This document shows, piece after piece, positions 1 through 64,000 of a stretch of 64,000 nucleotides of DNA. The stretch is taken from assembly GCF_009730915.1 (NCBI RefSeq), contig NC_052486.1, forward strand, positions 17,947,589 through 18,011,588, in the 5' to 3' direction. Both the position numbers and the translations under genes were made by a program. The first letter of the stretch is position 1. Each line of letters starts with the position of its first letter. The notes under the pieces are model-generated. The model ran no database searches and had not been told where the DNA came from. It was given only the letters and a program-made list of their open reading frames with translations. Origin of the DNA: Dioscorea cayenensis subsp. rotundata (taxonomy: Eukaryota; Streptophyta; Magnoliopsida; Dioscoreales; Dioscoreaceae).

Positions 1-4326
<4,326 letters not shown>

Positions 4327-4349
4327 CCTTCCAAGCTCCAGATCCCACA

Positions 4350-4351
<2 letters not shown>

Positions 4352-4386
<35 letters not shown>
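4352..4386. repeat. (CT)n microsatellite in the P450 reductase leader
   Basis: Uninterrupted CT dinucleotide run about 26 bp upstream of the reductase start codon; it reads as (GA)n in the sense of the gene. GA/CT runs in 5' leaders are common in plants. Confidence 0.9.
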
Positions 4387-4392
<6 letters not shown>

Positions 4393-4992
4393 GCCTTCGC
4401 TTCTCGAGAGTCCCGGGGGTTGGTAGGAGACGAGGAGAGCAGCGATGGGGGTTGGGGCGTGTTTATAATGATGTGAATGGTGTCTTTTTATCTTCACCGA
4501 GAAAATCTCACCCAAAAAAAATCACCTAATAAAATAGTAGGACCCACACACAAAAGATCCATGTTAGCAATGTCCTGACTAATGTGGTGCCGTTTGTTTA
4601 GAGTTTTCATTTGCGGGTCCATTTTGATCCAACGGCCAACAACGCCCACCAAACCCCCATCAGTGAAACCACCTAACCCCTACTCTGCTACTCCTCTTCG
4701 GTTAACAGTTAAAAGTTAAAATATATATATATATATATTATGTTTAATTACAAAAATACCCTTCACTGGCTGTAATTTGGAACTCAGATCCGCCGTTTCA
4801 TGAGTTTGATCCGAGACCAATTGAAGTGTGACATGTAGAATTGTCGGCATATGAGTGTGATTTGCGTGTCCGAAAGGAACACCGAAACATCGAGAACTTT
4901 TAAAGGACGTGGAGTTACATTAATGCCCTTAAGGCGTAGCTCCGCCCGTGAGATCAACGTGAACCGTTGGATGAACAGAGTTTTTGAATCAG

Positions 4993-5020
4993 CACGTGTG
5001 GGCAATCCTTTCGCCACGTG
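4993..5020. promoter_or_regulatory. Two G-box (CACGTG) motifs upstream of the P450 reductase gene
   Basis: Two perfect CACGTG palindromes, at 4993-4998 and 5015-5020, lie 22 bp apart about 0.67 kb upstream of the reductase start codon. G-boxes are the core target of plant bZIP and bHLH factors (ABRE type when followed by GTC or GGC). A role here is inferred from motif and position only. Confidence 0.4.
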
Positions 5021-5590
5021 TCGTCTGTGCAGAGATCGGCAAATGTGCATTTCCTCACGCCACTTGGAAATTTCTCATTCATAATTACAATTATTTCATT
5101 TTAAAATTTGGTGAGTTTTCAAATATGTACCATTTTATAATATTTTGTATATTTTTTTCTCTGTTGAAGAATATTTTGATTTTATTAAAAAAAATGATAT
5201 TTTGATTCTTTATATATCATTATTATAAAATAATCAATTCAGGATATAAATACAGGTAGAGAGAGTGAAATATAAAAAAAATACAAAAGAAGAGAGCATA
5301 AAAGAAAAAAAAATACAGAATATAAGTTAGTCTAAAATAATTAGGTGACTCGAAAATAATTAAAAAGACAAAAAAACAAACAGGTACTTTAAGAAAAAAA
5401 AATCACATGTTAGATTGTTGACTATGTTGATTAGGTGACATGTTAGAAATCTTCTGCTCAAATCTAAGGGACTCCCTCATAGAATCTTCATTACTAGATA
5501 TGTTCATTACATAAACAAAGTGTGTTTGTATATACTTGGGGTAGGGTTTGGGCTCGGGCTTGAAGCCAAACTAGTATCGCAACAAATACC
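5021..5590. other. AT-rich spacer
   Basis: Region upstream of the reductase promoter motifs. It is AT-rich with A-runs and no reading frame or repeat structure I can support. Confidence 0.5.
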
Positions 5591-7292
5591 TGTTAGGATT
5601 ATGCCCTCGAATGCAACGAGGATACTTATATTAGGGCATTTCATTTATATTATACATTCTTATTTAGTAGTCATTTATTTTGATGTTCATATAAATCTTA
5701 TGATGGCATTATAATTGGTTTTGAATATCATAGTCCATGTATATTAAGTTAAATCTTCTACTCTTTCTGGGATAAAGAGAAGAGCACTAGAAGAGTTTGG
5801 TACTTATACACTTAAATAGTTTCCAAATCAGAGAATCTTTAATTGGGCGTTAAAAGGTTCGTAAGGATTTGTATGACATATACTTTGAGAAAGAATGCTA
5901 GTTGAACACTATGGAATAGTGGGAGCATATGTCATAAATACATCATTGGGAATTGGTGTATTCGAACATGACTCGCAACAATCCAATCACATGGGTTTTA
6001 CTCTTTGACAGTCAATGATTGGGATTGTTGGTTATGATCATATGAGTGGACCTTAGACCTGAGGTATCATGATCACAATGTACTTGTGACGTCTAGTCTG
6101 TTACTAGAGTTGTTAGGCTCAGTTCACCTTTTAGTAGGGTCGACCTCGAAGTGCGACTATGTCGGGCAAGTCGCAGTTGTGAGTGATCACCAAGAAGAAA
6201 TTCGTTCTCTCGGAAGTAAACAAGTCAGTATCCTAGGCGACTATAAGTATGTGAGATTAGAAGACCTTGGCCAAGATATTCAAACTAATCGTGTGGGACA
6301 CGAAGGGCAATTTGGTAATCTCACCCCACTATAGTTATTTGCATATCATCGAATTCAGTGAGTTTGACAATTACCATGGCTCTCACTCGGTTGGAATACA
6401 CAAACGAAAGGTTTATACACATATGGTAATCATAATCGGAAATGTTCGTAATGATCTACTCATTCGTGTTCAATTGGGCTACGACGTGGGGCCACGGGGC
6501 TGGCTAGGTGTTACCCACGTCCTTTGGTATCCTCCCATTGCCAATCGAAATGAACCTAGGGAGTCACGCTTAAAGGGATAAAAAATCAGTCTCGTTTTGA
6601 GTACAAGGGTAAAATTGTCAATTTACAATTTTATTTCATGGGATGAGTGAAATTGTAAATTGATCTAGGGTTTTTTCTTAAGTTTAAATTTTGATTTAAA
6701 TTCGATGGAGTCGAATAGATAATCAAAATTATGAGTACTCAAAGATAAAAGTAGTTTTAGTTAGATTAGGACTCATATTTCTAATAGAACTTCTATGGTA
6801 ATGTTTATCATATTATGAAGGTTCATATGTTAAATAGGCTTTATAATTGAATGATGTTTATCATGTTTTGAAGGTTCGTATTTCAAATAGAACTCATAAT
6901 TGAATAATGTTTATCATGTTTTATGAAGTTTCTATAAATATGACTCCTCTCCAACTATAGAATAATCTCAATTAATTCTTTAGTGAGAAAATCCCCTAGC
7001 TCTTTCTTCCTCTCTAACCCTAGCCGCTATTTGGAGAGGAAGAGGAGATTGTCTCTTAATTCCGGTGTGTGATTTAGAGGCATGGAACTTTCGTTCGGCG
7101 CTAGGAGATCTATGACAATCCGAGAGATAAATTTGGCGCATCAAAAGAAAAAAAAATCATTAAGAGGTAACTTTCTACGCCTTTTAATTAAATTACGGTG
7201 CTCATTAAAACAATTAGAATATATATCACAAATATATTATTACATCCGCATGCCTTTTTAATGTTATTTGATTTTTGTGATATTACCTAACA
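5591..7292 (+). mobile_element. Solo LTR of a retrotransposon (1,702 bp)
   Basis: Starts TGTTAGG and ends CCTAACA, the inverted TG...CA ends expected of an LTR. It is flanked by the perfect 5-bp duplication ATACC at 5586-5590 and 7293-7297. The right copy follows the CCTAACA end directly, so there is no primer-binding site, internal region or second LTR: this is a solo LTR left by LTR-LTR recombination. A TATA-box candidate, CTATAAATA, at 6932-6940 with a pyrimidine-rich stretch downstream points to plus orientation. The superfamily (Copia or Gypsy) cannot be decided from the LTR alone. ORFs inside it show no recognisable domain. Confidence 0.85.
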
Positions 7293-7297
7293 ATACC

Positions 7298-9010
7298 AAC
7301 AACAAAATGATTTATAAATAAATGGATATGAGTTAAAATATTTCATAAGTGGTGAGAGATCGAATCACTGATAATATCCTATTATTTAGAGTGTGAGTAA
7401 TGGTTGTGCTGAATTAATTTAGCGTGCACACATGCAAGCGAACTCTGTCCCATTTATTTCACTAACACATAGTGCGTTTTTTAACAGTTTAGCTGCTCAT
7501 TCTCGGGCAAAAAAAAATGAATATATCATAAGTGGGTTTATAGTGAGGATTGATTGGACATGACAAAACAGTGAGATTGATGAAGAGGCAGAGGAATGGT
7601 TGTTCATCATAAATACAATGATGTTTTCATATATATCTAACGTTCTATTTTTATTTGCTATGCATGTTTGATATGCCTTTGCTTCTCTGCCTCTCATTTC
7701 CTAAATTGGCTAACTCTTCTTAAAATGGATGGTAGAGGATTTGTTTTAATTAAAATTTTACTTTTAAAATATTTAATATCAATGTCGCTCTCTAAAATGG
7801 CAAACAATGCTAATATGTTTCTGGATTATATTATGCAAATAAAAATTTATTATGAAAAAAAAGTAAATTACTTATTAAGGAACGTTTGGTGGGAGGTGCA
7901 ACATGCCCACGAGCAACCGGTGTTTTTTTTTTCTTCAAATATTAATTTATAATTATTACCTTTAATAATTTCAAATATCTTAAGTGGGTTATAAATATTT
8001 TAAAAATATATTTACATATATATATAATTTTTTAAAAATATACCCATAACAATAAAAAAAAAAGGATGCATCTGTGTTCTTCCAAAATTTATATTCTGTT
8101 TTACTAATGTCAATATAAGTTAAGATGACTTCGTCTCCAATTAAATATTATTTTAGGATTATATATATATATATATATATATCTTGATTGGGAATGCACT
8201 TATCTAAGCAACGTAGAATTATTCGTGATTTTGAACAGTAACATGGATATGGACAGTAATTTAAAAACATGCAACTTGCCCCAAAACTTTTCAAGATTTT
8301 TTTTAGATAAATAATTTAAACAGTATCGGTTGAAAATCTATGTAAATAATAGATAGGCATGAAACGGGTTGATGATAACTTTCATAAAAGCGTTATTTGC
8401 TATGGGATTTGAATGCAAATAGCTTTAGTGGATAAGATAAATATTTGCTTTTCTGCACCCAACACTAATGAAAAGAAAACCTGGGATTGAAAAAAGAAAG
8501 TACTGATATTCTCTTTTATTTTAAAACTTATGATTGTTTGTAATGCTTGAAAACTCATTTTTGTTCGTATTAATAGATTGTGAATGGACGTGTTTTCAAA
8601 AAATACAATTTTTTAAAATATCTTATCCGTTTTCAATGAAAAAATGCAAATATCATATGAAATAAAAACGAAGAGTGTAACCCGTTGTATATAAACTACT
8701 AGATGTAATTTTTTAAAACGACAACAACCTGATAAAATGCACTTGTTTATAAAAAATATATTTAAGTTATCTTTTAATTAGATAAGATATTTAAATTTGA
8801 ACAATTCCTGTTATTATAAAATTTTCCAGCAGTATCATGTGTTTTCGTGTGTTTTTATTTCAGCCCCTTAGATTTTAGATTTAAAAAGTTACGATTTGAT
8901 CTTCTATTTTTAGTTTTTATCATGATTTGGTCACCCAAGCATACACCGTAAACATCGATACATATCACGTGACACCTTTTAATCTTAGAAGAGCGATGCT
9001 ATTTTTATGA
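7298..9010. other. AT-rich spacer with (AT)n
   Basis: No gene supported. It contains an (AT)n run at about 8161-8182 and many homopolymer tracts. Short ORFs here are AT-rich chance frames. Confidence 0.5.
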
Positions 9011-9479
9011 TTTACCGAATAGGTTTTCTGAATGACGTGGATGCCGAGCTTGTCATTTACATCCTCATCCACGTTATTATTTTTTTTTTTTATATAAACT
9101 TCAAATTTGAACCTTAAAGATTTTTAAAATTTCAAAATATATATATATATATATAACTATATCTAAAATCATAAACCCAAATACTACAAAATTTATACCA
9201 TAAAAATCTAAAAATTTAAATCCTAAATAATAAATAATAAACCCTAAACCCTAAATCCTAAGCCCTAAACCCTAGTTTAGGGTTTAGGAAGCGGTTTTCG
9301 GTTTATGATTTATATGTTTATCTTTTACGATTAAATGTTTAAATTTAGAATTTAGATAATAAAGAAAAATTAAATTTAAAAAAAAAATAAAGAAAGAATG
9401 ACGTGGATGCTAACATGGATGGCAACTTTAACATTCATGTCATTTGGAAACCTATTCAGGAAATCTATTCGGTAAAAAT
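9011..9479. mobile_element. MITE-like inverted-repeat element with telomere-like core
   Basis: The left arm (from TTTACCGAATAGG at 9011) and the reverse complement of the right arm (ending near 9479) align imperfectly over about 70 bp, sharing TTTACCGAATAG, CCTGAAT/TCTGAAT, ATGAC and ATCCACGT blocks. Between them is a plant-telomere-like segment (9240-9289). No coding capacity and no convincing target duplication was found, so the family is unassigned and the outer limits are approximate. Confidence 0.5.
9240..9289. repeat. Interstitial telomere-like repeats, inverted
   Basis: Several CCCTAAA-type units (one variant CCTAAAT) run into TTTAGGG units in the opposite direction around about 9274, giving a short palindrome of plant telomere repeat. 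It lies in the middle of the inverted-repeat element at 9011-9479. Confidence 0.75.
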
Positions 9480-9487
9480 GTGAAGAG

Positions 9488-9787
9488 ACATGCTTTCATT
9501 GTGGAGAGACTGGCCACATAAGACCCAAGTGCAACAAATTGAAATAAGACTTGAAAAGTGGAAGAATAGTTGGACTTGAGCAGGCAATCATTAAAAGGAA
9601 AGTCAGCGGGGAGACTATTGTAATCAAGAAATTGTGGATTCGAAAAGATGAAGTGTCAAGAGAAGAAGAAGAGTCCTCCAGTTCAGATCTGGTGATAAAT
9701 CAGACATGTACAACATCATGGTACAACAAGCAATATGTTAACCAAGGACCTATAAAGTTAACAAGCAAAACTCTCCAACTAGTGTAA
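9488..9787 (+). pseudogene. Retroelement gag fragment with CCHC zinc knuckle
   Basis: The frame from 9488 reads TCFHCGETGHIRPKCNKLK and then a stop. C-x2-C-x4-H-x4-C is the nucleic-acid-binding knuckle of retroelement Gag, and the GHIRPKC style is usual in plant Copia elements. A second frame (to 9787) carries KKLWIRKDEV, resembling the short region downstream of the knuckle in such polyproteins. The stop and frame change show it is dead. No LTRs, protease or reverse transcriptase were seen next to it. Confidence 0.6.
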
Positions 9788-9789
9788 GT

Positions 9790-10357
9790 CTCTTGATGTC
9801 TCTAAAAGATTCAAAAATCAAAAAAACAAAAAAATGAAATAGGAGGGAGGGAAGGAATTTAAAAATATATATATATTCAAAAAGAGGAGGGATTATTTTT
9901 TGAAAAGGGATATTTTTTGAAATATGAAAGGATGCCTTGGAAGTTATAACTAATTCAAGGGGCATAAAAACCCTAATTTCCCAATATGAAAGGATGCCTA
10001 AGTTATAACTACTTTCCAAAAGTTATTTTTGAAATCAGGAGAAAAAAAAGAAGAAGACGAACACAATGTGTGAGAAAAGATGAGGACGAAGAGGATGGCC
10101 CGCCATGCTCCTGTGACCCCATAAGAAATTATTGCCCGAATTGATGAAGTAAGGATGAGAGGGACCAATTGTGGAGAGAGTCCATCAAGAAAAAAAGAAC
10201 CCGAAAATTTGATGAAAGTGATTGATGTAATCGTCATTAATGATGTATGCTCAAATGGTCAAATTATAACAAAAATTAAAAATAGACGATAAAATCATAA
10301 TTTTTTAGAAATGGGTGGCTGAAATAGAAAAAATAAAAAAATAATGGCACAAGCATT

Positions 10358-10399
<42 letters not shown>

Positions 10400-11218
10400 C
10401 AACATGTCGACAAAGGACTTTTCAATATGTTAAAAAAACAATTTTCTTATATTATAAATATATTTGAAAGTGTTTTGAGTGGTTGAACATGAAAGAGCTT
10501 TTAACTTATTTTTGGACTAATGGCGCGTCTAGATTAGATGCATTAAAAAATTCAAACGCTGTTTTCGCATGAGAATTTTTTATTAACACGTTACTTTCTA
10601 GCTTGATTTTTTTTTTTTTTTTTTTGCAATTTAAATTATAAAATAATTTTTAAAGAGGATGATTAGAAAAAAAGGGTATTATATTTATTTTGATTTTAAC
10701 ATAAATCTACCCAGAAGAATTTAGTACACACAATTTCAAGAAAGAAAAATTATACGATAAAAATCTCTTTTTATTAGTTAAATTATTAATTAATTGATCA
10801 ACTGATTCTTGATCTTCCATATTTTGTATTTTTAATATTTAAACTTATAATTTATAAATTTTAAGCAAGAATATAATTTAGAGATTATTTTTTATTATTA
10901 TATATATTGACAAATTGGAGACAAGCGTTCAGTTACTATATATTTCAAATAATAATAATACATATTTTAATTAAAAATCATATTTTAAATTTCAAGATAT
11001 CTAGCAATAGTGAATTTAAAAAATAAAAAAGATTTTATTCTCAAAATAGTTTTGATTTAACACAACTCTTCAATCCCACTTAATTTGTTTGCCTTAATGG
11101 GGGAATAAAGTTTTATATTCTTTAATTTTTCAAGTTTATTTTATTTTATTTACATGCAAAAGTTTTTTTTCTTTTTAAAAATATTCTCCATGAATGAAAA
11201 TTTTAATATATCCATATG

Positions 11219-11262
<44 letters not shown>

Positions 11263-11798
11263 GTTATTTCACACCCATGATTTTATTCTCGTATCACTAA
11301 CTAACTAGTGTTTAAAAAAAATTACTGTGGTTTAAAATAATGATAATATAATTATCTCACAACCAAAGAGAAAAGAATCCAATGCTTGTAAAATCTAGTG
11401 ACAAAAAGAAAAATCCAAAACCATGAGTTGCATTATGCCTTGAAGAACAATGTCTTATGGAACTATAATCACAAAAAAAATTTGTAACTACTTATTATTT
11501 TGTAGAAATAATGATTTAATAGTTATAGAACCTAAATGGCAAAAAGAAAATCCAAAAAGATGAGTTACATTATTTAGCAAAGAAAAATGTCAATTGGGAA
11601 AAAAAAAAAAATTAAAACCATGGAAACAATGACAACCACATCCTTTAAAAGTTTGTTTGGAGGTGTTCGACATGGTTAAAGGCATCTTATTTAAGTATCT
11701 AGTCAAACTGTTCAAACATAAACACTAAACATTTATAAATATTTTTTTTTTTAAAGTTTATTGGACTTTGACGTCTTATAATTCATTGGTGAGCAATT
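9790..11798. other. AT-rich spacer with microsatellites
   Basis: No gene supported. It holds an (AG)n run at 10359-10397, an (AAT)n run at about 11221-11261 and poly-T near 10606-10625. Confidence 0.5.
10359..10397. repeat. (AG)n microsatellite
   Basis: About 19 uninterrupted AG units. Confidence 0.9.
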
Positions 11799-12924
11799 TG
11801 TTAGTTTCGCTGGTGTGGTTTGTGGATTTTAGGGAACATCCAAACACTCATAGAAATCTCACACAAGCCAACAAAGAAAAAGACACACGACGTTAGTAAC
11901 CCAGTTCGGCGTCCACTCGCCTACGTCTAAGGGGCCAAGCCCGAAGATAAACAATCCACTAAAAGATGTGAAAATACATGAGTACAGACACTTGTCACTC
12001 AACACTTACAAACAAAGATCACTACCCTCTCTAGATTGTCTTGTGCACCCACTCTCTCTAGCTCCGGTCACACATACAATCTACGAGCAAGGCAACTTAT
12101 ATAGACGCATCAACGTCCCAAATATAGTACATAACTCTTTTAGAATTTCCGCGGCTACTAATTTAAAAAACCTTCCAAAATTAGCTGTTGCAACTCCTGT
12201 TGTAACATAAGTTGCAACATGGCCATGACTGCTGACTTGACTGAGTTCTGGTTACGTTGCAGACGACCTCAAGACCCATCAACCTCCCGGTCATGCTTAA
12301 TCTAAGTCAATGCAGTCAAATCTCCCGATCCCGACTGCCGGTAACTAGCCTACCTCCTCAGTTTCTCATCACGCTGTCCCCTCACAAGGGGCGCACGTCC
12401 TTGTGCGTCTTTCATGAAACTTGCCAAACTTAGTCTTCAACCTTCCAAGTTTTGGTTCTTCAAAGATTCTACAAACTTAATCTTCAATTCACCCAAGTTT
12501 GATCCTCAAATCTTCCCAATAATAGATCTTCAATCAATCAACTCAATCATCAATGATTCTTCAAATCATATCTTCAATTAGCCTTCATTCATACCATGAA
12601 TAGATATTTCTTCAATTAAACTCCATCCATATTTAGCCTTCAATCGCATCTCATAAATATGGTCTTGATATGATCTTGTCTTCAAGTTGTAGCATGTTTC
12701 CAAGAATAATTCCACCAATATCTTCCAGATATTTTCCTCCATATTATAGACATACTAAAAATAACTCCACCAAGATCTTCAAGATAATTTTGCCTTGCAA
12801 GCCAAGTATTCTTACCATGTCACCATGCTTTCCATGTCATCAATTATGCATTATCACCATGGTTGTCATGTCATCTTGTCTTTGTGTCAAATCATGCTAA
12901 TTAAATAGTACGGTTACACTAACA
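11799..12924 (-). mobile_element. Second solo LTR (1,126 bp)
   Basis: Ends TGTTAG (11799-11804) and CTAACA (12919-12924) are inverted, and the perfect 5-bp duplication CAATT flanks the unit at 11794-11798 and 12925-12929. There is no internal retroelement sequence, so it is a solo LTR. CTATATAAG on the minus strand at 12096-12104 is a TATA-box candidate and suggests minus orientation. The sequence differs from the LTR at 5591-7292, so it is another family. Short ORFs inside are not protein genes. Confidence 0.85.
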
Positions 12925-12929
12925 CAATT

Positions 12930-13654
12930 ATTTTTGTGCAATGTCAAACCTCCGCATAAAATGGAAAACTTGGTCAACATTGTAATAACTCAGTAGTAAT
13001 TAATTTAACTTCCATACACTAAGTTAAAAATTTGAGTCATTCCCATTTCATGATTGTAGCATATTAATAAAAAATATTTATCTATGTGGAGTCTATATTT
13101 ACCTTATCAATATATTTTAGGCTTAGACATGTGTAACCCAATTTTTATTTTTCTGTATGTAAACATCTTTGTATTATAAAACCCTGGTTTTTGTGAAAAA
13201 ATACAATATTGATGCGGTCATGAACATAACCATGTTGATCGAATCATGTAAAATCTTGTCATTCTATGTGTGTGCTTGATTTTTTATTTTTGTTATTATT
13301 CAAATTCATTCTTGATTATTTGATTCTCAATAAAATTTAATTATTTTTTCTCAATGCATAGTTTGGGGGCCGTATAATAATAAAAAAAAAGTGTATGTAA
13401 TGTTTTATCTATATTATAAAAAAAAAATTCAAACCTATTCATTTATATCTTTAAGTATATTTACAACAAATATTAATAAATACAGTAATTTGTTTTCCAT
13501 TATAATAACAAATTGTTAGTCATAAATCAAAAGCCTATTTTTCTTAGATTTGTTTATTTTTATATATTATTCTTATATTTATTTATTTTTTACTTAAAAA
13601 CCCAGCACACACTCTTATTACCAAGAAGCACCTCCCCATTCATATTTCTCTAAC
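12930..13654. other. AT-rich spacer 3' of the FLA gene
   Basis: No gene supported. The part nearest 13654 probably contains the 3' UTR of the minus-strand gene that ends there. Confidence 0.5.
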
Positions 13655-14491
13655 TTACAAAGCAGCAAAGAAGGAAGAAGCAACAGCCAAAGCAACACCG
13701 GCGACTGCAGCTCCCAAACGTCCGGCAGAAGACTTCTCATCGGCCGCCGGAGCAGCAGCTTTCTCACCCTTAGGAGCATCAGCCACTGGAGAAGCAGCAG
13801 CCGGACCTTCAGCAACCGGAGCCTCAGCAGCAGGAGCCTCAGACACAGCCGGAGTCTCTGCATCATCAGATGAGCTTGCCGGAGCTGTGGCCTCATCATC
13901 AGAAGGTGCAGAAGCAGGAGGAGGAGGAGGAGCCTGTGGTGGAGCTTGGAACTTAAGGTTGTCGATACCCGGGGGGACGACGATATCGGTGATTTGAAGA
14001 ACAGAAATGTTGTAGGGCTTGGTAACCACCTCCTTGACGAGATTGGCACCAATGCCGGCACCGGGGACAGAGGAACCGAAGCTGACTTCGCCGTCATCCA
14101 TCTGAGTGACGGTGAGGAATCCGGCCTGGTTGGTGGCAATGCCGGAGGTTTGGAAGAGGGTGGTGAGTTGAGTGTTCTTTTTCTTGGATAGCTTTTGGAG
14201 TTTGGCAGAGTCGTAGTAGTCGAGGATGACGTGAACGGAGAGAATACGCTTGACGACGTCTACGGGACGGTCGGAGACGGCATCGAGGCCAGAGTTGTCG
14301 ACGGCGAGAATGGTGATGGTTTGGCGGCTGTTGATCTCATCGGCGAGGCCGGTTTGAGTGAGGAGATCATTGAAGGAGGCGAAGTCCGGGTAGTCGGAGA
14401 GGAGACGGGTGATGTTGAAGGCGGTGGTGGAGGTGGTGGCAATGGTGGTGAGGAGGAGGAGGAGGAGGAGGGAAGTGTGCTTGGAGTTCAT
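13655..14491 (-). CDS. FLA: Fasciclin-like arabinogalactan protein (single FAS1 domain, GPI type)
   Basis: Intronless, 278 residues. Order seen: signal peptide (about 1-24), one fasciclin domain (about 25-165; TITILAVDNSGLDAV and an ILDYYDSAKLQKL segment matching the H1 and YH regions), then a Pro/Ala/Ser-rich segment with many AP, SP and PPP motifs (about 183-255) expected to be hydroxylated and carry arabinogalactan, and a hydrophobic C-terminus after SSAGRLG that fits a GPI-anchor signal. FLAs act at the plasma membrane and wall surface. One FAS1 domain of this style suggests the FLA3/FLA14-like group, but that is an inference. The start is the first Met before the signal peptide. Confidence 0.93.
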   Translation of the reverse strand: MNSKHTSLLLLLLLTTIATTSTTAFNITRLLSDYPDFASFNDLLTQTGLADEINSRQTITILAVDNSGLDAVSDRPVDVVKRILSVHVILDYYDSAKLQKLSKKKNTQLTTLFQTSGIATNQAGFLTVTQMDDGEVSFGSSVPGAGIGANLVKEVVTKPYNISVLQITDIVVPPGIDNLKFQAPPQAPPPPPASAPSDDEATAPASSSDDAETPAVSEAPAAEAPVAEGPAAASPVADAPKGEKAAAPAADEKSSAGRLGAAVAGVALAVASSFFAAL

Positions 14492-14582
14492 CTTGTCTTG
14501 TTGAGGACTTTTTTGTAATTATTTTGTGTTTATGCTTTCAACCAAGAGAAGATGAATTGGGAGGAGGGAAGAAAAGGGGTGG

Positions 14583-14590
14583 TATTTATA
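14583..14590 (-). promoter_or_regulatory. TATA box of the FLA gene
   Basis: TATAAATA on the minus strand about 92 bp upstream of the FLA start codon, at a normal distance for a plant core promoter with a short leader. Confidence 0.55.
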
Positions 14591-14599
14591 GTTTTGTAT

Positions 14600-15370
14600 T
14601 TTAGGAGGGGGTTGTGTGTAAATTTTAACGGTTCGAAATGGTCCGCTCCCGCCATTTTTGGGGTGTCGGAGTTTGGACGGTCGGAAGGAGTGATTGAGGA
14701 GTAGGCGTTTGAATCTTTCCTTTTGGCTTTATTTAGGGTTATGTGGTTTTTAAGGTTTGCAACAATTTTTTTTTTTTAGTTCAATCATTTGATATTTGGT
14801 TGAGTCGGACCCGTTGAGTTTGATTATGTATTTGAAACTAGTGTGTTGTTTTGGTGCATGCATATATATATACATGCATACGCACACATACTAAAAGAGA
14901 AGGCTCTATTCTGTTGAAAAGAAAGACTATAATTAAATTATAAAGTCACACCGAGTGGCAACAACTTTTTAAATGATTGTATGTATATTTGTGAAATTTA
15001 TTTTAATTAAAATATTTTAAAAAAATAAACATTTTTCTCAGAATGAAGCTAATTTTATCATTTTTCACGTTTGATAATAGTCAAAAGTTGAACTTCTCAT
15101 TACTAGTGGAAAAAAGAAAATTTTGGATGACCTATTCAATATCTATTCAAAGACACCCATGGACCGATAGCGACAAGCATTTATATTATTGAAAGGCACA
15201 CCAAGGAAAATCAGGCCCATAAATTAGAAACATTTGGAGCTAGATGAAAAGAATTTTCATATGTCAACCTGAGGGAAAGAAAATCTAATGTTCTTGCTTA
15301 TATTCAACATATATTTCATTTCTCTTGCTTCCAAGTACAATACAAAGTGGGTGAGTTTCAGATTGAGGGT
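14600..15370. other. Spacer between FLA promoter and PPTase 3' end
   Basis: Contains the FLA upstream region and the downstream flank of the next minus-strand gene. No further gene seen. Confidence 0.5.
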
Positions 15371-18317
15371 TCAAGATAATCCATTCAGACTAATAACTGC
15401 ATCCGTGCCTGAAACAAATTCATCATTTACAAAGGGAAGAGTCTTCCACACTTTCAGTCTCATTGGCTCCCTTCCCCTTCCTACAAATCAGAAAAATAAT
15501 ATGAACAAAAGGGGAGTTCTTGAGGTCTTGAGAATTGCCAGAGGATTGAAAACAAGAAACTCATTTTCTCACCGTCCGAAATTTTATTTTTCTCCATGCA
15601 AACTGAAGCATAGTGAGAACCATCCAGTTCAAATAGGGCAAATTGCCAATTGGAAGTGAGATTTTTAGAATTTTCCGAATCCTCAACTGTTATTTCATCG
15701 TCCTGGCACAAAGATTTAATGTATACATTCAGCAACTGAACAATTAGAAAAGGATGTTCGGCGAGAAAGATTTGTGATTCTATCAGAATTTTCATATATT
15801 CACTTACTCGAAACTGAATTGTGAATCTACTGAAGGGTGCAGCTGAAAATCCTCGGCCCAGAGCTTTAACATAGGCTTCCTAAGAAACCAGAAAGACCAG
15901 ATTAGTCAACAGGCATTTAAGGTGCAATTTTTCAATATGATAGACAACAACCAAGCATCAACTAGTCATTTACAATCTTGAAAGTCCGAGAATGGATGTC
16001 ATATTAGATCATTAACCTGATCAGTCCTGTTTTCGGTCTTCCATGACGAGGTCTCTGTGATATTAGAAGAATACCTTCGGCTTAACTTCGGTAAATGGCA
16101 TATAAATATAATTTTAGACTGAAAATAAAGTTTCAAAAGAGTGAATAAGCCCGAAAAATGTCCATAATTATGATTGCTGACTTGCCACCTCTGGTTAGAA
16201 AACACAAATAAGAAAAATATTAAGTAGTTTGACATTGTGGCACTGTTATTGTTTCCCGAATGAAATAAATTCCTTGGTGTTTAGTCAATTCACTTTGCGC
16301 GTAGTCATCTGGAGTGATGTTCTTAATCCAAATGGACCCGTTACTTAATATAGAAGTCAAATCCACACCAATGCAAAAAAGGAGAGCAATACCAAAACGT
16401 ACAAAGCATCTGAAATGTCAATATATTTTACTCAAAATTCTCCACATCTTACCTAGTGGGTAATGTCAGACCTTTTTGAATGTTGACCGGCTGACCAAGC
16501 CAGCAGTAACTTCTAGATAAAGTGTAGGAATAGTAAAATTTATATCATAGTTTGTGCTAGACTGCTAGTTCCCAATAAAAATCCCAAGTGCCAACCAAAT
16601 GGTTTCAAAGAGTACAATTGTTTGTCGCAATAGTTGGTGGGAAAATATACACAAAAGGAAAATTATATTTATGTGCTTGAGACAAATCAAACATGAAGCT
16701 ACTAGAAAGTTTATGTGCAATAATAATGTAAAATCAAACAAAAAAAATCAGGGGAAGACAAAGAAATAAGAACATTGAGAAATCTCACTTTAAGGGTCCA
16801 TAATTTGACAAATTCCTGTCTCTGGTTTTCAGGGTCTGCAATAGCCTGCAAAAATTCAACCTCAAAAGTAGAAAAGTAACGACGAGCGAAAGACAGAATG
16901 TCGCTCTTCAGCCTGCGCTGTTTCTCTTCAAGATCAATACCAATCTGTCAAAGAGAATAAACTGGCCCAACTAATCCTGATATTTCATGTGCAATAAAAC
17001 TGTGCAAGTGTCTTGAGAATAAAACAATTATATCAAGATAGAAAAAGATGCAGATGTTACAGGCACATCCAGAGTGACACCACAGGCAATCAATGAAGAT
17101 GTATGTGAAATATTGAAATGCAAAGATGGTGGAACCCATTGACCGTCACATTGCCAGTCTACCTGTTTTTCATAAATGCATTCCAATATCAACATCTGAT
17201 GCCGATGAAAAACAAATTAAGTTAAAAAAGAGTGGTGATTGGTAAGTCACCAATAGTCCATATTTCGTTGTCGAAAGTCTGAAATGTTACCTCAGGCTTC
17301 CCATATTTGTTCTTCTTGAACTTCAATGATCTAGGACTGATGATCTCACACCTTGTGTCTGATCTAATATCAAACAAAATAAACCATCAGCATGAAGATA
17401 ACTATATACAAACGCAACTTAAATTTTTAACTCTGTAAACACCATCAGCAACCACAACCGATGTGTTTGCAATGAAAATGGATATACCAATATTCCGTGA
17501 ACTAGGTGCAGAAAACTCTTACTCCATTAAGCCACTATAAAATTTGGGGAATAATACCAGAAGCAAGACTAGCTGAAAAAAGGGATATCAACAATTTAAA
17601 AGAACCTCATCATATTATGAAATGGTTGGATTCAGAACGTGTCAAGTGGATAGCCTTGACACTGCAAAAATTGGAGAATGCAATAGTAACCGAAAGAATG
17701 CAAGAGAAGATAAATAAAAAAAGTTGGAAAGCTGTACATCGTGAAAGGGTTGTGCGCAAGAGGGCACGGGCTAAAAGAGCCCCTTTCCACAATCTCTTGT
17801 CCTTCATGCCAAAGACATTATCCCTTTCACATGAAGATAAGAGTTCTGAATATTGATCAAGTAGTGATTCATCATTGACCTCATCCGGCACCATGTACCA
17901 AAAATGTGCCTCCCTGCAAATTGAACCAAAAAGAGGAGATATTTTCCAACACCAAAGAGTAGAATCAACTCCACATGATAATTCTTCATTTATTGCAAGC
18001 AACTCAAATGTATGCATATACTATCAGGCAATCAGCAAATCAATAAAAAAGTGCAAGGATGTGTCCTTTGATCAAATTTGATCTTTTATTCCAGAAAAAG
18101 TGCCAAACTATTCTAGTGCAACTTTCTTCACCTAGTTTTTTAACCTGAAGATCAACTCTGCGGCAAAGACAAAAAATACCATCATAAAGAGAGAGAACAG
18201 GAATTACCTTGGTGATGGAAGTGGGATAGGAGACAGGTAAGGTGTTGGAACAAGAATCTTCCGAGTGACAATATCAGGGTGTGATGGCAACATCATCCGT
18301 CTGAGATATTGACTCAT
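15371..18317 (-). CDS. 4'-phosphopantetheinyl transferase (Sfp/AASDHPPT type)
   Basis: Transfers 4'-phosphopantetheine from CoA to a conserved serine of carrier proteins. Eight exons: 18317-18208, 17913-17738, 17358-17291, 17162-17061, 16944-16789, 15879-15808, 15702-15573, 15480-15371; 924 bp, 307 residues, all phases consistent. Key parts: EAHFWYMVPDEV near the start, LLARALLRTTLSRYT, KKNKYGKPE, SLHFNISHTSSLIACGV, the metal-binding GIDLEEK, and KLWTLKEAYVKALGRGF spanning an exon junction. The last exon ends in VWKTLPFVNDEFVSGTDAV, as I recall for plant relatives. A read-through frame past 15573 gives a spurious end; the GT at 15572 is the better donor. The Arg-rich first 36 residues could be a mitochondrial presequence (inference). 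Confidence 0.9.
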
Positions 18318-19200
18318 GCAAGTCCTCAGTTTTCTTTTTCTCTGAATCACAAACAATGTGCACAACCATCAACAATATAATACAGCAATTACGATTCAAA
18401 TTCACATCAATTTCGTTCGGGCCTTTTCAATTCACAAATTACAAACATCATCATCAATACAACATCATAAACATCAATATGCATAGTAATTCCTGTCTTC
18501 TATTTCTTGGTTCTGAAACACAAGCAGCATAGAATGGACAACAGTGATTATAACCCATACTTGCACCAACTTCACTTAGTACTGGGCTTTCCCAATCATG
18601 ACATGCACAATGATTAAATCTTTTGTTTGTTTCGAAAACATCATGAACAACACCATTCATATCAAATTTTCTGTTTTGTGAACAATGAGGGACACCAACC
18701 ATGAGCTAAACTCACATCAAATACATTCAATATTATGCATTCTCAATCACAAAAGTTATAAAAATTAACAAAATTTTCAGGAAATAGTATAACAATCAAC
18801 AAGAGATAACACCAATCATGACCCAACAAATCAAATACGTACATCATTGGGGCTTTTTCAATCACAAATACATAAAAAGAAAAATTAGACAATCATAATT
18901 AAAACCCCCGCAATTTACGAAATGCTGCATCAATAACTATTCAAAATCCAACTTTTCAGAATAAAGAGCTCAGATATTCTAACAATTTTCTGACCTAAGG
19001 GTTCAAATCATATTCCAATATGCATCCACCCTAGCAATTGACCAATATCACAAACACCTCCTCACTTTCGCTAGACTTCACCTTTACCGCCGCCTTTGTC
19101 CGCCGTCGCCTTCACCGTCGCCTCTGCTGCCACTACTCAGCCCAGCGCTAGTACCATCATGAATGACAACAAGAGAGACAAAAGGGATAAAGAAGCTCAC

Positions 19201-19330
19201 CCGAAGCTCAGAATCCGTTGATGACGTGAAGGTGGAGAAGTGGCCGGCGACCCGAGAACCGGCGGTACAGTATCGAGAGCTTTGGGGAAGGGCAGCGGGA
19301 TCGAGCTGAAAGCGAGAGCCTTGCGTTTTA
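19201..19330 (-). other. Probable non-coding leader exon of the PPTase gene
   Basis: A GC-rich segment ending TTCGG|GTGAGC on the minus strand, a good donor. The next acceptor is at 18343-18342 (CAG), 24 bp before the PPTase ATG. Joining them puts an in-frame stop before that ATG, so this exon is untranslated. The upstream limit is a guess. Confidence 0.45.
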
Positions 19331-19770
19331 GCTTTCCTCTTGACGTAATTCCACAGAGGCCCCTGTAATTTTTAAAATTTAAATCGATGTTCCTTAAATA
19401 CTCATTAAATAATGTCATTTTTATGATTTAAAATATAGAGTTCATTATAAATTGTCTGGTTATTTTGGTAATATATTCTAGGTTATTTATATATATGCTC
19501 ATTAAATAATGATAATTTTTTTTAATGAAAGTGTAAGCTATTTTAACTACTTAGATATTACACAACATGAATTTACTATATAATCGGACTCAACTTCACA
19601 TTTTGTCTCATTAAGAGGCAAGTGTTTAAGCTTCAAAGCAAAGGCGGAATTAGGACCAAAATTACAGATGTTGACTTTAATTTAAAAATTTATAAATATT
19701 AAAAAAATAATATTCATTTAAATTTATAATTATACTAATTAATATTTAAAAAAATATTTATATATATATA
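19331..19770. other. AT-rich spacer, PPTase upstream flank
   Basis: No feature beyond AT-rich sequence. Confidence 0.4.
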
Positions 19771-20587
19771 CACATATTACTGTTTAGAAACAACATATTT
19801 CGATGTGTTTAGAAACAACAATTTTTGTTTCTAATCCATTGCTAATTCAGTTTAGAAACGGATTTGAAACATTCTAATTTAAATAGAAACGGAAATTTTT
19901 TTCAAAATTTAGAAACAAGAGCCATTATGTTTTTAATTTTTTGATTATTAAAACAAAATAATATATATTGCTAATCCGTTTCTAAATTCCGTTATAATTC
20001 TGTTTAGGAATTTAGAAATCAATTTCAAAAAAAATTGTTATTGTTACAAAAATTGAAAACGGATTCCAAACGAAATATTTTATGTTTTATTTTCGTTCCG
20101 TCCATTAGAAATAAAAGTGCTTTTGTTCCTAATCCGTTTCTAAAGTTAATTTAAAAAAATATATTGAAACAAATTAATCTATTTTTAATCTGTTTCTACA
20201 ATTCAAGTCAAAATAAAATAAAATAAAATAAAAATTATATCCATGATTTTTTTTTTAAACCTAGTACATATAAATGACCACTCCACAACCATAAAAATAA
20301 TTCAACTTAGTTGAAAAGAAATTCAGGTTTGTAGTTCACCAACTATCATCATCACTAACAGCTTCATCATGTAGCTGCGTTGTCCTTGGATTACTAAAAT
20401 GAACTTTTGAGAATGCACAAAAATTAATAGGTCCACAAAAAACCACAAAAATGTGTATTAAAACCTCATTCTTTCTCACAATTTAAAAGAGAAGGTCAAC
20501 ACGAGCAAAATTCTACAATCATTAACTTACAAAATTATTTATATGATACGAAAACCTAATTCCAAACAAATTGAAGATGAATACAAC

Positions 20588-20716
20588 CTGATGCTTAGTG
20601 AGGCGACGTCTGATGGCACAGGTCTTCTTGGGGCGGAGATCACGCGGCAAAAACTTATTTTTCTTGTAAGCTTCTCTCAGAGCAGCCTTCTGCTTCTGCG
20701 AGATCACTGTCAACAC
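20588..20716 (-). pseudogene. Isolated ribosomal protein L35 (uL29) exon
   Basis: 43 residues, [20 protein letters not shown] through RRRLTKHQ, clearly the C-terminal-middle part of eukaryotic 60S protein uL29/L35. The exon has intact borders (CAG before 20716, GT after 20588). The rest of the ~123-residue protein is missing: no upstream exon (IKVHELRGKS type) and no downstream SLKTEREKK exon was found within several kb. Two positions I remember as nearly invariant are changed (FLPRDL for FLPLDL, KKTCAI for KKTRAI). It is most likely a captured or duplicated fragment rather than a working gene. Confidence 0.75.
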
Positions 20717-21004
20717 CTGCACAATCGAAAGCCCACCACCTTACTGCCCCAACAATCCAAGCACAAGATCCATCAGTACAATCACAGGAAAAGAAAAAAA
20801 CCAAACGCATCCTAATATTTGATGGGTTGTTATCAAACAACCCATCGGCACAGCAGGCATACATAAAACTTTCCAGTTTAACTATTTCATTTCCATTTAA
20901 ATTTCATGACAATTGCTAAATGCAAAACTGATATATCAAAATTCAACACATTAAATAAAAATATACTCAAACTGAGTAATTCAAACTGAGGCTTTCACAC
21001 TTAC

Positions 21005-21067
21005 CTTGTCCCTTAGCTGAAGCTTCCCGTTCAGCCTTCTCTGCAGCATTAACAGCTTCTAGCTCAC
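21005..21067 (-). pseudogene. Exon-like fragment of unknown origin
   Basis: A 63-bp block with a CAG acceptor and GT donor encoding ELEAVNAAEKAEREASAKGQ, a charged helix-like segment. Its exit phase does not fit the entry phase of the L35 exon downstream, so the two do not come from one gene. The source gene is not recognised. Confidence 0.35.
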
Positions 21068-22130
21068 CTGCTGATGAAAATGAATCAAAGTAAGCTTGGC
21101 TAGCAAACACATGCTTGGATATACCAGGTTACCAATAATGATCAGACTTCACTAAGTAAAGCAAAAGAATGAGTACCAGATCAAGGCTCCTGCCATTGCT
21201 TCATGAAAACTAATAAAAATTTCTTTGAATCTCAAAGGCATTTATCTATCTAAAAACACAAAATACAAGTTCACAACCATAACTAATCAATTTAAATAAT
21301 TTCGTAGACTGCAAGGACAATGAGAATCCACTAATAAAGACAATTGGAAGGAAAAGAAATGAAGCATAACTAAGCAGCCAACAATGAATGGCACAATAAG
21401 AAACTTCAAACCAAACAAGATTGACTGAGATCAATTTATGTGGGCAAAAAATGACATACTTGAAAGTAGATTGACTGATATCAATTTACTTCTTGGTTTG
21501 AAAATGGCTCTCTGATATTAGATTTTAAAAATTAAATTGATCTTAGATTGATACCAAGTAAATCTCATCATGTTTTTGCAAGAAATGTAATAGTTTCTTT
21601 TGTTTTGCAACTTTGCAGCCTAAAAGGAGATCATTTAAAGTTGTTTGGAGGACTCTGCCACAAACATCATGGCTTCAACATGGATTACAGAAAAAAAGGA
21701 AGAGATGTATATTTTGTATGACATAGACAGGAAGAATTTTTGCAGACTCAATATGAAGCAAAAAATATTTAAATTTTTTTGCATTCGATAACAAAACACT
21801 CTCTCTCTTTCTTGCAAACAGTGACTTTGAGTGAATGTTCTTCTGGAATTTGACCATTAAAATGATGCTAATGCATTGTACTTTAGGTTTTTGAGCATTG
21901 TCTATATCAATGCTATTTGTGCAGAATGGATGTCAGTATATGTTTCAAAAAAATCAAGATCATTTAGCACACATATCTGAACATTTTTAGGTCTGAAAGA
22001 TAAATACAAATCTTATTCAAGCAAAGAAAGCACATATCGTAGCAAATAGACTTATTAACTCACAAGAAAAAACAGATTTGAAAACTGAAAGAAAAAAAAA
22101 GAAAGAGGACAAACCAGAATTCAAATATGG

Positions 22131-22156
22131 TGGGGTTGGGTTGGGTTGGGTTGGGC
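22131..22156. repeat. (GGGTT)n short tandem repeat
   Basis: About five GGGTT units in a row, inside the CACTA-like candidate. Confidence 0.8.
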
Positions 22157-23389
22157 TAACTGGCTAGATGACTTGGAGATCTATCAAACATGGCATGCCA
22201 CATATATGCTCTTGATAGAACCATCTCCAATTCATGATGTGTCCAGTTCTGGTTTTTATAAAGCTGCTGTTGCTTCTTCTTCTTCTTCTTTAATTTCTAT
22301 TTCTATCTGTACTTGTAACTAAATGTAATTTAAAAAATAAATAAATAAATAAATAATATGGATATAAGAATAATTATAGTTGAGAGGTGATGACAAGAGC
22401 TACACAATCTATACCTAAGTGAAACTCTAATCACAGAGAGAGAGAGAGAGAGTAAAAGATGCCTCACCTTGCTCTTGTTCTTAAAGAAGAAGAAGAAGAA
22501 AACCTACCAAACTTTTCATTTGCTTCACATTATATATATATATATATATATAAGAAAGCTAAGAGGCAAGAAAAGAAGGTGATTTGAAATATTATAAAGA
22601 TTAGGATGGAGAAGTAGCCAAGAGTGAGGACAAACAAATATACAAAGTTGAAGATATAGATACATATACAGAAACAAAGAGAGAGGAATGCTTTGCAAAT
22701 TCTACCACTGTTTGTGAATATTTTTTCTTCTTCTTCCCAAATTACCCAACTTAAGAAATACATTATAATAGTGTGCTAGGAGTATTTTTGGCAAATAAAA
22801 TGTTTGCATGCATCATGAAGCATCTAACCCTGGTATTCATTAAAACACTTCATTACCTACTTTCAAGGAACATTAAAAGTTAAAACACTTCAAGGAAGCT
22901 CAATAGATCACTCCCAACATTCATACTTCATGGAATCGAAGCTAAAACTCCAACTAGCCCTATTTTGAGTTTCTACAACCACTGGAAGTTTGGAACCCTA
23001 GCTACACATGATAATTGAACATTGCAATCATGTTTAGCAAACTCAAAGCCATCAATTAGCCCCCAAAATCAAAACTATCCAACCCTTCGATCAAATTTCC
23101 AGCAAACCAAACAAAAAACCCAAAATCAAAACACAAAAAGAAATCCTGTAACAACAAAGACCAACCTATTTTCTCAGGAGATCATGTGTCTGGGACCTTC
23201 AAAGTTTCTGGCAATCTATTTGGTTCTCAAATTCCTGTGTCCAAATCCTGAAATAAAAACATATATGGATTTGAGTATAAATCAATAACTAGTCAACCAA
23301 CCATGATCTTGTTCATAATGAGCAAGAAATCTAGATGATGAGCCGATGAGAAGACAAACAAAGATCAAAAGGATAGCAAGATCGAATAC

Positions 23390-23748
23390 CTTTTCTTCTT
23401 TTTGAAAGCTCGAAATGACACAAGGGAACACGATGATGAGCTGCGCGCGACAGAGAGAGGCACGACTGGGTGAGGATTTAGAGAAAGAGAAAGACGCACG
23501 ACGACGACGATGGGAAGCTCAAGGGATCGGCGATGAGAAGCCCCGATCGAGAAGAAGCCCCGCGCGGTGACGTCGTCGTCAGCGCCGGCGGTGGCTTCGC
23601 CGGAAACGCCGGAGGAGGCGCTGAGGGAGAGGATCGCTGGGCTGGAGGCGTTGCTGGAGTTGGAGCACGGGGCTTGGAATGGCGAGAAGTGTTGCTGGCT
23701 TCCTTTTGAGTGATAGATGTACGGCTGAGATCGAATCTGGATATGCAT
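23390..23748. other. GC-rich, CpG-rich exon-like block
   Basis: A sharp GC-rich island in AT-rich surroundings. On the minus strand it ends in AAAAG|GTATTC, a plausible donor, with a Ser/Ala-rich frame of 127 codons. On the plus strand a frame without Met reads PEEALRERIAGLEALLELEHG and then a stop shortly after. I cannot decide the strand or product. It resembles the first exon of a plant gene and may be captured sequence. Confidence 0.35.
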
Positions 23749-24735
23749 CGAGATGTGTGTAAATTTGTGATGAAAAAAATAAAACTAAAAAAAATTAGTG
23801 TAGTAATTAGTGTTAGGATTTTAGTATCTAATCTCTTTGATTAGTGCCTCTGTTTATTCTAATTTCTACTGAAGTTCAACTTTTAATGTTTGGAGAAATT
23901 ACTTAATAACATTTGACATGTGCATATGCTAGAACAATCTAATAATAAGAATATGCTATAACAACTTAATAATGAGAATTTGTTAACATGAGCATATGTT
24001 AGAACAATTTAATAATATTTTCATAAAATATATATTTTTTAATTCGTTTAAGTACATTTCTATTCGGATTAAAAAAATAACATTTTATGATATTTAATAA
24101 TATTTTAATAAAATATGATTTTTTTTAATCATTTTCTAGTCTCTAAACGTATTACAATGGGTATTTTATAATATTTAGTAATATATAATAATATTTTGAT
24201 AAAATATTAACTTGTTATTTTTTTAATCCTTTACTATTAGAAACGCCATGTTATGATATTTAATAATATTTAATAAAATATTAATTTTTTTATCCATTTG
24301 TAATTTATTTGTATTCTATTATAAATAGATTAGAAACAGACATTTTATAATATTTAATAATATTTAGAAAAAATATAAATGTTTAATCCGTTTCTTGAAG
24401 ATTTTATAATATTTAATAATATTTTGATAAAATATAAAATTTTTAATCTATTTATAGTGTATTTTTATTAGAAACATATTAGAAACAAGGATTTAATAAT
24501 TGTTTACTAGTATTTTGATAAAGTATGTATTTTTTTACTCCGTTTGTAGTCTCTTTTTTGTTGGAAACGGATATTTTATAATATTTTAATAAATTATATT
24601 TTTAAATGACCGTTTCTAAGACGTTATTAATAACATATTAAAAATAATTGTTATTTCGTTGCTAATCGGTTGTAATTACAAACGGACTAAATTTCGTTCC
24701 TAATACTCAGTTTCTTAACAGTAACTTTCTTGTGG

Positions 24736-25219
24736 TTATATTGTTAATGACTACTACTATAAGGTGAAAGTTGAATCTTTCCGTTTTCAATGGGCAATTG
24801 TTTTAAACACCTTTCATTCAAAGTGGTGTATCATCATATCATTCAACTAATTATCTTTTTACTTTGTTACGCAACTTGGTTTTGATAATGTTTATTACTA
24901 AAAAAACTTTTTTAACTGATACTATTTCCATTAGTAAAATTATTGTTAATTCATTAAAGTGATAAACCAATGGAAAAACTAAATACTTTCAAGTTTTAAC
25001 TAGGTTTATAGTAAGACTTGCAAAATTATGGTATTCAATAAAATTAGAATTTCTTCCATTGTCATAAATGTTGAGGTGAAGTTATTTTTTGTAAGAATTA
25101 AAGAATTTATTAAAAAAAATTATAGGAATTTTATTCAATAAAGTGAAACATCCGTCGGAGTAGAAGTAATCTAGAAAATGAGTTTCATGATCAAGAATAT
25201 CAAGATTTGTATATCATAC

Positions 25220-25250
<31 letters not shown>

Positions 25251-26068
25251 CAATTGTTGTATTTTAATCCAACTGTTTTAAAGCATCTTTTCTTGTGAAT
25301 AATGGGTATATATAGTGCTTAGAGACAGCAGCTCCAACAGTCAAATAAATAGTGCAAAGTAGGATGTATATCGTGATCGTGGCAGTTACTCAATTTATCA
25401 CGGTCATCTACTCCGAATTCTACTAACATCTTTTAAAAAAATTTATAAAAGCCCAACAAAGACCCAACCACCCATTCTTGATGCAAATACATTATTTGAG
25501 TACTAGTTATATTACTGTTTATGTATTGATTTATGTCTATATCTTTCTTCCTCTGCCCTTTTCCCAACTACATATTGACCAATTCTAATTATATATATAT
25601 ATATATATATAGCCCTCTTATATAGGCTAGGTCAAGGGGGCGCTTGGTGCTCAAGCACCACCTTGCCCCTTTCCTCCACCCCCTGCTTCAAAGTGGCCGG
25701 GGCTCATCATACTCGGACCCTATGATTTGTTAGTAAACACTGAGTCAAGCTGACCATAAAGCCAAACCAATGAAAAGTTTCCACTTGCCTCCCTCTATTT
25801 TAATTTATTTCTATAATACCCTCTTATTTTCTTATTATAAAAGCTGTTTAGGGCTTCGTGCACCATTCTCCACCTTCTCCATCATTTCACCAAACCATTA
25901 AACCAACAAATTTCGCCAAAGTTACGAATATAAACAGTTCTTACCACTGACAAGCTTTCTACCACTCTACAGTACTACTATTATTATCTCAACATTGCAT
26001 GCATGCATGCATGGTTGGTTTCTAAGTTTTCTTTTCTTTGACTGGCTTTATTTTGTGTACCTATGTAG
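24736..26068. other. Spacer with (AT)n runs and a GC-rich hairpin
   Basis: AT-rich, with (AT)n at about 25226-25250 and 25588-25610. A GC-rich stem-loop lies at 25635-25670 (perfect six-pair stem next to a TCAA loop, then a G5/C4 outer stem). No gene supported. Confidence 0.45.
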
Positions 26069-27080
26069 GTAAGGCACCGGTGGACCGTGGACGGGAAGAC
26101 ATGAGCCCATCTTTGGGACAATAGTTGCCGTTGTCAGGGGCAAAATCGGAAGAATCACCAAGATTTGGACCATTCTATCTAGCCTTTATTCAGGCTCACT
26201 TTACAAACTCTCTATAAGCTCTAGGGATGCAAGTGGGGCGGGACGGGGCGGGATGGGGAATGAGATCCCCATCCCTGCTTCCCACGGGGGCATGGATTCC
26301 TCACCTCAAGATTCCCTATGGGGGAGAAATTCCCCCCACTCACTCCCCCACAGGAATCCCCGCGGGGACGAGGAATCGCTATCCCATCAAATTTTTTTTC
26401 CTAATTAAACATATAACACAACATATATGAAATTAAAAAAAAAAACAAAATATTCATCAAAATAAGTATTATTTAATGTATGAGAAAACAATAAACTAAC
26501 GAAGTAATCAATGGTATAAAGAATTGAAGAAGGGGAACTGCGAAAATTAGGATTTCATAAGAAATGTTCTACTTACAATTTGAGATTTCAATAAAGTTGA
26601 TAAATTAATCAATTTAATCTTAATTTAATATAACATATTTGTCTATAATAGGAAATTAAAAAGTTTTAATTAAAATTTTTAAAACAATTTTTCATATAAT
26701 TATCTCCAAGTATTGCATTCGAGGAACACTAATTTTTATTAAAAATCTAAAATATTATTAATAAATATCAAAAATAAAATTTTTAAAACCCAAATATTTG
26801 GTCATTATAATATTATATCAATATTGAATTTTTTAATAAATAAAATTAATTATACGAGTTATTTTAATATATATAATATATATATCTTCTCCTCGATTCC
26901 CCACGGGTATTCGCGGGGAGTGAGGCTGGATCCTACGGGATGAAGAATACATTTTCCGTCACCGCTCCGCGGATGGGGAAAGGTTTTCCCCTATTCAATG
27001 GGGATCCTCGTCCCACTTACATCTTTGATAAGCTCATGATAACAACCGCTTTGTCTTGTCCCGCAGTCTAACAAGGTGAG

Positions 27081-27121
<41 letters not shown>

Positions 27122-27265
27122 AATGTTTGTTCTAATTTCTTGATAAAATTATACAACAAAATGATTTATTTAAATGGGGGAAAATAGGATCTAGGCTATG
27201 ATGAGAAGGAGAAGGCGGCGAGGCCGTATGACCAGGCTGCCCTCATCAATTGGGGTCCAACCTGA
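26069..27265 (+). pseudogene. Dead AINTEGUMENTA/PLETHORA-type AP2 gene fragment
   Basis: Two exon remnants of the first AP2 domain. Exon A (26069 to about 26158, after a TAG acceptor) reads RHRWTVDGKT, a TGA stop, then [16 protein letters not shown], matching [25 protein letters not shown] of the family. Exon B (27195-27265) reads YDEKEKAARPYDQAALINWGPT and then a stop, matching [22 protein letters not shown]. Between them, CAG-TCTAACAAG-GTGAGT at 27067-27075 looks like the decayed 9-nt micro-exon (VYL) typical of ANT-clade genes. The linker, second AP2 domain and N-terminus are absent. A hAT-like element lies in the intron between A and the micro-exon. Confidence 0.8.
26222..27027. mobile_element. 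hAT-like non-autonomous element (806 bp)
   Basis: Perfect 8-bp target duplication ATAAGCTC at 26214-26221 and 27028-27035, the length made by hAT transposases. The ends are imperfect inverted repeats: TAGGGATGCAAGTGGG at the left, CAAAGATGTAAGTGGG as the reverse complement of the right. Both ends then carry GGGGCGGG/GGGGATC-rich segments that fold onto each other, while the centre is AT-rich. No transposase is encoded, so it would need help in trans. Confidence 0.85.
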
Positions 27266-29932
27266 CAAAACAGAAGACTTGTCAATTGTCACAAGCTTTT
27301 CACTAAGAAAACAAAACTCAGAGTTGTAGAGGAATTAATTTCGTCAACAGGTTGTGTGCATGCAAATATAAGAGATGAAAAGTGATACAGAGGAGTTTAA
27401 TGAACAATTGGACCACAAATACATAGACATTGAAGTTAACAGAAACACCTACAATCAAGGCACAATCACAACAAACTAACGAACTAACAATAAGTCACAC
27501 AATGGTTAAGACCAGGACCTGCACTACTTGGACTAAGTAAGACACTATCCCTTCTACAAGTAACACCTACATAATAAAACACACGGACACTACAAACACA
27601 ATAAATAAAACATATATACCACGTTCTGCATTATACTTTAATATAGCCAAAGCCTCTAATTTTCCGTTGAGGGGCATAATTGGTATTTCACGCACGTGAA
27701 CTATACCTGTATGTATTCATACATAACATACATACATGTGTGTGTGTGTGTGTGTGTTTGTGTTAAGAGACTCAGAGGAGATGAAGAACATGACAAGACT
27801 TAGTAGTTAGTACAAGGCATCTCTTAGAAGGTGACAAGAAAGCCCACGTACTGCTTATATGCTTTCATGATTGATTGATTGCATGCATGCGTGACTTTTA
27901 AGGGTTTTTATTTTTATTTTTATTTATTTATTTAATTTTTTTGAGTGGTGCTGAATTTATGTAGGAAAATTTTATATAAAAAAAAAATTAGTAGGAAAAA
28001 CAGTGGGTTATCAAGAGGGTCATCAATAAATATATATATATAGGTACAGAGGTCACAAGTTGAAGGCTGTGATTTGAATTATTGATATCTTCCTTTTTTT
28101 TTTAAGTTTTTTCAGTAGTACGTATAGATGAGTTATGTTTCGTTTTTTAAATATAACTAATTATAAGGCAAGCAAGAATTGGAAGGGTAGCAGGGAACAA
28201 GGATCTTTCTTTGAGAACTTAATTTCAATGTGTTTGAACTTTGAATTACTAATGTGTGCTTATTCTTTGTCAATGGGCTTGCATTATTTTATCTAATATT
28301 GATACACAAGAATTAAGAATCTATTTTGAGACTTACAACATCCCTGCAATTAATAGAGAGTTTCAGGGGGCTAATTAAACGATGTGGCAAACTTCAATAT
28401 AAACCTATTTCATGACCATTAATTGTTGGATTTATACCTCTTTTCTTCTATTTAATTAGTATATATCTATCCCTTACTTTATAAAGTTAAATACTTTGTT
28501 TTTCAATGCTTTCAGTTTTGATTGAAATTTGGCATATTGACATGTTATGTTGGTAAGTGGTAACACTGTGACATCTATAAATTCAGCATTTGAGACTCAA
28601 TTTATTGAATAAAGGCTCTCAAGATTCCTAGAGAAGAATAATGTTAAGTAAAATTTTACTGTAAGAGTTTTTTTATAAATTGTGAAGAACCGATCGGCAA
28701 CTAGAATGAAGATAATTAGTTGAATGATACTTAGTTACAAATATTGAAAAGGGTTATTTAATGAAATTGGCAATGAAAAATTTCTATAACGCTCACAATT
28801 TAAAATCTCAATGAAATCATAAAACTGTTTTTTTTTTTATATAAAGTAAATAAAGTACATTATATTAATAGAAGAGCAATTATGAACTTTTTAGGTACTA
28901 ATTTTTTTGTTACTAGTTTTTTTCATTGTAAAATTTTCATTATAAACGAACAATATATATATAATTTTTGTCCCCCATAAAATAAATACCTATATTCGGC
29001 TTTTCCTATATATAAGCCTTCATAGATTCTTCATCATCCTCTTCTTGAAATAATTTACACAAAGAAACATAGATCATTTCCCTTTTGATTCCACTATTAA
29101 CCAGACAATAATTGCATGAGTTTTATGAACCTCCATTCACTGTTAATCATGGGATGGAATAACAGAGCAATAAAACATATGGAGAGAACCAATATTTTTA
29201 ATAGTGATTGCATGTGATTAATCAAGTAATCTTTGTTTTTCTACATTACTTTCACTTTATGCATGCTACAAGGTGGGTCAAAATGAATCAAGACAAGTTG
29301 TACACTATCCATGCATGCATGCTTTCATCCTCATCTTCAGTGTTTAATGAAGCAACCTTTCCACCAACATGGAATTAATGGTGTGGCATGAACGAGTACC
29401 AAACACTACACCCTTTCCATTCAATATTAATTAACCTCCATCACATGAACTCACAGCACAATTTTTGTTTCTTTCTATTTTTTCCCTTTTATTTGAATAT
29501 GATCTTATTACACACACCATTTTGTTCTTATAATCATATTATTGAGCCTGAGGAAAAAAAGCTTTAATTCTGATTTTTTTTCTTTTTATTTTTTTTAATT
29601 TCAAATTTGAGGTTTTTTTGGATGATTAATTGTTTCTTATTTCTCTTTGAAAATGAATGGTGCTCATGCATTACTTTGCCATGAATGCAAAGTTGGCCAC
29701 ATATACTTTGGACCATGATTAACATGTGGTCCTTGTCTATTGAGTTGAGTCTCTTGAGATGCAAATTATTAATATCAGTATTAAATTTCAAGATGAAATC
29801 TTTAATGGAGATTATTTCCTTGTTTTTTTTAAAGATATTTGTTGATATTGATAGTTTAAACAGGCATGAGTCTTTCTTTTTAGTATTTGGACCCCGTTCG
29901 TGGGCTTAGATATTTTAATAATAGTTAGAAAG

Positions 29933-29960
<28 letters not shown>
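27266..29960. other. Spacer with microsatellites
   Basis: No gene supported. It holds a (TG)n run at about 27738-27761 and an (AT)n run at about 29934-29960. Small ORFs are AT-rich and lack recognisable domains. Confidence 0.5.
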
Positions 29961-29963
<3 letters not shown>

Positions 29964-30265
29964 TTTACATCTTCTAGGAACGTCCATAGATAAGAAATCT
30001 GTGGACGTCCAATTATCAGTTGTTGGATCAAAATCTAACCGTTGACATTGATGAACAGTACTACTGTTTATTATACTGTTCCAAAACAGTAATTACTGTC
30101 CATATTACTGTATTATACTGTTCCAAACAGTAATTAATGTGCATATTACTGTAGTAACTACTGTTTATCAATATTATCCGTTGGATCGAAATCCAACGAT
30201 TGATAATGGACATCCATAGATTTTTTTATCTATAGACATCCATAGAAGATTTGTCCTCCATATAT
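29961..30265. mobile_element. MITE-like element (about 305 bp)
   Basis: The left arm from 29961 and the reverse complement of the right arm ending about 30265 align over about 80 bp (shared blocks ATCTTCTA, GTC(C/T)ATAGATAA, ATCTGTGGA/ATCTATGGA, GTTGGAT). The centre is a cluster of repeated ACAGTAATTACTGT-type palindromes. (AT)n flanks the left side, so a TA duplication cannot be told apart. No coding capacity. Confidence 0.65.
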
Positions 30266-32852
30266 ATATTAATATATATAAAAAAATTATTGCAGATTTT
30301 TTAATAATTAATAAATATTTTTCTGAAAAAAACCTTAGGATGCTTGTTTTGACGAGTTGTCGAAAAAAATTTAATTATAAATTATAGATCTAAAATTAAA
30401 TTTATCGAAAAATGACCACAAACATTGGATTCTATCACTTTGAACGTTTGCTAAGGTGGACCTATGCGAAACTAAATTTAATAAAATCTAACTTTATTCT
30501 ATCATTTTTCAAGGTATTTTAGTCTCGCACGTTTTATTTTGTCACTTGTGTTACTTTTTTTTTTTCCTATTATTATTTATTAAATTATTTTTTTTATTAA
30601 ATATATATATAATTCATCTTTGACTCTTATTACGCTAAAAATAAAATAAAGTGAATATTTATCAATTAATTTGATTTTGAAATCTTTTTATAGTGAATTT
30701 TATACCTTCTCATTGCCATGGAACACTCTTAACCATGTGTCCAAATTGCTACTTAATTACATATAATCACATAAAAATTATATTATTATTTAGCCACAAA
30801 CTTTTGCTCAAACTAAAACAAATACTAATTTTTCTATGAAAACTAAAATTTCCAAAAATTGATTTTTTTTATGACGCACATAAATACATAGAACTTCTAA
30901 ATGCTTATCCAATGTCGGTAATGATCCTTTTCTTGAAATTTAATGCATTTCTTTACATATATATCCCTATAACATCCAGTAATTAAAATATATTCAATCC
31001 AATCTGAAATAAATGTTGACATGAAGGAGACTTGGACTTATAATAGATAAGTTTGATGTAAAATTATTTATATAATAATAATAATTTAATTATTTATAAA
31101 TTTTTTTTATAGGAGTATATAAATAATTAAAAAAGGGTGGGTGTGGGAGGGTAGTGTTTGCATGTGCAATTACAGTTTCTGTGACATTTAAATTTGTTTT
31201 CTATTTATGAATTGGATAGCATTTAGTGGCATGTGAAGATTGAATGCATTTGGAGACAACATTGCACAATATACGCACTGCATTTAAACATGTCTTTCTT
31301 TAAGAAAAAAACATTAAGGTTTGCCAATTGAATTAGTTTGGTTTTGTATATATTGATGGAAATTTTAATAAATTCGATATAAATTAAAATTTAAAATTTT
31401 TTATTTTTATATATTTTTCCAATGTAGCCGGATCTTTTAATGTTTTCAAATGTTTTGATCTATTATTTTTTTATGTGCATGTGGAATTCCAAGCTTGATG
31501 CATCCATTGTTGATTCTTTCATTTTGTTATATATTTTGCATATTTTTTAAATATTTTTTTCCCATTTTGTTATTTTTACTTTTTGTACTATTTTTTTTTC
31601 TTAAATGAGGCTGCGTATATTGATAATTATATTCATGAACTTCATAAATAAAAGAACCAAATACCAAATATGGTAATAACATATCTTTTTTATTAAATTC
31701 TATGAACCTTAAAAATATTTAGAATAATAATAATAATAATAATAACAATAGTAAAGAAGCTTGAAGCTTACCAACTACCTTTCTCACTTTTGTGGTGCCC
31801 AAGTACAGCAACGTCACCGAAGAAATTGTTGTCCTAGACACTCTTATCTTAACCACTTTTTAAACTGCTTCCATCGATCCCTTCACAATATATTTATTTA
31901 TTTATTTATTTTGATATATTTATTTTTTTCTTAGGTATAATACATAATATATATATATATATTTGTCAAAATGCCACGGGAGCTACGTCAAGAATGCACA
32001 TAGATATATGAAACAAATTCAACAAGTATCTATACTTTTGTTTTACTTTAATTTTTGGATTTGATCTCGGACACCCCCACAATAACTATCTTATATAAAC
32101 AAGTGATTTATATAACATATATGATCTCATTTTTATTCATATATTTTTAATTTTGTTTTTTATTACAAAATAAAGAAATAAAGTTGCCAAGAGAGACCGA
32201 AGTTACAACATTTTTAAAAGCTCACATGTACTTTAAAAGGCCATTAACAGGGAAGGAGCACAAACAATAAAGATGCATAAGAAACAATAAGAAATAGAGA
32301 CATGATCTTTAATGCGATGTTGAGATAAGAATCACCTCGGAAAATAATATTATTTTTATTTTATTAAATAACTTAGTATTAAATGCATGCCTACCTAAAG
32401 ACTATAATTCCTTGCATAAAGTTTTCTACGTGATTGTTTTGTTTTTGTAGATGTACATAACGCCAGACTTTGTATACATTCTATGATGTGGTTACATGGT
32501 TAATTATATTTGGTTTTCTAATTCCAAACTCCACTCTATTAAGTATTTATTATTGACAATGATATTTAGGTCAAGTGTATATATTTTTCAAAAGCAAATC
32601 AGAATTTTCAAGCGATGTGGTTAATTATATAGAAAATTTATTTATTTTGAAATTTCATTTATTCTAATTAATTATATAGTGTGTTACATGCAACATGACT
32701 GCAACTCTCAATAAAAATTTAATCATTTTTTTAAAGCTAGATCTTCACATGTAAACTTAACTAACATATAATTTTACATTTAACAATTTAGTCTTTTAGC
32801 TAAGAAAATAAATACATAAATTAATCAATCAATATACTACTAAGCTTTTAAC

Positions 32853-32854
<2 letters not shown>

Positions 32855-32910
<56 letters not shown>
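32855..32910. repeat. (AAT)n microsatellite
   Basis: About 18 uninterrupted trinucleotide units. Confidence 0.9.
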
Positions 32911-33746
32911 TTTTGAAGTTGACAAATGATAAAGTAAATGACAAATGGATATGGTGGTGCACCAATTACGGTGACTTAATTGACCTTCTAGATATAATCC
33001 CTTCGTCATGCAACTCTGAAGAAAAAAAATAAGAGGTATTACTCTTATAGAATTTTCAAATGTGACCCAAAAAAAATGAAAGGCTTGAACTTAAAACATC
33101 TCAATCACAAACATGGAAAGGTACAACATATAATTATACATACATATTAATTAAATAATAAAAAAAATACCAACAAGTTGGAAATATTTCCGAGATGTTT
33201 AAAAGAATACATGATGAATAAAAAAAACTAGTTTTGACATTGAGAGAGTTATTCATGTAGAATAATTCTATATGATGGCCAGGTTTTTTTTTCTTTTTCC
33301 TCTCACTTCGTGTGTGTGCGTGCGAGTGTGTGCATGTGTGTGCTTTTCAATAAAAATAAAAATAAAAATAAACCTAAATGAACAACAACCATCCCTTACC
33401 GGACCACGGTCAAATTTAGTGTGTATATATATATATTTTACAACGCATCACTTAAGTTAAGCACCACATATTCTTTATTATTATCTTTATATCAGGTAAA
33501 TAAATCATATAAAAAATATATACACATATCATAGGAATATATAATAAAAATGTAAATATTTTATGTAAAAAAATCAGTGTTAATTTATCAAAAGTGGTTT
33601 CCTCTTTACAACCTGTTCACACACACGTAAATATGTGCATGTATTTGAGTTAGTGAGTAAAAATAAATAAATTAGTAAATAATATCTGAGAATATAATAC
33701 GGCAACAAATGAAATGTGACGAGGCATCACAAGGAAAAGGTTAACA

Positions 33747-33748
33747 GT

Positions 33749-33783
<35 letters not shown>

Positions 33784-33834
33784 CACACACACACCACAAG
33801 AAAGGTAAGGGAGGGGACCAGAAGAGCAAGCAAG

Positions 33835-33872
<38 letters not shown>
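33747..33872. repeat. Two (CT)n tracts
   Basis: CT runs at about 33748-33779 and 33838-33870, separated by a short CA-rich and G-rich stretch, 0.5-0.65 kb upstream of the VIN3-like start. Likely promoter or leader sequence. Confidence 0.85.
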
Positions 33873-33873
<1 letters not shown>

Positions 33874-34132
33874 CAGTCCATGCAAACTCTACCACTGGTT
33901 AAAAAAAAATAAAAAAAATAAAATTAAATTGAATTAAATTAAATATATATATATATAAATAAATAAAAGTAACTTGCAGTGATTGGTTGCAATAATATGG
34001 ATGGGTTGTTGTTAAGAATTCAAAAGCATGATTAAAATAAACAAGTAATTCTACCCTTTTGGCTTCTTTTTTAGCTCTTTGGCCCAAATCTCAAAGACCA
34101 TAGAGAAGAGGGAGAGAGGGACCTGGTCAGCC

Positions 34133-34148
34133 ATGGATTCCTTTGTTG
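34133..34148 (+). other. Possible alternative first coding exon of the VIN3-like gene
   Basis: GCC-ATG-G context, then 16 nt (MDSFV plus one base) up to a GT donor. The phase is the same as that of the exon at 34394-34412, so splicing to 35405 would give [14 protein letters not shown]. If not spliced there, the same ATG opens a 72-codon upstream ORF ending at 34348. Seen in sequence only; use is not shown. Confidence 0.35.
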
Positions 34149-34393
34149 GTACTTATCATCTTTTCTCTGTCTCTCTCTCTCTCTCTATGTGTGTGTGTGT
34201 CTCTATTTCTCTCTCTAGATGTATAAATATAGCATTAATTGTGACTATATTTATATTTTTATATGTTTGTGTATTTCTTTTGGGAGATTATAGGTTCTTC
34301 TTTTGTTGGGCAGTTTCAGGAGCAAAGGGGGCTGTTTTGGTGCTGTGAGAGGAGGAGGGTAATGCAAGGGGTGAGGAGCTGAGACAACAAGCC

Positions 34394-37300
34394 ATGGATC
34401 CTCCTTTCTCTGGTGTGCATCACTTTTCTTTCTTCTTTCATGTGGTTTTGCTGTTCTGGTGTTGAAAAGGATGGATTTTGATGGATGGGAAGCGCTTGAT
34501 CTGGGGTTTGGGATTGATTTTTGAGGGAAAGGGCACGTTTTGTTTCTTAAAGTTTGGATTTTTGGGCGTTTCTGATGGTGGTTTTCTCCGCTTTGTTTGC
34601 TTCATTGATTTTGTTCATAATGTTGAGATATTTTGCTTGTCGTGGTTTGATTTGGAGGGGTTTTGTTAGTGATTATGTGCAAAAGTTTAGATTTTTCATT
34701 TTTGTTTTTGGATGTTTTTGTTCATGAAATTTCTGTTTTCTTTTGTGGTGTTCTGATCTAAAGATCAGGCAATGTTTTGTAGAGATTGAGAAAGATGAAA
34801 GCCTCATTCTCTGATGAGCGATCTGGAATTACTTGTTGTAATGAATTAATTGTGAAAAAGGTTTATAGAATCTACAAGGTTGGAATTTATGTTGTTAATT
34901 GCCTCAGTTTCTCTTTTCTCCTTGTTGATGCTTGCTTGCTACTTGTTCTTGAATAGTTTCTTTGTTTTTCTAATATAAACTTGTTTCAGTTGTACCATGT
35001 TATTCCAAAGTAAAATGTGTGACTATAACACTTCCTTAATATTTGTGTAGTTTGCATGCAATTGTTTGAACACTCTGTCATGAAATATATGTTGAAAGAT
35101 AGGAAATATAAGCATTTATGTGGTTTTTAATTCCATTTGGTTTAGTGAATGGCATGCATATGCATCTTGAAGATTTCGTTTGATAGCAAAATATTTTTGG
35201 TTTTATGTTTTATGACAAATATGTGCATGGTTTTGGCTTCAGCTTCTTGTCGTTGCCTTTGTATAGTTTGCTCATTCGAATCAACTTTCCTTCTTGAGTA
35301 TTCTTTTTAAATAATACTCAGTGCTCTTTCTTTGATCTTTTATGTATGGTTTTAGTTTCTCACATCTACTCCTCGCACTTATTGTTTTTGTTACATGTAC
35401 CTAGGATTTGTACTTGATCCATCCAAGTGTCGATTGCTGACCATTGAGGAAAGGAGAGATCTGATTCATGAGTTGGCAAAATGGCCGGAGAGTGCTCCAG
35501 AAAAACTACAAAAATGGAGCCGCAGAGACCTCTTGGAAATCCTTTGTGCAGAGATGGGAAAAGAGAGGAAGTATACTGGCTTGACAAAGCAGAAGTTGAT
35601 AGAATATATCTTCAGAATTGTCTCAGAGAAGAAACCTGGTGAACATGCGGATGATGTGGAATCCACTCCTCACCCTCCCCCATCCAACCAGCAGACTCAA
35701 TCAAAAAGACAACGAAAGAGTGATCATCCTTCTCGTCTTCCTGTTGGGGCAAACAATCTCACAGCGAACAATGAGAGTGAGGCTTTTAATGTTGTTCGTT
35801 ACTGCGCTAATTTAGCTTGCAGAGCTACTATAAACATCAAGGATTCGTTTTGCAAACGTTGTTCGTGTTGTCTTTGTCACAAGTACGATGACAATAAGGA
35901 TCCTAGCCTGTGGTTAGTTTGCAGCCCAGAGACACCATCTCGGGAAGATGCTTGTGGCATGTCATGTCATCTTGAATGTGTTCTTAAGCATGAAAAATCC
36001 GGCATTTCACAGAGTGATCAATGTGCCAAACTAGATGGGAGTTATTACTGTGCGTACTGTGGAAAAGTGAATGACCTGCTCGGGTAATTTATTTAATTTT
36101 TGCTTAAAGTTTTTGTTTGTTCATTGCAAATGAGATTTTATTTTTCTTATGAAGATGCTGGAGGAAGCAGCTAATGATTGCAAAGGATGCGAGACGAGTG
36201 GATGTGCTGTGTTATCGCGTGTATCTGAGTCATAAGCTCCTCAACATGACTGAAAAGTATCAGAGCTTGCATGACACTGTTGATGAAGCTTTGAAGAAGT
36301 TAGAAGCTGAAGTCGGGCCACTTAATGGTTTGCTGAACATGGCGCGAGGGATTGTCAACCGTCTTCCAGTTGGCGCTGAAGTACAAAAGCTGTGTGCTCG
36401 TGCCGTGGTGTCTCTTGACTCCTTGCAGTCCGCCAACCTGCCACCTGATTCTCAGATCCAGAGTACATCTCTCTGTAAACTTGCATGATTGAAAACTGTT
36501 GTTGTCTCTGGTTTTCTCATTTCATTTTTATGCAGAACCGGGATTGATGCTTCCAGACTTCATTAAAGTCGAAGATGTTTCATCAACATCTGTTACTGTT
36601 GTATTGGGTTCCGAAGATCGGTTGCCATCATCTCAAGAGTTAATTAGCTATGTGTTGTGGCATAGAAAGGCTGATGCAGACTACCCGGTGGAACCAGACT
36701 GCACCATCTATGAGCCTCAGAGAAGATTTGTAGTTACCGGTCTCACTCCAGGTAATGAATATGTGTTCAAAGTGATTGCCTTTGGGAACACAAGGGAGTT
36801 GGACAAGTGGGAAATCAGAGTAAAAAGTCATCGACTTCCCAAAGAAAATAGCAGCAGTGGCCTGTCAAACTCGAACCCATCGTCGGAAGGAGATGAATCT
36901 AATAATACCATTGCATATACAGACTTGAACAAGTCACCAGATAGTTGTTTCGGTTATAGTGAGAAGCCTGAGGTCCTTGACTTGGAGAAACTGCCGGAGG
37001 ATGTCTGCAAAGTTGAAGAGCAGTCAAAAAACTTGAATGCTGCTGAGCCAGAGGGGCCTCTGAGGTTTTCGGTTTCAGCATCGGCATCAGCATTAGATGA
37101 AGATCCCAATTCAACTATACAAACAGAGTCTCAAAGGGATTCCGACCAGACGTCAGATGTTCCAAAGTCAGATAATGAGTCCAATGCTCCAATTGGAAAT
37201 GAGATTGTGGTTGCTCCTTATCAACAAACTGAGTCCTCACTGCCTGCCACTCCCCGCTGGATGGACACTCTCAAGGAAGGCTCAGGAAGACTTACAAAAC

Positions 37301-37653
37301 CCGAAAAGGAGCCACTTGCTGGAAGTTCATCAAAGAAGAGAGCTGGGGTGAAATGCGAAGAAGTTTGTCCCAAAGATGGATTATTAGAAGGAGAGTACCA
37401 GTATTGTGTCAAGGTTATCAGATGGCTGGAATGCGAGGGACACATCGAGACTAACTTTAGAGTGAAGTTCCTCACTTGGTTCAGCTTGCGAGCAACTGCA
37501 CAAGAGCGAAAGATTGTCAGTGTTTATGTGGACACTCTGATCGATGATCCTGGAAGCCTTGCAGGGCAGCTCGTTGACTCCTTTTCCGAAGCTGTTTGTA
37601 GCAAGAGGCCTCTACATGCACCAACCGGGTTCTGCATGCAGCTTTGGCATTGA
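34394..37653 (+). CDS. VIL: VIN3-like (VEL family) PHD-finger protein
   Basis: Plant Polycomb (PRC2) accessory protein of the VIN3/VRN5/VEL family, a nuclear chromatin factor in vernalization and flowering control. Exons 34394-34412, 35405-36083, 36155-36462 and 36536-37653; 2,124 bp, 707 residues. Order: [15 protein letters not shown] start and a helical region with [19 protein letters not shown] (about 50-75), a Lys/Arg linker, the Cys/His PHD-type finger with zinc ligands from CANLAC to YYCAYCG (about 140-225), the helical segment [20 protein letters not shown], a fibronectin type III domain (about 337-440), a low-complexity acidic linker, and the C-terminal VID domain from [20 protein letters not shown] to the end. 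The length suits the VIL2/VEL1 subgroup. The first intron is about 1 kb. All family domains are present. Confidence 0.95.
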
Positions 37654-38242
37654 TTCTTTTCTGCAATCCAATCGGTAACATTTTGGCGCGAATTCTTTCA
37701 ATGCAAGTTGACGATGTTAATTCTTCATTAGGCATTTGATTTTACCGATCGGCAATTCCCTTTTAATTTATAAAAGTAGTTCATTGACGTCTAAACCTTT
37801 AGTCTGTAACTTTGATAGCTTCCATTGATTGAAGCTCTTGTTTTATTTCTGTTCTATCCTAACTTATGAATCTCTTTTATGTTACTAGAATTTTTAATGA
37901 ATCATTTCTTTCAGTAGAATAAATTGTTGGGGATAACATCACTGGTGTTACATGTAACTGAGCTTCAGTTACACATTAAAACTGAGTGTTGAGTTTGTCT
38001 GGCCCACTGATATCAGCTGATGTGATTGTAAGTTAAGATACATACGACAAATGCTGTTTATAGACCCCTATAAAAATACTTAAGAAATTATATATTTTGA
38101 CAGACAAAACACCCTGTCACATTATTCATACAAAGTGGTTTTCTGGAATCTTAGAGATAAAAGTAAGCACTTAATAGTTTAGTGACACCTTATTTTCATC
38201 AAGAACAAAAGATCAGACTTTGGTACACAGAGACTGTTCTGT
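37654..38242. other. Convergent 3' flanks
   Basis: 3' regions of the plus-strand VIN3-like gene and the minus-strand Rubisco small-subunit gene. No other feature. Confidence 0.5.
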
Positions 38243-38926
38243 TTAGGCAATGCCATTGGATGGCTTCTGAATGACAAAGGACATGCACTGGCATTGTTTC
38301 TTGTTGTCGAAGGACAAGAGGCGAATGTATGCATTTGGGTATGTCTTCTTGCATTCCTGGATCTCTCGTAGCACTTGCGAGGAATCCACACACCCAAACA
38401 TCGGTAATTTCCACATGGTCCAGTATCTCCCATCATAGTAGCCTGGAATTTGGCTGTTGGTCCTGTGCACTTTCCCCATCTACATCAAATGATATCATAC
38501 AACTGGTTGGTAATACTAAAACTTGATATGCAGTTTTGTCAATAATTGTGATTCTGATTAGTTTTTACCTCATCGAATTCCAAGCAAGGTACCCATCCTT
38601 TTGAGATCATGTAGTCAACCTCCCTTGCTATTGAATCTTCGGTGAGGGGTGGAAGATAAGACAACGTTTCGAACTTCTTGTTGTCGATTGGGTTCCATGT
38701 CTAGCGCCATTTGGACCATTAAACATGCGAATCAAAGCTGGTTTATTAACAATATGGATATGGTTTACAAGCTTACCTTCATGCAGTATGCTCTAGAGCC
38801 ATTGGAAATGGTTTTCTCTTGCCACCTGACATTTCTCTTCGTCAGAAATAGCTTTCTGGTGTCAGAACGTTGGCCAATGCAGACTGAGCTAGCAAGAATG
38901 GTCGCTGAAGCAAAGCTGGTCGACAT
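38243..38926 (-). CDS. RbcS: Rubisco small subunit, divergent (T-type-like)
   Basis: Nuclear-encoded small subunit of the Calvin-cycle carboxylase. Exons 38926-38777, 38700-38569, 38479-38243; 519 bp, 172 residues. Residues 1 to about 48 are a Ser/Ala- and Arg-containing plastid transit peptide. The mature part starts [20 protein letters not shown], instead of the MQVWPP of leaf-type subunits, and keeps [34 protein letters not shown] and [14 protein letters not shown]; it ends [13 protein letters not shown]. The MK-W-NP start and a charged [10 protein letters not shown] stretch resemble the non-mesophyll RbcS-T class described in rice and tobacco trichomes; that assignment is from memory. Only about 0.3 kb separates its start from the PPR stop codon. 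Confidence 0.9.
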
Positions 38927-39236
38927 CTTTTACTGAAACAAAGAGAGGGTTGGAGGATTGCAGACTTGCAGTATGGGTGTTATCAAAGTTGTATATGCAG
39001 GAAGTCGGGGAAAGAGACAAAGGTGGTTAGAGAGTGCAACAGAAAGCAAAGGAATCAGAAGCCTTTTCACTTCAATCTTTATCTTAGAAATATAGATCAG
39101 ACGCTAATTCTAGAACATAGTCTTAGTTTGCTAACATACCTGTCCCTAACTGCAGATCACAATCATGCACATATGTTCTTAATTTTGATAATGAAAATGC
39201 AAAATTGAAATAAAATGGCTGGAAAATTTACCTGTG

Positions 39237-40826
39237 TTAAAGATCATCTGTTTCACTTTGATCATATACCATTTCACTGTAAAGATAGCTCAGCATTTTG
39301 CATATCTCTTCATGACAAGGATGTCTACGGTCATCAACTAGAAAACGATAGCTGATGCCATGCATCTCGATCAAACTCCACCCTGGAGCTGACATAACTC
39401 CTCTTTGTTTCATCGTCTTCCTCACCATGAGAGCACTCTCCCATCTTCCCATGGAGGCATACACATTTGCCAGTCCTACATATCTTCCACAATGCTGGGG
39501 ATCCAATTCAATCACATGTCTTCCCACTCTCTCCCCCTGCTCAATGTGCCCATGCATCAAACATCCATTAAGCAATGAACCCCAAATTGCCCCATCAGGC
39601 TCCATTGGCATGCTCTGAATCAGTTTTTCGGCTTCTAGTGTTTTCCCCGCACGGCTTAATAGATCAACCATACAACCATAATGCTCAATTGTGGGTGATA
39701 GCCGGTAAACTTTTTGCATGTCTTCAAAGTAAGCCTGTCCTTCATCAATTAACCCTCCATGACTACAAGCGGTAAGAACACCAACAAAAGTGACTGCATT
39801 CGGTCTTATTCTACTCCTCTGCATATCAGAGAAGACCTGGAATGCAGAATGGCAACATCCATTAACAGCCAAGCCCATGACCATGGCGCTCCAGGCCGTC
39901 ACATCTCTGCTAAGCATCTTACTGAAGACTTCCTTTGCTGCTTCTATCAAGCCACATTTTGCATAAAAGTCAATGAGGGCAGTTCCTAGCTCAAGCCCAT
40001 ATTCAGATTTCGAATCTAGATAGGAATGAATCCATTTCCCTTCTTCCAAAGCCCCTAAATTGGCACAGGCAGTCAAAACACTCACAAGAAGAGAGCCACT
40101 GAACTTCACACAATTATGATCCTTTCTCAACACATGGAACAATTCAATCGCCTCATCATACCGCTTGTTCTGAACATACCCGGCAATCATTGCACTCCAA
40201 GCAACCTCATTCCTTTCAGGCATTCGATCAAACACATCACGACCCCTGTCCACAAGCCCATTCACACAAAATCCAGTTAAAAGGCTTGTCCAACAAACAA
40301 CATTCCTGTTTGAATTCTCCTCAAACACCTGACAAGCAAGCTCCAACTCTCCCAAATCACAATAACACTTGATCAAAGAACAAGTCACATATACATCAAG
40401 ATCAAAACCAAACTTGAAAACCTGCCCATGAATCTGCGACAAGGACAAACAACAAGCACAAGCTTTAACCACAAAGGGAAAAGTGTGCATATTCGGGAAT
40501 ACACCTCTGTGTTTCATATCCATATACACCCGCAGAGCGGTTTCAGGCTCTCGGCTTCTAGAATAGCCTCTGATCATAGTGTTCCAGTTGAAGATGGTTG
40601 GTTGGGGAATAAGGTCGAACAGTTGGTGGGCATGATGCATGACGCCATTGTTATGGAGAGCATACAAGGCGAGAATCCGGCTGGTGATGTAGGTGAAGCG
40701 GGAGAGGCCGAGAGTGATCGCATGAGCATGGATTTGTTCAAGTTTTTGCGAGCTCGGCCACCGTTCGAGCATGGCGAGCAGTGGGGGATGAGAGAAGGCT
40801 CCATTGGAGAAGAAGCGCCTTCTCAT
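39237..40826 (-). CDS. PLS-class pentatricopeptide repeat protein (E type)
   Basis: Intronless, 529 residues. Organelle RNA-binding protein; PLS-class members mostly specify RNA editing sites in mitochondria or plastids. Repeat motifs are easy to follow: PTIFNWNTMIRGYSRSREPE, DVYVTCSLIKCYCDLGELEL, NVVCWTSLLTGF, NEVAWSAMIAGYVQNKRYDE, LELGTALIDFYAKCGLIEAA, DVTAWSAMVMGLAVNG, then TACSHGGLIDEG and IEHYGCMVDLLSRAGK. The E region begins around GAIWGSLLNGCLMHGHIEQG and continues to PGWSLIEMHG. There is no C-terminal DYW deaminase, so it would need a partner if it edits. The N-terminus (MRRRFFSNG) is basic, as expected for organelle import. The target RNA is unknown. Confidence 0.93.
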   Translation of the reverse strand: MRRRFFSNGAFSHPPLLAMLERWPSSQKLEQIHAHAITLGLSRFTYITSRILALYALHNNGVMHHAHQLFDLIPQPTIFNWNTMIRGYSRSREPETALRVYMDMKHRGVFPNMHTFPFVVKACACCLSLSQIHGQVFKFGFDLDVYVTCSLIKCYCDLGELELACQVFEENSNRNVVCWTSLLTGFCVNGLVDRGRDVFDRMPERNEVAWSAMIAGYVQNKRYDEAIELFHVLRKDHNCVKFSGSLLVSVLTACANLGALEEGKWIHSYLDSKSEYGLELGTALIDFYAKCGLIEAAKEVFSKMLSRDVTAWSAMVMGLAVNGCCHSAFQVFSDMQRSRIRPNAVTFVGVLTACSHGGLIDEGQAYFEDMQKVYRLSPTIEHYGCMVDLLSRAGKTLEAEKLIQSMPMEPDGAIWGSLLNGCLMHGHIEQGERVGRHVIELDPQHCGRYVGLANVYASMGRWESALMVRKTMKQRGVMSAPGWSLIEMHGISYRFLVDDRRHPCHEEICKMLSYLYSEMVYDQSETDDL

Positions 40827-40925
40827 GCCGATGGCGGGAGATGAAAGAAATGTTTGAAAATTAGTTATTTTTAACTGTAAACTTTGGTACAGGTCCCTAA
40901 AAATATTTCAATTTTTTTTCAGCCC

Positions 40926-40926
<1 letters not shown>

Positions 40927-40956
<30 letters not shown>
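40927..40956. repeat. (ATT)n microsatellite
   Basis: About ten uninterrupted trinucleotide units just upstream of the PPR gene. Confidence 0.9.
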
Positions 40957-40991
40957 GATAAAAAAGGGAATAAATTTGAAATTTTTTTCCC

Positions 40992-41130
40992 AAAGCCACT
41001 TGGTTCAAGTAGTTAACGGCACCAAAATAAAATGCCTCGTGTGGCGTGCAGAGTGATAAGGGTTCGAATCCTTGATGGAGGAATTAAACTCACGTTATCG
41101 TAATCAACTCACGCGTGTCTATCGTTTTTT
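40992..41130 (+). mobile_element. tRNA-derived SINE candidate
   Basis: A box A-like segment (TGGTTCAAGTAGTTAACGGC at 41001-41020) and a perfect box B (GGTTCGAATCC at 41061-41071) are spaced as in a pol III internal promoter. They are followed by about 50 bp of unrelated sequence and long T-runs. No cloverleaf can be closed, so it is not a tRNA gene. The limits are approximate and no flanking direct repeat was settled. Confidence 0.55.
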
Positions 41131-41919
41131 TTTTAAATTCTTTTTTTTTTTTAATGGATTCTCATTCTATTAAATTATTATTAATATTTGTGAATTAAGA
41201 GCATAAGATGGATAAAACAAATGAGTATATTGGTAAACCTTCTTTTTCTTATATCATTTTCTTGACTTTTTTTTATATATTTTGTTTCTTTCCATCATAG
41301 TCATGAAAACAATAAATAAATAAATAAATAAAAAGCAAGTAGATCGTCACGAGATTTAAACCGCACAGTGTAATGTATGGTATGTATTAAAAACTCGGTA
41401 CAAAAGTTGTTGGTTCTGTTACTTCAATGATTGAGCATCACAAGGATTTTTGAGGGTATAATATTTATATATATGTATATATATACACCATCAATAGATA
41501 AATGGGTAAGTATAAATTTTACAGGAGTGTATGTAATAAATTAAATTTAAATATTTATTTATCTATTAAATATATATATATATATATTATATCCTATGAG
41601 TCATAAATGAAGATTAGAAAAGTGTGACAATTATTAGAAAGGTACTGGTGGAGTAGAGCCAAAACCATCACCATAAAGCATTTGCAATTTTGCACCCTCA
41701 CAATGAAGAAGCGTGGCCAAGGACAACTAATCCCTGCAGATGATGGGGGGACCAAACATGCAAGTATAAAGTATAAACACTTCACTTTAAAGTATGGTTG
41801 GACGTGTCAAGGTTCGGTAAAATCTTGTCTATCATGTTTGACACTTTAGTAATAATATATATTGGGATAATCATAATATTAATTGTATTTACTATAACTT
41901 CTATAATACTATGACTATC

Positions 41920-42430
41920 AATGGAGGAGGCATTAGGGTAGGTGATTTTGAGATTGATAGAAGTAGAAGTTTTCGTTTTACAAGTTCTATAATAAAAAAT
42001 GATGAGAAGCTTATGAAGATGTCACAAATTGATTAACGTAAGTTGGGTAAAATGAAGAGGGAGCTTATGAAATTTTACGTGATTGTAGAATGTCTCTTAG
42101 ATTCAAAAATAAGTTTTATAAAATGGTTATTAGACAGATTATGATGTACAAGCTAGAATGTTGGACAGTTAAAAAATAACATATGTAAAGATGGGCGCGG
42201 TAGAAAAAAAAAATGATGATATAAATGTAATTAGGTATTCTTAGAAAGTACCAATTAAGGGATGAATTTATGTGAAATAGATAAGGAGTGATATTTATTA
42301 TTGACAAGTAAAGAGAGTTGACTAAAATGATATAAACTAGCATATGCCCTTATAAGGAATTAAGCTCTTATGGTGGAGGATTATAGAAGAAGAGATAAAC
42401 CTACAAAATATTTAGTAGAAATTATATGAA
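41920..42430 (+). pseudogene. Degenerate LINE reverse-transcriptase remnant
   Basis: Around 42080-42240 the plus strand reads, with stops and frame changes, LRFKNKFYKMVIRQIMMYKLECWTVKK. This matches the VRP-x-LYG-x-ECW-x-VKK segment after the reverse-transcriptase core of plant L1-type elements, and the following sequence fits the MLRWMCG/RLRWFGH region very loosely. Beyond repair; the borders are not defined. Confidence 0.6.
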
Positions 42431-44150
42431 ATAATATATTTGATCTTAGTCTATCTAGTCTCTTGATTTTAATAGAACAATGTAGATAAAAGAGTAATGT
42501 AATTGACTCCAAATAGTCAAAAATCGAAATTAATAGGTTGCTATTGTAACATAACCTTCTTTGGTAACAGTGTATTTTTTTTTTTTCCTTATATTTTCAT
42601 TATATTTAAAAAATTTTAATTTGATGTTTGATCTGAAAGTTTAAGTCAACTGGAACATATTTAAATTATTACAAAAAAGTTTTTATTTTTAGTATAATAT
42701 AAATATAATTTTAAATTATTAAATATGTTAATATTCATTTCTTGAACATATTCACAAATTGACGCAGTCACTTGTTTTATTAAACCCAAAACCATTTATC
42801 CAATTTCAAATTTCTCTTAAATTCATGGCTAACTTTGAAATTAAATCAAAATTCAAATATTTGGTTAAAATTGATACTAAGATTAACTTATTAAACAAAC
42901 ATGTCATATATATGCTACAATGCTGTCAGGTGAACAACCAGTCTTCCATCAATATTCAATAGTATGAATTGGCCTCCTTCCTGTCCACCATTTGTGTATA
43001 TCTTTCACATGCATACAATAATATTTAATATGCTCCAAGTTTAGAAATTCAATTAAGAACTTATGTAGGTTGGATGTCAAAGCATTCATGATCTTTGTAA
43101 AGATATTTGCATGAATTCAACAAATACAAAATTCATCATTAATTTTTCGTTTAACTCACCAATATTAGTGTTTATAAATAATTAAACTATTTGGAAATTG
43201 TATTTATTAAATCCTATTTTTATACCAATAACCTTAATATAATTTGAGTTTAATTACTTAGGTTATATACCTGAATTGTCCTTTGCACACTGCATGGTTG
43301 CATATATAAACATCTATTAGATTTTAGAGCTTTTTTACATGAAAATACATGAAATTATATGTATATATATATAATTTGTATATATTTTTTAATATTTATT
43401 TTTTAAAATTGAGGTTGGTTCTCTCTATAGAACCTTTGGTTTAGTGGCATTAGTCCCATTACATAAGGCTTAGTTTGTGATATTTTTATTGTTTGAATTT
43501 AAAACGTGCCAGACACAGTGGCACTAAAGAGTTTTGGCTTCAAAATGGATTTACAACTCAATTCTCATTGAGAATAGAAAAAAAAATCATGATTTTTATG
43601 AAAATGTTATATATATATATATATATATATATAAAGGATGCGTTTTTTTATGAATGTCCTTAGAATTCAATTCTGTGGATGTTTATGTTTCAACCATTAA
43701 ATTCAAATCCAACGATTGTAAATCATCCCTTCAGCTGACCAATAAACTTATACAATACTGTATAACAATGCTATGAATAATGCAAAATGGGATGCATAGT
43801 ATTATAAATACTGCAAAGCCAATTTATGTCTGTAATCATCTCTTTATGTTTACATTTTTTTATCTTCCTAATATTCTATGAACGTTCACAGTTAATGTAT
43901 TCATATATATTGTGCATATAAGAATCTCAATTAGTAAGATGAGAAACTTGAGGAGATAAATTTTTGCAAGGCAGTAAGATTTTATAGTATGAAAAAACAA
44001 AAATACTATTAAAGAAGCAACCATTAATAAAAAAATGCGGAGCTTGTGTCTCTGTTGCTTGTTGTAGCTTTCAATGCCTTCTTTATATTCAATTCATTAT
44101 CTCATTTCTTATAACCATTTGCTCTACTCATCCTCTTTCTTGGCTCTCTG
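42431..44150. other. AT-rich spacer upstream of the kinase gene
   Basis: No gene supported. It holds an (AT)n run at about 43599-43633. Segment 43640-43890 (TGTGGATGTT, AATCCAACGATTG, TGAACGTTC) resembles parts of the MITE at 29961-30265 and may be a diverged relative. Confidence 0.45.
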
Positions 44151-44151
44151 T

Positions 44152-44326
44152 TACCTTGCTTTCTCTCTGCCACCTTCTTCTTCAATGGAGATACCTTGCT
44201 TTCTCTCTGCCACCTTCTTCAATGGAGATATGGATATCATTTAGAGACACATAGATTTTTATTTATATATGTATATATATATATTTAGAGAGAGAGAGAG
44301 AGAGAGCATTTAGAGACACATAGATT

Positions 44327-44379
<53 letters not shown>

Positions 44380-44380
44380 C
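44152..44380. repeat. Tandem duplications in the kinase leader
   Basis: Two successive local duplications. A unit of about 40 bp (TACCTTGCTTTCTCTCTGCC onward to CAATGGAGATA) occurs twice in 44152-44228. A unit of about 70 bp (CATTTAGAGACACATAGATT, then an AT run, then a GA run) occurs twice in about 44238-44380. They end about 67 bp before the kinase start codon. Confidence 0.8.
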
Positions 44381-44446
44381 TCTTTGGTTGTGTACTTGGT
44401 AGGCAAAGTTTGGTGAAGAAGTCATTGGAGAAATAGTGTGTTTGTG

Positions 44447-47400
44447 ATGCGCCAGTGGAGTCTGAGAAGTAGAAGCCTCAAGCGTCTCCTCTCCATCTCC
44501 ATTGGAAGGAGAAGCACCAGAGCAGAGGAAGAGTCTATGGGTGAAGACAATGGCTTCAAGTCCATGGAGGATTCACCTCAGAAGCCAACATGGAGATGCT
44601 TCTCCTTTGAAGAAATCCATAAAGCCACCAATGGCTTCCACCAAGGTTTTATTTTTCAATGTTCTTGTTCTTGTTTTCAACTCAAGTTTCAATTTTTCAT
44701 GGTAAAGTTGGTGACTTGGTGAGTCTTTTGAGTAGATAACTTGGTTGGGAGAGGAGGGTATGCAGAGGTGTATAGAGGGGTAATGGAAGATGGTGGAGTG
44801 ATTGCTGTGAAGAGGTTGACTAGGGCTTCAACTGAAGAGCAGAAGGAGAAAGAGTTCTTGACTGAGATTGGTACTATTGGGCATGTTAAGCATCCTAATG
44901 TTACTGCTCTTCTTGGTTGTTGCATTGAAAAGGACCTTTACCTCATCTTTGAGTTCTCCTCCAATGGTTCTGTATCATCTCATCTTCATGGTACCTGCAT
45001 CATTCGAAGAATTTGTTTGTTCAATTATTTCAATTAGAGGATTTGTTCTTTGTTCTTGTTTAATGTGTGTTTCTGAATGTTCTTGTGATGAAGATGAGAG
45101 TTCTATGCCAATGACTTGGAATTTGAGGTATAAGATTGGGATTGGCACTGCTCATGGACTTCATTATTTGCACAAAGGTTGCCAGAGAAGGATCATTCAT
45201 AGAGATATCAAGGCATCAAACATACTCTTGACATCCGACTTTGAACCACAAGTAATGCTGATGATCTCTTGGAATTCATTCAAGCTTAATCTTTGTAGTG
45301 CAATTTGATCTCTGGTTATTGACATGAAGCATTATTTGTTTTTGTATTAGATTTCAGACTTTGGGCTTGCGAGATGGCTTCCTTCTGAATGGAGTCATCG
45401 TGCCGTCGCACCGATTGAAGGAACATTTGGGTAGTTAAAACCTTGAAAAACTTGCTTAATTTTACTGAATTTTACTGAATTTTAAGCTTTCAGATGCTTA
45501 GCGCCGGAGTACTTCATGCACGGAATAATTGATGAGAAGACCGATGTGTTTGCTTTCGGTGTCTTCCTTTTAGAGCTCATATCAGGGAGAAAACCGGTGG
45601 ATGGTTCTCATAAAAGCTTGCTCAGCTGGGTAACATTTAATGTATCTCTTTTCATTCTCCGATGTACTTGTTCACTGATACTGATCTCCTATCTACCTCA
45701 TTACACTACACCAATTTAATTCTTTAGAGGCAGAAAGGAAGAGCCGGTTTTAAAAAATCGGCTCCATAATTAACATTAAAAGAAATCCATCCTATGTTTA
45801 GAGCCGGTTTAAAATAACCGCTTCTAAAAATTAAATTTCATATAGGATTCTTTGGTCTTCTTCGTTTGCTCGAGCGGCGACCCCCATGAAAGAAGATATC
45901 AGAGTCAGAAGCGCCTCGACTCCCTCTCCTCGCCCCTTCCTCGGCGCAAGATTGACTCTTGCCGAAACCCTAACCCTAGTCCCGACCCAGCTTCTCCTCC
46001 GGCGATAGTGGCTGGTTCTCTAGCAATGATGAGATTCACACTGATCTCTTCAACCAAACCTCTTCTCTCACCCTTAACAATTGCGATGATGATGAGACCG
46101 AAACCATAATTTCCTCCTCCACCGACTCATCAGACAGCATTAATCTCAGGAAGGAGATGGAGAAAGGTCAAGGAGAGCTTCGCCGTGGTGAAGAGATCTG
46201 GCGATCCATGGCGAAGATGATTGTGGACGAGAAGGAGCTGTACAAGCCCCCTTCTCTGGAGGAGCTCTTGCATTGCCTCCTCTCTCTTAACTCTTGCCGC
46301 CACCACTGCACCATCATCTCCGTCTTCTCCGAGATCTGCCACCACCGCCGATAAGCAACACCCTTGAGGTTCACTGTTCTTCTCCTCATCTTTGCTCATA
46401 TACTCCCGTACTTCTATACAAATACTATGTTTTAACAATAATAATAGAAGAGTTCGGCATCAGCGCTCAAAGAAATCGGTGGACTCATTTCCGCATTTTC
46501 TTCATCAACCACGACCGCAGGGATGCTGGATATCAATATCTTCAGTGCCGAGAAAGGCTTCGATTCCATGCGCATCCGCGAGTCTCAGTACTGCCGCTTC
46601 ACAAGCGTCAAGGTCATCGATGAGATCATCAGCTTTGCCAAAGAATGGCAGCAGCGTATGCATCCCATACTTCCTCTCTTCTTAGCTCTATGGCTAACTC
46701 TTCTCATTTCGATCTTGGTGTTTTTGCAGATTAATTCGAGTTGAAGAATCTTAGAAAAGACTTTAATTGAATTAACAAGGAGGTTGCATGTCTCAAAATT
46801 GTGAGTTTCTTTGACGTTCTAAGTTGTGATTTGGGGGAAAATAGGGTTTTCAATTGTTTGATTGGTGCAGGTGAAGAAGGATGCGACGGAGATGATAAAT
46901 AGCACTAATGGGAACAAGAAATTGACTGTGGAGAAGGAGATTTAGTAAAAATGAGTGGTTAATGCTTGTATGCATTTTCAATGTTTTTTCATAAGAAACA
47001 TTGAAACTGATGCACATCTAATGTGCCCATTATGTGCCCACACATTTATAGCTTTCCTTATCAAAATCAAAGTGTAATTATTAAATTCTAATCTAACATT
47101 TCTTTGAGAATGTGCTTGTATGCAGATAACCTCTCTTTATGGTGGACTTTTGGAGTTCCTTTTTCTAGTTGAAAGCATTGATGATCCAGCTTACCATGCT
47201 ATATCTAGTTTAATCTCAGAATTCAAGAAAGCTTATCAAACAAGTACGTTGCTATTCATACATTAACCAAGGAGCTATGATTTTTTTCTTTTTGCTTTTT
47301 CACTTTTTTGTGCTCTTGCAATCTTCACCAATGTATCTTTTTGAATTGTTTTACTTATAACATTTCTAGGCACAAAACGTGTAGCCCTCTCTTCTCTTGT

Positions 47401-50400
47401 CACACTTAAGTTTCACCCTCTACTTGCAAATTCAGTTTCCTTGATGTAGGCAGCTCTAAAACAGTTAGATATGACCAAAAGGACATGCAGATAACTTCAC
47501 TTTTTCTGAACATCTTCTATAGATTTCTCCAAGTTGAATCTATTTTTCTGTAAAATGAAGCTTATCTTTTGCCACCATCCATGTGTTCATATTTCTATTT
47601 TTAATGGAGGTTACTTATAATATCCCACTTTCCTTCTATGTAGTCTCCCATGAATATGACTAGCTTTGCATTGTGCTTTTTTTTTCCCATTAGTTTCTCT
47701 AGAATTTTATTTAAAAAAATAAATCAAGTTGCTTGTTTCTTTAGATTATTTGATGAGCACATAATATGTCAGGGTGGAAAAGAATCCTATGTTCAGTGTG
47801 TTTAATTTCTGTACGGTTCCTTTTTGTTGTTGATTTTCAGTACAGTGTTGATGTAAAGATTGTGTGGCTGGTCTCTCAACAACATGGAGTCAGAAAATTC
47901 ATAATCAGTTAGTATGTATTGCATTAATACCTTCTTCTATTCGGTAAAAATAGATTGCGGTGTTCTTTAAGAGGGTTCATTTTAAAGTTTGCATGTAGTA
48001 CTTCCTCTTTACAACAAAAGGCAGTGTCTTGCTCTTAATGATGCAATAGATATTTACTTTCTGCATGTGTTATTTCATTTAATATAGATGATAGTTACTT
48101 TCTCCTATTTGTTGAAATGAAATAGATATTTATTCAAACTGGATATCCTCTTGATCTGCCTTCTGGAAGCTTGGGAAGCTATTGCATTTATGAATATGAC
48201 ATGGTAAATAATTATCAGAACAACCTATCTATCCTCCTAGCCATTGTCCTTCTGCATATTAATTCAGAATTTGGGCAATTACCTTCCAACAGTTTGTTCT
48301 GACTTAAACAAAGAAGCTACTCACACTGCATCAAAGTTGAAGCAAATTTTTAAACATATTCTTTAAAGCAACCAATTTGTTGGCTTCTTCTTTTATGTAA
48401 CACAATTATTGTTGCTGCAAAATTTGCAATCGAGCATTCTTCTCTTACAGAAAATATCTAGTTATTCCAACTGACTTAGTAGTACCATTAATGCTATTGA
48501 TGGAATTTATTATTTTTGTCTGAGGAGAATTTATACTCAAGGACAATATTTTCAGCCTTGCTCAATGGGATTTGCAACTAGTGGGAAGACATTTTTCCTA
48601 TCTAGTGGCTATATAATGGTACATGGTTCATCATTCATATCACATTTACATTGACCTACAAAATATATCTAGAATTTTGACACTTAGGGACTTATTAAAG
48701 TTGTTCCATCCTCTTAGATGCATGCAGATGATTTTAGAAAAGATTCACATGATGTTGTTAGTGGACTGAGAGATGGTGGATATTTTGATGACATGACTCT
48801 TGCTGCAATAGCTTGTAATTTCTTGCTTCATATGCATGACTTGAAAATGCATTTATTTTTTCATGCTGTAAGTGAAATAAGCAAAAAATAATAGTAATAA
48901 AATAAAAAAGGCTTCACTGATGAACTCAATTCTTCCATCTAATACTCATGCATATGATGATTGCACGCATCAAATCTGTACATATGGTCCTAACTGTGCA
49001 TGAACTGCATATGGCAGATTAGATATGATCAAGTGACCATTTTTCCCATGCAGATGTATTCTAATGTTTCTAATTAATTTTCTAAAATTATCCAAATGTT
49101 ATAAATCCTAATAATATTCATGCCGTTTAGATGCATAACCCACACTTCCTTATCAGGGAAAACAAAAACTTATTTCTTCACCATTAGTTGTTGTCTTTCC
49201 TCATCCTCTTGCTAGTGACCTAAGCTTTGCTAGGTAATCAAATTCAATTTAGTATTTCTGATCAGCTCATACATAACCATGTCATATTTATTATACTAAT
49301 CCTGTTCAGGTTCCAAATTTACTAATGAAACAAACTTTTGTTCTAGAGCTAACATCTTGATTGTTAACTGGTCATGCCATCCTTGCTATTCTTCTCTTGT
49401 GCAGATACTGGAATTACCTGAGGAAGAAAACTTTTGTTCTTGAATCTTACATTTCAGAGGTTAATTGGCTCATGAACCGAGCATTATTTTTTGCGCACTG
49501 CTATCTACCTTGGGCGTTTGTTGTACCATATTTCATGGCAACTATACACTTTTTGGCTGCCATAAGAGCACAAATTAGTAACTATCTCTCCAGAGAATCA
49601 AATTCATTATCTTGTGGTGAGCAAACTACTCTATTCTTACAAAATTACTAACTGGCCTTAAAGCTACCAATTTTTTTACCTCATCAGCTACTTGTACACA
49701 TGATCTTCAGTAAAGGGGATTGGATTTGAAGTTTTTGATTGGGGATTAAAGTTAAATTGGGTGTTGTTCAGGCTTTGTCATTGGCTGGCTGCTTGGTAGT
49801 TTGCATAGTTATTACACTTGTCTCAACATGGAACTTGACAAAGGTGGAAATTCAGTTGTGCAACATGTCATCTCCTGAGGGGCCAAAAATGTCACTTGGT
49901 TCCTATAACTGGGGACTCGTATGCATCGTCTTCACTATGTATATATATATTAATTTCTTTTTATTGACTTCAAAGCAGGTATTTTTTGCCATGCTCATAG
50001 ACAATTTCTTGTGCCCCATTTCTGCGATGCGGTCGTATTTTCATAAAATATGTAACCTAGTCTAGAGTTCAATGCTACTTGAAGGAAGGAAAAATAAGCA
50101 AGGTATGCTTTAATGTTCTTTGATTCTTAAATGTGTTGTCTGTCAAAGTTAAGGTTCTAAATTTTAACAGGCTTCAACGTTGTCATGATTGTACCAAGCA
50201 TTAGCTTTTCTTCATTGAACAACTCATCTAGTAGAATTAGTTTAATGTTCAAGGACATGTTCTTTCTTTGAAGTATAATTCTAGTTAACTACACTTGTTT
50301 CTATCAAACAACAATATTAACTGCCAAAAAATATGTACAAATCTTGAGAAACTTGAACACACTGGCAATTCTTTTTTTGGTAGCTTTTGATCATGCAATG

Positions 50401-52805
50401 TCTATACTAAATGTACTAAATAAAAATATGATCAACATACACATTGATGCAAAATCTGAACACAAAATATGATATTCTCCAAATCTCTAGTGACAAACAA
50501 TACCATGGTTACCATGAAAAACTAACTCCATTAATTTTACAAACTGTTTTGCAGATTGAAAGACTTAAACAAGATGGTGTGACTTATTCTAATCTTGGAG
50601 GGAAACATTTATACAGTAAACTGGTTTGCATTCTAGAAAGTCTCATTTGTTGGATTTTTAGTAAAAAGATTGGTTCGATGGCGTAAACTGAAGAGGTTTG
50701 ATAGCTAGAAACCATCATTTCCCACAGAGAGCATGTGGCATTCTTTGTGTTTTTATTTTCTTCTTCTTTTCTTGTGTAATTGCTTGTAATCTCCTTTTCA
50801 TTTTTTTGGGAACAATGTATCATATTCATTCATTTGATTCTTTTGTATAGATTTTTTTTCAATTGAATATTGTGTAAACTATTTAACTAATGGCAATTCT
50901 TCATTAGATATGTGCCTTTCTTATTTTAGATTGATGAGCAAAGAGTGATGTGTGTAAAATTATCATGTCAGTAAATTTACTGAGTTAAAAGCAATCAAGT
51001 TTTATATTTTATTTTGTTGATCAAAAATAGTGTTTTTCTTGTGAGGTAAAAAAAAAAATTAAAATTCAATTCAACTAATGAACAAATGTAGAGGTGGTTA
51101 TCACCGTCTCTGAAATTCTTATACCTCCTCAATACTTTTAGAGGCGGTTATAACCGCCTCTAAAACTCTTATTTTTCAAATTCATATTTTTAGAGGTGGT
51201 TATAACCGCCTCTAAAACTTGTGAAGAGGGATAAACCTCTACAGCTATTTCGGAGGAATAAGAAATTATTAGCTATAGAGGCGGTTATAACCGCCTCTAA
51301 AGCTATTTGCAAGATATAAGAAATTATGAGCTATAGAGGCGGTTATAACCGCCTCTACATTTGTTATAAAAAAACCGCTTTTTATGTAGATCAAATTTAC
51401 CCCAACGGTTATACTAAAGCTGGGCTCAAAGTGTAGAGCCGAACGATCTGAGACGGTTTAGAGGTGGGTGAAAAAAATTCACCTCTAAAGCTATAGAGGC
51501 GGTTTTAACCGCCTCTATAGGTCATGAAAACCGCCTCTAAAGCTCTTTTTTAGTGTAGTGTTAACAATGCAACAGGCAAAACCTTATTTAAGTGACAGAA
51601 TGGCAGAAATGCTCGTTGATCGACGCTTAGGGAATGATTACGACATTGTTCAACTGAAGAGGCTGGCTTTTGCTGCATCTCTTTGCATTAGACCAACTGC
51701 GATTCTTCGCCCTTCGATGAATGAGGTACATATATTGGTGTAATAGTAGGTTGCCCAATTGTTTCCACTGGTTTGTTTATCAATCATTCTGTTTCTAAAA
51801 ACTAGTGAAAAAAGACAGTTAAGAAGTTTCTCAACAACAAAAGATTAATAGGATAAGTAAACCTCACACAATCACCGATTTATATAAATTCAGTAATTTG
51901 TCAGTTAAGCTACCAATTTTGATAGTCATGCTTGGATTGCTGGTCCTAATCATGGTGGTTTATCCATTGCTGCCACCTTTTTGGGATTAGACGAAAAGTG
52001 ATTATGTTTTCAGGACTGTAACCTCATGCAATAACAAACGGACATCGATTAGCTTAAGTTTTGTCGTTTGAGCTGCCAATTTTGACGGTAATGCTTGGAT
52101 TACCAGTCTTAATCACAGTGGTTTATCCATTGCTTCCATCTTTTCAAGGTTAGCGAGGTAAGTTATCGATGTTTTATAAATATATCTTCATGCAATCAAT
52201 AATAAACACAATTAGCTCTGATTTGTCAGTTTATCTACCTGCTCTGGTTGTTGTGCTTGGGTTGCACCTTCTGAAGATTGATTAATAAGTTAAAAGTAAA
52301 CTATTGTTTCAGAAATATAACTTCACTCAATCACTAATTATTAATTACTTCCATCTTTTTGAGTAATCAATCACTGATAGACACCGAAAATATCGAATGA
52401 CATTCACCTTTTGAACTGTCTGATGTTAAATGTTTATGGATGAGAGTTATGAACATGCCATTACTGCAACCAAACTTTGAAGTCACCTTTGTCTCTGTCC
52501 TCAGCTTTTGACGCACAGGATGCTCATGTTTGACATAACTAAGAAACACATGCAATCAAAAGAGTGGTCTTAGATTATTAATTATCAAAGTAAACAAAAA
52601 CCATAATTTAAGCATGGATTAACATGTAACTGTTGATTAAAATATTAATGAATGTTGGCAGGTGTTAGAGCTGGTAGAGGACGGCGAGATTCCGTCGTCC
52701 TGCTGGACAAGGCCGGAAGATGAGGAAGAAGAGGAGTTCTGTGGATTCGATGATCTCGAAGAATTCGACACACCTTCATCACCATCATCAATGGCAAGTT
52801 GTTAA
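44447..52805 (+). CDS. Class VI receptor-like cytoplasmic Ser/Thr kinase (RBK type)
   Basis: Seven exons: 44447-44645, 44736-44990, 45094-45251, 45351-45430, 45494-45629, 51576-51725, 52662-52805; 1,122 bp, 373 residues, phases consistent. No signal peptide or membrane segment. Landmarks: [15 protein letters not shown], glycine loop [11 protein letters not shown] (71-81), Lys92 in [17 protein letters not shown] (Asp188), DFGLARWLP (Asp207), APE as LAPEYF (234-236), [18 protein letters not shown], and an acidic tail ([12 protein letters not shown]). All catalytic residues are present. The PSEWSHRAV activation segment and short N-terminus fit RLCK VI kinases, some of which bind ROP GTPases (family knowledge). 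A 5.86-kb CACTA transposon sits in the intron between residues 276 and 277; function depends on correct removal of that intron. The start is ATG 44447; an upstream GTG is not a start. Confidence 0.92.
45720..45845. repeat. Left subterminal repeats of the CACTA element
   Basis: Two diverged palindromes of the form GAGCCGGTTTT...ATCGGCTC and AGAGCCGGTTTAAAATAACC, related to the GAGGCGGTTATAACC units at the other end. In CACTA elements such subterminal motifs bind transposase. Confidence 0.7.
45866..46354 (+). pseudogene. Captured fragment of unknown gene in the CACTA element
   Basis: A GC-richer block with coding character. One plus-strand frame, open from about 46040 to 46354, includes [40 protein letters not shown] and [15 protein letters not shown]. 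Another frame opens at ATG 45887. The family is not recognised and frames shift along the block. Since the next segment comes from an unrelated gene, this is probably another captured exon. Confidence 0.4.
46523..46945 (+). pseudogene. Captured seryl-tRNA synthetase 5' gene fragment
   Basis: Three exons: 46523-46655 ([34 protein letters not shown]), 46730-46800 ([11 protein letters not shown], stop, [10 protein letters not shown]), 46871-46945 ([20 protein letters not shown] then EKEI and a stop). These match the N-terminal helical tRNA-binding arm of cytosolic SerRS (MLDINLF, ESQRRRF, DKEWRQRQFELENLRKDFNK, KKLTAEKEAEV). In-frame stops TAA and TGA in the second exon, plus the end of the homology at TAG, show it is non-functional. 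The catalytic domain is absent. GT-AG introns are kept, so it was copied from genomic DNA, not mRNA. Confidence 0.85.
47126..50686 (+). pseudogene. Captured ceramide glucosyltransferase (glucosylceramide synthase) gene copy
   Basis: Family GT21 enzyme that adds glucose to ceramide. Exon remnants in order: 47126-47243 ([20 protein letters not shown]), about 47847-47910 (VDVKIV, 2-bp insertion, [15 protein letters not shown]), 48126-48203 ([20 protein letters not shown]), 48556-48618 ([14 protein letters not shown]), 48718-48814 ([18 protein letters not shown]), 49157-49234 ([17 protein letters not shown]), 49405-49616 ([20 protein letters not shown]), about 49745-49918 ([20 protein letters not shown]), 49979-50102 ([16 protein letters not shown], then stop), 50555-50686 (LGGKHLYSK, then frame change). 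The first exon and an intact exon with the catalytic DDD-VRLHPG motif were not found. Stops and frameshifts make it a pseudogene. Confidence 0.88.
51090..51555. repeat. Right subterminal palindromes of the CACTA element
   Basis: Six copies of a 20-26-bp palindrome, consensus GAGGCGGTTATAACCGCCTC, near 51092, 51140, 51191, 51287, 51334 and 51496, some with one or two changes, plus half-sites next to the terminal repeat. Spacing varies from about 47 to 160 bp. Confidence 0.85.
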
Positions 52806-53926
52806 CCATGTAATTAATTAATCTAAAGTCTCATCTAATCCTGAATGTGCACAGATAGAGGTTGAGTGAAAGCAGAAAAGGCAATCACTTGGTGAGATGA
52901 ACAACAACTAGAAAACTCAAAAATTTGTTGAATATTGAATGAAAAGCAGGTGAGCTTGGTCTTGTAAGATGGCAAGTGGTGGTGATGGATTGGATTTTTA
53001 GGTGTATGTTAATGTATGTACTTTGTGTATACACTTTGCAATCAATCAGTCACATTTTGAAAAGTTTATGGATTGTGGCAGGTGTGCAATTGGATCAATC
53101 AATGATCATTAATTTATGATTGAAAGCTGTGGAGTTGGTTGAGCCAAAAAAACCAGACAAAATGGGTTTGGAGATTTGAAAGGTGGTGGTGGGTGGCTGT
53201 GGAAAACCATAATTTTAGATTAATATTTCTATATCTATAATTTGACTGTGATTGGGGAGAATTTAGGGGAAAAATAGTAGTTAAAAAATTGTAGAAAATC
53301 AGTAGTACTTTTTCTTTTTCTTTTTTTGTTTATTTTGTTATAAAACTGAGTGTCAAGCCCACCTTGCAATTCATTATTAACAATCGTGCCTGCCTGCGAG
53401 GCAAACCATGTATAATAATGTGGGCATAGATTAAAAGAAGAACAAATAATACACAATAAAAAAAAAAACTAAATTCATATAAAAATAATTAGGATTTTTA
53501 ATACTCATGATATGAAAGATTGGGGGAAGATGTTTGTAATTGATGCTATTGAATTTTAAAAATATTTTTAATACAAAGATAAAAGGCTTTACATGTATAC
53601 ATATATCCCCACATACAAACCACATGTTGAGAATATCCGCAAGTTTGCACTTCACCTTGTGATAAGAGAGTCGAACTAGTTGAATAAACAAAATGATGGA
53701 ACATAGCATATTCCTGGAACAAAGGAAAATAAACAAATTTCCACATCAATCTTACTCCCTCTTGGGAATAGCTTGCACGCCTGGAAAAAGGGGGCACATC
53801 AATTTTAATCCACGCTTAATAACTATCCAAAGCTCCAAACATATCCAAACACAGACCATAAATTCCGCAGCACAATAAAACAATACTTCACCTAACATAA
53901 ACATTTTGTGCGGTCATTTGAACGTT
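52806..53926. other. 3' flank of the kinase gene and AT-rich spacer
   Basis: No further gene seen. Minus-strand ORFs here are AT-rich without recognisable domains. Confidence 0.45.
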
Positions 53927-54142
53927 TTACAATAAAACCCCCTTTAACATCTCTTGAAGAAATGCTTTGATCTGTATTTCAATGTGTACCGAATCTACTG
54001 ATTTCGATGACACATTCTCCTGGAACCAGAAATGGATTGAATCTCCATCTATCCCCAGAAGGCCTCCCGAAGACGACATTGCTTGAAACATAAAAGAAGA
54101 CAGGTGATTCCCTTTTAGTGAGACATGCACAAGTGATGACAT
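53927..54142 (-). other. Coding-like 71-codon ORF in the 3' region of the DUF1644 gene
   Basis: Reads MSSLVHVSLKGNHLSSFMFQ and later DGDSIHFWFQENVSSKSVDS, with balanced codon use unlike the AT-rich frames nearby. It follows a TTTTTAG acceptor-like site and a stop just before its ATG. It lies 0.25 kb past the DUF1644 stop on the same strand, so it may be 3' UTR, a downstream exon, or the remnant of another gene. The family is not recognised. Confidence 0.3.
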
Positions 54143-54396
54143 AGATCATGCAGCTAAAAAGAGATGTGCATCAGATTAGTTTTAGAAAATCTAAAATATT
54201 TGATGGAACCAATCAGGGCAATTATAGATTTTACAGATAGATCAAGCTAGAAAGAAAGAATCAACTGCAATAAAATGCTATGTTTATATTTACAGACAGA
54301 AGATAGCAAGAGATGGTGCCTTGGCAGTGCAAACCATGCACTAAGACCACCTCCATTTGACAAAAGATTCTGCTGTAGTTGCTTGATGATCAGTTG

Positions 54397-55493
54397 TCAA
54401 CGGTAGTAGATGCGAGATCTGCGGCCCCTGTATCTGCAACATGAAAACATGCATCCCATAAGTGAAATTTTATCAGGTGAGTAAGAACAGAATAGTTACA
54501 TTGGCGTATTCTTTCTCATGATACAGCAGATTTCCAAATCAATGTCAGTAAAGATGAAAAGAGGATTTTTCAAGTGAACCTGTGGTGCATTTCACTTCCC
54601 CTGGATACTGCAGCACCAACAACTCTACCCATGAACTCATCATCCATTCCATCATATCTGTAGTTTTCAATTTCAACAGATGTTCTGAAAACATCATCCG
54701 AAGAAGATGAGCTTGATAGGCGGCTACTTCTCCCTGCATTTGCTCTTGCTCTTGTTCTTCGCCTGTTTCTTGATGTCTTCTTATCAAACACTTGACACAT
54801 TATACAAGCAGTCCACCAGTTGCCCTTATTTGGTGGGGCATCTTCATATTCATCACTTGTTTCTACATCCCCGTACTCAATGACGTAGTCCCCCAGCACC
54901 ACACCGCGTGGCACCTCTGAATGAATAATGCTCAACACATCTACTATTTCTGATGACTGTTGAAAATTTTCCCAATCAAGTTGTCGTGCAGGGTCCACCT
55001 CTGATGGACGAGAATGGGGGTGTTTTAGCTTGATATGCTTTTGTAATTCCATGTAATTCCCAATATAAGAACATTGCTTCTCTTCACAGCATCTTTTTTT
55101 CATGTTCAAGTGCACACGAGCTTCATCAATAACAACCCACCCAGTCACATTTCCTCGGCATAGTGGGCATGTTGGGGGATCTTCCGAGCTTGGTTCAACT
55201 GCTTGAATACTTTGTTCAGAAGTCCCACTATTCACCGAGGAACATTTTGCAACATTAGGCATCCCATATGCACATTTGAACCTTTCAAGGCAGTTAGAGT
55301 GTGTGCCATCTGTATCACATATAAATGGTCGGCAACCTTTCTCATATGATGAGCATTGCAGAAGAACCCCATTGTGTGGAAAGTCCAAACATATTGGGCA
55401 AATCACATCTTCCCAGTTAATTGTCAACTCTCCATCCTTCAAGTCAAAGGAGCATGATTGAATCACCCTCCTAGAAGGAGTCCTTGAAGCCAT
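54397..55493 (-). CDS. DUF1644 zinc-finger protein
   Basis: Two coding exons, 55493-54580 and 54433-54397; 951 bp, 316 residues. Plant-specific DUF1644 family, with two RING-like Cys/His clusters and a C2H2-like finger; some members are stress-linked, and the biochemical role is not established. Seen: CPICLDFPHNGVLLQCSSYE followed by GCRPFICDTDGTHSNCLERF, a Ser-rich linker, TCPLCRGNVTGW, CCEEKQCSYIGNYMELQKHI-KLKHPHSRP (a C-x5-C...H-x4-H finger), a DPARQLDWENF motif, an Arg- and Ser-rich basic region, and the tail YRGRRSRIYYR. Reading through the donor at 54579 gives only FT and a stop; splicing to 54433 restores the tail I remember from the family. A 5' UTR intron (55542-57038) precedes the coding exon. 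Confidence 0.9.
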
Positions 55494-57038
55494 TCCCAAC
55501 TTGCTTAGACACACATCGATACCATGACAGAGAAAGTTGATCTGATAACAATATACAATTTCAATCGATAAAATCCAATAAATCATACCAACAAAATGTC
55601 AATAACAAAATTCTTCAAAATCTTTAAATACCATAATAGAATATTGTATTGCAAAAGGCTAGTTGGCCTTACCAAACATTGGGACATGAGATAATTAATA
55701 AAAGAGGAGGGGAAAAAACAATAAATAGCTCCAGGGTTTTTAAAATGTTTAAATGATTTGAACTAGATTAGAAAAAAGACTAAAATTTCCAGAGTTCTTC
55801 AGAAAGCCCGTCAATTCTCTTACTGTACTCCTAAATTTTTTTACTCTTGAAATAAAATTTACATTATGCAAAATATAACCCACAAAATTATCAGAATTAT
55901 AATCTATATAACTCGTTCTAATGATATTTCATAGACTAGTTCATAGACTTTCACATATTGATGTAAAAGGTCATTCATGACTTTTTGATGTGAAACTTTG
56001 ACGGAGTCTAAGCCATGGATTTTTCTACAGATTCATTAAGTACAGTATAAAAATTCAAACCACAAAGATGAAAGATCACAGCCTCCGCAAATAAAATAAG
56101 CTTAAATTTAAGGCATGTGTGATCCAAATTAAAGAGCCTCTTTCCTTGGATTCCTTGAAAAAGAAAAAAAGACGACATTTTTGAAATTACATCAAGGAAA
56201 GACATCAATAGACATTATACCTGTCTGAGGTCACGCCCTTTGAAACAATCCTCATTCAGGCCTTTCTAACTAAACCACACAGTCTCATCATTTCTCTCCA
56301 AAACAGTCCTCTGCCACATCCAGTTTTATTCTCATTTAGAACTCATTCTTCTTTTCTATAACATCCACCACTGAATTCAAAATCAATACCATGACCTAAA
56401 TCATGCTGGTGACTAACATTATTGAATAAAGCAACCACGTAGAAAAAAAAAAAGCAAACTTAATTGAAAATCAACCAACATTCAACATATATTGTCTACT
56501 GACTTCCACTTAATACACACCCCTTCCAATTCGCCCTGCCATTCTACAAGCAACAGACTACATCAGTGTGTGTTAATTTTAAAAAACCTCACTTCAATGC
56601 ATCGAAAATTCTTAATCCCAAGAACAAAATCAAATTTTGGCCATAAAAATTCTGGAAATTTTTTTTCAAACATTAAATATAAGGAACCTGGTGAAAAGCT
56701 TGAAATTAATAGAAATACCCGCCAAATGAAAACAAACCCTAAAAAACTCCCTTTGTTACCCTACCAAAAGATTTAAACTAAATATCCATCCATCAAATCA
56801 CGTATTTTTGGGTACCGGCCATCAATATCATCACTAGTTATCGAACCAGAGATCCATGATTCCTACTTCATATAACATCAAATGGACCATTTTTATCCCC
56901 CTTTCACAATATATCACCAAAAACAGAGAAATCAAACTAAGAAAAATCACCAAATCTCACCATAAAAAGGTATCAGAAAGAATAAACTCAAACAATATTC
57001 ACTGTAAAAGATAAGGATTGAATTAAAAGATTTCTCAC

Positions 57039-57112
57039 CTTCAGAGATCGGCTTGCGCACTAGATCAGCAACCGGATCATCCAGATACTGAAAACCCAAA
57101 CCCTAACCCTAG
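57039..57112 (-). promoter_or_regulatory. Leader exon of the DUF1644 gene with telo-box
   Basis: GC-richer segment ending GAAG|GTGAG on the minus strand. It begins near a CTAGGGTTAGGGTTT telo-box (57098-57112). Telo-boxes are frequent near transcription starts of plant housekeeping genes. The matching acceptor is CAG at 55544-55542. Confidence 0.5.
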
Positions 57113-58225
57113 AAGACTTTTGGAGTGCTGGGAATTGGAAAAGAAGTACGAAAGACGGAACCAAAAAAGAAAGAGAACGTCTGGGAATTCGTCACTTTAT
57201 TAAAAGAAAAAAATAAAGGAAAAAAAAGAGAGAGCGTGAAGAACGTTTTGCCCTTTTTGCCCCTTTCAAAACTTGAAATGTCATTTGACAATGAAAATTA
57301 CTTACATGCCCTACTTATATTGTTATTTTTATTTTATTTTATATGCGTTGCCCATTTTCCCATGCATGAGTTTAGTTTTTTTAATACTTATACACAAGCA
57401 CAAATAGGATTTCAATTCTCAACTTTCAAATAATGAGTGGAATAAAATTGTAACTATTCTATTACATAATAGTGTTTTTAGGTATTAAGAAAATTTGAAT
57501 TTTTTAAAAAGAGAAATAAATAAATAAACTCATTTTTAATATGTATTAAATTTTACAGAATTATTTAAGGGTAGTTTGGTAAATAAGAAAGAATGAAAGG
57601 TATTCTATTCTGTCTCATTTTTATATGTTGTGAATGTTAGTATCAATCATTGTCATTTGAGTGTTTGTCATAAGACATATTAATTCGAATTCTTTTAAAA
57701 ACTCTTTTCCACTTGCTGTGGTTGATTTTGACTCTGAAAAAATTTTCTAAATTCTCCTTTCATTTCTGATTATCCAAGTGGCTCAAATGGTTCTGTTCTT
57801 CAAGATATGAACCACAAAAAATTCATGTTAGTTAGTCACCACAAATAAAATGAAATATATGATAAACAAACATAAATAACTACTAATCTTTTTTCAATCT
57901 GAAGAATGAATGGACCAGAAGAATTATCCATTTAAATCAAAATCCTTAATCACACAACATAAATAAAATTAAATAACAGACAGAAAAGTCCTCATTTTGC
58001 AAATATAGCCTTGAAAGAGCACACATCATTCCAGAAAAAAGAAAAAAAATATATAACAAAGTTCAGTTAAGAGGATTTCTTGGAGCGTTTTACAAAATTT
58101 TCGGAAACTTGTATGTAGACCAAAGTAGTACAAAGCACACACAGGCAATAAATATTTAGCTCAATACATGAATTGGTGTTTTATGCATATAAGGAATGCA
58201 AATTTTTGAAAAGTTTGAACTCAGA
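57113..58225. other. Spacer between DUF1644 promoter and REI1 3' end
   Basis: AT-rich, no gene supported. Confidence 0.5.
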
Positions 58226-61200
58226 TTAATGTGTGACGTTCTTAGGAAGGTTTCTAATGACGTTACTCTTCATTCCAATCTTGGAGCGCATAGCTTCCAC
58301 GCCGCTCCGATTCATCTCCCTCAAAACCTTCATTCGCACGATTTGTTCTCTTGACTGAACTGTTGCCAAGCCCATGCTTCGGTACCTGAAAATACAGTAT
58401 TTCATTTTATTTTGTTGACCAAACTAGAATTTCATCATTCATGCAAAAGTTGAAGGATGAAGTAACCGAAAAGAAAAAGGAATTTGACTACAGATGTGGA
58501 CAAGTACAGGTAGGAATTATGAGCAATTCTTATGAACATCTGACTCTGACTTGAACACAGTAATACTTAACTGCTTCACAAGCAAAACCAGTTAATTCTG
58601 TTCTTTGAGTAAATCAGGCTACAGAAATCTTGCACAAACAAAGCTTAAAAATATATATACACACATAAAGATGCAATCCTAGTGCTTCTCAAATATTACA
58701 AAGACCATATACAGGAGGCTAAAATTTGAAGTATGCAGAGATCCAGATGGAAATGGAATTTGATAGGAAGAATAATTTTATGAAAAAACACAAGCAGATG
58801 AGGAACATGATTATATGAAAAAGTGAAATCAATAGAAAGGATAATTCTAAGAGAGACAAGTAGAAAAGTGTAATATTTGACCTCAACAGAACTCATAGAA
58901 CATATGATTTAATCATAAAAGTATCTCTTCTCCAGTTTAAAAATATGTAAAACAATTGAGAAGAAGTCAAAACAGGACATTCAGAAATTAAAATGGTAGT
59001 CAAAATGGAGAAATGGATAACAAAATCCAGAGCACAATTCCAATAATTCTCCAAATAAAAAAAATGCAGATAGGAGACCCTGTACATAAAATTTGGGAAA
59101 TCAAGACTATAATCTATTTCAATAGTAATAATTAACTGAAAGAGGATTACAGCTAACAGGCAATGATGACAAGAAAAAAACTCTGATACCTTGAAGCCAA
59201 AGTAATTGCTAGAGCAATGTCGCTTGAAGGTGATGGGCGTGGTTTTTGGCGATAATAACGAAGAAATTCCCTAGAACCAAGAGTCTTAACAGATGTCTTG
59301 CCATCAGTAGTGCTTTTTATAATGAGCTCAGATCCCCCACTTCCAAGTTCAACATTGTCCACATTGTCAGATGCTACCAACTGTTTTCCTTCCACACCAA
59401 CATAGCTGCAAGAAAGCAAAACATCTTTTATCAGATTAATCATAAAGCAACACTTTGAGAGAGAGAGACTATAACTGCATCTCTATACATGAACGCTATA
59501 TTGTCAACATTGCAATAATCCCAAATCTCAACAAAGGCAAAGCACTACCTATCAAATTTTTGTTATAATTCATTAGGTCCAATAGAGCGAATGCCACACA
59601 TAAATATCAACAAATAGTATCAAACCAAGTTGTCATGATTAAAAGCAGACCGAAATGACTATGAGCCACTCAATATAAATGATAAGCATACTATATTAAT
59701 TAACCGCTGAATCTCCAATCTTGAGCAGCTTATGAGTAAATGATCTATTCAATGTCCCAAGCACCATAATCTGACTCAAAAACTACAATAACAAGAGCTA
59801 GGAAAAAATTGTTTCTCCGCATAGTAAATTCTAATAAAGATGGAGCAAAGGGTATTGCTCATGCTTTTAAATATCATGAAGAAAAGATTAAACCTGCTGC
59901 TATAATCGTAGAATTCCTCCAATTCTGCTTCCTCATCATCGCCTCCGTCACCATAATGTACCTTGCAATGACCTTTTGCAATCATGTGCTTCCTAACAGC
60001 CTCCAGGCTATGAAAAGGATGACATCTATCATTGCAATACAAGCACATGAAATCCCTTTTAACCTGGAGAATAGGAAAACAACACATGCAAGCACATTTA
60101 AGTCATCATAAAGTAAAAGACAGGATTCTTGATCAGGGTTTTTACATTTTTCCCACCTTCAGACCGACATATGTAAGGAAACCCTTGGGATCCTTCAAAT
60201 ACTCAACATCTGGTATGAAAAAACCGTGCTGCTTATGCATGTGAACCATGCAGCTCTCAATAGTTTTATGCTTTTGGTCACAAATGAAACAGCTTGCAGG
60301 GTCTAGGTCTTCATCTTCATCCATGTAATCTTCTTCCTCAGCATCAGTCCCAGAAGCATCCTCATTTACTTGGAGATCCATCACAGCTTTAGAAGCCTCA
60401 TCCAGATCATCAGCAGAGCCGACCTCCACCCATTCATCATCACTTTCAGTACCCTCTTCAGCCCTTCCTTTAAACATTGGAGGCTTACTTAAAGTTGACT
60501 TATTTGGTGCACGAGTTGTAAGTGGCTTTATTACTGTAGTAATGCCAGCGCCCAGAGCACTTGCATCTTGAGAAGCTTTCAAAGCATGACTCTTTGAATT
60601 CAAATGTTGAGCATGAGCCTTAGCACTTCTGTACTCCTTCTGGCAAAGAGCACAACTGTACAACATGGGAGATGCACTCAATTTGTTCCTTTCTTCAGTC
60701 AGAGCTAATTGCCTAGACTGGAATAGTGCTTCAGTCACCCCTGGGACTCCTGCTACCTGATGAAAAAAACATATTGATCATTCAGGTATTATTGCAATTG
60801 GATTGTGGAATGTATCACAAGTCTCCAATAAAAAATTCAAAGCACAATGGTAAGCATAAAAATCATACTCCACTGGTCATCTCATCACTTTAAGAACAGG
60901 ATGGCGTTTTGTCCATCAAAGAAATTATGCAATTATATTCATGAAAAACCATAATTATTTCTGGCTACAACTACAGTATATCTATCCATATAAGGCTTCC
61001 TTAAGTTAATGGTCATTATAGTGCCCATAGCGCTCATAGAGCTTTTCTCACTATTTTCTAACTCAAAAACTTAAGTACAACTGGAAAGTTCCATATTATT
61101 ATTAAGGTCCATATTGTTGTCTATTTTAATTCTAATTTACTTAAACCGGAATCCAGCCAATGAAGTTTGTTTGAACAAGTTCTCACCTGGTAACACAATT

Positions 61201-62202
61201 AATGAAAGAACATCAGCAAAGTCCCACAAAACTAACATAATTGAGTTATTATTCATAAGAACTTCCAGATTTGTTCTTATTGTTCCCATGTCCCAAACTA
61301 TGGTTCAGATTTTCTAGCTCAACTAAGTACCACCAGTGATTTTAAAATTTGCTTTTGATTGGAAATCAAGAAATAATTTCACCTGTAGCATATAAATGTC
61401 ATCAAGTAGAAAGCAGAGCAATGAAAAGACAGACTAGTCACTCAATAACATAAAGCATCAGAAGAATTGACAATTAAATAAACAAAGAGCATATGTAAGA
61501 TTTACCACCCAACCATAAAGGGATGTTTCATAGAGACCAACTTGTTCTCAAAGTAAAATCTTGTGCTCCGAAAATGCAAAGACTTCAGCATTTCACAAAG
61601 AAAACAAAAAGCACACTTTTGTATGCAGCATTCAATTTCCATCACATAAAAAACATGAACAAATACAATCCAAATTGGAACTCTCAAATTCTTAATATAT
61701 CCTCCCGGAAACTATTAGAATAATTATTCGCATCGCAGTATTGCACCATAAAATTATTGATTTCATAATTGAAGAAAATAAGAAAAATCATCACTATGAA
61801 ATTGCATCCCAACACACTAATTTTTACCAAATAGTTTTTATTTACACAGAAAACCCCCAAAGAATCAATAACTTGCCTTTAATGTTAAAAATGCAAACCC
61901 TAAACAAACAAACCGCTTCCAAATCACATGAAATCAAACACAAAAACCCTAAACAAGCACCAAATCCAACTAAGACTCCCCCAAAACCAAATTCATCCAA
62001 GGGCGAAAAATCTAAATAAAAAATCAAACCCAAAACCCTAACAAAAAACGAGATAGAATCCATCCAACCAATAAGACAAGATGAAATCGGGTGGTACCTT
62101 GCGCTTGAGGTTGTACCGGTGCCATTCCGATCGGTAGTGGAGCTTCTGCTCCGCCTCATCCACGAACTCCTTGTTGCACGCGTTGCACGTCAACCCTGGC
62201 AT
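58226..62202 (-). CDS. REIL: REI1-type cytoplasmic 60S subunit biogenesis factor
   Basis: Zinc-finger protein (yeast Rei1, human ZNF622) that works in the last cytoplasmic steps of 60S maturation, after nuclear export. Five exons: 62202-62098, 60756-60157, 60063-59894, 59405-59190, 58385-58226; 1,251 bp, 416 residues, normal length for plants. Zinc fingers: CNACNKEF...HYRSEWH (6-28), CALCQKEYRSAKAHAQHLNS (from 70), CFICDQKHKTIESCMVHMHK, and CLYCNDRCHPF...HMIAKGH. Acidic stretches (SDDEWVEVG, EEEDYMDEDEDLD) and the conserved GSREFLRYYRQKPRP and MKSNVIRNLPKNVTH tail are present. All phases fit. The first intron is about 1.3 kb. The start is the Met of MPGLTCNAC. Confidence 0.95.
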
Positions 62203-62348
62203 CTCCCCTCAGCTCGAGCTCCCTCCCGCTCTCTCCCTCTCTCGTTCTACTGCTCCAGGTCGAGAGAAAAACGAGAGAATTTATAGGTCGGCGTCGGAAG
62301 AAGAAGCGGATCTAAACCACAATCCGAATTCCACCTTTAATAGCACCA

Positions 62349-62745
62349 AGCGGATTCGGGTTAAGTTAATCAGAAACCCGTTTCGTTAGCGCTTACATGA
62401 ATTAGCGGATTCGGGTAAAGTTAATTAGAGACCCGTTTCGTCAGCGCTTTTTATAACACTAATCGGATTTGGGTTAATTTAATCAGAAACCCGTTTCATT
62501 AGTGCTTACATGAATTAGTGGATCCGGGTTTAGTTGATCAGAGACCCGTTTCGTCAGCGCTTTTTATAACACTAAGCGGATTCGGGTTAAGTTAATCAGA
62601 AACCCGTTTCGTTAGCGCTTACATGAACAAGTGGATTCGGGTTTAGTTAATCAGAGACCCGTTTCGTCAGCGCTTACATGACCAAGCGGATTCCGGTTAA
62701 GTTAATCAGAAACCCGTTTCGTCAGCGCTTACGTAACCAAGTGGC
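62349..62745. repeat. Tandem repeat of alternating 55/58-bp units upstream of the REI1 gene
   Basis: Seven full units and a partial eighth. Each starts AGCGGATTCGGGTTAAGTTA and contains ACCCGTTTCGT and AGCGCTT. The CGGAT (or TGGAT) landmark falls at 62351, 62406, 62464, 62519, 62577, 62632 and 62687, i.e. steps of 55, 58, 55, 58, 55, 55. Alternate units carry CAGAAACCC or AGAGACCC, so the array grew as dimers of about 113 bp. It begins about 147 bp upstream of the REI1 start codon. Confidence 0.9.
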
Positions 62746-64000
62746 TTTTAAATTACATTTGCATTAAGCCCCTTATAAAACATAATATTTAGTAATAGTT
62801 TAAATTTATATAAAAAATGAAAACTCATTTCAAATCTTTGTTACACTTAAATCTTTTTTTGTTTATGTAAAAATTTTATTAAACCGCTAGATGAAGTTAT
62901 ATTTATACTTGCATCATTACTAATGTATTGTTCATAAATATTGATAAATACCAATGTTTTTAAGTTATATATACCTCTAAAAATTTGTTTGATTGAGTAT
63001 ATACACTTGATAAAAGTGGATAAACCACAAATTTATTGAAAATAAAACACTGTGAAGAAGTACAGTACATATAGGAGTATATACACTTCAATAAAACCAA
63101 ATAGCATGCATACCACTTAAAATTAAATTTATTTATATGTGTGACTCTCTGCTCTATGTATTCCATTAGAATATATTATAAATTATATTAATACTGTCAT
63201 TTTTTTTTTTTTGCTTTGTTGTCTCGTCTTTTCTATTTTGTTGTCTTGTTCATTGAATAAAACTAATTTCAATTTTTTAGGGTAAATATGAATAGAATTT
63301 TTATTATTTAATATATAATAATATATTTTAATGATATATGTAGGGTAGAGAGATATGTATGCAAACAAATCAAATATTAAAAAAATATATATTCAGTATT
63401 TGGTTTTATGAAAAAATAGACATACAATTACATGAATTTTAGATGAATACAAACCAAAAACACACATATCAATATTATAAAAATGGAATATATGATCTTT
63501 GTCTCCACTAGTTAATTTTTTTTTTAAATCTTCAAATAAAAATAAATTTTATAATTAAAATTTTAACAATTATTAATGGATTATTACATAAGAGAAGTTG
63601 TACAAATATTATCTACTTGTATCACCCCTACAATATGAGAGGGGTAAAAGTTAAAAGTTTTGACACCTTTTCAACGGGTTAATTTTTCAGTTAGTCATCC
63701 AACTATAACTAATTATCACTTCGGTCACCTAACTTCAAAATGTATCAAAATGGTCACCCAACTAATAATGTCTTTCACCGGTCAGTCACCAGAGAGATTC
63801 CGGCAAATAAAATCTTGCGTGACAACCGGAATAGCTGAGTCAGCATTATTTAACCATGTCAGTAGTCTAACTTGGCTTGTCCACGTAAGAGAAACTTGCT
63901 GACTAGGGTTAAGAACGTCAACATCCCCTTCACTGGCCGCCACCTTCTGCAACGCTTTGGATGATATCATAAACAACTTCATTGACCCACCTCTCCTCCG
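62746..64000. other. AT-rich spacer and GC-richer window end
   Basis: 62746-63650 is AT-rich with no gene supported. From about 63690, variants of the motif GTCACC(C)AACT recur (63687, 63724, 63753) before a GC-richer end whose minus strand has an open frame with KALQKVAASEGDVDVLNPSQ. The motif resembles terminal parts of plant DNA transposons, but neither end is defined here. Confidence 0.35.

Follow-up and report, generated by a model that had tools for sequence, protein, structure and literature searches.

The means by which cut-and-paste transposons take up host genes are not fully established. A model in which capture follows from the fusion of neighbouring elements reportedly goes back to the work of Catoni et al. 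2019 on Pack-CACTA, or Pack-TYPE, elements. In passages of a review (PMC13317346), capture is described as occurring when two adjacent Pack-CACTA elements fuse, each having a terminal deletion complementary to that of the other, and room is left for mechanisms of host-gene capture still to be discovered. The soybean element Tgm-Express1 is a 5.7-kb CACTA element located in an intron; it carries five host fragments and takes part in chimeric splicing, as seen by RT-PCR, according to passages of the paper that describes it (Zabala and Vodkin 2007, PMC1947982). Maize Helitrons are presented, in passages of another report (PMC3288121), as elements that hold several gene fragments each, gained stepwise, and class II elements of grapevine, CACTA included, as carrying and amplifying host fragments with their introns and exons (passages of PMC2528002).

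We analysed a stretch of 64,000 nucleotides of Dioscorea cayenensis subsp. rotundata DNA, designated 'the window', using searches that took in one 584-Mb genome. Our main reading, to which we give a probability of roughly 0.85, is that the window holds a Pack-CACTA element formed by three captures of host DNA, made in a stepwise order.

The element and its place in a kinase gene

An earlier sequence-only reading had proposed CACTA/TAGTG ends, a TTA target duplication and subterminal palindromes at 45704..51560, and all were confirmed at the exact bases. The segment is a complete non-autonomous CACTA element of 5.9 kb flanked by TTA on either side; it opens with CACTACACC at 45704 and closes with TAGTGTAGTG, the final base of TAGTG being 51560. 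The arms of the terminal inverted repeat (45703-45731 and 51533-51561) are 76% complementary, and the subterminal palindromes form a TAGAGGCGGTTATAACCGCCTCTA series at 51089-51551. The features of the element ends and of the intron are the following.

45630..51575, + strand: host kinase intron of 5,946 bp (splice sites by eye), 86 bp when the element and one target site duplication are subtracted
45701..45703, no strand: left target site duplication, TTA (sequence read)
45704..45731, + strand: left terminal inverted repeat, beginning CACTACACC
45704..45885, + strand: 5' transposon end (subterminal region), right edge approximate, common to the C773 element
51073..51560, + strand: 3' transposon end, with the subterminal palindromes and the right terminal repeat, common to the C773 element
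51561..51563, no strand: right target site duplication, TTA (sequence read)

Both ends recur elsewhere. At the 5' end, the C773 element matches element positions 1-179 and an element on C8 matches up to position 134. The 3' end (element positions 5370-5857) is also found in C773, and is present at many genomic sites among the best 40 of 405 candidates scored in the element-end search, the counts being lower bounds. The sites carrying these ends include copies with and without the cargo inserts, as the sequence-only reading had anticipated. Target site duplications were inspected for seven elements: five are perfect (TTA for the window copy, ATA for C18, TTA for C773, GAG for C8 and ACA for C5) and two have a single mismatch (ATG/ACG for C15, TTT/TTC for C14). 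The final base of the C5 element is A, not G. The C8 element (L055, G000:C8:6851500-6856400, element 93-4767) is itself a complete family member with a GAG/GAG duplication; its cargo is a piece of an ankyrin-repeat gene (PF00023, 3.6e-11), and no OVATE-family match was found in it.

The element had been said to lack a transposase, and this held: its interior is accounted for by end sequence and three host pieces with short junctions between them, and no Pfam match to a transposase was obtained among the seven of 61 listed open reading frames that were scanned. Matches to PF02992, considered as a possible sign of an autonomous partner, are abundant in the genome (best 150 of 1,603 candidates scored); in a comparison by eye of part of the two lists, no pairing with the element-end matches was seen among the matches listed, and a partner may or may not exist. 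The copies in the window and on C14, C15, C18 and C5 lie in unrelated flanks, as does the C9 copy on the one side compared, which argues for mobility. By its terminal inverted repeats, 3-bp target site duplication, subterminal repeats, host-gene pieces with copies outside the element, absence of transposase and mobility, it belongs with the Pack-CACTA elements.

As had also been proposed, the element lies within another gene, in an intron of a protein kinase gene whose flanking exons end at 45629 and resume at 51576 (splice sites by eye). The kinase domain (PF07714/PF00069) was found in three of the five window open reading frames scanned. The exon downstream of the element gave no Pfam match, and shows 72% and 60% identity to the equivalent exon of two paralogues. 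The best two kinase paralogues, on C3 and C16 (about 68% at the DNA level), have homologous introns of only 78 and 67 bp, neither of which matches the element. The genome search revealed no near-identical kinase allele that lacks the element, and the comparison is therefore with paralogues rather than with a true empty site. Since the intron acceptor is 15 nt downstream of the element end, the element comes between this acceptor and most of what was originally the intron; the likeliest effect of the window copy would be on the splicing of the kinase transcript.

Three host pieces and their likely donors

The cargo had been read as coming from at least two host genes. There are three, and the third, overlooked in the sequence-only reading, is an OVATE-family (OFP) fragment that precedes the seryl-tRNA synthetase (SerRS) and glycosyltransferase pieces.

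45911..46446, + strand: captured OFP fragment (PF04844), left edge approximate, right edge at the SerRS junction
46447..46945, + strand: captured SerRS fragment, comprising exon 1, an intron, exon 2 and the start of exon 3 (match to the C7 loci)
46946..46989, + strand: junction stretch of 44 bp, without match to the SerRS or glycosyltransferase loci
46990..51040, + strand: captured glycosyltransferase gene, introns kept, first exon(s) absent (86-89% to C14:18917381-18925033)
47126-47227, 47840-47911, 48126-48203, 48556-48618 and 48718-48813, + strand: glycosyltransferase exon matches, approximate (exon comparison)
49158-49234, 49406-49615, 49775-49921 and 49982-50099, + strand: further glycosyltransferase exon matches, approximate (exon comparison)
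48044..48050, no strand: site of a deletion of about 890 bp that removed the DDD-motif exon from the window copy (comparison with other copies)
51041..51072, + strand: junction stretch between the captured glycosyltransferase gene and the 3' transposon end, edges approximate (sequence comparison)

For the SerRS and glycosyltransferase exons, presence and direction were upheld, and it is the extents (46523-46945 and 47126-50686) that had to be widened, to 46447-46945 and 46990-51040. All three genes have copies outside the element, and host loci were found on C14, on C7 (two loci) and on C1212.

The OVATE domain of the first piece is located at about 46193-46342 (PF04844, E 3.8e-15), and the OFP/SerRS junction falls at element position 743/744. 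In a comparison that covered the first 1,300 element bases (the 5' part), positions 208-726 matched an OFP locus at C1212:135900-138300, in which OVATE is found at 1.4e-25 and whose K2P distance to the window copy is 0.124. In this locus (L051 829-1627), what we take to be the conserved start and the OVATE domain are in different frames; the split may be due to an intron, to a fault of assembly or to damage to the gene itself. We consider C1212 the likely OFP donor, less surely than the donors of the other two pieces. The true donor may be another gene, paralogous to this one, and, as C1212 was picked out of DNA matches, a closer OFP donor may exist.

In the SerRS piece, exon 1 runs from the ATG at 46523 to 46655, and exon 2 begins at 46730 (exon edges by eye). 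The piece is 88.8% and 88.6% identical to two loci, L047 (C7:21964200-21967600) and L048 (C7:6513900-6517300), both of which run past the two edges of the captured piece and have no transposon-end matches; their sequences point to them as the likely SerRS donors. L047 and L048 are about 99% alike across 2.3 kb, in opposite orientation and separated by about 15 Mb of the same contig, and are either a recent duplication or an assembly artefact. The captured SerRS open reading frame scored under the Pfam cut-off (E 0.069), and the SerRS locus translated with its stops as X gave no Pfam match; joined host exons were used instead, and matched cytoplasmic SerRS chains in the PDB at 2.7e-46, the identity of L047 and L048 being read from the first exons only.

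The glycosyltransferase piece, element positions 1287-5337, is matched at 86-89% by C14:18917381-18925033. No match to either transposon end was found at that locus within the stretch read. The ten family exons compared are all open there, and upstream of them the locus has an extra exon, absent from the element; on this comparison it is the likely donor. The DDD-motif exon is kept in the C14, C15, C18, C5, C9 and C19 copies of the element. Among glycosyltransferase genes, the captured one is probably that of ceramide glucosyltransferase, as the earlier label had it; the host exons reach only borderline Pfam scores, with glycosyltransferase families 2/21. Against NCBIfam, only bacterial relatives were retrieved, far under the cut-off. 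A second glycosyltransferase gene is present on C4, its final exon lying in an assembly gap, and partial loci were noticed at C2163:228841-233169, with stops and frameshifts, and at C17:1398401-1401520.

Less loaded relatives and the probable order of capture

The first genome search made with the element, in which the best 40 of 76 candidates were scored, gives counts that are lower bounds. When the OFP edge and the SerRS part served as queries, 38 places were returned. SerRS was matched at 19 of them: the window, the two C7 donors, seven other triple-cargo elements, eight elements with OFP and SerRS, and a partial one on C19. Seventeen of the remaining 19 have the OFP edge only, the last two being C1212 and a C18 locus that kept the glycosyltransferase and lost SerRS. 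No glycosyltransferase match was found at the eight OFP+SerRS loci. The triple-cargo lineage comprises nine loci, the window included, some of which were later partly deleted, C12 being seen in part only. Cargoes are therefore nested: OFP, SerRS in a subset, and the glycosyltransferase in a subset of that subset.

Upstream flanks are common to the C12 and C14 copies (L010/L012, 97.7%) and to the C19 and C5 copies (L014/L013, about 95.7%), so that each pair was counted as one insertion; from their sequence, the whole loci would have been either duplicated or assembled twice. Independent triple-cargo insertions number at most seven, in a flank comparison made without C2226 and on one side for C9. 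Two copies have retrotransposon-like interruptions, at about 1330-6181 of L014 (C19) and about 1377-8769 of L016 (C3, reverse strand). A transposase inside these larger copies was considered and rejected, the C19 interior being Copia-like and the C3 interior Gypsy-like (open reading frames by eye).

The junctions are informative about the history of the lineage. At the OFP/SerRS junction, the OFP+SerRS elements C1846 and C3 agree in position with the triple-cargo elements. That between SerRS and the glycosyltransferase lies inside a single alignment for the window, C15, C14, C12, C9 and C2226 copies, and is spanned by deletions in the C5, C19 and C18 copies. In triple-cargo copies, SerRS stops at position 1667; it continues past this position in all five OFP+SerRS elements read out of eight (L016 and L062 on C3, C1846, C111 and C1127). 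Three of the five end together at SerRS 2189-2194, while L016, read in part, stops with the end of the fetched stretch. For the OFP+SerRS elements, no 3' end was found within the stretches fetched. Among the 17 OFP-edge places a subset of four was read: L050 and L052 reach OFP-locus position 1824-1826, past the SerRS junction, and in C773 and C1 the OFP-locus match stops at 1695, short of it.

These breakpoints indicate that newer cargo trimmed the 3' part of the SerRS cargo, and probably that of the OFP cargo as well; as C773 and C1 stop short of the SerRS junction, trimming is less uniform for OFP than for SerRS. The two or three separate captures proposed earlier become three, with apparent intermediates. 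OFP would have been acquired first, SerRS second and the glycosyltransferase third, each round removing the 3' part of the cargo and replacing it by new host DNA and a 3' transposon end. In the simplest account, a left element deprived of its 3' end would each time fuse with a neighbour deprived of its 5' end, enclosing a host gene between them, and a CACTA transposase from elsewhere would mobilise the product in trans. The triple-cargo element would then have spread, one copy entering the 86-bp intron of the kinase gene. A left part with trimmed cargo, followed by new host DNA and a bare 3' end, is what the neighbour-fusion model predicts in the passages that describe it (PMC13317346), and the structures observed fit a history of stepwise capture in which neighbouring elements fused.

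Every cargo combination might instead have been captured independently, without stepwise addition. The trees built for OFP and for SerRS place the host locus between the strata (with moderate support), a position that separate captures would also produce. However, C1846 and C3 have the same 743/744 junction as the triple-cargo elements, and the alignment of the OFP-only element L050 to the window copy is a single run, from the first base to 743, which makes independent capture improbable.

Gap repair with template switching is a more serious rival as the mechanism of capture. It keeps the core of our preferred explanation and differs at the capture step: after excision, faulty repair would copy in an unlinked host gene and partly delete the older cargo, before switching back to the 3' end that the element already had. 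This would account for the short junction stretches (44 and about 32 bp), for donors unlinked to the element and for the trimming of older cargo. On its own, however, it does not explain why addition was on the 3' side at both steps. The element ends also bear on this point. Both ends were available for the triple-cargo copies, C773 and C8, and similar rates were assumed. The 3' end of C773 is nearer to that of C8 (p 0.147) than to those of the triple-cargo copies (0.167-0.226), whereas its 5' end is at p 0.404 from C8 and 0.234-0.257 from the triple-cargo copies. This hints that 3' ends may have a history other than that of the 5' ends, ends having been exchanged, which speaks against gap repair. 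We regard gap repair as a real possibility, and would still bet against it.

More generally, capture in this CACTA family may be iterative and directional, each new gene arriving at the 3' edge, trimming what is there and bringing a new 3' transposon end; we put this forward tentatively, at somewhat less than even odds. If it is true, the succession of captures can be read off the cargoes along an element, the 5' end is a lasting marker of the lineage and the 3' end its exchangeable part, and the genome holds natural before and after products of at least two successive captures.

What became of the cargo can be read from the same copies. In each of the eight triple-cargo rows aligned, SerRS exon 2 contains a TGA at a site that reads CGA in the donors; this stop is missing from the two OFP+SerRS elements in the alignment, of which C1846 has its own 1-bp gap there. 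A second stop in this exon was seen in the window copy alone. Glycosyltransferase exon C lacks 1 bp in five of the six copies compared and 2 bp in C5, and exon K has a 1-bp insertion common to five copies. Between the window copy and the donor glycosyltransferase, the K2P distance is 0.087 for exons and 0.080 for introns. From these patterns, the SerRS and glycosyltransferase frames were disabled before the copies spread, and no protein constraint is detectable on either piece. Three co-directional pieces with many GT-AG introns kept might suggest a functional chimeric gene, made as a fused protein. With a SerRS stop in every row and another in the window copy, frameshifts in exon C, a DDD exon absent from the window copy, and exons that diverged about as much as introns, that reading is hardly credible, and the functional fusion gene was rejected. 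The claim of a chimeric gene fails in this protein sense: because the common stops and frameshifts are older than the spread, a chimeric protein made from the cargo is unlikely.

Comparison with known systems

Multi-gene CACTA elements are already known; it is the capture history of this one that is unusually legible. Because one genome contains both less loaded relatives and likely donors of the three cargoes, the breakpoints of one capture can be set beside those of the next, and sequence alone becomes sufficient to tell neighbour fusion from gap repair. The element also offers a case for asking whether intronic multi-gene elements yield chimeric transcripts, as in soybean. Among the papers listed in searches of the open literature, we found no title or abstract opening that sets out stages of capture in a CACTA family from one genome.

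As far as the cited passages go, Tgm-Express1 resembles our element in being a CACTA element of comparable size (5.7 kb against 5.9 kb), located in an intron and filled with unrelated host fragments that include exons and introns. It has five fragments where ours has three, and its chimeric splicing was demonstrated by RT-PCR, whereas the element described here is known from DNA; here, however, less loaded relatives and likely donors could be read in the same genome. Grapevine elements likewise carry host fragments with introns and exons on class II transposons, but no ordered series of several genes appears in the passages concerned. With maize Helitrons, as portrayed in the passages cited above, the common points are the presence of multiple gene fragments in one element and their stepwise gain. 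As a class, Helitrons have different ends and a different mechanism; our element has terminal inverted repeats and a 3-bp duplication. The Pack-CACTA fusion model, in the passages that present it, deals with the same kind of element, non-autonomous, with its own ends and host cargo, and the deletions it predicts, at the 3' side of the left partner and the 5' side of the right one, match the trimmed cargo observed here. The difference is that it describes a single capture event, whereas capture appears to have been repeated here on one lineage.
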